Positions 1 through 39,267 of a stretch of DNA of 39,267 bases are shown here, piece by piece. Source of the DNA: Bacteroidota bacterium. Lineage in GTDB: Bacteria; Bacteroidota; Bacteroidia; UBA7662; JAIXUI01. The DNA lies in the NCBI GenBank assembly GCA_027484125.1, contig JAIXUI010000131.1, forward strand, positions 1 through 39,267, in the 5' to 3' direction. A program made the position numbers and the translations under genes. Position 1 is the stretch's first letter; the number at the start of each line of letters is the position of its first letter. The notes under the pieces are model-generated. The model saw only the letters and a program-made list of their open reading frames with translations. It was not told the DNA's origin and ran no database searches.

Positions 1-116
1 CAGCTTCCTTCAGATTCCGCTTCACAACGGACACCCTTGCTCTTGGCTAACGGTAAGTACTGCAACTCCCGCTCGGGACTTCCACCCTAGAGCTGATACA
101 CATGCCTGACGCACAC
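1..116 (-). mobile_element. Group IIC-like intron, 5' end of domain I (partial, runs off left edge)
   Basis: On the minus strand the sequence from 116 toward 1 begins GTGTGC, matching the GUGYG 5' boundary of group II introns. It then carries blocks I recognise from the start of bacterial group IIC domain I, as in the Oceanobacillus iheyensis intron: GGGTGGAAGTCCC (75-87), CAAGGGTGTCCG (28-39) and GGAATCTGAAGGAAGC (3-18), in the right order and roughly the right spacing. The catalytic domains and any intron-encoded reverse transcriptase would lie beyond position 1 and cannot be seen. The intron begins right after the terminator T-tract of the neighbouring minus-strand gene and has the same orientation, which is the known target preference of group IIC introns. 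Assignment to class C rests on remembered sequence similarity plus this site. Confidence 0.82.
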
Positions 117-148
117 AAATAAAAAAGGCCGCAATAGCGGCCTTTTTT
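117..148 (-). terminator. Intrinsic terminator of the secreted-protein gene; intron insertion site
   Basis: A near-perfect inverted repeat (121-132 with 137-148, loop AATA) gives a GGCCGC/GCGGCC stem flanked by A and T runs. On the minus strand the stop codon TAA (149-147) of the type IX secreted protein runs into the 5' arm, and the hairpin is followed by TTTTTTATTT and then, with no gap, the GTGTGC intron start. The A/T symmetry means it could work in both directions. Confidence 0.88.
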
Positions 149-3100
149 ATTTGTTGAGATAAACATATTGCTTGATGTTATGAATATTTCCATCAAAACC
201 CTCCGCATTCAAAATCACAACATATAATCCGGGTTCTACCCAATTTTCAGCCCATTTACCATTCCATGATACTTTTCTTCCAGATTCATTAAATATCAAT
301 TGCCCCCAACGATTCCAAACTTGCATCGTTATGTTCTTTATTCCTAAGCCAATTGGTCTCAATACTTCATTTAAGTTATTATTGTTAGGAGTAAAGGCCG
401 TTGGAAGCCATATTTTACTATTTATCGTATCGATGCACGTATTTGAACGTCTCCAAATTCCATTTCTATTCTCTGTTAAAAAGATTTTTACATAACCTAA
501 AGATGTCAATCCGGAATCAATTGAATACTGAATAGAAACATCCTCCTGATCATTAAGTGGAATATTCTTAGCAGTAGAATCAAGAGAATTCCAAATGTTA
601 TTAATCCAATCTTCCCTATGGCGGTAAACGCCAATAAGATTCTCAGTTCCTGAACTGGTTAATTGAATATTAAATGATTGATTAGAGTCTTTCCGTGTAT
701 TTAATGCTAAGCTTTTTATCGGATTAATAGAAAATGCCGCATTATTGCAAGAGTCGAATGCCGTGATTTTATACCAACGGGAGGTTTTAACATCAGAATT
801 TAAATCTACCCAGGTTGAATCTTTTTCCTGAATAAATTTTCTGTCTGCAATAATCCATTGTGTGCTATCTGTGCTCTTTGAAACTTCAATCCAAGAAGTG
901 CCCTCCAGTCTATTCCAAAATAATTTTACTCTCTCTTTAGCTTCTATTGAATCTACACTTGCTGCCGACATGACCAATCGAGGCGTATTATTGAAACCAG
1001 TGATACTCACAAAAATGGAAGTATCGAATTGACAAGTTGAGTTCTTTAAACTTATTTTCAACGAGTCAGTTTCAAAAAAAGTAAAGTCCCTTCTTGCATA
1101 GTTATTAAAAATCTGCTCTTGTAATCTCCATGATTTGTTAGTCCAGATAATAGAATCTGCGTCCTGAGTACTTGCTAAAAACTGACTTCTCAAAGGAGAA
1201 CATCCCTCAGTCGGAAATAAAGTTGCTCTTAGTTGAGGTGTTTCGTTGATATTCAAGTTTGCTACTTCAGACTCTCCTCTACAACCTTCCAAAGTTGTCC
1301 ACCTTATGCTTAATTTTCCTTGAATACTAGATGAAAACAGGTAACTCCAATTAAAAGGAAGTAGGTTGGTATCAATAGAAGGGATTAAATTCCAGTTTCC
1401 ATTAGGTAGTCTGAAATAAAGTGTATCGATTTCTCTAGGTTTCAAAAAACCCAATAATTGGAATGGGGTGCAACCATTGACATTTGGGAAGGAAAATTGC
1501 AAACTAGGCAAAGCTCTGATTTGATAAGGCAATTCCAATTCTATCAAAGAGTCACATCTTTGATTAAAAATTCTAATTGTGATTCTTAAAGTATCCGGCA
1601 AAAGACTTGTTAGCCGAAATTTCCATATGTTGAAAGCAGAAGGAAAGACTTTGATACCATTATTGATTACTTCAATTGAATCTGTTGCCTGAATTTGTAA
1701 AGTTTTAATCAAACTTCCACAAAGTACAGAATCATTAATGGTATAGTTAAAACTTTGAATATCAATTACTCTAATTTCTTTTTTTAAGGAATCTATGCAG
1801 CCTTCTTTACTTTTCGAAACAATTGAAATACTCCAAATTCCAGGAGTTGAAAATGCTCGAGAAACACTATTAGAAGATAAAAGTGTATAATTCCATTGAG
1901 GAGATGTAGTATGAAAGAATGAAATCCAAGTTGAGTCTGCATGCTGACTTTGGTTAGTAACCACAATGGGCTTTCGAATACAAGTTAACGTATCACTTAG
2001 GATAAAATCAGCTATAGTTCGTGGCCTAATCTGAATGATATTGTTTTCAGAGATAGAGTCCATACAGCCTTTTGCTTTCATAAAAATTTTATACCCAAAT
2101 AGGCTATTGTTGGTATAAACCCGAGAACTCTGCCATTGTAACGTATCTGTCCAAATTCCTGAAAAATAATTATTCGGTGACATTAACCAGTCTATTTTAA
2201 CCGAATCTGTATCCAAAAATGTCCCTCTTAATATCACTTCTCGCCTTCTACAACTATTCACTGTATCTGCTATCAATAAGCCCGGTCGGCTTCTATTCTT
2301 CGCTATTATATGGATGGTATCAGTGGTTATACAGCCCGTTGTACCATAAACTTGTTGGACGATATATTGAGTTTGAGGTTGTGCAATGTTTACAATACTA
2401 GAGTTAAGCTTGTTGGTGTTTAGTAAAAATCGAACTGAGTCAATTGCCCCTTGGCTCAAATCAAAGTATTGTAAACTAAAAGGAACACACGCTTGAATTG
2501 ATTTGCTTAGAAAACCATTCCTTGATATACTATCAATCGGAAAGTTTACAGTAAATCCAGGCCTCGGTGCAGGAGTGATATTGATAACTTGAGGTCTGAG
2601 CATGGTATCTGCACATTGTCCATTTGATGCAATCAACCTTACATCAAATCTTCCAGATTGTTGAAAAGGATGATATACAAAACCTCCACTTGGCTGATTA
2701 AGTATTAAAGGAGGGGTTCCGTCACCAAAATCCCACCTTAAAAAGGAACCAGGCGCATTAAACACATTGGTACTACTATCCCTTAACCTTACATAAACAA
2801 AACCACAGGAAGAAGTATCGTCTAGGGCGAATAAGGCCTTTGGTGTTGGATATAAACAAATAACTTTCGCAGCCGATGTATCAGAACAACCAAAAGTATT
2901 AAAACGTACTAATCTCAGAGTATCACAACCAACGTGATTGTATATCAAGGTATCTCTCCATGGATTGTCGGCCATGGTTCGTGTTCCAAATCTACTAGAA
3001 AGTAAAAATGCAAAATCTGAACCTTGTGCAGTAATTGCCAACTTATATGGTAAACATCCGATAGAGTCAGGAATAAAAAGTTGAGCGTTAGGTTGTGTTT

Positions 3101-4625
3101 TGAAATGAACCGAGAAAAAGGAGGTATCTGTACAGCCGTTGAAAGATGAACGAACTTCTACAACTCCATTACCTGTTGAAGGAAATGTGTACTGGTAGCT
3201 ACCATTTCCATTAGGCAAAACAACTGAACTGTTAATGAGTATTTGAAATTGAAGGTTAAACAGAGGATTTGAAAGCATCCTAATGGTTGTAACTGTACCT
3301 CTACAAACTGTATCGGCAGAAAAAGCATACATAGCTTTAATTCCGGGACTCTGTATGAATGAAGGTGAAAAAATGGGAGTATTCGTAGCATTGCTTGAAG
3401 TACCATTCGTAAAACCAATACTTGATCCGGAAGATTGTCCGGCAGCACCACTTGATAAGAAGGAAGATACTTGGCCGGCACCTTGTATTCCATTTTTCAA
3501 ATACAAAATACCAGGGCCACCACCACCACCACCACCACCCCCTGGGTGAGAGCCATTGGTTGCAAAACCACCTCTTCCTCCTAATGCACTTACTGCAACT
3601 TGTCCAATAACTCGCTGTACATCTAAAAATACGGCACCGCCGCCACCACCACCGCCACCTGCATCATCAGGTGCATTTTGCCCGGGATTTCCGTCAACTA
3701 AAATACGCTGAAAGTTGCCGACAAGAGTATCTGCTATAATTATAACTATTCCGCCACCAGAACCACCTCTGCCCAAGGCTTGTTCATTAGTTTGACCACC
3801 GCCTCCACCACCTCCCATAAAAATGGTGTAACTGAAGTTATTCAATCGAAAACCCCCTCTGCCTCCTATTGCTGCCCATTGAACAGAGGTGGGATTGCCA
3901 CCACCAAATCCTCCTCGATTGTTTAAGTTAGATCCACCTCCTCCTCCGGCATTATGTGCATTTCCTCCTCCTCCGCCGTTGCCTTGTGGGCCCCATCCTT
4001 GTATTCTGCCTATTCCTAATTGTGCAATACCTTCCCCTTTTTCACCATTGTAGGAAGTAGAAGGATAAAAAGAATTCGACAATGGAAAACTTGTTGAATT
4101 TACCACCGATTGATTCCCACCCCGAAACCCTTTTCCGGTCATAGAAATAGTATCATTCAAGGTGACTTTCTGAGCTTTTATCGCTAGAACCCCGCCCGTT
4201 CTTCCATTCCAACTGTTTCCGGTGAGTACGTTAGCGATTTCAACATTTCCGTATTCAGGAACCTTAACTAATTGAACTAAGCCTTCTGCCTGGTAGGTAT
4301 TAAGTAAGGTTTTGTCAAAATAAACGGTGTTGTTAGTAATCTGAGTGATTCTTGCAAGTTCGCATTTACCAGCAGATTGATAATTTAGTATTCTACCAAA
4401 TGTTGAATCATTTGAGGTACTATCTATCAAAGCACCTTTAGCTTGATAAATCAGCACTAAATCACCAACAACTAACCCATTGGCATTACTTACTACCGCT
4501 AACTTTAAACAAGCATCAATTACATTAACTTGATAGTAGCTATTTACAACTCCTGATATACTATTTTGACCTTGCGTCTTAAATAAAGAAATAAACAATA
4601 TGAATAATAAATATAGTTTTTTCAT
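147..4625 (-). CDS. Large secreted glycine-rich protein with type IX secretion (type B) C-terminal domain
   Basis: A 1,492-residue protein, probably exported and then secreted to the cell surface by the type IX system. I chose the ATG at 4625: it begins MKKLYLLFILFISLF, a clear signal peptide, and sits 5 nt after the upstream stop, whereas the longer form needs a TTG start inside the upstream gene. Residues about 160-400 are very glycine-rich, with many GGGGG runs. A PKD-like repeat (WDFGDGTPP, about residue 630) is followed by a long series of degenerate Ser/Thr-rich, Cys-containing beta repeats. About residues 1240-1330 look like a fibronectin-type fold. The last ~85 residues (from WLPTAFTPNNN, with VWNRWGQLIF and a GLYVV-type strand) match the gliding-motility-associated C-terminal domain. 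It is the last gene of an operon with two methyltransferases. An adhesin or surface-matrix role is inferred; no enzymatic domain was seen. Confidence 0.85.
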   Translation of the reverse strand: MKKLYLLFILFISLFKTQGQNSISGVVNSYYQVNVIDACLKLAVVSNANGLVVGDLVLIYQAKGALIDSTSNDSTFGRILNYQSAGKCELARITQITNNTVYFDKTLLNTYQAEGLVQLVKVPEYGNVEIANVLTGNSWNGRTGGVLAIKAQKVTLNDTISMTGKGFRGGNQSVVNSTSFPLSNSFYPSTSYNGEKGEGIAQLGIGRIQGWGPQGNGGGGGNAHNAGGGGGSNLNNRGGFGGGNPTSVQWAAIGGRGGFRLNNFSYTIFMGGGGGGGQTNEQALGRGGSGGGIVIIIADTLVGNFQRILVDGNPGQNAPDDAGGGGGGGGAVFLDVQRVIGQVAVSALGGRGGFATNGSHPGGGGGGGGGPGILYLKNGIQGAGQVSSFLSSGAAGQSSGSSIGFTNGTSSNATNTPIFSPSFIQSPGIKAMYAFSADTVCRGTVTTIRMLSNPLFNLQFQILINSSVVLPNGNGSYQYTFPSTGNGVVEVRSSFNGCTDTSFFSVHFKTQPNAQLFIPDSIGCLPYKLAITAQGSDFAFLLSSRFGTRTMADNPWRDTLIYNHVGCDTLRLVRFNTFGCSDTSAAKVICLYPTPKALFALDDTSSCGFVYVRLRDSSTNVFNAPGSFLRWDFGDGTPPLILNQPSGGFVYHPFQQSGRFDVRLIASNGQCADTMLRPQVINITPAPRPGFTVNFPIDSISRNGFLSKSIQACVPFSLQYFDLSQGAIDSVRFLLNTNKLNSSIVNIAQPQTQYIVQQVYGTTGCITTDTIHIIAKNRSRPGLLIADTVNSCRRREVILRGTFLDTDSVKIDWLMSPNNYFSGIWTDTLQWQSSRVYTNNSLFGYKIFMKAKGCMDSISENNIIQIRPRTIADFILSDTLTCIRKPIVVTNQSQHADSTWISFFHTTSPQWNYTLLSSNSVSRAFSTPGIWSISIVSKSKEGCIDSLKKEIRVIDIQSFNYTINDSVLCGSLIKTLQIQATDSIEVINNGIKVFPSAFNIWKFRLTSLLPDTLRITIRIFNQRCDSLIELELPYQIRALPSLQFSFPNVNGCTPFQLLGFLKPREIDTLYFRLPNGNWNLIPSIDTNLLPFNWSYLFSSSIQGKLSIRWTTLEGCRGESEVANLNINETPQLRATLFPTEGCSPLRSQFLASTQDADSIIWTNKSWRLQEQIFNNYARRDFTFFETDSLKISLKNSTCQFDTSIFVSITGFNNTPRLVMSAASVDSIEAKERVKLFWNRLEGTSWIEVSKSTDSTQWIIADRKFIQEKDSTWVDLNSDVKTSRWYKITAFDSCNNAAFSINPIKSLALNTRKDSNQSFNIQLTSSGTENLIGVYRHREDWINNIWNSLDSTAKNIPLNDQEDVSIQYSIDSGLTSLGYVKIFLTENRNGIWRRSNTCIDTINSKIWLPTAFTPNNNNLNEVLRPIGLGIKNITMQVWNRWGQLIFNESGRKVSWNGKWAENWVEPGLYVVILNAEGFDGNIHNIKQYVYLNK
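3517..3540. repeat. In-frame CCA/TGG trinucleotide tract inside the polyglycine region
   Basis: Seven perfect CCA units (3517-3537), followed by a short C run, encode consecutive glycines (GGT codons) on the minus strand, at about residues 363-370 of the secreted protein. A similar but interrupted glycine-codon tract lies near 3633-3660. Gain or loss of a unit by slippage would keep the frame, so glycine-run length could vary between cells without breaking the gene. Confidence 0.8.
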
Positions 4626-4630
4626 TGAAT

Positions 4631-5302
4631 CTATTCTTTTTTGGCAATACAAACATAATTCATCGTATTCTTATCATCAAAGAACTTGTTGTCCAAAAAA
4701 CCGAAAATTTCGTTTACAATCCATCTGAATGGCTTTCTGTTGCTAATCCATTTCGGAAGTGTGTGTATGATAACTTGTCCTAATAATGCCCACTTTCCAC
4801 CATTGCTGATTACTTCTACATGAACAAAGCCATTGGTTTCTAACATATGTCTAAAACCATGCTTAGTGTAGCGGTAAAAATCGTAAGGTTCTTCATGTAA
4901 GTGCCAATACATCGGGCCTGTAATAATAAACGTTCCACCCTTTTTTAGTAACCTATTTGCCTCTTTTACAACTGAAAATGGATCAGGAACATGCTCAATT
5001 GTTTGAGTGCAAATAACGGTCTGAAAGGATGCGTCTTCCAATGGGATTTTTGCAGCGTCACAAACGATGTCAACTTTGCCTAAATCAGATTGAACTATAT
5101 CAGTCCCAATATAGCTTTCCACATAAGGAGCAAATAATCTTTCGTAGGGCTTATTTCCACAACCGATATCCAACAACCTACCATTGGCATGAGAAGCGGC
5201 TGCATTGGTTAATGCTTCTATCATGCTAGATAGCTCGAGATAATAGGCATCAGTTTTCTTAATTCGGTAACCTGATAACCGTTTTAATGCAGCTTCTCTC
5301 AT
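4631..5302 (-). CDS. Class I SAM-dependent methyltransferase (Methyltransf_11 type)
   Basis: A 223-residue protein that probably transfers a methyl group from S-adenosylmethionine to a small molecule or glycan. Motif I is LLDIGCGN (about residues 43-50), followed by the acidic motif II region GTDIVQSDLG, then DAAKIPLEDASFQTVICTQTIEHVPDP, typical of the Methyltransf_11 fold (motifs III and IV), and the LLKKGGTFIITGPMYWH strand. There is no signal peptide or membrane segment, so it is cytoplasmic. It starts 2 nt after the FkbM stop (TAA, AC, ATG), and the large secreted-protein gene starts 5 nt after its own stop, so all three are probably co-transcribed. The substrate cannot be read from the sequence. 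Methyltransferases of this kind occur in polysaccharide and LPS gene sets, so a surface-glycan substrate is an inference from context. Confidence 0.85.
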   Translation of the reverse strand: MREAALKRLSGYRIKKTDAYYLELSSMIEALTNAAASHANGRLLDIGCGNKPYERLFAPYVESYIGTDIVQSDLGKVDIVCDAAKIPLEDASFQTVICTQTIEHVPDPFSVVKEANRLLKKGGTFIITGPMYWHLHEEPYDFYRYTKHGFRHMLETNGFVHVEVISNGGKWALLGQVIIHTLPKWISNRKPFRWIVNEIFGFLDNKFFDDKNTMNYVCIAKKE

Positions 5303-5304
5303 GT

Positions 5305-6108
5305 TTACTTCTCAGTCTTTCTAAAAAAAAGATAGGTCTCGTTAACCTTCAAATAATCAAATTCTTCGCCTAAATGTTGATGTATTTGCTCAACAGCACC
5401 AAACTCTTCGTGTATCTCAATTGCCATAAATTTCACTCTATCAATCCAGTTAGGTGCTGATTTCAAAACTTCAAATTCAGAACCTTCAATATCAATTTTC
5501 AATAAGTCAATAGTTGGAAAATTCGTTCTTGTAAGTAGTTCATCTACACTGTAAGCCTGAATACTACCACCTGTTTTTTCTACAACGGAAAAAGACCAGT
5601 TTCGTCCATCTCGAAAATCTTGTCTTACCTCTAGATTGCACGATTTACTCCATAATCCACCGTTAATAATCCATTGGGTATCTATGCTGTTATCTTCCAA
5701 ATTTTGTTTGAGCGCAATAAAATTGTTACCCTCTGGTTCCAAGGCACAAATTTTACTTTTTGGAAAGTATCGGTTGAAGACTAAACTTGCTAAACCTACG
5801 TTCGCACCGGCGTCAACAATGTAATTGAGCTCTTCCTTAAAAATAGTCTTGATAAGATTCATCAACCAATCATACTCTTCTCCAAGGATAACCTGACTGA
5901 AAGTAATAAAATCTGAACTTTCATGACGGAGGATAAAAGTTTGGTTGTAGTTCTTGATTACTATTCGATCAACCTCTTTACCTGTTTCAATTTGAAATGC
6001 TAACCCTCTGTGGTTCAATAAAGCTATAACTTGGCTTCTTTCCTTTAACCAGGACTTTTGAAGCTTACTAAGCCAGTGAATGGAGGCGGTAGCGATTTGA
6101 TGAATCAT
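5305..6108 (-). CDS. FkbM family methyltransferase
   Basis: A 267-residue FkbM-type O-methyltransferase. The SAM-binding motif is IVDAGANVGLASLVF (about residues 97-111), followed by CALEPEGNNF and the family's late motif IDLLKIDIEGSEFEVL (about residues 190-205). FkbM proteins methylate sugars, lipids or polyketides; this one's substrate is unknown. I prefer the ATG at 6108, because the in-frame ATG at 6126 lies inside the loop of the terminator hairpin of the upstream GH31 gene. The 6108 start directly follows that terminator's T-tract, leaving almost no room for a separate promoter and leader. The gene heads the FkbM, methyltransferase and secreted-protein operon. Length is normal for the family. 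Confidence 0.88.
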   Translation of the reverse strand: MIHQIATASIHWLSKLQKSWLKERSQVIALLNHRGLAFQIETGKEVDRIVIKNYNQTFILRHESSDFITFSQVILGEEYDWLMNLIKTIFKEELNYIVDAGANVGLASLVFNRYFPKSKICALEPEGNNFIALKQNLEDNSIDTQWIINGGLWSKSCNLEVRQDFRDGRNWSFSVVEKTGGSIQAYSVDELLTRTNFPTIDLLKIDIEGSEFEVLKSAPNWIDRVKFMAIEIHEEFGAVEQIHQHLGEEFDYLKVNETYLFFRKTEK

Positions 6109-6140
6109 AAAAAAAAAGGGATGCATTTAGCATCCCTTTT
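6109..6140 (-). terminator. Intrinsic terminator of the GH31 gene, abutting the FkbM start codon
   Basis: The inverted repeat GGGATGC (6118-6124) / GCATCCC (6130-6136), with loop ATTTA and flanking A/T pairs, is followed on the minus strand by nine T residues (6117-6109). The ATG of the FkbM gene begins at the very next base. The position, 17 nt after the GH31 stop, fits termination of that gene. Confidence 0.85.
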
Positions 6141-6156
6141 AAAGTATTGCAAATTA

Positions 6157-8577
6157 CTACCAATTCAGCTTCATCTCACCATCTTTCAATGCAAAAATTG
6201 CATAGGGAAGCTCTTTTACAACGTTGCTTTGGTCGGGTTCGAAGTGCCAAGGGTCTAAATCAGAGATTGGCTCAATAAAACGGTAGTCCTCTTTCTTGAT
6301 TTCGAGGGTCTGTCCATCCAACTGTACATTCAAACTCTCATCTCCAAATCCGTGGAAATACAACTTCGCATGGCTAAACTTACTCTTGAAGGAGCCCTCT
6401 ACTTCGCTTAAGCTGAATGTACATGCTTCCCCGTCAAACTTTAAATGACGACGGTAGTAGTTGCCTGTTTCATACTCGTAAGTTTCCCCATCGTCTTCAA
6501 AATACAGAAAATCACCGGCTGCGCCGTTGTACACGTGCACTTCCATGGTGGGTTCCGGCTTCTCCTTGGTGTGATTGATTTTGCTCTGCATCAATACCAC
6601 GCCTCCGCCTCTTACAAATACAGGAAGTCGCTCTTTAGGTGTTGGTACAAAGTATTCATGGTCGCCATTGTAGTATTTGTCGGTGTATAAATCGTACCAG
6701 TCGCCTTCAGGTAAAAACACTTTGATGGTCTGACGGGTAGAAGCCACTGGAGCTACGAGAATATTGGGACCGAAGAGGTACTGGTTTTGGTAAGCGCCCG
6801 AATAAACACGCTTTTCATGTGGATACTCTATCGCTAAGCTGCGCTGAATCGGCATTCCTGACATGGCTGTTTCATAGAAGCAGGAATACAAATAAGGGAG
6901 CAATCGGTAACGCAGGTTGATGTAGTTCTTAGAGATTTCTTCTACTTCTTCACCAAATGCCCAAGGCTCAGCATCGCGGCTGTTGATCATAGAGTGGGCA
7001 CGATAGAAGGGAGAAAATGCGCCGATGGAAACCCAGCGTGCGAATAATTCATTCGACGCTTCTCCGGCAAATCCACCTACATCGTATCCACAAAATGGAA
7101 TTCCAGTTAAGCCCATGGCGGTCAACATGCGGATGCCGGCCATCATGTGCTCGTCGTTCGCGATGTTATCGCCCGTCCAAACCGCTGCATAGCGCTGAAT
7201 GCCCGAGAAACCGGCACGACTTAATACAAAAGGACGACGGCCATTCAACTGTTTACGCACCCCTTCAAAAGTGGAGCGTGCCATTTGCATACCATAAACG
7301 TTATTCGCCTTGCGGATGGTGGCCTTATGTCCTTCGTACTCAAACTCCACGATATCCGGAATGCGTTTTCCCCAGGTAGCGGGTTCGTTCATGTCGTTCC
7401 AATAGCCTTCAATGCCGTTGTCCACGTGGATTTTATAGCTTTCTCCCCACCAATCGCGGGTTTTCGGATTGGTAAAATCGGGGAAATGGCACCAGCCCGG
7501 CCAAACTTTAGCCGTGTAGTTAGTACCATCAGGGTACTTAGCGAATAAATCTCCGGCGAGTCCTTCGTCGTAATACTTATAGCCTTCTTCCACTTTAACT
7601 CCCGGGTCCACAATCAGAATCACGTGGAAGCCCATTTCTTTCAACTCACGCACCATCCCATCAGGATCAGGAAAGCGCTTATTATCCCAGGTAAACACCT
7701 TGTATTGATCCATGTAGTGGATGTCAAGGTAGATAACATCGGCAGGAATTTCGCGTTCCCGGAAGTTGCGTGCAATATTCATCACTTCCTTCTGCGGATA
7801 GTAACTGTAGCGGCACTGTTGGAAGCCTAAACTCCAAAGCGGGGGCAACTCGGGACGTCCGGTGATGTGGGTGTAATCCTCGATAATTTTACCAATTCCG
7901 GGCTGATGAATGAAGTAATAATCCATCTCACCATCAGGAGCTGTAAAAGAAGAGAAGCGATTGTTTGACGCTCCAAAGTTGAACACAGAGCGGTAAGTGT
8001 TATCGAAGAAAATACCATAACACAAGCCGCTGTGAATTCCCATGTAGAAAGGCGTAGAGAGATACAAAGGATCTTCGTCGTGCGCATAGGCGAAGGAATC
8101 GGAATTCCAGTGCTGATAGGCTTTTCCTGCTCTATCGAGGTTACCTGTTTTCTCCCCTAATCCAATGAAACGCTCACCGGGTTGCAATTTGCGGTAGGAA
8201 CCCACTTCATGGCCAATCCACATGATGCCCAGCTTTTCTTCCTCTTCGTTGATGACTGCGCCTTCTGGAGTCATGAAGATGAATCGCAAAGGAGCTTTTT
8301 CAATTTTAACAACGAGTTGGTTGGATGCAAGGATGAGTGCATGGGCTTCATCCTGTAGGGAGAAATCAACCTCTCCGGGAGTAGCCACTACTGCATAAGA
8401 GAAGGTCTGGTCGTCACCACCTTTTTTACGGGCTCTGATTCTTACACTTCCTTCGGTGTAAAAAACGACATCTACCAGTTCATCTTCGGTGTTGAGGGTA
8501 ACACCGGTTTTAGTTGTTTCAAAAGAACTCAAATGCCCGATTCGTTGGGGCAAGTGGTCCTGACGCTTCATTGTCAT
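6157..8577 (-). CDS. Glycoside hydrolase family 31 alpha-glucosidase
   Basis: An 806-residue GH31 enzyme that hydrolyses terminal alpha-linked glucosyl (possibly xylosyl) residues. The (beta/alpha)8 core shows the nucleophile motif GYWNDMNEP, with the catalytic Asp at about residue 395. A TGDN motif near residue 473 would carry the acid/base Asp, and a substrate-site segment HSMINSRDAEPW follows. The N-terminal GH31 beta-domain and the C-terminal beta-sandwich (SDWY-like GDWYDLYTD) are present and length is normal. I chose the ATG at 8577 (MTMKRQDHL); the longer reading frame needs a TTG at 8601, and an ATG at 8571 is also possible. There is no signal peptide, so cytoplasmic use of alpha-glucan or malto-oligosaccharide is likely. 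It stands alone between two terminators, with no SusCD or other carbohydrate genes nearby, so the exact substrate is open. Confidence 0.92.
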   Translation of the reverse strand: MTMKRQDHLPQRIGHLSSFETTKTGVTLNTEDELVDVVFYTEGSVRIRARKKGGDDQTFSYAVVATPGEVDFSLQDEAHALILASNQLVVKIEKAPLRFIFMTPEGAVINEEEEKLGIMWIGHEVGSYRKLQPGERFIGLGEKTGNLDRAGKAYQHWNSDSFAYAHDEDPLYLSTPFYMGIHSGLCYGIFFDNTYRSVFNFGASNNRFSSFTAPDGEMDYYFIHQPGIGKIIEDYTHITGRPELPPLWSLGFQQCRYSYYPQKEVMNIARNFREREIPADVIYLDIHYMDQYKVFTWDNKRFPDPDGMVRELKEMGFHVILIVDPGVKVEEGYKYYDEGLAGDLFAKYPDGTNYTAKVWPGWCHFPDFTNPKTRDWWGESYKIHVDNGIEGYWNDMNEPATWGKRIPDIVEFEYEGHKATIRKANNVYGMQMARSTFEGVRKQLNGRRPFVLSRAGFSGIQRYAAVWTGDNIANDEHMMAGIRMLTAMGLTGIPFCGYDVGGFAGEASNELFARWVSIGAFSPFYRAHSMINSRDAEPWAFGEEVEEISKNYINLRYRLLPYLYSCFYETAMSGMPIQRSLAIEYPHEKRVYSGAYQNQYLFGPNILVAPVASTRQTIKVFLPEGDWYDLYTDKYYNGDHEYFVPTPKERLPVFVRGGGVVLMQSKINHTKEKPEPTMEVHVYNGAAGDFLYFEDDGETYEYETGNYYRRHLKFDGEACTFSLSEVEGSFKSKFSHAKLYFHGFGDESLNVQLDGQTLEIKKEDYRFIEPISDLDPWHFEPDQSNVVKELPYAIFALKDGEMKLNW

Positions 8578-8669
8578 TACCGTTCCAAAGTTTGGGGGCA
8601 AATAAAAGCGAAAAACCTTTTTTCTAATGCCTATGCGCGCACTACTTCGACGAATTCAACGAAAACAAC

Positions 8670-8703
8670 AAGGCCTGCGATTCTCTAAAAGAATGCAGGC
8701 CTT
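8670..8703. terminator. Terminator-like hairpin at the end of the nuo operon
   Basis: The inverted repeat AAGGCCTGC / GCAGGCCTT (8670-8678 and 8695-8703), with further GATTC/GAAT pairing inside, lies 25 nt after the nuoN stop on the minus strand. The following T-tract is interrupted (TTGTTGTTTTCG). It most likely ends the long nuo transcript. Confidence 0.75.
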
Positions 8704-8727
8704 GCTTAAGAGTTTCGAAGAGATAGA

Positions 8728-10098
8728 TTAAATCAGATGAAGAATCAGGTCAGGTCTAATTCCTAATATCAATGCACCTATGACACAAGCAATCAGTACA
8801 ATTCGAGTAGGCAGGCCAACTTCAATTTTCTCCGGTGCTTCATCTGAATCCAAGAATGCCATACTTAAACTCTTTAGGTAATACCAAGCACCAATGATAG
8901 AAGCAACTATTGCCACGATGACAATATAAAAAAGGTTTGATTTCAGCGCTATAGCAAACAAATAGTACTTAGAAAAGAATCCGGCTAAAGGTGGAATGCC
9001 CGCCATAGAGAATAAGGCTATCGCCAAAACTACCGCCAAAAACGGATTATTCTTTCTCAATCCTTTGAACTTAGCAAGCGAATCAGATCCTTGGGCTTCA
9101 CTTACTAGCAGCATCACTGCGAAAACCGCTATGGTTGCTAAGGTGTAGGAAGCAGCATAAAGAAGAATAGCACCACCAGCTTGTTTATTTAAAGTAAGCA
9201 TGGCCAATAACATGTAACCGGCGTGAGCAATGCTGGAATAAGCCAACAGTCGCTTCATTTTGGTTTGGAAAAGTGCTGTGAGGTTACCTGCTAATAAAGT
9301 AGCAGCAGTGATTCCCCAAAGTACTTTAAACCACGCGGATTCTTCGCTCACAAATGCCGTAGAAAAGAGTCTAAAGAAGGCTGCGAAAGCGGCTGTTTTC
9401 ACGATGGTAGCCATGAAGGCAGTCACCAAACCTGGAGCTCCTTCATAAACATCCGGTGCCCAGAAGTGGAAGGGTGCTGCCGCTATTTTAAAAAGAAAAC
9501 CACTTAACACCATCAATACGCCGATGGTCAGCATCGGACTTTGGACCGTTGGCCCAAGAAGCGCGATTTGATCTAAATCTAAAGTTTGGGTTGCGCCATA
9601 AACCAAGGCTATTCCAAACAGAAGGATGCCGCTCGCAAAGGAACCCATAAGAAAATACTTGAGGGCCGATTCATTGGAGGAGGTGAGTCTTCTATTAGAG
9701 CCTGCTAAGATGTAAACGGGTATTGAAAGGATTTCTACCCCAATAAACAGCATAGCCAGGTTAGAAAAAGAGCTCATCACTATAGCACCCACTACAGAGA
9801 ATACCATCAATCCGTAGATATCTGCGATGGAGTTTCCAGCTCCTTTGTAGTGGTCAATAGAAATAGTTAAAATGAAAATCAACGCAGCAATGGTAATTCC
9901 ACTAAATGCTAATGCATAGTTATCGAAACGGACCATGTTGTTGTACCAACTGATGTTGGTATTCCAATCCGCCACAATCGTCAGCATGACACCAAGCAAC
10001 CCAAGCAATGGTACCCAAACTGAGTTATTGCGCATCTTAAACACCCCGGCAAACAGGGTCGCAATTCCGATAACAGAAGTGAGGATTAAAGCTTTCAT
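8728..10098 (-). CDS. nuoN: NADH-quinone oxidoreductase subunit N
   Basis: A 456-residue inner-membrane subunit of complex I, one of the three antiporter-like proton-pumping subunits, with about 13-14 hydrophobic helices. The conserved glutamate lies in GVEILSIPVYILAGSNR. The conserved lysine lies in GFLFKIAAAPFHFWAPDVYEG, the hallmark NuoN block, followed by the AYSSIAHAGYMLL helix. The ATG overlaps the nuoM stop by one base (TGATG), so translation is probably coupled. It is the last gene of the operon and is followed by a terminator hairpin. Length is close to the family norm. Confidence 0.96.
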   Translation of the reverse strand: MKALILTSVIGIATLFAGVFKMRNNSVWVPLLGLLGVMLTIVADWNTNISWYNNMVRFDNYALAFSGITIAALIFILTISIDHYKGAGNSIADIYGLMVFSVVGAIVMSSFSNLAMLFIGVEILSIPVYILAGSNRRLTSSNESALKYFLMGSFASGILLFGIALVYGATQTLDLDQIALLGPTVQSPMLTIGVLMVLSGFLFKIAAAPFHFWAPDVYEGAPGLVTAFMATIVKTAAFAAFFRLFSTAFVSEESAWFKVLWGITAATLLAGNLTALFQTKMKRLLAYSSIAHAGYMLLAMLTLNKQAGGAILLYAASYTLATIAVFAVMLLVSEAQGSDSLAKFKGLRKNNPFLAVVLAIALFSMAGIPPLAGFFSKYYLFAIALKSNLFYIVIVAIVASIIGAWYYLKSLSMAFLDSDEAPEKIEVGLPTRIVLIACVIGALILGIRPDLILHLI

Positions 10099-11561
10099 CA
10101 GTTCAGACTGCTGTAATTAAGGTAAACGTTAAACAACTCACCAAGTTTAGCACTTGCTGGTCCGGTAATTTGCAAAATCAATTGGGGGTAAATGCCGGTT
10201 ACAATTACCACGGCGGCCAAGGGAAAGAGAATAATTTTCTCGCGAAGAGTAAGGTCTGACAAAGTAAAAGTTTCCTTTTCAGAACCACCCAGCATCGACT
10301 TTTGAAAGGCTCGAAGCATATAAACTGCTCCAATAATAACGGTAGCACCTGCTAATACGCCTAACCAAAGTTTATAACCGGCTAAAGCTCGCAAAAGCAT
10401 GAACTCACCAATGAATCCATTGGTCATTGGCAGACCAATAGAACCAAACATGAGAATGAGAAAGAACGAGGCAAGCACTGGCGCAGAAACTCTCAAGCCT
10501 CCCATCAGTTTCAAATCATGCGTTTGTAATCGCTGGAAGAGAATTTCAGCAATAAAGAATAATCCGACCACATTGATACCGTGAGCAAACGATTGGAACA
10601 TGGCTCCTTGTATGCCTTCTTCTGTGAAACAAAACAACCCGGCTACAATTAATCCAACGTGAGAGAAGGAAGAGTAAGCCAGCATGGTTTTGATATTATC
10701 CTGACGTACAGCAATCCAGCCACCGTAAAGCACCCCAATGATGCTCATACCCAGTACTACATCGCCCCAAACCCAGGCTCCAAGCGGAACAATGGGAAAT
10801 ATCCAACGAACGATGCTGTAAACAGCCATTTTCAACATGATACCCGATAGCAACATGGTGGCTGCGGTTGGTGCCACTGTATAAGTAGATGCCTGCCAGG
10901 TATGGAATGGAAACAGCGGCAACTTGATGGCAAAAGCAACGAACATCAAAATGAAAATGAGGCTTTGCTGATTGCCGGATAGTTGCAAGGTATAAAGCTG
11001 ATCGATGTCGAAGGTTCTTGCTGGGTTGTTGAAGTAGAGCAGTAAAATACCCGCAAGCATAAACAAAGAACCTGCGAGGGTATAAACGAAGAATTTATAG
11101 GTTACTACCTTGTTGTTGTCGTTACCCCAAATGAGTACGAGGAAATAGACCGGAATGAGCGCCATTTCCCAGAACAGGTAATAGAGGAATGCATCTTGCG
11201 CAACAAATACGCCTAAAAGTGCAGATTCCATGAAGAGGATAAGACCAAAGAACCCACTGCTTCTTGCCTGATTGAAGGTTGAAGCAAGTATTAAAGGTGT
11301 AAGAACGGTGGTCAGAATCACCATCAATAAGCTGAATCCATCAACACCCATTTTTAAACTGATTCCAAAATCAGGGAGCCAGGCTTGTTCGAAGCTAAAT
11401 TGGCGCCCTAATGCAGGATCAAAAGCGTTGATCATGAGGGCTGCAATGGCTAATGCGGCCAATGAACCCGCTAAGGCAATTCCAGGAGCAAGTTTACGTG
11501 GGCTTAAGAAAACCACGACCGACACCAGCAAAGGAAGAAAAACGAGAAGTGCGGTCAACAT
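10098..11561 (-). CDS. nuoM: NADH-quinone oxidoreductase subunit M
   Basis: A 487-residue antiporter-like proton-pumping membrane subunit of complex I. Diagnostic segments are FWEMALIPVYFLVLIWG, with the conserved glutamate of the broken-helix pair, AFAIKLPLFPFHTW, with the conserved lysine, and the AYSSFSHVGLIVAG helix. The start shares one base with the nuoL stop (TGATG), and the stop shares one base with the nuoN start. Length and helix content are normal. Confidence 0.96.
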   Translation of the reverse strand: MLTALLVFLPLLVSVVVFLSPRKLAPGIALAGSLAALAIAALMINAFDPALGRQFSFEQAWLPDFGISLKMGVDGFSLLMVILTTVLTPLILASTFNQARSSGFFGLILFMESALLGVFVAQDAFLYYLFWEMALIPVYFLVLIWGNDNNKVVTYKFFVYTLAGSLFMLAGILLLYFNNPARTFDIDQLYTLQLSGNQQSLIFILMFVAFAIKLPLFPFHTWQASTYTVAPTAATMLLSGIMLKMAVYSIVRWIFPIVPLGAWVWGDVVLGMSIIGVLYGGWIAVRQDNIKTMLAYSSFSHVGLIVAGLFCFTEEGIQGAMFQSFAHGINVVGLFFIAEILFQRLQTHDLKLMGGLRVSAPVLASFFLILMFGSIGLPMTNGFIGEFMLLRALAGYKLWLGVLAGATVIIGAVYMLRAFQKSMLGGSEKETFTLSDLTLREKIILFPLAAVVIVTGIYPQLILQITGPASAKLGELFNVYLNYSSLN

Positions 11562-13462
11562 CAGAAAATTAGGTTATAGGCCAATACTAAAATCACACCC
11601 AGGGTCATGGCCAACAGGTAAGTACCTACCCGACCATTATGCAACAATCTCAACAAGCCGGAAGTGGTCATAGCCAGATTTCCCATGGCATTTACAATGC
11701 CATCGACAATTTGGTTGTCCACAATTTTTCCAAAAAACTGAGATATGGCATTAAATGGAGCAACAAAGAGGAAGTTATAAAATTCATCGATCCGATACTT
11801 CTGTGCCAATAGCTTGAATACTGGATTCTTTTCTTCTTCTGGCGCAACTGGAACCACTTTACCCTGACCGTAAACGCGGAAGGCAATGGCGACCATCACT
11901 AAAACAGCAGTTACTGAAACACCCATCAAGGTAATCTCGGTTGAATGTGAGATGCCTTCTGGATGTTGAACCGGAATAAGATTTCCAAGGAAATGATTGA
12001 GCCAGTGACTGTGTGCTGCAAAAACTTCAGGAATTCCGATGAAGCCTGCAATTAGAGAACATGCAGCCAAGACCATCAATGGTAAAGTCATGGAAATGGG
12101 AGATTCATGAATATGCGATTCTGTATGCGCATCGCCTCGATAACTTCCATGAAATACTAGGAAGTAAAGGCGGAACATGTAGAATGCTGTCATCAAGGAA
12201 CCTAACAACGCTAATCCCCATAGTATAGGATTTTTAGCATACAAGAAGGCGAGAATCTCGTCTTTCGAAAAGAAACCAGCCAATGGCGGAATACCAGAGA
12301 TAGCAATTGTACCGATTAAAAAGGTGATCCAGGTGATGGGCAACTTCTTTTTCAACCCTCCCATGAACCGCATATCCTGCTCGTGATGTAAAGCGTGGAT
12401 AACAGAACCTGCTCCGAGGAATAAAAGCGCTTTGAAGAAAGCATGTGTAAAGACATGGAAGAATCCGGTTGTAAACGCCCCTGTTCCTAAAGCGATGAAC
12501 ATAAAGCCCAGTTGCGATACAGTAGAATAGGCTAGTACTTTTTTAATATCGTTCTGTCTTAGGCCGATGGTTGCAGCGAAAAGAGCGGTAGCCAATCCAA
12601 CATAAAGGATTAAGTCTAAGGTGGCCGGAGTCAGGCTAAATAGGAAATGATTTCTAACAACCAAGTAAATCCCTGCTGTTACCATGGTAGCGGCGTGAAT
12701 AAGTGCCGACACTGGAGTTGGACCTGCCATCGCATCCGGAAGCCAGGTAAACAATGGCAATTGCGCACTTTTACCCATTGCTCCGATAAACAAACAAACC
12801 GTTGCAGTGGTGAGGTAAGCATCCCCGCTTTTGACGGCTTTTACCGCTTCTTGCAAAGCTTCAAAATCAAGGGTGTTGTAACGATTCAATAACATGAATA
12901 AACCAGCGAGTAATCCTAAGTCACCGATTCGGTTCATTACAAATGCTTTTCTTGCAGCCAAGTTGTAGTCTGAGTTCTTGTACCAGAATCCAATGAGCAG
13001 ATAGGAGCAAAGCCCCACTCCTTCCCAACCGGCAAACATCACGGCAAAGTTGGCTCCTGTTACCAGGATAATCATGAAGAAGACAAAGAAGTTGAGATAG
13101 CCAAAAAAGCGATTGTGTCCTTCGTCTTCATGCATATATCCGGCGGAATAAAGGTGAATCAAACTTCCTATACCGGTAATCACTAGTAAGAACAAAGCAG
13201 TAAGCTGGTCATAACGAAAAGCCATGTCCACACTTAATTTCCCTGCTGTAAACCAACTGAAAAGGTTTAGTTTGAAGGCCGCTGTCTCTGCTCCGGTTTG
13301 GCGGAACAATAAAAAGGCAGCGATAAATGACAAGAAAACGGAGGTTGTGGCTAAAGCGGAAGCGAACGATTTAGGCAGTGATCGTCCGGCTATAAGTAAA
13401 ATACCTGCTCCCGATAGCGGAGCGAGCAGGCAAGTCAACAACAAAATTTCTGAACTACTCAT
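11561..13462 (-). CDS. nuoL: NADH-quinone oxidoreductase subunit L
   Basis: A 633-residue distal antiporter-like subunit of complex I, which also carries the long lateral helix at its C-terminus. Recognisable blocks are FAGWEGVGLCSYLLIGFWY (pumping glutamate), AMGKSAQLPLFTWLPDAM and GPTPVSALIHAATMVTAGIYL (lysine and histidine of the central channel), and AYSTVSQLGFM. The C-terminal part (about residues 540-633) has the amphipathic segment and final anchor helix. It starts 3 nt after the nuoK stop and overlaps nuoM by one base. No irregularity was seen. Confidence 0.96.
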   Translation of the reverse strand: MSSSEILLLTCLLAPLSGAGILLIAGRSLPKSFASALATTSVFLSFIAAFLLFRQTGAETAAFKLNLFSWFTAGKLSVDMAFRYDQLTALFLLVITGIGSLIHLYSAGYMHEDEGHNRFFGYLNFFVFFMIILVTGANFAVMFAGWEGVGLCSYLLIGFWYKNSDYNLAARKAFVMNRIGDLGLLAGLFMLLNRYNTLDFEALQEAVKAVKSGDAYLTTATVCLFIGAMGKSAQLPLFTWLPDAMAGPTPVSALIHAATMVTAGIYLVVRNHFLFSLTPATLDLILYVGLATALFAATIGLRQNDIKKVLAYSTVSQLGFMFIALGTGAFTTGFFHVFTHAFFKALLFLGAGSVIHALHHEQDMRFMGGLKKKLPITWITFLIGTIAISGIPPLAGFFSKDEILAFLYAKNPILWGLALLGSLMTAFYMFRLYFLVFHGSYRGDAHTESHIHESPISMTLPLMVLAACSLIAGFIGIPEVFAAHSHWLNHFLGNLIPVQHPEGISHSTEITLMGVSVTAVLVMVAIAFRVYGQGKVVPVAPEEEKNPVFKLLAQKYRIDEFYNFLFVAPFNAISQFFGKIVDNQIVDGIVNAMGNLAMTTSGLLRLLHNGRVGTYLLAMTLGVILVLAYNLIF

Positions 13463-13465
13463 GCC

Positions 13466-13795
13466 TTACCATTTGAGGGTTTGAAGGGCTTGGGAGTCGG
13501 TAGTGTTTTGGTTGCGGTAAATCATTACTAACAGACCTAAACCTACCGCTACTTCTGCGGCGGCTACTACCATCACAAAAAAAACGAACACTTCACCTTC
13601 CGGCTTGTTCGCATATGCTGAAAACGCAACCAGCAACAAGTTCACTGCATTTAGCATCAGCTCAATTGACATGAACATTACGATGGTATTTCGACGCAGT
13701 AATACGCCCATCACACCAATGCAGAAAAGGAGTGAACTTAGCCAGACATAGTGCTCCATAGGCACCAGCCGAACGTTTTGTAATAATTCTTGCAT
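13466..13795 (-). CDS. nuoK: NADH-quinone oxidoreductase subunit K
   Basis: A 109-residue, three-helix membrane subunit of complex I. The two conserved membrane glutamates lie in MSIELMLNAVNLLLVAFS and FFVMVVAAAEVAVGLGLLVMIYR, both required for proton transfer in the family. It starts 2 nt after the nuoJ stop. The N-terminus is slightly longer than the most compact homologues (about 100 residues); an internal start is possible but not needed. Confidence 0.95.
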   Translation of the reverse strand: MQELLQNVRLVPMEHYVWLSSLLFCIGVMGVLLRRNTIVMFMSIELMLNAVNLLLVAFSAYANKPEGEVFVFFVMVVAAAEVAVGLGLLVMIYRNQNTTDSQALQTLKW

Positions 13796-13797
13796 GA

Positions 13798-14295
13798 TTA
13801 ATCAAGTTCCTTTTTACCCAATAAAACAGCTCCTACCATTGCGGATAGAAACAATACTGAGGTGATTTCAAAGGGCAACAAAAAGTCGTTGAAAAGCACC
13901 TTACCCAAATTTTTAACTAAGCCTATTTCCGATTCTGCCGGACTGATTACCGGAACCATTTCGGCTTTTTTGAGCGCTGTTACAATAACCAAGAACAAAG
14001 AGCCCCCGGCAATTACAGCGGAGAGTTTTGCAAACATGGGCTTTTTCGGTTCAGATTCTGCGTTCATATTCAACAACATCACTACGAACAGGAACAATAC
14101 CATGATGGCTCCTGAATAAACGATGATGTGAACGATAGCCAGAAACTGAGCATTCAACAAGATGTAATGACCCGCAATGGAGAAAAAACATAAGATCAAG
14201 TACAAAACCGAGTGCACCGGATTACGGGCACTGATAACCAACAAAGCAGTTAGTACTGATACAAAAGAGAGAAAGTAAAAAATGTACTCCGTCAT
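13798..14295 (-). CDS. nuoJ: NADH-quinone oxidoreductase subunit J
   Basis: A 165-residue membrane subunit of complex I with five predicted helices. The helix ILLNAQFLAIVHIIVYSGAIMVLFLFVVMLLNMN corresponds to the conserved NuoJ third helix, which carries the pi-bulge region. The C-terminal SVLFLSAMVGAVLLGKKELD is the usual end of the family. It lies 16 nt after nuoI in the same operon. Confidence 0.94.
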   Translation of the reverse strand: MTEYIFYFLSFVSVLTALLVISARNPVHSVLYLILCFFSIAGHYILLNAQFLAIVHIIVYSGAIMVLFLFVVMLLNMNAESEPKKPMFAKLSAVIAGGSLFLVIVTALKKAEMVPVISPAESEIGLVKNLGKVLFNDFLLPFEITSVLFLSAMVGAVLLGKKELD

Positions 14296-14311
14296 GATGA
14301 AAGGTTGGAGA

Positions 14312-14842
14312 TTAAGCGGTCTTTTCCTTTTTACGGAGTGTGATGTCGATACGCTGATCGATTTTCTCTACTAGAACATCTTTTCCATAAACAAAATCGT
14401 TTCGCTCGTACTCAGATGGCACGATGCGGTCAGTTAGAAAGATGGCTTCTTTAGGACAAGCTTCTTCGCACAATCCACAAAAAATGCATCTGAGCATGTT
14501 GATTTCATACTTAGCGGCATATTTCTCTTCTCTGTAGAGGTGCTCCTCCCCTTTTTGGCGTTCTGCCGCATCCATGGTAATGGCTTCAGCCGGACATGCT
14601 ACCGCGCAAAGTCCGCAAGCGGTGCATCGTTCTGCGCCCTTTTCATCGCGCTTGAGCACGTGCATACCACGGTAAACTTTTGCAAACTCTCGTTCTTGCT
14701 CAGGATATCTAACCGTAGCTTTCTTCATGAAGAAGTGCTTGAAGGTGATTCCCAATCCGCCGAGAATAGCTGGCAGGTACATGCGCTCGGTCAAAGTCAT
14801 CTCTTTTTTGACTACCACGCGTGAACGGTCTGTCAGTTTCAT
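14312..14842 (-). CDS. nuoI: NADH-quinone oxidoreductase subunit I (two [4Fe-4S] clusters)
   Basis: A 176-residue peripheral subunit carrying clusters N6a and N6b on the electron path to quinone. Two ferredoxin motifs are visible: Cys73, 76, 79 with Cys83 (CTACGLCAVACP), and Cys119, 122, 125 with Cys129 (CIFCGLCEEACP). The N-terminal amphipathic region (about residues 15-40, including GLGITFKHFF) is typical for docking on the membrane arm. It is 10 nt downstream of nuoH. Length is normal. Confidence 0.96.
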   Translation of the reverse strand: MKLTDRSRVVVKKEMTLTERMYLPAILGGLGITFKHFFMKKATVRYPEQEREFAKVYRGMHVLKRDEKGAERCTACGLCAVACPAEAITMDAAERQKGEEHLYREEKYAAKYEINMLRCIFCGLCEEACPKEAIFLTDRIVPSEYERNDFVYGKDVLVEKIDQRIDITLRKKEKTA

Positions 14843-14852
14843 GCTTTTTCGA

Positions 14853-15902
14853 TTAGAATTTTAAATAGTCTTTCAAGGTCATGAATCCTCCTGTGAGGAG
14901 AATGTTGAAAATGGCCAGTGGTAAAAGCACCTGCCATCCAAGACGCATGAGCTGGTCATATCGGAATCGTGGAATGGTCCAGCGAATCCACATGAAGAAG
15001 AATATGAAGAAGAAAATTTTTGAAAACAGGGATGCTACACTTAGTACCGTGAGCAGCAACGGATTGCTTACCATGTCCATGAAGGGGAAATTATATCCTC
15101 CGAAATAAAGACAGGATATAACTGCAGAAGAAATGAACATGTTGATATACTCGGCGAATAGGAATAAGCCAAGTTTCATGGAACTGTATTCGGTATGGTA
15201 ACCTCCCACTAGCTCTGATTCACATTCAGGCAAGTCGAAAGGGGTTCGGTTACACTCAGCAAATGCACATATGAGAAAGATGAGAAATCCTAGTGGCTGT
15301 GCGAAAATATTCCAATTCAAAATGCTTCCACTTTGCGATTCTACAATGTCTTTCATACTCAAAGAACCTGTGAACATTAAAATGGCCACTACTGAAAGTC
15401 CCATCGCAAGTTCATACGAGATCATTTGGGAAGAAGCTCGTACCGCTCCTAGGAGTGCATATTTGTTGTTCGAAGCCCACCCTCCTATCATAATACCATA
15501 AACACCCAGCGAAACAACACCGAATACATACAATATCCCGATGTTGATGTCAGCGATTTGAAGGGTGATGGTTCTTCCAAACATTTCCAGGTCTTTTCCC
15601 CATGGAATGACGACGCCAGTCATCAAAGAAGTAACCATGAATATGGAAGGCCCCAAGATAAACAGGAGTTTATCTGAAGCATTCGGCATAATTTCTTCTT
15701 TGAAAAACATCTTTCCACCGTCCGCTAATGGCTGAAGAATACCAAATGGACCCGCCCGATCAGGACCAATACGATCCTGCATAAAGGCGGCAACTTTTCT
15801 CTCGAAATAGGTGCTGTATGCCGCAATTCCAAGAGTAACCAAGAAAAGCACTAATATCAAAATGCTCTTATCGAGCAATTCGGGGGTAAATAGTTCTAGC
15901 AT
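14853..15902 (-). CDS. nuoH: NADH-quinone oxidoreductase subunit H
   Basis: A 349-residue membrane subunit that helps form the quinone-binding cavity at the junction of the two arms of complex I. It has about eight helices and the hallmark blocks ERKVAAFMQDRIGPDRAGPFGILQPLADGGKMFFKEE, RASSQMISYELAMGLSV, and EFNRTPFDLPE-like AECNRTPFDLPECESELVGGYHTEYS. The ATG shares one base with the nuoG stop (TGATG). Nothing is unusual in length or motifs. Confidence 0.96.
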   Translation of the reverse strand: MLELFTPELLDKSILILVLFLVTLGIAAYSTYFERKVAAFMQDRIGPDRAGPFGILQPLADGGKMFFKEEIMPNASDKLLFILGPSIFMVTSLMTGVVIPWGKDLEMFGRTITLQIADINIGILYVFGVVSLGVYGIMIGGWASNNKYALLGAVRASSQMISYELAMGLSVVAILMFTGSLSMKDIVESQSGSILNWNIFAQPLGFLIFLICAFAECNRTPFDLPECESELVGGYHTEYSSMKLGLFLFAEYINMFISSAVISCLYFGGYNFPFMDMVSNPLLLTVLSVASLFSKIFFFIFFFMWIRWTIPRFRYDQLMRLGWQVLLPLAIFNILLTGGFMTLKDYLKF

Positions 15903-16855
15903 CAGTTAAGTCTTGGAGTTACAGGGCCTGGATTTACGGTATCCGCTTCGTAGTGATTAGCGGAAATAACCGAATGTGCATTAATTTTTCTTGGTCCTTC
16001 AATGACCCAATCTGCAGTTTGTTTCTTGTCAAATCGGCAAGTGTTGCAAATAAATTCTTCCACTTCCCCAAAGGCATCTTTTCTTGCAGTTACCCGAAGC
16101 ACTTCGGCTCCTTGGTACCACAGCACCACTTTACCGGAGCAAGAAGAACACTCACGGTGTGCATCCACTGGTTTAGTGAACCACACTCTGCTCTTGAAGC
16201 GGAAGGTTTTGTCGGTAAGTGCTCCTACAGGACAAACATCAATCATGTTTCCGGAGAACTCGTTGTCGATGGCATTCTCGATGTAGGTAGAGATTTCAGC
16301 CACATCGCCTCGGTTGATGACGCCATGAACACGACCTGGGGTAAGTTGGTCTGCTACCTTCACACAGCGGTAGCATAAAATGCAACGGGTCATGTGCAAT
16401 TTAATCTTATCTCCAATATCGATTTTGTCGAATGTGCGGCGTTCAAATTCGTAGCGAGTATCGGAAGCACCGTGCTCATACGACAAGTCTTGTAAATGGC
16501 ATTCACCTGCTTGGTCACATACCGGACAATCAAGCGGGTGGTTGGCCAGGAGAAATTCGACTACCCCTTTTCTGGCTTCCAGTACTTCGGCGCTTGTTTT
16601 ATTTTCAACCACCATTCCATCCATGACTGTAGTTCTGCAAGAAGCTACTGGTTTTGGCATTGGACGTGGATCTTTTTCTGATCCTTGGGTTACTTTTACT
16701 ATACATGTACGGCAATATCCTCCACTGGTTGCCAGCTTAGAATAGTAGCACATCGCAGGAGGTGCAACTTCTGGCCCAATCATGCGGGCGGCCTGGAGAA
16801 TCGTGGTTCCCTCAGGTACTTCTATGGTATGTCCGTCAATGGTTACTTTAGGCAT
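15902..16855 (-). CDS. nuoG: NADH-quinone oxidoreductase subunit G, short form without the molybdopterin domain
   Basis: A 317-residue iron-sulfur subunit of complex I. The N-terminus has the [2Fe-2S] ligands Cys36, 48, 51 and 73. The His-Cys3 [4Fe-4S] site is His106, Cys110, 113 and 119 (HPLDCPVCDQAGEC), and a further [4Fe-4S] site is Cys158, 161, 164 and 208. The usual 400-600-residue molybdopterin-oxidoreductase-like part is missing. In its place is an ~80-residue tail with two CxxC pairs (Cys236/239 and Cys270/273) that could hold one more metal site. The clean stop and tight spacing to nuoF (16 nt) and nuoH (1-base overlap) argue for a natural short form rather than damage. Short NuoG forms are, to my recollection, common in Bacteroidota. 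Confidence 0.9.
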   Translation of the reverse strand: MPKVTIDGHTIEVPEGTTILQAARMIGPEVAPPAMCYYSKLATSGGYCRTCIVKVTQGSEKDPRPMPKPVASCRTTVMDGMVVENKTSAEVLEARKGVVEFLLANHPLDCPVCDQAGECHLQDLSYEHGASDTRYEFERRTFDKIDIGDKIKLHMTRCILCYRCVKVADQLTPGRVHGVINRGDVAEISTYIENAIDNEFSGNMIDVCPVGALTDKTFRFKSRVWFTKPVDAHRECSSCSGKVVLWYQGAEVLRVTARKDAFGEVEEFICNTCRFDKKQTADWVIEGPRKINAHSVISANHYEADTVNPGPVTPRLN

Positions 16856-16871
16856 TGGATTTCAGTTTAGC

Positions 16872-18215
16872 TTAGGCAGGCTGTAGATTGTTCACACTGT
16901 AATAGTGACGAACCTCTTTAATGGAACCTGGGTTATTGACGTATGCTTCAAATTCTGCACGGAAATGACGTATGGCAGAAGCTACCGGCCAAGCAGCAGC
17001 ATCTCCAAGTGGACAAATGGTTTTTCCTTCGATGTTTTTCTGTAAATCCCACAGCAAATCGATATCAGATTGTTTACCGTGTCCATCCATTATTCGGTGA
17101 AGGATTTTCTCCATCCATCCGGTACCTTCTCTGCATGGGCTGCATTGTCCGCAACTTTCATGATGGTAGAAACGGGTAAAGTTCCAGAGGTTTTTTACAA
17201 TGCTGGAGGTCTCGTCCATAACGATGAAGCCACCCGAACCTAACATGGTTCCCGTAGCAAACCCGCCATCGGCAAGTGATTCATAACTCATCAGTCGAGG
17301 CTCACCTTGTGCGGTTTTAAGGATGAGTTCACCAGGTAGAATGGGTACAGAAGAACCTCCAGCTACTACAGCTTTCAGCTTCTTGCCATTTTTAATTCCA
17401 CCGCAGTACTCCTCTGAATAGATAAACTCTTCTACAGGCACTCCCAACTCGATTTCGTAAACACCAGGCTTGTTGATATGACCTGACGCAGAAATCAACT
17501 TAGTTCCGGTACTTCTGCCAATCCCAATTTTTGCATATTCAGCACCACCCATGTTCACAATAGGCACTACAGCTGCTATGGTTTCAACATTGTTGACCAC
17601 AGTTGGGCACTGATAAAGCCCTTTAACCGCCGGGAATGGAGGTTTGATTCTTGGGTTACCGCGTTTTCCTTCCAACGACTCAATAAGAGCTGTTTCTTCT
17701 CCACATATGTAGGCTCCTGCTCCAGGATGTACATATAAATCAAGGTCGTAACCTGTTCCTAGAATGTTCTTGCCCAAATATCCGGCTGCATATGCCTCTT
17801 CTATGGCTTTCTCAAGAATTCTAACAATATAAAAATACTCACCTCGTATGTAGATATAAGAAGTGTTAGCTCCGAGCGCAAAGCTTGAAACAATCATTCC
17901 TTCTATCAGTAAATGAGGAATTCGCTCCATCAAGTAGCGATCTTTAAAAGTACCGGGCTCTGATTCGTCCGCATTGCAGACCAAGTAACGAGGGACACCT
18001 TCAGGCTTTGCCAGAAAACTCCATTTCATCCCGGTTGGGAAGCCTGCGCCTCCTCGTCCACGGAGTCCTGAAGTTTTTACTTCTTCCACTAAAGCATCTG
18101 GAGTCATCGTTTTCAGGGCTTTTTCAACCGCTGCATAACCTCCATGCTTGCTGTAAACATCCAAGGATTGTATGCCGGGAACGTGATCGTTGGCCAGCAA
18201 TAGTTTTTTTCCCAT
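16872..18215 (-). CDS. nuoF: NADH-quinone oxidoreductase subunit F (FMN and NADH binding)
   Basis: A 447-residue subunit where NADH is oxidised by FMN. The glycine-rich GLRGRGGAGFPTGMKW motif and CNADESEPGTFKDR form the nucleotide and flavin site. An SLBB-like segment follows (SGHINKPGVYEIELG), and the C-terminal [4Fe-4S] N3 ligands lie in CGQCSPCREGTGW and KTICPLGDAAAW. Its presence with nuoE shows that this complex I has its own NADH-input module. The start is 1 nt after the nuoE stop. Confidence 0.97.
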   Translation of the reverse strand: MGKKLLLANDHVPGIQSLDVYSKHGGYAAVEKALKTMTPDALVEEVKTSGLRGRGGAGFPTGMKWSFLAKPEGVPRYLVCNADESEPGTFKDRYLMERIPHLLIEGMIVSSFALGANTSYIYIRGEYFYIVRILEKAIEEAYAAGYLGKNILGTGYDLDLYVHPGAGAYICGEETALIESLEGKRGNPRIKPPFPAVKGLYQCPTVVNNVETIAAVVPIVNMGGAEYAKIGIGRSTGTKLISASGHINKPGVYEIELGVPVEEFIYSEEYCGGIKNGKKLKAVVAGGSSVPILPGELILKTAQGEPRLMSYESLADGGFATGTMLGSGGFIVMDETSSIVKNLWNFTRFYHHESCGQCSPCREGTGWMEKILHRIMDGHGKQSDIDLLWDLQKNIEGKTICPLGDAAAWPVASAIRHFRAEFEAYVNNPGSIKEVRHYYSVNNLQPA

Positions 18216-18216
18216 A

Positions 18217-18750
18217 TTAACAGTAGCGGGATTGTTTGTTTTCTACTCTAAACTTCTCTAATAAATCATCTACTTTCTCAAGGGTGAGATTCTCGTGAAA
18301 GTCTGCACCCACCATCATCATCGGTGCAGTTCCACAAGAGCCTAAACACTCTACAGTTTTCAGGGTAAACATACCATCTGTGGTAGTTTCTCCCTCTTTA
18401 ATGTTGAGCTTCCGTTCGATGTGATGAACGATGTCTTCTGCCCCAAGCAACCAGCAAGAACTAGTTCTACACACTTCAATCAGGCATTTTCCTACTGGCT
18501 TCAAGTTGAACATGGTGTAAAAGGAGGCCACTTCATACACCTCTATAGGTTGGATAGACAGCAATGAAGCTACATAATCCATCACCTTGGGGCTTAACCA
18601 CCCCCCAAATTCAGCTTGTGCCAAATGCAAAACAGGAATCAAGGCTGATTTCTGTTTTCCTTCTGGATAACGCTTCATGATTTTGTGCACCAAAGCAAGA
18701 GATTCAGTGCTAAAAACTGGGTTTTCTATGTTTGTTGAAGAGTTGTTCAT
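18217..18750 (-). CDS. nuoE: NADH-quinone oxidoreductase subunit E ([2Fe-2S])
   Basis: A 177-residue thioredoxin-like subunit that partners NuoF. The [2Fe-2S] ligands are Cys94, Cys99, Cys135 and Cys139 (CRTSSC and CLGSC). The helical N-terminal region with YPEGKQKSALIPVLHLAQAEFGGWL is typical. I chose the ATG at 18750, 7 nt after the nuoD stop; the longer frame from 18780 needs a TTG start and would overlap nuoD by 23 nt. Confidence 0.95.
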   Translation of the reverse strand: MNNSSTNIENPVFSTESLALVHKIMKRYPEGKQKSALIPVLHLAQAEFGGWLSPKVMDYVASLLSIQPIEVYEVASFYTMFNLKPVGKCLIEVCRTSSCWLLGAEDIVHHIERKLNIKEGETTTDGMFTLKTVECLGSCGTAPMMMVGADFHENLTLEKVDDLLEKFRVENKQSRYC

Positions 18751-18757
18751 GGGAATT

Positions 18758-19966
18758 TTAAGCGTCCAGTTCTCCGGCAATTACGTTCATAGAACTCATG
18801 GTGATGATGGCATCACTCAACATGGTTCCTTTAATCATCTCAGGATAGGCCTGATAATAAATGAAGCAAGGTCTTCTAAAATGGAGTCGATAGGCAGCGC
18901 GGCCTCCATCGCTTACCAGGTAAAAACCTAATTCACCATTTCCACCTTCTACTGCATGGTAAACTTCTCCTTTAGGAATATCGGTTTCACCCATCACAAT
19001 TTTGAAGTGCCAAATAAGCGCTTCCATTTTGGTATAAACGTCCTCTTTAGGAGGTAGATAAAACTCAGGAACATGACCAAAATAGTTGCCTTCAGGAAGT
19101 CCATCGATAGCTTGTTGAATGATTTTCAAACTTTCTAAGATTTCCTGATGACGCACCATAAATCGGTCATAGGTATCTCCCTGGGTTCCTATTGGAATGA
19201 CGAAATCAAAATCTTGGTAAGAAGAATAAGGATTCATCACCCGTACATCATAGTCAACTCCTGCTGCTCGCAGGTTTGGCCCGGTGAATCCGTAATTGAG
19301 TGCAAGGTCAGCTTGAATCGGACCGCAGTTGACCGTACGATCCATAAAAATTCGATTGCGCTCAAGTAAACTCATAAATTCCGCGTACTTCGGCGGAAAT
19401 TCTTTCAGGAATGATTTGATTTTTGCCCACACTTTGGGAGAGAAATCGCGCTCGAAACCGCCAATTCTTCCAATGTTAGTGGTTAAACGAGCACCACAAA
19501 TTTCTTCATAGATCTCGTATATCTTTTCTCTCTCCTGGAACATGTAGGTAAATCCGGTTAGGGCTCCGGTATCTACTCCAATGACCGAGTTACAAACTAA
19601 ATGGTCTGCAATTCGAGCAAGCTCCATAATAATAACCCTCAAATAATCGACCCGCTTAGGCACTTCTACTTGAAGCAATTTCTCAACCGTCATATGCCAA
19701 CCCATATTATTAATGGGCGAAGAGCAATAGTTCAGGCGGTCTGTCAATGGGGTTACCTGGTAGAAAGGACGGTGTTCGGCGATTTTCTCGAAAGCCCTGT
19801 GGATGTATCCCACCGTAGGCTCTGATTCAATAATGATTTCTCCATCCATCTTCAACACGTTTTGGAAAATTCCGTGTGTTGCAGGATGCGTAGGGCCAAG
19901 ATTCAGAATGTTGTAATCCTGAATTTCAGGCAACGACTGATTATGAATGAGGTTCTTTTCGCTCAT
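18758..19966 (-). CDS. nuoD: NADH-quinone oxidoreductase subunit D
   Basis: A 402-residue 49-kDa-type subunit that forms the quinone-reduction site with NuoB. The family signature LGPTHPATHG, with the quinone-contacting histidine, is at about residues 27-36. YIHRAFEKIAEHRPFYQVTPLTDRLNY and the C-terminal GTMLSDAIITMSSMNVIAGELD, whose end resembles the [NiFe]-hydrogenase fold without metal cysteines, are also present. It is a separate gene, not fused to nuoC. The ATG overlaps the nuoC stop by 4 nt (ATGA). Confidence 0.97.
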   Translation of the reverse strand: MSEKNLIHNQSLPEIQDYNILNLGPTHPATHGIFQNVLKMDGEIIIESEPTVGYIHRAFEKIAEHRPFYQVTPLTDRLNYCSSPINNMGWHMTVEKLLQVEVPKRVDYLRVIIMELARIADHLVCNSVIGVDTGALTGFTYMFQEREKIYEIYEEICGARLTTNIGRIGGFERDFSPKVWAKIKSFLKEFPPKYAEFMSLLERNRIFMDRTVNCGPIQADLALNYGFTGPNLRAAGVDYDVRVMNPYSSYQDFDFVIPIGTQGDTYDRFMVRHQEILESLKIIQQAIDGLPEGNYFGHVPEFYLPPKEDVYTKMEALIWHFKIVMGETDIPKGEVYHAVEGGNGELGFYLVSDGGRAAYRLHFRRPCFIYYQAYPEMIKGTMLSDAIITMSSMNVIAGELDA

Positions 19967-20469
19967 CGTCCGAAATATTTGTCGTCTTTATCTGTGCGTG
20001 TAGGATCTTCCAATGGATATTGTTTGAGCAGAGGATGATAACTCATCTCATCCATGTTAAGAATTCTTCTTAAATCGGGATGTCCTTTGAATTGAATCCC
20101 AAAAAAGTCGAAAGTTTCTCTCTCTTGCCAATTGGCAGATCGAAAAATGGAAGTAACACTTGGAATTTCAGGATTAGCTTCAGGGATGAATGCCTTGAGG
20201 CGAATTCTGAAGTTATTCTCTAAACTGTGTACGTGATAAATCACGCCCAATTCCTTGGCTGTTTGATGAGGATAATGGATGCCGCACAAATCAGTTAAAA
20301 ACCGAAATCTTAATCGGTCATCCTCATAAAGGAATTGTAAAATGGCTGGTACCGAAGCAGGTAATACTTCTAAGGTAAGCATGCCATAAGGGGTGTCGGT
20401 ATGGATAATCTCGTTTTCAAATCGAGATTGAATTGCCTCTAATACAAACTCTGTGGTTAATCCAGCCAT
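19963..20469 (-). CDS. nuoC: NADH-quinone oxidoreductase subunit C
   Basis: A 168-residue 30-kDa-type subunit of the peripheral arm. The signature near the C-terminus reads WQERETFDFFGIQFKGHPDLRRIL followed by YPLEDPTRTDKDDKYFGR. It overlaps nuoB by one base (TAATG) and nuoD by four. Length is typical for an unfused bacterial NuoC. Confidence 0.95.
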   Translation of the reverse strand: MAGLTTEFVLEAIQSRFENEIIHTDTPYGMLTLEVLPASVPAILQFLYEDDRLRFRFLTDLCGIHYPHQTAKELGVIYHVHSLENNFRIRLKAFIPEANPEIPSVTSIFRSANWQERETFDFFGIQFKGHPDLRRILNMDEMSYHPLLKQYPLEDPTRTDKDDKYFGR

Positions 20470-21023
20470 TATTCTATACCGTAAGAGGCTAACAATGCTT
20501 TATACTCAGGGGTGTGTCGGCGACGAAGCGATTCATTCTTAATCAACTCTTGAATCTGGGTGATTCCGTGAATGATTTGCTCAGGTCTGGGAGGACAACC
20601 AGGCACATAAACATCAACAGGAACTACTTTATCGATTCCTTGAAGTACACTGTAGGTGTCAAAGATTCCGCCAGAGGATGCGCAAGCTCCTACCGCTATT
20701 ACCCAACGTGGTTCTGCCATTTGTAAATAGACTTGGCGAACTACAGGACCCATCTTCTTTGCTATGGTACCCATGACCATTAAAAGGTCAGCTTGTCTGG
20801 GACTAAAACTTAGTCGCTCTGAACCAAAACGAGCCAAATCGTAGTTGGCTCCCATGGTGGCCATAAACTCAATGCCGCAGCATGAAGTAGCAAAGGGCAA
20901 CGGCCAAATAGAATTGGCTCTTGCCAGGCCAATCACTTTATCCAAGGAGGTGGCAAAAAAGCCCTGACCTTCATGTCCGTCAGGAGCTCCTACCATGGTT
21001 ATTTGAGAAGGTTGTTCGGTCAT
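20469..21023 (-). CDS. nuoB: NADH-quinone oxidoreductase subunit B (cluster N2)
   Basis: A 184-residue PSST-type subunit that carries cluster N2, the final electron donor to quinone. Ligands are the adjacent Cys48 and Cys49 in [11 protein letters not shown], Cys114 in GACASSGG, and Cys143 in [10 protein letters not shown]. It is 10 nt after nuoA and overlaps nuoC by one base. The ATG at 21023 is the only sensible start, and length is normal. Confidence 0.97.
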
Positions 21024-21033
21024 GTTTGTTTGT

Positions 21034-21393
21034 TTATTCCCACTTAAGGGCGCCTTTCTTATAGATATACAAGAAACCTAACAGCAATGGTCCCATGAAG
21101 ACCAGCATTTTCACAAAGCCTTCAGCTCCCAATTCTTTGAAATTGAGCGCCCAAGGGTACATAAATATGACTTCTACGTCAAAAAGAACAAAAAGTATAG
21201 CGGTTAAGAAATACTTAATTGAAAAAGGCATACGTGCGTTGCCTGTGGTTTCAATACCACACTCGAAATTTTCGAGCTTCTTATCGCTCTTTCTTTTTGG
21301 ACCTAGCAAGTGCGTTAAGGTCATCGTCACACCAACAAACCCCAGTGCCACAAGGAACTGAAGGAAGATGGCGCCGTATTCAATATTTTCCAT
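21034..21393 (-). CDS. nuoA: NADH-quinone oxidoreductase subunit A
   Basis: A 119-residue three-helix membrane subunit of complex I and first gene of the nuo operon. The diagnostic loop [44 protein letters not shown] carries the conserved cysteine, the F-S-I-K-Y-F segment and the D-V-E membrane acids. A TAnnTTTG promoter-like element lies 17 nt upstream of the ATG. Confidence 0.96.
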
Positions 21394-21409
21394 GGTCTTT
21401 GAAGCGGTG

Positions 21410-21439
21410 CAAATGTAAGTTAACCAAGCTAAAAACAGA
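21410..21439 (-). promoter_or_regulatory. Probable promoter of the nuo operon
   Basis: On the minus strand TACATTTG (21417-21410) matches the Bacteroidota -7 consensus TAnnTTTG exactly. TCTG (21439-21436), 18 nt upstream, is a one-mismatch match to the TTTG -33 element at near-normal spacing. The predicted start of transcription would give a leader of roughly 10-13 nt before the nuoA ATG. Confidence 0.55.
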
Positions 21440-21518
21440 GGTCAGAACTATAAGTTTGAGTGTTTTCGGAAATAATTGTACGCAATACTGAAAATTCCTT
21501 ACCAACACTCCTTCGTTT

Positions 21519-21526
21519 TACCTTTG
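21519..21526 (+). promoter_or_regulatory. Probable -7 promoter element of mazG (near-leaderless)
   Basis: TACCTTTG matches TAnnTTTG exactly and ends only 3 nt before the preferred mazG ATG at 21530, so the transcript would start at or next to the start codon. No good TTTG -33 box is seen at the expected distance. Confidence 0.5.
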
Positions 21527-21529
21527 CTT

Positions 21530-22309
21530 ATGCAAAATTCGTTAGATGCTTTTGGGCGTTTACTATCAATCATGGATGATTTGAGAGCCCAATGTCCTTG
21601 GGACAAGAAACAAACCATGGAAAGCTTGTCTCATTTAACCATAGAAGAAGTTTATGAACTCTATGATGCAATCATGGATAAAAACTTGGATGAGGTTAAA
21701 AAAGAGCTGGGGGATATCATGCTTCATTTGGTCTTCTATGCCAAAATTGCCTCTGAAACCGGAGAATTCACCATCACTGAAGTGCTACATAGCGTTTGCG
21801 ATAAATTGGTAGAACGTCATCCCCACATCTACGGAGATGTAAAGGCCTCAACAGTAGAAGAGGTCAAAGCCAATTGGGAAAAGATAAAATTGAAGTCAGG
21901 AAAAAACTCTGTTTTAGAAGGAGTACCAAAATCGTTACCCGCTCTTGTAAAAGCAATCAGAATACAGGAGAAGGCAAGAGGCGTTGGTTTTGACTGGCCG
22001 GATGAAAAAGGAGTTTGGGAAAAGGTAAAAGAAGAATGGAATGAACTAGAAGATGCCCGTAACAAAGAAAACCAGGCTGATATGGAGGAAGAATTTGGGG
22101 ATCTTATGTTTTCACTAGTCAACCTCTCTCGATTTATGAACATCAATCCTGAAGAAGCTTTGACAAAAGCTAATCTAAAATTTATAAGCCGCTTCCAATG
22201 GATGGAAACAACTTCCAGAGAAAATGGAAAAGCATTTTCAGACCTCACAATCAATGAGATGGATCAACTTTGGAACCAGGCTAAAGTTCATTTACAAGGC
22301 AATATTTAA
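21530..22309 (+). CDS. mazG: Nucleoside triphosphate pyrophosphohydrolase
   Basis: A 259-residue MazG protein that hydrolyses NTPs or dNTPs to the monophosphate and pyrophosphate, a house-cleaning enzyme. The N-terminal domain has the opening LLSIMDDLRAQCPWDKKQT, then EEVYELYDAI and KKELGDIMLHLVFYAKIA, with the acidic Mg-binding residues. The second, C-terminal MazG domain repeats the pattern with VKEEWNELEDA and EEFGDLMFSLVNLSRF. I chose the ATG at 21530 (MQNSLDAFGRL); the longer frame from 21476 would need TTG and would span the promoter-like element. It is divergent from nuoA with 136 nt between the starts. Confidence 0.93.
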   Translation: MQNSLDAFGRLLSIMDDLRAQCPWDKKQTMESLSHLTIEEVYELYDAIMDKNLDEVKKELGDIMLHLVFYAKIASETGEFTITEVLHSVCDKLVERHPHIYGDVKASTVEEVKANWEKIKLKSGKNSVLEGVPKSLPALVKAIRIQEKARGVGFDWPDEKGVWEKVKEEWNELEDARNKENQADMEEEFGDLMFSLVNLSRFMNINPEEALTKANLKFISRFQWMETTSRENGKAFSDLTINEMDQLWNQAKVHLQGNI

Positions 22310-22428
22310 CCGGCAATAATTTCTTTCTTGAACAACAGACAGTAAAAATTTTAGTTAAGCCTATCATAGAAAGAGTGAATTCTCTTTCCCGTCCCTATAT
22401 TCGGCCTCAACAATCAAACCTACTTAAC

Positions 22429-23241
22429 ATGTCCAAACAACCCGTTAAGACAGAAAGCGGATTTAAATCAGCTTTCGCTGCCATTGTCATGCCAGTCTTG
22501 ATCATTGTATCAGTACTCATTTACATGTATGTACTTGGGGATGGATCAAACTTCGAAGGCGGTGACCCTAACAACCATCCACTACCAGGTAACTATTTGG
22601 GAATCGTTTACAAAGGCGGCCCGATTGTACCAATCCTGATGTCGTGCTTATTGATGGTTTTAACGTTCGCTATCGAGCGTTTCATTACCATCTCTTCCGC
22701 TAGCGGAAAAGGCAGCGTAGCAGGATTTGTAGTAAAAATTCGTACTAACCTTAGCCAAGGAAAAATCCAAGAGTCTATTGCTGAATGTGATAAACAAAAA
22801 GGATCAGTTGCTAACGTTATTAAAGCTGGTCTTAATAAGTATGTAGATATGCAGAAATCTACCGAGTACGACAAAGAGCAGAAAATCGCTGCTATCCAAA
22901 AGGATATCGAAGAAGCAACTCAATTAGAGATGCCTATGCTTCAGAAAAACTTGGTTATTATTTCTACACTTGCTTCGGTAGCAACGCTTATCGGACTACT
23001 TGGAACGGTTATCGGTATGATTAAAGCGTTTGCGGCTCTTGCTAATGCAGGTGCACCAGACGCTACCGCTCTTGCAAACGGTATCTCTGAAGCTCTTATC
23101 AATACCGCACTTGGTATTGGTTCTTCAGCACTCGCTATTATCTTCTACAACTATTTCACAAACAAAATCGACTCGCTTACTTACGGCATCGATGAAGCTG
23201 GATTCAGCATTGTGAATACCTTTTCTGCAACTGAGAAGTAA
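22429..23241 (+). CDS. exbB: ExbB/TolQ/MotA-family proton channel
   Basis: A 270-residue inner-membrane protein that, with ExbD, couples the proton gradient to TonB. Membrane helices are FAAIVMPVLIIVSVLIYMYVLG (near the N-terminus), GPIVPILMSCLLMVLTFAIERFI, and the C-terminal pair LASVATLIGLLGTVIGMIKAF and ALINTALGIGSSALAIIFYNYF, the diagnostic MotA_ExbB block. The cytoplasmic domain lies between. It has one helix more at the N-terminus than the minimal ExbB, a layout I associate with Bacteroidota. I chose the ATG at 22429 (MSKQPVKTE) over a GTG at 22375. It is the first gene of exbB-exbD-exbD-tonB. Confidence 0.92.
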   Translation: MSKQPVKTESGFKSAFAAIVMPVLIIVSVLIYMYVLGDGSNFEGGDPNNHPLPGNYLGIVYKGGPIVPILMSCLLMVLTFAIERFITISSASGKGSVAGFVVKIRTNLSQGKIQESIAECDKQKGSVANVIKAGLNKYVDMQKSTEYDKEQKIAAIQKDIEEATQLEMPMLQKNLVIISTLASVATLIGLLGTVIGMIKAFAALANAGAPDATALANGISEALINTALGIGSSALAIIFYNYFTNKIDSLTYGIDEAGFSIVNTFSATEK

Positions 23242-23261
23242 TCTGATTCCGACACGACAAG

Positions 23262-23855
23262 ATGGCTAAGGTAAGACCCAAAGCAAAGAAGCCTACCCTG
23301 GACATGACTCCGGTGGTGGACTTGGCCTTCCTGTTGGTGACATTCTTCATGCTGACCACCAATTTTCGTCCGGAAGAACCGGTCGTGGTCGATATCCCTT
23401 CTTCTGTAGCAGATATCAAACTGCCGGAAGTAGATATCATGACGATCACCATCTCCCGGGAAGGAAAAGTGTTTTTTAATGTGGACAATAAATTTACCCG
23501 TTCTAGCCTTTTACAGAAAATGGGCGAGAAGTATAAGGTAAGTTTTACCCCTGAGCAACTGGAAACATTTTCCAACCTCACCACTTTTGGTGTGCCCATG
23601 AATGTAATGCCCGGATTTCTGGACGCCAGCAAAGAAGAGCGTAAAGAAATGACCCTCGGAATCCCAACAGATTCCTTGAATAATCAACTTTATGATTGGG
23701 TGCTCAACACCCGCTTAAGTAACCCTAAAGTGCGTATCGCCATCAAAGGCGATGGACAGGCTGCCTACCCCGTGGTTAAAAGAGTGGTCTCTACTCTTCA
23801 AGACCAAAACATCAATCGCTTCAACCTGATCACTTCTCTTGAACAAGAGTTTTAA
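23262..23855 (+). CDS. exbD: Biopolymer transport protein ExbD, copy 1
   Basis: A 197-residue protein with one N-terminal membrane helix and a periplasmic domain. The motif LDMTPVVDLAFLLVTFFML contains the membrane aspartate (Asp20) that carries protons in ExbD/TolR. It is longer than the classic ~140-residue ExbD, with an inserted stretch in the periplasmic domain. It lies 20 nt after exbB and 10 nt before the second exbD. Two different ExbD subunits may form a mixed complex, or each may serve a separate TonB; the sequence does not decide this. Confidence 0.92.
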   Translation: MAKVRPKAKKPTLDMTPVVDLAFLLVTFFMLTTNFRPEEPVVVDIPSSVADIKLPEVDIMTITISREGKVFFNVDNKFTRSSLLQKMGEKYKVSFTPEQLETFSNLTTFGVPMNVMPGFLDASKEERKEMTLGIPTDSLNNQLYDWVLNTRLSNPKVRIAIKGDGQAAYPVVKRVVSTLQDQNINRFNLITSLEQEF

Positions 23856-23865
23856 TCGCTGAACC

Positions 23866-24417
23866 ATGGCAGAAATACAAGACTCCGGTGGCGGTGACCA
23901 CGGCAAGAAAGGTAAAGTAAGATCCAAAAAAGCATCTACCCATGTGGACATGACCGCAATGGTGGACTTGGCTTTTCTCCTGCTAACCTTCTTCCTTCTC
24001 ACCACTACCTTCAATAAACCTCAGACGATGGAAATCATCATGCCTGACAAGGCTGAAAAAGAAGAAGATCAGTCTGAAGTAAAAGAATCGAATGCGCTTA
24101 CCTTAATTCTTGGCGAAAACAACCGCATCTATTGGTATGCAGGCCTGAAAGACCCCAAAGTTGAGGTAACTTATTTTGGCCCTACTAAAATTCGCAAACT
24201 GCTCGTTGAAAAACGTGACGAAGTAGCCGCTAGAGGCGGTAAAAACAAACTAACCGTTCTTATCAAGGCTGATGAAAAAGCGAAGTATAAAAACTTCGTG
24301 GACATCCTTGATGAGATGAACATCAATAAGATCCCAACTTACGCGGTTGTGGATATCACCCCTCAGGAATTGGAAATGATCGCTAAAGCGCAAACAGCCC
24401 CTGCAAGTGGAAACTAA
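23866..24417 (+). CDS. exbD: Biopolymer transport protein ExbD, copy 2
   Basis: A 183-residue ExbD/TolR protein. After a Lys-rich cytoplasmic N-terminus the helix begins HVDMTAMVDLAFLLLTFFLLTT, with the proton-carrying Asp34. The periplasmic part has the ExbD-type KADEKAKYKNFVDILDEMN segment. It is clearly diverged from copy 1 outside the membrane helix, so the duplication is old. Its 3' end overlaps the GTG start of tonB by 11 nt, which suggests coupled translation. Confidence 0.92.
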   Translation: MAEIQDSGGGDHGKKGKVRSKKASTHVDMTAMVDLAFLLLTFFLLTTTFNKPQTMEIIMPDKAEKEEDQSEVKESNALTLILGENNRIYWYAGLKDPKVEVTYFGPTKIRKLLVEKRDEVAARGGKNKLTVLIKADEKAKYKNFVDILDEMNINKIPTYAVVDITPQELEMIAKAQTAPASGN

Positions 24418-25225
24418 ACCTATAAGTGGTACTTGGGACGATCCCAGCTCCGCTGCTCGAAACGATATTGTATTTGAAAATAGGAATAAAGCGTATGGCG
24501 CTTACCTGATCAGAACCAAATACAAAGACTATGTGACTTTTGCCGCTTTAATCGGGATTACTTCATTTGCGTTGTCAGTATCTGGACCTAAAATCTATGA
24601 TCTGATTATGAGCAATCTCGAAGAAGCTGCCGCTAAAAAGGACAGAAAAGCTGTTTCTGTTGCTGAATTAGCCGCTCCTCCTCCAATGGATGAAAAAGTT
24701 CAACCACCGCCACCCATTAAACCACCGGAATTAAAAACGGTTAAGTTTACTCCTCCGGTTGTGAAACCCGATGAGGAAGTGGTCGAAGAAGTGGCTACCA
24801 TGGAAGAAATGGACAAAGCGGTAATCGGTACTAAAAACATAGAAGGAGATACAGTTGCTTATCAGCCCATCGAGGAAACACAAAACGTGGTCATCGAAGA
24901 GGAACAACCAACAGTATTCAAATATGTAGAAGAGATGCCTGAATTCCCGGGTGGTGAAGAGGAGCTGATTAAATTCATTAGTAAAAACATCAACTATCCT
25001 CCTATCGCTCGCGAAAATGGAATCACCGGTCGTGTAACCCTTGCATTTGTGGTGGGTAACGACGGTTCAATCAGTAACATCAACGTTCTGAGAGACATTG
25101 GTGGTGGTTGCGCTGAAGAAGCCATTCGCGTTGTGAAGAAAATGCCTAAATGGAAAGCCGGACGCCAGAATGGTAAACCGGTCAACGTGGAATTTAACCT
25201 TCCAATCAATTTCGAACTTCGTTAA
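24407..25225 (+). CDS. tonB: Energy transducer TonB, paralogue 1
   Basis: A 272-residue TonB. A ~42-residue cytoplasmic N-terminus with FENRNKAYGAYLIR precedes a membrane helix (about 43-60), a Pro/Glu/Lys-rich periplasmic linker (PPPMDEKVQPPPPIKPPE), and the C-terminal TonB domain, from about residue 180 (FPGGEEELIKFISKNINYPP to the end NLPINFELR). The GTG start at 24407 overlaps exbD by 11 nt. It is supported because the paralogue at 25882 begins METRIISGSW with ATG at the aligned position. It probably energises TonB-dependent outer-membrane receptors. A strong terminator follows. Confidence 0.93.
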   Translation: METKPISGTWDDPSSAARNDIVFENRNKAYGAYLIRTKYKDYVTFAALIGITSFALSVSGPKIYDLIMSNLEEAAAKKDRKAVSVAELAAPPPMDEKVQPPPPIKPPELKTVKFTPPVVKPDEEVVEEVATMEEMDKAVIGTKNIEGDTVAYQPIEETQNVVIEEEQPTVFKYVEEMPEFPGGEEELIKFISKNINYPPIARENGITGRVTLAFVVGNDGSISNINVLRDIGGGCAEEAIRVVKKMPKWKAGRQNGKPVNVEFNLPINFELR

Positions 25226-25244
25226 TCAGCACTTAGTTCTTAAG

Positions 25245-25281
25245 AAAAAAGGCTGCCCTCTCTTGAAGGCAGCCTTTTTTT
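25245..25281. terminator. Strong intrinsic terminator after exbB-exbD-exbD-tonB
   Basis: Arms AAAAAAGGCTGCC (25245-25257) and GGCAGCCTTTTTTT (25268-25281) with a 10-nt loop form a stable hairpin with T-tracts on both strands, 19 nt after the tonB stop. It separates the first tonB from its downstream paralogue. Confidence 0.9.
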
Positions 25282-25418
25282 ATACACTCAAATAAGTCCG
25301 TCATTAACGTCCCGATGAGCATTTTTTCTATTCACTTGATCATCGAAAGAAGCTTTCCTGAACGCCATCTGGTTGGAGGAGGGAAAGATTCTATGACTCA
25401 AACAGCTTTTCTTTTTTT

Positions 25419-25635
25419 GGGCGTGCCCCCGGCCAGTCTTTGCGCCACCAACTCTCCTACTTCGAAAAAACATCCCAGCGTCGTGGCCGGGGTCGGGCTA
25501 CCGCTTGGGGTTCCGTATGGCCAGGCGGCGTCTCTAGCTTTCCTGCATCATCCTTTATTCTTGGTCCATATTCCATCATTTTCGCCGCCTGTCCATACCG
25601 CGCAAGCGCGCCCAGCGGATCCCTCACGCAAATCC
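25419..25635. repeat. G+C-rich structured intergenic element, probable Bacteroidota dispersed repeat
   Basis: This part of the 656-bp gap between the tonB paralogues is visibly richer in G+C than everything around it. Two long-range stems are perfect or nearly so: CCCCGGCC (25427-25434) with GGCCGGGG (25485-25492), enclosing 50 nt, and GGCCAGGCGGCG (25519-25530) with CGCCGCCTGTCC (25583-25594), one mismatch, enclosing 52 nt. A small CGCG hairpin (25599-25610) and CCCTCACGC (25621-25629) follow. The blocks GGGCGTGCCC, GGGTCGGGCT and CCCTCACGC resemble a repeat I remember from many Bacteroidota intergenic regions; I cannot confirm this here. Overlapping reading frames have no recognisable protein features. 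The rest of the gap (25282-25418 and 25636-25881) is A+T-rich, and I see nothing definite in it. Confidence 0.6.
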
Positions 25636-25881
25636 TTTCTCGTACTACTTTCCTTTGGCTCAAGGTTTTTTCTGTGCTTCATGAATCTATACTTGACAAA
25701 AAAAATTCACCATTTAATCATTCAACACAATAAAAAATTACCTGATAAAGTGCAGTAAAAAGGCAATAAAATAAAGCCTGTTTGAATCAGGATTTTAATC
25801 AATATTTATCTTGAATGTTTCGTTAAGTGGTTAGTTCCTAATGATTTGTAATTCTTCAACAAACAAAAACTACTGCTTAAT

Positions 25882-26703
25882 ATGGAAACTAGAATCATCA
25901 GCGGTTCGTGGGAAAGTCCCAGCTCTGCGGCTAGAAATGTCATTGTTTTTGAAAACCGGAATAAGTCTTATGGGGCTTACCATCTCCGAAGCAAATACAA
26001 GGACTATGTATCATTGGCTGCCTTAATTGGCATTACTTGCTTCGTGCTTTCCGTAACAGGACCGAAAATTTATGATTTGCTGATCAACAAACCCATTCAC
26101 GCCTCCCCAATTAATCCAAATAAAAACCTAGACCCAACTATTCTTCAACCTCCTCCTCCAACAGAAAAAAAACTCAACAAACCTCCGGATGTTGAATTTC
26201 AGATAATGAAGCAAATGAGGTTCACCACTCCGATTGTAACCGATAAGGAGGAGTTATACCATGAAATTCCCACTTTATCAGAACTACAGCATGTTGTTAT
26301 CGGATCTCAGAATGTAGATGGAAGTAGTGTTATTGATTATGAGCCCATCGCTTTCACTGACAATACACTCACTGAAGAACCTGCTACAACCACTTACAAA
26401 TTCGTTGAACAATTTCCCGAATTCCCTGGTGACGAGGCTGAGTTAATAAAGTTTATCAACAAAAACATCCAATACCCAAGCATTGCCAGAGAAAATGGCA
26501 TTGCCGGGCAAGTGGTATTGGCCTTTGTTGTGAGTGCTGATGGCTCAATTAGTGGGGTAAAAGTTCTGAGAGACATTGGTGGTGGATGTGCAGAAGAAGC
26601 CATCAGAATGGTGAATAAAATGCCCAAATGGATTCCCGGCAAACAGAACGGTCGAGAAGTTAATGTGGAGTTCAACCTTCCTATTAACTTCGAACTTCGC
26701 TAA
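25882..26703 (+). CDS. tonB: Energy transducer TonB, paralogue 2
   Basis: A 273-residue TonB closely related to the one ending at 25225. The cytoplasmic N-terminus and membrane helix (METRIISGSWESPSSAARN, then FENRNKSYGAYHLRSKYKDY) and the C-terminal domain (about residues 175-273, ending NLPINFELR) align almost residue by residue. The periplasmic linker (about residues 70-170) has diverged strongly and is poorer in acidic residues. It has no ExbB or ExbD of its own and is cut off from the first cluster by a strong terminator, so it is probably transcribed separately and shares the upstream motor. No clear TAnnTTTG promoter was found just upstream. A terminator follows 20 nt after the stop. 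Confidence 0.92.
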   Translation: METRIISGSWESPSSAARNVIVFENRNKSYGAYHLRSKYKDYVSLAALIGITCFVLSVTGPKIYDLLINKPIHASPINPNKNLDPTILQPPPPTEKKLNKPPDVEFQIMKQMRFTTPIVTDKEELYHEIPTLSELQHVVIGSQNVDGSSVIDYEPIAFTDNTLTEEPATTTYKFVEQFPEFPGDEAELIKFINKNIQYPSIARENGIAGQVVLAFVVSADGSISGVKVLRDIGGGCAEEAIRMVNKMPKWIPGKQNGREVNVEFNLPINFELR

Positions 26704-26723
26704 TCACTAAATTAGCATCATCG

Positions 26724-26761
26724 AAAGAGGTTGTTTTCTTGAGGAAGCAACCTCTTTTTTT
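26724..26761 (+). terminator. Intrinsic terminator after the second tonB
   Basis: Arms AAAGAGGTTG (26724-26733) and CAACCTCTTT (26748-26757), loop 14 nt, followed by a run of T residues to 26761. A TTG-initiated extension of the next frame would begin inside the loop (26739), which argues against that start. Confidence 0.88.
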
Positions 26762-26777
26762 ACCCTCTCTTCAACAC

Positions 26778-26960
26778 ATGAAAGCACTACGCTACTTTGG
26801 GTTATTCATGATACTGCTCTATTTAGCCGGCGGTATTGGATTAGTAACCAGAATGATTCAGTTTAAAATCTTTGATCCGCAAACCCAAATCTTCATTGGC
26901 ATTTTTTGCATCGTTTATGCGATATTCAGATACACCAGATGGAGAAAACTACCGTTCTAA
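26778..26960 (+). CDS. Small two-helix membrane protein, unknown function
   Basis: A 60-residue protein starting MKALRYFGLFMILLYLAGG. It has two hydrophobic segments (about residues 7-24 and 34-50) and a short basic C-terminus (RYTRWRKLPF). The ATG at 26778 is just after the terminator of tonB, and the stop is 4 nt before the PstS-like gene, so the two are probably co-transcribed and perhaps translationally coupled. I recognise no family by name. It is likely real because of its spacing, its hydrophobic pattern and its place in the cluster. Confidence 0.65.
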   Translation: MKALRYFGLFMILLYLAGGIGLVTRMIQFKIFDPQTQIFIGIFCIVYAIFRYTRWRKLPF

Positions 26961-26964
26961 GGTT

Positions 26965-27909
26965 ATGAAACGCATAGGATTAGGCATATTACTCTTGGCC
27001 TTTTTGGCTTCATGCCAACAAAAAAAGACTGGTAACGAGACAGATATCGACACTCCAACTTCAGGAAAAATAACAGGCAGCGTTGATGAGACGCTTCGAC
27101 CATTGATTGACGCTGAACTGTTTGTATTTCAATCTGAGTACAAAAGAGCCCAAATAGAGGTACAATACAAACCGGAAGCAGAAGCCATTCAGGATCTGAT
27201 TGATGGGAAAACTCGGTTTGCTATCACAACAAGAAAACTCTCTGAAGAAGAGAAAAAAATCTTCGAGCAAGACCAAATTAGGCCTCGTGAAGTAAAAATT
27301 GCTATTGATGCCGTAGCACTGATTACTCATCCTGCCTCAAAAGATACCCAGCTAACCTTGGATAAGCTTCAAGGTTTACTGGAAGGAAAATACAAATTGT
27401 CGAAGGACCTTTTCCCTGGAGGGTCTGACCAACCCGTTCAACTGGTGGTAGATAACCAGGGAAGTTCTACTATTCGTCATCTTAAGGATAGCGTGTTTAA
27501 ACTCAATAAAATCCAAGGCTCTGTATTTGCCCTCAAGTCAGGTGAAGAAGTCATTGACTATGTCAATAAAAACAAAAATAGCATCGGCTTAATTGGCGCC
27601 GGCTGGATTTCAGATCGAGATGACTCCACAGCGAATGCCTTTCTTGATAAATTTAAGGTAGTAGAAATCCTCAGTAAAGCAGATGGTGAATACTATAAGC
27701 CGTTCCAAGCTTATCTCGCACTTCGCTCTTACCCGCTTCATCGTACCGTTTATTACCTCCTCAGAGAACCAAGAACAGGGTTAGGAACCGGATTTTCAAA
27801 CTTTTTAGCCAGTGATAAAGGTCAAAGAATTGTGTTAAAATCAGGATTAGTGCCTGCAACCATGCCGGTAAGGTTGATAAAAGTGAAGAAAACTGAACGC
27901 GAACGATAA
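26965..27909 (+). CDS. PstS-like substrate-binding lipoprotein
   Basis: A 314-residue lipoprotein: MKRIGLGILLLAFLASC has a lipobox with Cys17. The mature part resembles periplasmic phosphate-binding proteins of the PstS/PBP-like family: an early SVDETLRPLIDAELFVFQSEY segment, a FAITTRKLSEEE strand, a VALITHPAS hinge, and NQGSSTIRHL, a serine-rich ligand loop like that of PstS. The C-terminal LASDKGQRIVLKSGLVPATMPVRLI is common to the family. No pstC, pstA, pstB or phoU is nearby. It sits between TonB and a TPR protein, so a role in the TonB system or in sensing a small anion is possible. I chose the ATG at 26965 because it creates the lipoprotein signal. Confidence 0.85.
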   Translation: MKRIGLGILLLAFLASCQQKKTGNETDIDTPTSGKITGSVDETLRPLIDAELFVFQSEYKRAQIEVQYKPEAEAIQDLIDGKTRFAITTRKLSEEEKKIFEQDQIRPREVKIAIDAVALITHPASKDTQLTLDKLQGLLEGKYKLSKDLFPGGSDQPVQLVVDNQGSSTIRHLKDSVFKLNKIQGSVFALKSGEEVIDYVNKNKNSIGLIGAGWISDRDDSTANAFLDKFKVVEILSKADGEYYKPFQAYLALRSYPLHRTVYYLLREPRTGLGTGFSNFLASDKGQRIVLKSGLVPATMPVRLIKVKKTERER

Positions 27910-27947
27910 ATCTTTTAACCATTTCTTTTCTACTCCTCACACTTGGC

Positions 27948-27955
27948 TATTTTTG
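27948..27955 (+). promoter_or_regulatory. Possible -7 promoter element of the TPR gene
   Basis: TATTTTTG fits TAnnTTTG and lies 34 nt before the TPR gene's ATG, in the 80-nt gap after the PstS-like gene. There is no clear TTTG box upstream, so this is tentative. Confidence 0.35.
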
Positions 27956-27989
27956 GCCAGCTTTTTGAAAATAGACCGAAAACGAACTC

Positions 27990-29579
27990 ATGAAACGCTT
28001 ACTTCTTGTAGCCGCCCTTGCACTTGCTGCTTGGGATACTAATGCTCAGCAAAACCTGAGTGCTGCAATGCGCGATTACGAACTTGAAAAGTATAATTCC
28101 GCACTTGCTAAATTCCAACAGGCTGCTGAAGCCGATACCGCCAACCTATGGGCTTGGTATTATGCCGGTGTTACTGCACTTCAATTGGAACAACTCAACA
28201 AAGCGGAAGAGTTTTTCCAACGGGGAATGCGGGCTAATCCCAACCACCCCCTAAACTTTGCCGGATTAGGCCAACTTCAAAATCGCAAGCAGCAACTTGA
28301 TGCAGCTTCTGCAACTTTTGCGGCTGTTAGCCAAAAATCACTAGGCAATCGCAAGTTTAAAGACGGAGAAGTGTATGCTGTTCTTGCTCAAGCACTTACA
28401 GATGGCGATCGCAAAGACACCGCCAATGCTTTTGCTATGGAATCTAAAGCGTTAGAACTCGCTCCAAAAAGCCCTGCTGCTTTATATGCTATCGGCCTAA
28501 TGCGTAAGCAAATCGACGATAATGGCAATGCCGTAAAATACTTCGAACGTGCTTTCACTTTTGACCCTAAAATGGCCAAAGCCATGTGGGAATGCGGTGC
28601 GCTCTTTATTGACGCCAGAAATATTGAACTTGGTAAAGAATACATCAACAAAGCCATCGCCGCTGATGAAAACTTCGCTCCTGCCTACCGCGAACTTGCA
28701 GATGTAAACTTTGCTCAAAAAGACCAGGCTTCTGCCACTTCTAACTTTGGCAGATACCTCTCTATGACTGAACCTACCCCTAAATCCATGCTGAAATATG
28801 CTTCCTTCCAGTTGCTTCTCGGTAAAAACAAAGAAGCTATGGAAGAAGTCTATAAAACCATGGCCGTAGATTCTACCAACATCTATGTGTACAGAATCTT
28901 AGGACGATCTGCTTATGAAACCGCGAAGTACGATACAGCTTTGTATGCCTACAATAAATTCTTCGCTGGTGTTAATCCTGCCAAAATTCGCTACGATGAC
29001 TACCTCTATCTCGGTAAAATCAACTTGGCTAAAGGACTTGATGCTGATGCTCAGGCAGCTTTCAATAAAGCAATTTCGGTTGACTCTACTAAAGCCAGTG
29101 AATTGAATAAAACACTTCTCGATTTCTTCAGAGCCAATAAAAACTACGCTAAAGAAGCTGAGGTGCTTACCAACATCATCGCAAAATCAACAAAGAAAAA
29201 TCCTAATGACTTGTTTGCTTTAGGTAGAGCCTATTACAACCAGAAGGATTATGTAAAAGCAGATACTGTTTTTGCTCAACTGATAGAGCTAAAACCTGAC
29301 TATATTCCAGGTCATTTGTATAGGGCACGCTGCAACTACAGCAATCAAGCTACTGCTAAGTCGCTCTTCGAAAACATGATTGCTAAAATTGGCAGCATTG
29401 AAGGAGGTAACGACAAATACAAGCGTGAACTGAAAGAAGCTTACACTTACCTGGGTTCCTTGGCCTACAACGCCAAAGATAAAAATGCTGCAAAAGATTA
29501 TTTTGGAAAGGTTTTAGCCATAGATCCTAACGATGCAACTGCGAAAGAAGCTGTAGCTAACTTAGCCAAGATGAAATAA
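27990..29579 (+). CDS. Exported tetratricopeptide repeat protein
   Basis: A 529-residue protein with a signal peptide (MKRLLLVAALALAAWDTNAQ) and a mature part made almost entirely of TPR repeats, in the pattern W..Y..G..(A/Y)...A...F..A...P. Clear examples are LWAWYYAGVTALQLEQLNKAEEFFQRGMRANP, KSPAALYAIGLMRKQIDDNGNAVKYFERAFTFDP, and the final YLGSLAYNAKDKNAAKDYFGKVLAIDP. It probably acts as a periplasmic or outer-membrane-facing scaffold. It ends the exbB-exbD-exbD-tonB-PstS-like-TPR set, a gene order I recall as conserved in Flavobacteriia, which points to shared function. No catalytic domain was seen. A strong bidirectional terminator follows. Confidence 0.9.
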   Translation: MKRLLLVAALALAAWDTNAQQNLSAAMRDYELEKYNSALAKFQQAAEADTANLWAWYYAGVTALQLEQLNKAEEFFQRGMRANPNHPLNFAGLGQLQNRKQQLDAASATFAAVSQKSLGNRKFKDGEVYAVLAQALTDGDRKDTANAFAMESKALELAPKSPAALYAIGLMRKQIDDNGNAVKYFERAFTFDPKMAKAMWECGALFIDARNIELGKEYINKAIAADENFAPAYRELADVNFAQKDQASATSNFGRYLSMTEPTPKSMLKYASFQLLLGKNKEAMEEVYKTMAVDSTNIYVYRILGRSAYETAKYDTALYAYNKFFAGVNPAKIRYDDYLYLGKINLAKGLDADAQAAFNKAISVDSTKASELNKTLLDFFRANKNYAKEAEVLTNIIAKSTKKNPNDLFALGRAYYNQKDYVKADTVFAQLIELKPDYIPGHLYRARCNYSNQATAKSLFENMIAKIGSIEGGNDKYKRELKEAYTYLGSLAYNAKDKNAAKDYFGKVLAIDPNDATAKEAVANLAKMK

Positions 29580-29598
29580 CCCTAGAATGAACACACTC

Positions 29599-29632
29599 AA
29601 AAAAGCCTGAATCTTCGATTCAGGCTTTTTTG
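29599..29632. terminator. Bidirectional terminator between the TPR and DUF2892 genes
   Basis: AAAAAAGCCTGAATC pairs with GATTCAGGCTTTTTT around a TTC loop, with T-tracts on both strands. It lies 19 nt after the TPR stop and directly next to the stop of the convergent DUF2892 gene (29633), so it can end both transcripts. Confidence 0.92.
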
Positions 29633-29845
29633 TTAAGCAGCAGAGTTGGATTTGCAAGTAGTAATTCCCACAAGAAGATACAAGGGACAAAAACTAACTA
29701 AACTGGTTATAACAAAAATGAATGCAACAATTAATGCTGCAATCCCAAGGACTCCTTCAATGCTACCACTGACATACAAAGCGGCAAGTACCGCAGCTAC
29801 TATCACTCGTACTACCCTATCGGTAGTTCCCATATTTGTTTTCAT
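29633..29845 (-). CDS. DUF2892 (YgaP-type membrane domain) protein
   Basis: A 70-residue protein resembling the DUF2892 family: MGTTDRVVRVIVAAVLAALYVSG, then two helices (VLGIAALIVAFIFVITSLVSF) and the C-terminal CPLYLLVGITTC with two conserved cysteines. The family name recalls the membrane domain attached to rhodanese in YgaP, but no rhodanese is present here; the function is unknown. The ATG at 29845 (MKTNMGTTDR) is preferred over a longer frame because the family starts there and a promoter-like element lies between the two. It follows the SUF operon on the same strand but appears to have its own promoter. Confidence 0.82.
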   Translation of the reverse strand: MKTNMGTTDRVVRVIVAAVLAALYVSGSIEGVLGIAALIVAFIFVITSLVSFCPLYLLVGITTCKSNSAA

Positions 29846-29863
29846 GACCACAGGTTTAATTAT

Positions 29864-29896
29864 CAAATGTAGATAATTATATCCAATAGTCACAAT
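29864..29896 (-). promoter_or_regulatory. Probable promoter of the DUF2892 gene
   Basis: On the minus strand TACATTTG (29871-29864) is an exact TAnnTTTG match. ATTG (29896-29893) sits 21 nt upstream, a fair -33 box at accepted spacing. The -7 element lies 18 nt before the ATG. Confidence 0.6.
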
Positions 29897-29916
29897 TATA
29901 TAAGCTCAGGGAGATG

Positions 29917-30243
29917 CTACAGATATCCTAACTCAAACTTGGCTGCTTCACTCATCAAATCCATGCTCCAGGGTGGATCAAAAGTCAGTTCAACCTTAAC
30001 GCTTTTGACACCAACAAGACCTTTTATTTTACCTTCTACTTCTCCAGGAAGTGTTCCTGCTACAGGACAAGCAGGTGAAGTAAGCGTCATAAGAACATCC
30101 ACATGACCTTCTAAACTTACTTTTACTTCGTAAACCAATCCAAGTTCATAGATATTTACCGGGATTTCAGGGTCATACACTGTTTTCAGAAGTTCGATTA
30201 CATCATTCTGAATCTCAGCGAAACTAGGTTCTGGACTATTCAT
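29917..30243 (-). CDS. DUF59 (MIP18/PaaD-like) iron-sulfur assembly protein
   Basis: A 108-residue protein of the DUF59 family linked to iron-sulfur cluster maturation (SufT/PaaD/MIP18-like). Signature segments are YDPEIPVNIYELGLVYEV, MTLTSPACPVAGTLPGEV with the conserved cysteine, and VELTFDPPWSMDLMSEAAKFELGYL. It is the last gene of the suf operon and overlaps sufE by 4 nt (ATGA), so it is probably translated together with it. It likely acts as a cluster carrier or targeting factor. Confidence 0.92.
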   Translation of the reverse strand: MNSPEPSFAEIQNDVIELLKTVYDPEIPVNIYELGLVYEVKVSLEGHVDVLMTLTSPACPVAGTLPGEVEGKIKGLVGVKSVKVELTFDPPWSMDLMSEAAKFELGYL

Positions 30244-30677
30244 TGTGCTGATGCTGTTTGTTGAGCATAAACTTTGGCTTCCATTCTGATTTGCTTCAGC
30301 ATGGAAGCAAGGCCATTCGCACGGTTAGGAGAAAGGTGACTATCTAATCCTATCTCTTTAATGAAATTCAAAGGTGCATGGAGAATGTCTTCTGGAGTTT
30401 GATTATTCAGCACTTTCACCAATAAAGCAACCAGACCTTTAGATATTAAAGCATCGCTATCGGCTTCCAATACCACCTTTTTATCTTGAGATAAGTGGCT
30501 TTTTAACCAAACTTTCGATTGACAACCTTGTATCCTATATTGTTCTGTCTTGAACTCATCAGGAAAAGGACTTAATTCCTTACCAAGGTCCATGAGCAAG
30601 TTGTACTTGTCCGCCCAATCATCCAGAAAGGAAAAGTCTGCAATGATGGCTTCTTCTATTTCTGCTATGCTTTTCAT
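30240..30677 (-). CDS. sufE: SufE cysteine desulfuration protein
   Basis: A 145-residue protein that accepts persulfide sulfur from SufS. The active cysteine is Cys52 in QYRIQGCQSKVWL. The following ADSDALISKGLVALLVKVLNNQTPEDIL segment is typical of SufE. It overlaps sufS by 4 nt and the DUF59 gene by 4 nt. Confidence 0.95.
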   Translation of the reverse strand: MKSIAEIEEAIIADFSFLDDWADKYNLLMDLGKELSPFPDEFKTEQYRIQGCQSKVWLKSHLSQDKKVVLEADSDALISKGLVALLVKVLNNQTPEDILHAPLNFIKEIGLDSHLSPNRANGLASMLKQIRMEAKVYAQQTASAQ

Positions 30678-31894
30678 CGGTTTAACATGGTGGAGGTTTT
30701 TACTAACGCATCTGCAAATAGCGCTATTTCTTCTTCTGTATTGTAAAAAGAAAAGGAAGCTCTACACGTTCCGGGTATTTGAAAACGCTCCATGAGTGGT
30801 TGGGTACAATGATGGCCCGTACGGATAGCAATTCCATACTGATCGAGGATGGTGCCCATGTCATACGGATGAATGCTTCCTATCAAAAATGAAATTACAG
30901 CCGCTTTATCAGGTGCTTCTCCGTAAATCTTAAGATTTTTTACCTCACTAATAGCCTGATTAGCCACCTGAAGAAGGTGTTGCTCACGAGCTGCTATTTG
31001 ATCCATCCCAATATTGGTGAGGTAATCACAAGCTGCTCCCAGCCCGATGGCTTCTGCTATGGAAGGTGTACCTGCTTCAAAACGAAGTGGAACTTCATTA
31101 AAGGTAGTTCCTGAAAAACTAACCTCTTTAATCATATCACCACCTCCCATAAATGGAGGCATTTGCTCTAACAAATCTAATTTTCCGTAAAGAATGCCGA
31201 TTCCAGTGGGTCCGCACATTTTATGTCCAGAAAAAACCACGAAATCAGCTCCAACTTTTGCTACTTCAAGATTAAAATGTGGAACTGCTTGTGCAGCGTC
31301 GAGTGCAATTTTGGCACCGGCGTTGTGAGCAGCTTCAACCAATTCATTTACTGGATTTATTGTTCCCAGTGCATTGGATGTCCATGTCAGCGATACTAAA
31401 CCTACCTGATCGGCAAGTTTGGCATGAAAGTCTTCTAAATCTAACGTACCGTTGTCATGTATGCGACATACTAAAAGACGAAGGTCGGGCCGACGTTTAA
31501 GTAACAGCTGCCAAGGTACAATGTTGGCATGATGCTCCATCTCAGAAATGAGTATCGCTTGACCTTGGGTAAGGAAAGCATCTGCATAGCTCCAAGCGAG
31601 CAGGTTCATACTCTCGGTGGTGCCGCGTGTAAAAATGACTTCCTCAGATTTAGAAGCGCCTATGAATTTAGCAACAGTAGCCCTTGCTTGCTCATACCTA
31701 ACAGTAGCTTCCTGACTCAGTGTGTGAACCCCTCTATGCACATTACTGTGCTCGTATAGCAGGTAGTTACTCATAGCATCAACTACCTGCCGCGGCTTCT
31801 GTGAAGAAGCAGCATTGTCAAGATAAACTAAAGGTCGGCCATTTACCTGGCGGCTAAGAATAGGGAAATCTTGACGTATGGCAGCAATATCCAT
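30674..31894 (-). CDS. sufS: SufS cysteine desulfurase
   Basis: A 406-residue PLP enzyme that takes sulfur from cysteine for cluster assembly. The N-terminal YLDNAASSQKP block, the H-residue segment SEMEHHANIVPW, the PLP-binding Lys225 in FSGHKMCGPTGIG, and the persulfide-forming Cys363 in RTGHHCTQPLM are all present. The short RTGHHC loop is that of the group II SufS type. The start shares one base with the sufD stop. Length and motifs are normal. Confidence 0.97.
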   Translation of the reverse strand: MDIAAIRQDFPILSRQVNGRPLVYLDNAASSQKPRQVVDAMSNYLLYEHSNVHRGVHTLSQEATVRYEQARATVAKFIGASKSEEVIFTRGTTESMNLLAWSYADAFLTQGQAILISEMEHHANIVPWQLLLKRRPDLRLLVCRIHDNGTLDLEDFHAKLADQVGLVSLTWTSNALGTINPVNELVEAAHNAGAKIALDAAQAVPHFNLEVAKVGADFVVFSGHKMCGPTGIGILYGKLDLLEQMPPFMGGGDMIKEVSFSGTTFNEVPLRFEAGTPSIAEAIGLGAACDYLTNIGMDQIAAREQHLLQVANQAISEVKNLKIYGEAPDKAAVISFLIGSIHPYDMGTILDQYGIAIRTGHHCTQPLMERFQIPGTCRASFSFYNTEEEIALFADALVKTSTMLNR

Positions 31895-33177
31895 CAGGAA
31901 AGTTGAGATAAACGCTGACTTAAACTATCGTACAAGGGTTCTCTAAGTGACTCCAAAGAAACACGGTCAATAATTTCTCCAGCAAAGGCCAATAACAATA
32001 ACTTTCTAGCTTCTGTTTCGGAGATACCTCTTGCTCTTAGGTAAAACAATTCCTGTCCATCCACTTGACCTACCGTTGCACCATGGGAACATTTCACATC
32101 GTCGGCGTAAATCTCTAGTTGAGGTTTGGCATAAACGAGTGCATGATCGCCTAGGAGAAGCGTGTTATTACTTTGATAAGCATTGGTTTTTTGAGCATCC
32201 TGACGCACCATAACCTTGCCGTTGAAAACAGCTTTACCATGTCCAGCCACAATGCCTTTGTAAGTTTCATTGCTTTCACAATGTGGCACTGCGTGGTCAA
32301 CTAAAGTGTGATTATCGATAAGGTTTTCGGAATCGGCTAAATAAAGGCCGTTGTAGCCAGTCCAACAGTTGTTTCCTAAATGAACTGTTTCTAGGTTATT
32401 TCTCACCAACTTTCCAGACCAAGTTAGCGTATCATTGAGGTAAGACGAATCTCGTTCTTGCTCAACCCTTGTCAAGGAAATAGAACACGATTCAGATAAG
32501 GAAGTTTGTAAGTTGAGGTGTTCCAGTTTAGATTGGCCATCCAGGCTAATTTCATGCATAGGAACAACCACTGGTGATTTTCCTGTAACCACCCATTTTT
32601 CAATCAGGGTGGCCTGTGCATTTTTTTCTAACCTTACGAGGTTGCGAAAATTAGCCTCGATAACCAATTCCTGCTCATCGAAAAGGTAGAGCACAAAAAT
32701 AGGTTTATCTAGGATCACACCTTTTTCAACATGAAGTCCGTAACCTTCCTTCAACAAAGCGGTATTTCTTGCAGTGAAACGGTTTTCTCCCGTCTTAATC
32801 AGTTTGCCTATTAAACCAGCTAACGCAGAGTTAGCTCCAGTCACTTCTTCAATTGGACCCAAGGTTGTACCTTGAGGTAAACTTTGATATCGAGATAAAT
32901 CCTTCCTGAAAACACCATTGTGCCACACCAACAGGTGAGCATCAAGACCAATGAATAAGTGCTCCCTGATATCAGGACTTATTGGTATTTGAGTAAGTTG
33001 AAGGTTTTCAGGAGTTATCGTTGTTTGAGAAGTAAGCGCTCTTAACGGCGTGTACTTCCACTCTTCGTCACGTACGGTGGGGAATGGCAACGAAGATTCG
33101 ACTTCCTTGGCCTCAGCAATGAGACTGGAAAACTGATTTTGCCATGAAACGGCTAGTTCAGACTCGGGCAAGCTCAT
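31894..33177 (-). CDS. sufD: SufD, Fe-S cluster scaffold component
   Basis: A 427-residue SufB/SufD-family protein that forms the SufBCD scaffold. The beta-helix core and the C-terminal block KCSHGATVGQVDGQELFYLRARGISETEARKLLLLAFAGEII are diagnostic. I chose the ATG at 33177 (MSLPESELAV), which overlaps the sufC stop as ATGA; the longer frame from 33204 starts with TTG inside sufC. Confidence 0.94.
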   Translation of the reverse strand: MSLPESELAVSWQNQFSSLIAEAKEVESSLPFPTVRDEEWKYTPLRALTSQTTITPENLQLTQIPISPDIREHLFIGLDAHLLVWHNGVFRKDLSRYQSLPQGTTLGPIEEVTGANSALAGLIGKLIKTGENRFTARNTALLKEGYGLHVEKGVILDKPIFVLYLFDEQELVIEANFRNLVRLEKNAQATLIEKWVVTGKSPVVVPMHEISLDGQSKLEHLNLQTSLSESCSISLTRVEQERDSSYLNDTLTWSGKLVRNNLETVHLGNNCWTGYNGLYLADSENLIDNHTLVDHAVPHCESNETYKGIVAGHGKAVFNGKVMVRQDAQKTNAYQSNNTLLLGDHALVYAKPQLEIYADDVKCSHGATVGQVDGQELFYLRARGISETEARKLLLLAFAGEIIDRVSLESLREPLYDSLSQRLSQLS

Positions 33178-33929
33178 GCAGTTTGTGTTTCCTGAATGAC
33201 CCAATCATACCCTTTTTCTTCTAGTTCCAGCGCTAGTGTTTTATCACCGGAACGAATGATTCTTCCATCGTACAACACGTGTACAAAGTCAGGCACGATA
33301 TAATCCAATAAACGCTGATAGTGAGTAATCACGAGGAAAGCATTATCGCTATTTCTCAACTGATTGACTCCATCTGCAACAGCACGCAGCGCATCAATGT
33401 CAAGACCACTGTCAGTTTCATCTAAGATTGCTAATTTGGGATTGAGCATTGCAAGCTGAAAAATTTCATTTCGCTTCTTCTCCCCTCCTGAAAAACCCTG
33501 ATTGACAGCTCTTTTCATCAACTCTGGCTTCAGCCCAACCATTTCGGCTTTCTCCCGCATCATTTTAAGAAATGCTGCTGCCTCTACTGGAGCTTCACCG
33601 CGGTATTTACGTTGTTCGTTAATTGCGGTTTTTAAGAAATTGGTATTAGAAACACCCGGAATTTCAACCGGATATTGGAACGCCAAGAAAATTCCTTCTG
33701 CAGCACGTTCTTCAGGTTCCAATTCCAACATTTCTTTGCCATTGAAGATGATTTCACCTTCAGTAACCTCATACCCTTCTTTTCCTGCAACTACAGAAGA
33801 AAGCGTGCTTTTTCCTGATCCATTAGGGCCCATAATGGCATGAACCTCACCTGGATTGATTTGTAAATTTATACCCTTCAGGATTTCTTTTTCCTCAATT
33901 CGGGCTTTAAGTCCGTTGATTGTCAACAT
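33174..33929 (-). CDS. sufC: SufC ATPase
   Basis: A 251-residue ABC-type ATPase that powers SufBCD. Walker A is GPNGSGKST (about residues 34-42), the signature motif is FSGGEKKRNE, and Walker B is LAILDETDSGLD, with the family-typical Asp-Glu. A His-switch segment ITHYQRLLDYIVPDFVHVL follows. No membrane domain is present, as expected for SufC. It starts 20 nt after sufB and overlaps sufD by 4 nt. Confidence 0.97.
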   Translation of the reverse strand: MLTINGLKARIEEKEILKGINLQINPGEVHAIMGPNGSGKSTLSSVVAGKEGYEVTEGEIIFNGKEMLELEPEERAAEGIFLAFQYPVEIPGVSNTNFLKTAINEQRKYRGEAPVEAAAFLKMMREKAEMVGLKPELMKRAVNQGFSGGEKKRNEIFQLAMLNPKLAILDETDSGLDIDALRAVADGVNQLRNSDNAFLVITHYQRLLDYIVPDFVHVLYDGRIIRSGDKTLALELEEKGYDWVIQETQTA

Positions 33930-33949
33930 GTTATTAAATTCAAATTCGT

Positions 33950-35392
33950 TTATCCCACACTTCCTTCTAGGGAGATTGCTAAAAGCTTACGTGCTTCTAC
34001 GGCAAACTCCATGGGGAGCATGTCTAATACTTCCTTCGCGTACCCATTCACAATTAATGCTACCGCTGCTTCTTCGGGAATTCCTCTTTGTCCACAATAA
34101 AACAGGATATCTTCTCCGATTTTTGAGGTGGTAGCTTCATGCTCAATGATGGCTCCAGGATGGTTAATTTCAAAATAAGGGAAGGTGTGCGCCCCGCAAC
34201 GATCTCCCATCAACAAGGAATCACACTGGCTGAAATTTCTAGCACCTTCTGCTGACTTCAGCACTTTCACAAGTCCTCGGTAAGAATTTTGGCTCAATCC
34301 TGCTGAAATACCTTTAGAAACGATTCTGCTCTTGGTATGCTTTCCAAGGTGAATCATCTTAGTTCCGGTATCGGCTTGCTGATGGTGATTGGTTAACGCA
34401 ACAGAGTAAAACTCGCCGATTGAATAGTCTCCTTTAAGGATAACACTCGGATATTTCCAAGTGATGGATGAGCCAGTTTCAACTTGTGTCCAAGAGATTT
34501 TAGCATATTCTCCTTGACAAATGCCTCTTTTGGTTACGAAGTTGTAAATACCGCCGTTTCCGTCTTTATCTCCGGGATACCAGTTTTGAACAGTCGAATA
34601 TTTAATTTCCGCACCTTTCATGGCTACCAATTCTACAACTGCTGCATGTAGCTGATTTTCGTCACGCTTTGGTGCTGTGCAACCCTCCAAATAGCTTACA
34701 TAACTGCCTTCGTCGGCAATGATTAAAGTCCTTTCAAACTGACCGGTGTTGGCGGCATTGATTCTGAAGTAGGTAGATAACTCCATCGGGCAACGAACAC
34801 CCTTTGGAATGTAAACAAAAGAACCATCAGAGAAAACAGCAGAATTTAGGGCTGAATAGTAGTTATCAGTCATTGGAACAACACTGCCCAAATACTGTCG
34901 AACTAGTTCAGGATGCTCTTGCAGCGCATCGCTCATAGAGCAAAATATGACTCCGGCTTCTTTTAGTTTTTCCTTGAAGGTCGTCACTACAGATACACTG
35001 TCGAGTACCGCATCAACCGCAATGCCGGCAAGCGCCATTTGCTCTTCTAGGGGTATGCCTAGTTTGTCGTAAGTACTTTTTATCTCAGGATCTAATTCAT
35101 CCAAACTATTCAAAGTCTGCTTTTTAGGTGCAGCATAGTAACTGATGTCCTGAAAATCAATGTTTGGAAACTCGACATTTTGCCACTGGGGCTGCTCCAT
35201 TTTTTGCCAATGTGAGAAGGCTTTTAATCGCCATTCCAGCATAAACTCCGGTTCGTTTTTCTTCGCAGAAATAAACCGGATGGTATCTTCGGTTAATCCT
35301 TTTGGTGCGATTTCCTGCTCAATGTCACTAACGAAGCCGTATTTATACTCCGAGCCGGTGACAGTGTCGAGGATTTCTTGGTCTTTCGACAT
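33950..35392 (-). CDS. sufB: SufB, Fe-S cluster scaffold protein
   Basis: A 480-residue scaffold protein and first gene of the suf operon. Typical blocks are [29 protein letters not shown], and the C-terminal [39 protein letters not shown], carrying the conserved Cys and His used for cluster building. The ATG at 35392 is preceded by a TACCTTTG element 33 nt upstream. Operon order is sufB-C-D-S-E-DUF59, with no sufA and no regulator gene beside it. Confidence 0.97.
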
Positions 35393-35424
35393 TGTGTTTA
35401 TTTGGATTGAATATAATTAGGGAA

Positions 35425-35432
35425 CAAAGGTA
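35425..35432 (-). promoter_or_regulatory. Probable -7 promoter element of the suf operon
   Basis: On the minus strand TACCTTTG (35432-35425) matches TAnnTTTG exactly, in the 79-nt gap between the kinase gene and sufB. The -33 region has only a weak TTTC-like match. Confidence 0.5.
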
Positions 35433-35471
35433 CATTTAAAAAGTTTAGTCGAAAGGAGAATCCTACGCTAC

Positions 35472-36494
35472 TCAATCCTTTAATAAAGGCAGATAAAGGG
35501 TTATTTTAGTCCCTTTTTCTACTTTAGACTGGATGGTCAATTTACCATCCATCAATTGGATAAACTCTTTTGAAATTTTCAAACCCAATCCTGTACCACT
35601 CTCATTGCTAGTGCCTTTTTTCGTCACCAATGTTTCAGGGTCAAATATTAGGTGGATTAGTTCAGTTGGCATTCCAACTCCGGAATCCTGAATTTTTATT
35701 CTCACTCCGTCGTGCTTTTCTACCGCACTTACAACCAAAGATTGTCCTTGATGAGAAAATTTCACGGCATTGGTCAGAATATTCAAGAGCACAGAGGTCA
35801 ATAAAACTGAATCAGCGAAAACCAATATCCTTGGGTCGAATTTGCGCTTAAGTTTGATGTTTTTAGACTCCAAGGCATATTGAATGTATCCTACCACTTC
35901 ATCCAATTTGTCTGAGAACAGTAAAGGCCTTTTTTGGATATCGATTTGACCTTGCTTAAGTTTTGCCCAGTTAAGCATATTATCTACCAACAGGTGTGTG
36001 TTGGATGATATGGTCTTCATATAGCCGATGTACTTCAATCTTGAAGTTTCATCCAGTTCCTTATAACTGTTCAGCAAAATGTCACTAAACCCATAGAGGC
36101 TGCTGAACTGACCTTTTAAGTCATGTCCCAGAGCTCGATAAACTTTTTCTTTTGTCAAGCAAAGCTCTGAAATCTGATTCATCCGATTGATTTCATCATT
36201 CAATGGAATCATCACCCCACTGAAGGTGGATTCTTTAGCGCTTTTTTTCAACCTTAAGCTAAACCAATTCCATTGTCCATCCTGTAACAACCTGATGGGG
36301 ACATTTAATTGAAAAGGCCTTTTGAGTTCTTCAAATTTTTCAAGTAGCACAGTCCAGTCATCAGGGTGGATTCTTTCCTCATTACCATCAGGCTTGGATT
36401 GACTTTCTTGGCCACTCCAATAAATCAGTTCCTTGGTATCTGGCTCAAATTGCCAGAATCGAATATCATGCTCTTTTAGTAGTTGTTTACTCAA
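35472..36494 (-). CDS. Soluble PAS-type sensor histidine kinase
   Basis: A 340-residue kinase with no membrane segment. Residues about 10-95 look like a PAS_3 sensor fold (HPDDWTVLLEKFEEL, then RLLQDGQWNWFSLRLK). The HisKA domain has the phospho-accepting His124 in RALGHDLKGQF. The ATPase domain has the N box (LNILTNAVKFS, about 237-247), the G1 box (QDSGVGMP) and the G2 box (ESGTGLGLKI). The only plausible start is a TTG at 36494 that overlaps the stop of the upstream response regulator (TTGA), so its translation is probably coupled to that gene. It likely phosphorylates the neighbouring LytTR regulator. The signal is unknown. Confidence 0.9.
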   Translation of the reverse strand: MSKQLLKEHDIRFWQFEPDTKELIYWSGQESQSKPDGNEERIHPDDWTVLLEKFEELKRPFQLNVPIRLLQDGQWNWFSLRLKKSAKESTFSGVMIPLNDEINRMNQISELCLTKEKVYRALGHDLKGQFSSLYGFSDILLNSYKELDETSRLKYIGYMKTISSNTHLLVDNMLNWAKLKQGQIDIQKRPLLFSDKLDEVVGYIQYALESKNIKLKRKFDPRILVFADSVLLTSVLLNILTNAVKFSHQGQSLVVSAVEKHDGVRIKIQDSGVGMPTELIHLIFDPETLVTKKGTSNESGTGLGLKISKEFIQLMDGKLTIQSKVEKGTKITLYLPLLKD

Positions 36495-37216
36495 ATTTTC
36501 AGTTTTTCAATCAGAGCTTGATAGTAATTTTTAGAAACTTCCAGGGGCACACGGGTATGTTTTTGATACACCAAGCCAGACATATTCCGATATTCTGTTA
36601 CTTTTTCAACAGTCTTTAGGTTGACAATGGTACTTCTATGAATTCGCATAAAGTACTGCTCTGGAAGCTTAGCCTCCCAATTTTTGATAGTTTCATAAAT
36701 GGTGGACACCCTACCGTCTATCAAGGTTACTTTGGTATAATTTCCGGAAGCCTCAATATGGCTAATTTCTGAAACATCGATAACAACCAACTTACTCATG
36801 ATATTGACAGTCAAAGTCATACCCATATCAAACCGGTCTATCTTCTTGGGCTCATGGTCAATAGGAATATTAAGCTTTTCAATAGCTTGCTTCAACCTTG
36901 GCAGGTTGTAGGGCTTAACTATATAATCAGTAGCATTTATTTCAAATGCCTTGGCAGCAAATTCGGGGTTGCCAGTAATAAAAATTAGCTTAATGTCATT
37001 GTTAATGAAATGAATAAGCTCCATGGCATTCACACCATTCAAATCGATATCTAAAAAAACAACATCCGGCTGAACGGATTCTAGTTGGTTAGCAGCATCG
37101 TTTAAATTATCGGCTTCACCTACAACAGTAAGGTACTCAAATTTAGATAAATACTCACGAAGCAGTACCCTAGAAAACTCTATATCTTCTACAATTAAGG
37201 CTCGTATCTTCTTCAT
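36491..37216 (-). CDS. LytTR-family response regulator
   Basis: A 241-residue DNA-binding response regulator. The receiver domain has the acidic pair at residues 10-11 (VEDIE), the phospho-acceptor Asp56 in VVFLDIDLNG, Thr81 in FITGN and Lys101 in VKPYN. The C-terminal half (about 135-241) is a LytTR domain with ISHIEASGNYTKVTLIDG and FMRIHRSTIVNLKTVEKV. It is first in a two-gene unit with the kinase and divergent from the serine hydrolase gene; a palindrome in the shared intergenic region could be its operator. LytTR regulators more often pair with membrane LytS-type kinases, so the soluble HisKA partner is less usual. Confidence 0.93.
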   Translation of the reverse strand: MKKIRALIVEDIEFSRVLLREYLSKFEYLTVVGEADNLNDAANQLESVQPDVVFLDIDLNGVNAMELIHFINNDIKLIFITGNPEFAAKAFEINATDYIVKPYNLPRLKQAIEKLNIPIDHEPKKIDRFDMGMTLTVNIMSKLVVIDVSEISHIEASGNYTKVTLIDGRVSTIYETIKNWEAKLPEQYFMRIHRSTIVNLKTVEKVTEYRNMSGLVYQKHTRVPLEVSKNYYQALIEKLKI

Positions 37217-37298
37217 AGCTAAGTGTTTATGTGATGGAGACTACTACCATCGAACTAACTCGATAACAGGAGGCAGGCTTTTTGCTGAGTTTTATTCT

Positions 37299-37317
37299 TT
37301 TTAACAAAATGTTAAAA
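37299..37317. promoter_or_regulatory. Palindrome in the divergent intergenic region, possible operator
   Basis: TTTTAACA (37299-37306) and TGTTAAAA (37310-37317) form a perfect 8-bp inverted repeat with a 3-nt centre. It lies 83 nt upstream of the response-regulator start and about 55 nt before the -7-like element of the serine hydrolase. It is A+T-rich and could be chance, but the symmetry and place fit a protein-binding site. Confidence 0.35.
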
Positions 37318-37371
37318 TTTATTTCTTTCTTCTCTCGAATCGTGAAAATAAAACAAAGAGAGGCTCTTGGG

Positions 37372-37379
37372 TATCTTTG
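37372..37379 (+). promoter_or_regulatory. Probable -7 promoter element of the serine hydrolase gene
   Basis: TATCTTTG matches TAnnTTTG exactly, 24 nt before the GTG start at 37404. No good TTTG box is visible upstream. A five-codon minicistron (ATG 37390 to TGA 37407) lies between it and the gene and overlaps the GTG. Confidence 0.5.
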
Positions 37380-37403
37380 CTTCGATAAAATGATAAAAAT
37401 TCT

Positions 37404-38591
37404 GTGAGAATAGCCAGAGTTGTTTTTTTAACCCTTTGCTTTTTTGCGGCTTCCTACTGGATTACTGTTGCTTGGTTGAAGGCACCACCGAAGAGTGAAT
37501 TTATTGAGCTAAGCCGTCATGACAGATTACAGCAGTCTGAGTCTATCGAGTTTAAGCCAACTTACAACAAAGAAGAACAGCTTTTGAGAAAGAAATTATT
37601 GGATTTCTTTCAAAGCTTGAGACAACGTTATGGATTCAATGGCAATGTTTTAATTGGCAAAAACACCAAGGTGCTTTTTGAAGTTTGCCTTGGAAACAAT
37701 GGACAATCAAATCGAACTCCTTTGGATACCGGTAGTATTTTTCAAATTGCTTCTCTTTCTAAACAGTTTACCGCTATTGCGGTCTTGCAATTAGTAGAAC
37801 AAGGCAAAGTTGATTTAGAAAGCGCATTAAGTAAATATTTTCCTGAATTCCCCTATAAAGAGGTCACGGTAGAAATGCTCCTTACTCACCGTTCCGGGTT
37901 GCCCAACTACATGTATTTCTGCGATGAAGTATGTGACCGAAAAAAGCCAATTTGTAATAGGGATGTGCTGAAACTTATTTGCCAACATCAACCGCCACCT
38001 TATCTACCCGCCGGGAAACGTTTCGATTATTCAAATACTGGTTATGCTTTACTTGCTTCTCTTGTTGAGAAACAATCTGGCTTGAGTTTTCCTGAATATG
38101 CTCGTAAACACCTATTTGATCCTCTAAACATGAACTCATCGATTGTTTATGACAAATGTGTTAAACCTAACATAGATAAAAAAACAAGGGGCTTTGACCC
38201 TAACGGCCAACCTGCAGAAGACACCTATCTCGATGGTGTCACCGGGGATAAAGGCATCTTTACCACCACAAGAGATTTATTTCGATGGAGTGTTGGTTTA
38301 GACCAAAATATAATTTTATCCGAAACCTTTTTACAGGACGCATGGTCTTCGAAAAATCCCGAACTAAAGGATGAAGAAAATTATGGTTATGGTTTCAGAA
38401 TCAGAAACTTGACTGAAGGTAAAAAGGTGGTTTATCATGCGGGGTGGTGGCATGGTTATCATGCTTTATTCATGAAACTGCTTCACAACAATGTCACCAT
38501 CATCATCTTAACCAATCGTGTAAACTGGAGTATTAAGCATGTGGATGAACTACAAGCCCTTTTAAATCAGCACTATCCCGGTAAAGTTTGA
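37404..38591 (+). CDS. Membrane-anchored serine hydrolase, class C beta-lactamase / PBP-like fold
   Basis: A 395-residue serine hydrolase. The N-terminal hydrophobic segment (about residues 5-25, VVFLTLCFFAASYWITVAWL) is an uncleaved anchor or a signal peptide. The catalytic motifs are Ser117 with Lys120 (SLSK), Tyr209-Ser-Asn211 (YSN), and His345-Ala-Gly347 (HAG) in place of the KTG motif, as in many class C-like esterases and peptidases. Four cysteines at about 173-194 could form a disulfide-stabilised insert. The usual roles are D-amino-acid peptidase, esterase or beta-lactamase-like hydrolase; the substrate cannot be told. The GTG start is unusual here: a different start or a single-base error in the A-run upstream is possible. 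Its 3' end overlaps the convergent DUF2851 gene by 19 nt. Confidence 0.87.
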   Translation: MRIARVVFLTLCFFAASYWITVAWLKAPPKSEFIELSRHDRLQQSESIEFKPTYNKEEQLLRKKLLDFFQSLRQRYGFNGNVLIGKNTKVLFEVCLGNNGQSNRTPLDTGSIFQIASLSKQFTAIAVLQLVEQGKVDLESALSKYFPEFPYKEVTVEMLLTHRSGLPNYMYFCDEVCDRKKPICNRDVLKLICQHQPPPYLPAGKRFDYSNTGYALLASLVEKQSGLSFPEYARKHLFDPLNMNSSIVYDKCVKPNIDKKTRGFDPNGQPAEDTYLDGVTGDKGIFTTTRDLFRWSVGLDQNIILSETFLQDAWSSKNPELKDEENYGYGFRIRNLTEGKKVVYHAGWWHGYHALFMKLLHNNVTIIILTNRVNWSIKHVDELQALLNQHYPGKV

Positions 38592-39267
38592 AGTATCCGG
38601 GCTGCGATGCTACATTTCATACAGTTTCCCGGATGGCATTGATACCGGTAATGCTGGATAACCCCTTGACTTTTCAATGCATTATCAATGTTGAAGCCTG
38701 CATCTTTAAATATTCTTGTGTAACGATTATCTTCTGATGGCAATCGTTCCCAAAGTACTCCATTGGCGTAGGCTGCCCCTTCAACATAGTGGGCTCGATC
38801 AAGATAAAATGAATGAAATGGAACAACGGCATTGACCAATATGGTTCTTCCTAAGGTTGTACGTTCCCAATCTAAGCCTGTTGGGTTCACAGTGGCCTGT
38901 CGTTTGTCCAATGCTTCAGCCTTTTGCAAAAGCAGTTGAGAAATGCTGGAATTCTTACTTAAGACCAATGCCAAAAACTGCAATCTTTTCTCCGGATGCT
39001 GGGCCGGTCGAATTTTCCCCGTTTTCCAGGAATCAACCTTCAATGGTTGTAGTCTAAGCAAGCATTTCCAATACTCAAACTCTTGATTTTGAGACGCTAT
39101 TTCATCTTTAGTTAAAGTGTTCAACAAACCTGAGATTCCTCTAAGGATGACCAACCATTCATGCTCCTTGAGCTGCTTTCGAGCCAAGGATTTCCACGGC
39201 ATTTGAAAAAACAATTCCTCCATAGCAACTGAATTGTAAGGCTGCCCAATAGTTTTAAAGAATATCC
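38573..39267 (-). CDS. DUF2851 family protein, C-terminal part (cut by the right edge)
   Basis: The frame stays open past the internal ATG at 39223 right to the end of the window (IFFKTIGQPYNSVAMEELFFQ), so the gene continues upstream and only ~231 C-terminal residues are visible. The match to DUF2851, a Bacteroidota family of roughly 400-plus residues, comes from the GxxxNxxxxxELxFQMPWKSLARKQL-like middle, RPAQHPEKRLQFLALVL, and a Cys-rich ending CHPGNCMKCSIAARIL. The ending, with a His between two Cys and further Cys, may hold a metal. Function is unknown. The 3' end overlaps the serine hydrolase gene tail-to-tail by 19 nt. Confidence 0.7.
   Translation of the reverse strand, partial: IFFKTIGQPYNSVAMEELFFQMPWKSLARKQLKEHEWLVILRGISGLLNTLTKDEIASQNQEFEYWKCLLRLQPLKVDSWKTGKIRPAQHPEKRLQFLALVLSKNSSISQLLLQKAEALDKRQATVNPTGLDWERTTLGRTILVNAVVPFHSFYLDRAHYVEGAAYANGVLWERLPSEDNRYTRIFKDAGFNIDNALKSQGVIQHYRYQCHPGNCMKCSIAARILQTLPG

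Follow-up and report, generated by a model that had tools for sequence, protein, structure and literature searches.

Bases 1 to 114 of the window, read on the minus strand, are the 5' end of a group IIC (bacterial class C) intron, a retroelement sitting behind a transcription terminator (probability about 0.95). By window we mean the whole stretch of 39,267 nucleotides of Bacteroidota DNA that was analysed, which is the complete contig C107 of genome G000 and whose base 1 is the contig end. The earlier note had already proposed this reading, and it is supported by a multicopy 5' end, by a copy joined from two other contigs (C156 and C8), and by hairpins upstream of the insertions. Of the copy in the window, 114 nt are visible, and what we describe of domains V/VI, the reverse transcriptase (RT), and the AY 3' end comes from other copies. 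The intron is ordinary for its class and the terminator rule was already established; a likely majority of copies without RT and a contrast between two target lineages add interest, although neither is proved. The relevant features of the window are:

1..114, minus strand: group IIC intron, first 114 nt; 5' splice site at 114, GTGCGTCAGGC; truncated by the contig end
115..118, minus strand: TTGT, the final four exon bases, putative IBS1, adjoining the splice site
118..151, minus strand: intrinsic-terminator hairpin; core GGCCGC-TATT-GCGGCC (142-127), with paired A/T tracts that extend the stem to 15 bp
147..4652, minus strand: upstream gene of 1501 aa, secreted-protein-like; ORF with NCBIfam matches below curated cut-offs

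Intron boundary and contig break

The 5' sequence common to seven contigs (C107, C64, C126, C156, C5, C51, and C7), at or near the ends of which it lies, begins with GTGCGTCAGGC, and the sequence preceding it differs among them. Therefore, the intron starts at base 114 (GTGCG), and the minus strand of the window ends with ...AACAAATAAAAAAGGCCGCTATTGCGGCCTTTTTTATTTGT/GTGCGTCAGGCATGTGTATCAGCTCTAGGGTGGAAGTCCCGAG... This comparison with six other copies shows the GT at 116-115 to be exonic, so that the start at GTGTGC (116) and the 116 nt of intron given in the earlier note have to be corrected to 114 and 114 nt. The hairpin, the T tract, and the IIC-like 5' block that it described are all present, and its suggestion of an assembly break at the left edge, within an intron present in several copies, agrees with the same 5' end recurring on seven contigs: the assembler could not tell the copies apart, and the contig therefore stops at base 1. 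In the first 108 bases of the intron, each of the other six contigs agrees with the reference, C156, at 107-108 positions, far more than chance would give. The 5' end is GTGCG in six copies and GTGTG in C5 (GTGTGTCAGGC), and the six 3' ends all terminate in CGAT and are followed by T at +1. These are the group IIC hallmarks, a GUGYG 5' end and an AY 3' end, of which the window itself carries the 5' one. The last exon bases are TTGT in the window and TTAT, CTTT, or TTTG in the other copies.

No Rfam family matched the window at gathering score, because the contig end truncates the domain I model at 31 positions. The RF02001 match (window 31..1, minus strand), truncated because the contig ends there, reaches 27.5 bits (E 6e-4 in a 300-nt search) against a gathering score of 32; matches to leader and sRNA families are also below gathering score and lie mostly over the terminator hairpin. 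This result would suit an unrelated repeat or small RNA with an accidental likeness to domain I. However, in C156 the same sequence extends to a complete RF02001 match and, by way of C8, to an RT and a domain V, and this C156/C8 copy refutes such a reading, which we consider virtually without chance.

A complete copy and its reverse transcriptase

The complete copy is the reverse-complemented C156 joined to C8 through an end-to-end overlap of 119 identical bases and, as a join of two contigs, might be a chimera of near-identical copies. The joined intron measures 1,945 nt, starts with GTGCG, and ends with CGAT (AU), after which comes T; it matches the class-C domain I model RF02001 with 145.4 bits (in C156) and RF01998 with 54.2 bits. 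Domain V (RF00029) was detected with 45 bits at C8, C27, C30, C81, and C89, and domains V/VI fold as stems in RNA folding. An ORF at 415-1866 of the joined intron codes for an RT of 483 aa, carried by one contig of the genome only (C8). This protein scores 395 bits against TIGR04416. Its best solved relative is the GsI-IIC RT (414 bits), and further solved bacterial group II RTs, IIC enzymes as well, match with 387, 306, and 305 bits; the scores against LtrA and the maturase 6me0_C are 117 and 114 bits. Pfam recovered RVT_1 and GIIM only, with no endonuclease domain found, and the nearest relatives in the same bacterial class are ~55-62% identical. Group II intron models, domain V, and a class C RT had been proposed as checks; the genome yielded a class-C domain I match (RF02001) and both of the others, the latter two in copies other than that of the window.

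The 3' exon of the RT-bearing copy opens with a hairpin and a T run (L021:1770-1806, in C8), and this T run reaches right up to the start codon of a gene for a TypA-like GTPase. The genome also contains a second, different group II intron, seen as two 3' ends at contig starts (L024:1-137 in C50 and L025:1-137 in C104; RF00029, 60.3 bits), for which the assembly contains no RT.

Insertion behind terminators

In established group IIC biology, the intron RNA and its RT/maturase reverse-splice into DNA immediately downstream of a terminator hairpin. The target is read through the hairpin, a 3-4 bp IBS1-EBS1 pairing, and a 1-nt IBS3-EBS3 contact, and the reverse-spliced RNA is then copied into DNA. 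We infer that the present intron splices and moves in this manner.

To quantify the association, the 48 exon bases preceding each intron were given a stem score, with 564 windows taken from the 5' flanks serving as background (95th percentile 17). The window's terminator scores 36, above all 564 background windows, and its 48 exon bases have a minimum free energy of -27.2 kcal/mol. The intron starts 12 nt past the GC core of this hairpin, whose 5' arm contains the stop codon of the 1501-aa gene (4652..147). The encoded protein resembles the AgmC N-terminal domain (187.9 bits, curated cut-off 275) and the T9SS type B sorting domain (30.6 bits, curated cut-off 35) of NCBIfam. A generic terminator scan of the window missed the hairpin before the intron, presumably because pairing continues through the A and T tracts, so that no T run is left unpaired.

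Among the intron's own 5' ends (seven copies and two remnants), eight of nine score between 29 and 36.5. The expectation that each copy would follow a hairpin holds strongly for six of the seven copies and for both decayed remnants, and weakly for C126, with a 7-bp stem and a score of 16 that is not above background (p 0.07). The remnants lie on a single contig:

G000:C167 (L023:3200-3300, L023:4190-4385, L078:600-1000): three decayed intron remnants

One of them, of ~190 nt, is a fusion of the first ~105 nt of the intron with its final ~75 nt and has no canonical domain V; the others are a 60-nt 5' piece and a 3' half near position 6570. Both 5' pieces show signs of decay, with GCGCC/GCGCA in place of GTGCG and 81-87% identity, and are still preceded by perfect hairpins. 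The flank of the 3' remnant near 6570 repeats sequence found beside the 60-nt remnant.

That IIC introns insert behind intrinsic terminators was reported by Robart, Seo and Zimmerly 2007, as cited in PMC8919778 and PMC7161350, and the rule has also been measured over many genomes (PMC8919778). Within a partial coverage of the literature, we found no work joining class C, Bacteroidetes, and terminators. With this multicopy element, a rule for which the best documentation comes from Firmicutes is confirmed in Bacteroidota, and our results show how such introns break assemblies at terminators.

Probable copies lacking the reverse transcriptase

Six 3' ends were compared, C25 being too short to classify. 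In three of them (C27, C81, and C89), agreement with C8 starts ~24 nt ahead of the RT stop codon and holds from there on; the sequence on the upstream side is different and contains a hairpin, GAGCTGGTG-TACTT-CACCAGCTC (one mismatch in C27), that has no close match in the RT-bearing intron; C30 begins later and shares the variants of C89. As three of the six diverge from the RT sequence shortly ahead of domain V and a fourth shares their variant, copies devoid of RT probably outnumber the single RT-bearing copy in this genome, judging by the sequences of these ends. By analogy with Thermosynechococcus elongatus (PMC2882425), the C8 protein may move them in trans.

The window copy could accordingly be either form, and we find it somewhat more probable that it is an RT-less derivative, with domain IV reduced to a short hairpin and with mobility supplied in trans by the only copy that encodes an RT. 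The divergent 3' ends and the presence of RT in one contig only point in this direction, and so does genome G004, of the same order, where an RT-bearing intron coexists with an RT-less copy, their RNA parts being 94% and 98% identical. There, the RT-less intron (L081, G004:C4:91000-94500) is inserted directly behind a terminator after a tRNA gene and the RT-bearing copy lies elsewhere; copies with domain V at 546-562 nt from the 5' end also occur in G092 and G356. On the other hand, no contig of our genome shows a complete RT-less copy, the middle being missing from the assembly, and identical RT-bearing copies would also collapse to one contig. Moreover, the ends of C27, C81, and C89 could belong to RT alleles with another C-terminus, as their frame stays open for a few codons. 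We regard these alleles as less likely: such a C-terminus is unlike that of the RT of G380, which the C8 protein does resemble, and C8 was therefore taken as the coding form.

Two proposed target lineages within the class

Of 395 genomes of the class, 33 contain an RF02001 match. The distance from the 5' splice site to the RF02001 match splits these introns into a short (83-100 nt) and a long set (103-169 nt), and the stem threshold was passed by 10 of 11 exons in the former and 2 of 27 in the latter (Fisher p 1.4e-6, a descriptive value, as the threshold of 18 and the 100-nt split were chosen after seeing the data). With one value per genome, the counts become 8/9 against 1/15 (p 1e-4, also descriptive, the single values of multi-copy genomes having been picked or averaged by hand). 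Most long-set exons finish with N-TGT, and in the seven cases for which both ends were read the base that follows is always T, a pattern reminiscent of the TTGT/T consensus described for IIC-attC introns (PMC7923331).

Introns of the long set (L089, L090, L091, L129, L132-L134, L145, and others) lie after T/C/G-TGT/T in repeats resembling attC stems. The complete genome G324 contains eight copies of long-set IIC introns, and in both copies of one of them (L089:962-1080 and L090:2795-2913) an RF01999 (group II D1-D4-2) match occurs just 3' of domain V, as if the domain I of a second intron came next.

The two sets also differ in a conserved motif, which reads GTAAAT in the short set, apart from GTATAT in G131b, and GTAGAT almost throughout the long set, where two poorly aligned introns are exceptions. 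We propose that this motif contains EBS1; IBS1 of IIC introns comprises 3-4 bp (PMC7923331) and, at this putative position, GUAA would pair with TTAT and, by wobble, with TTGT, and poorly with CTTT and TTTG. In the RT tree, which took in no reference IIC-attC RT, the two labelled groups part at one branch with support 100/99, and four plasmid reference RTs fall on the terminator side. The class may harbour two IIC lineages, one targeting terminators and the other attC-like sites, distinguished by the length of the 5' region, one motif base, and RT phylogeny.

The exon end TTGT in the window equals the IIC-attC consensus (PMC7923331), and IIC-attC introns are reported to use terminators as targets too, so that the window might hold an intron of that kind, aimed at integron attC sites and found at a terminator by chance. 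We judge this very improbable. The other copies end in TTAT, CTTT, or TTTG, six insertions are at terminators, and the 5' region length, the GTAAAT motif, and the 100/99 split of the RT tree place the intron outside the attC-like lineage. Neither insertion into attC stems nor membership of the attC lineage was found, the latter on a tree without a reference IIC-attC RT.

Our reading thus remains a terminator-targeting IIC intron. A broader scenario, to which we give slightly less than even odds, is that the IIC intron propagates in this genome chiefly in the form of small derivatives without RT, which retain the terminator-seeking RNA and are mobilized in trans by one RT-bearing copy, and that, class-wide, a change of target from terminators to attC-like sites is marked by two features, the one-base change from GTAAAT to GTAGAT in the putative EBS1 and a longer 5' region. 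A bacterial class in which two IIC lineages differ in their targets offers a natural contrast, in which the RNA basis of target choice can be tested by motif exchange.

Comparison with known introns

The intron resembles terminator-targeting group IIC introns, with the GsI-IIC RT as solved relative, in its hairpin, T-rich exon, GUGYG start, class C domain I, RT with maturase domain and without endonuclease, AY end, and multicopy state; it differs in its Bacteroidota host, its probable RT-less majority, and an RT close to its nearest same-class relatives only at the identity given above. With IIC-attC introns (PMC7923331) it shares the class, the window exon TTGT with an upstream hairpin, and the T at +1, but its targets are terminators and not attC stems. 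From the attC-like introns of the same bacterial class it departs in 5' length, motif, and RT clade. The TeI3/TeI4 introns of T. elongatus, to our knowledge, neither belong to class C nor target terminators. As is probable here, they comprise many RT-less copies beside a few that bear RT, which suggests mobility in trans in both cases, demonstrated by experiment for TeI3/TeI4 (PMC2882425) and proposed here by analogy.
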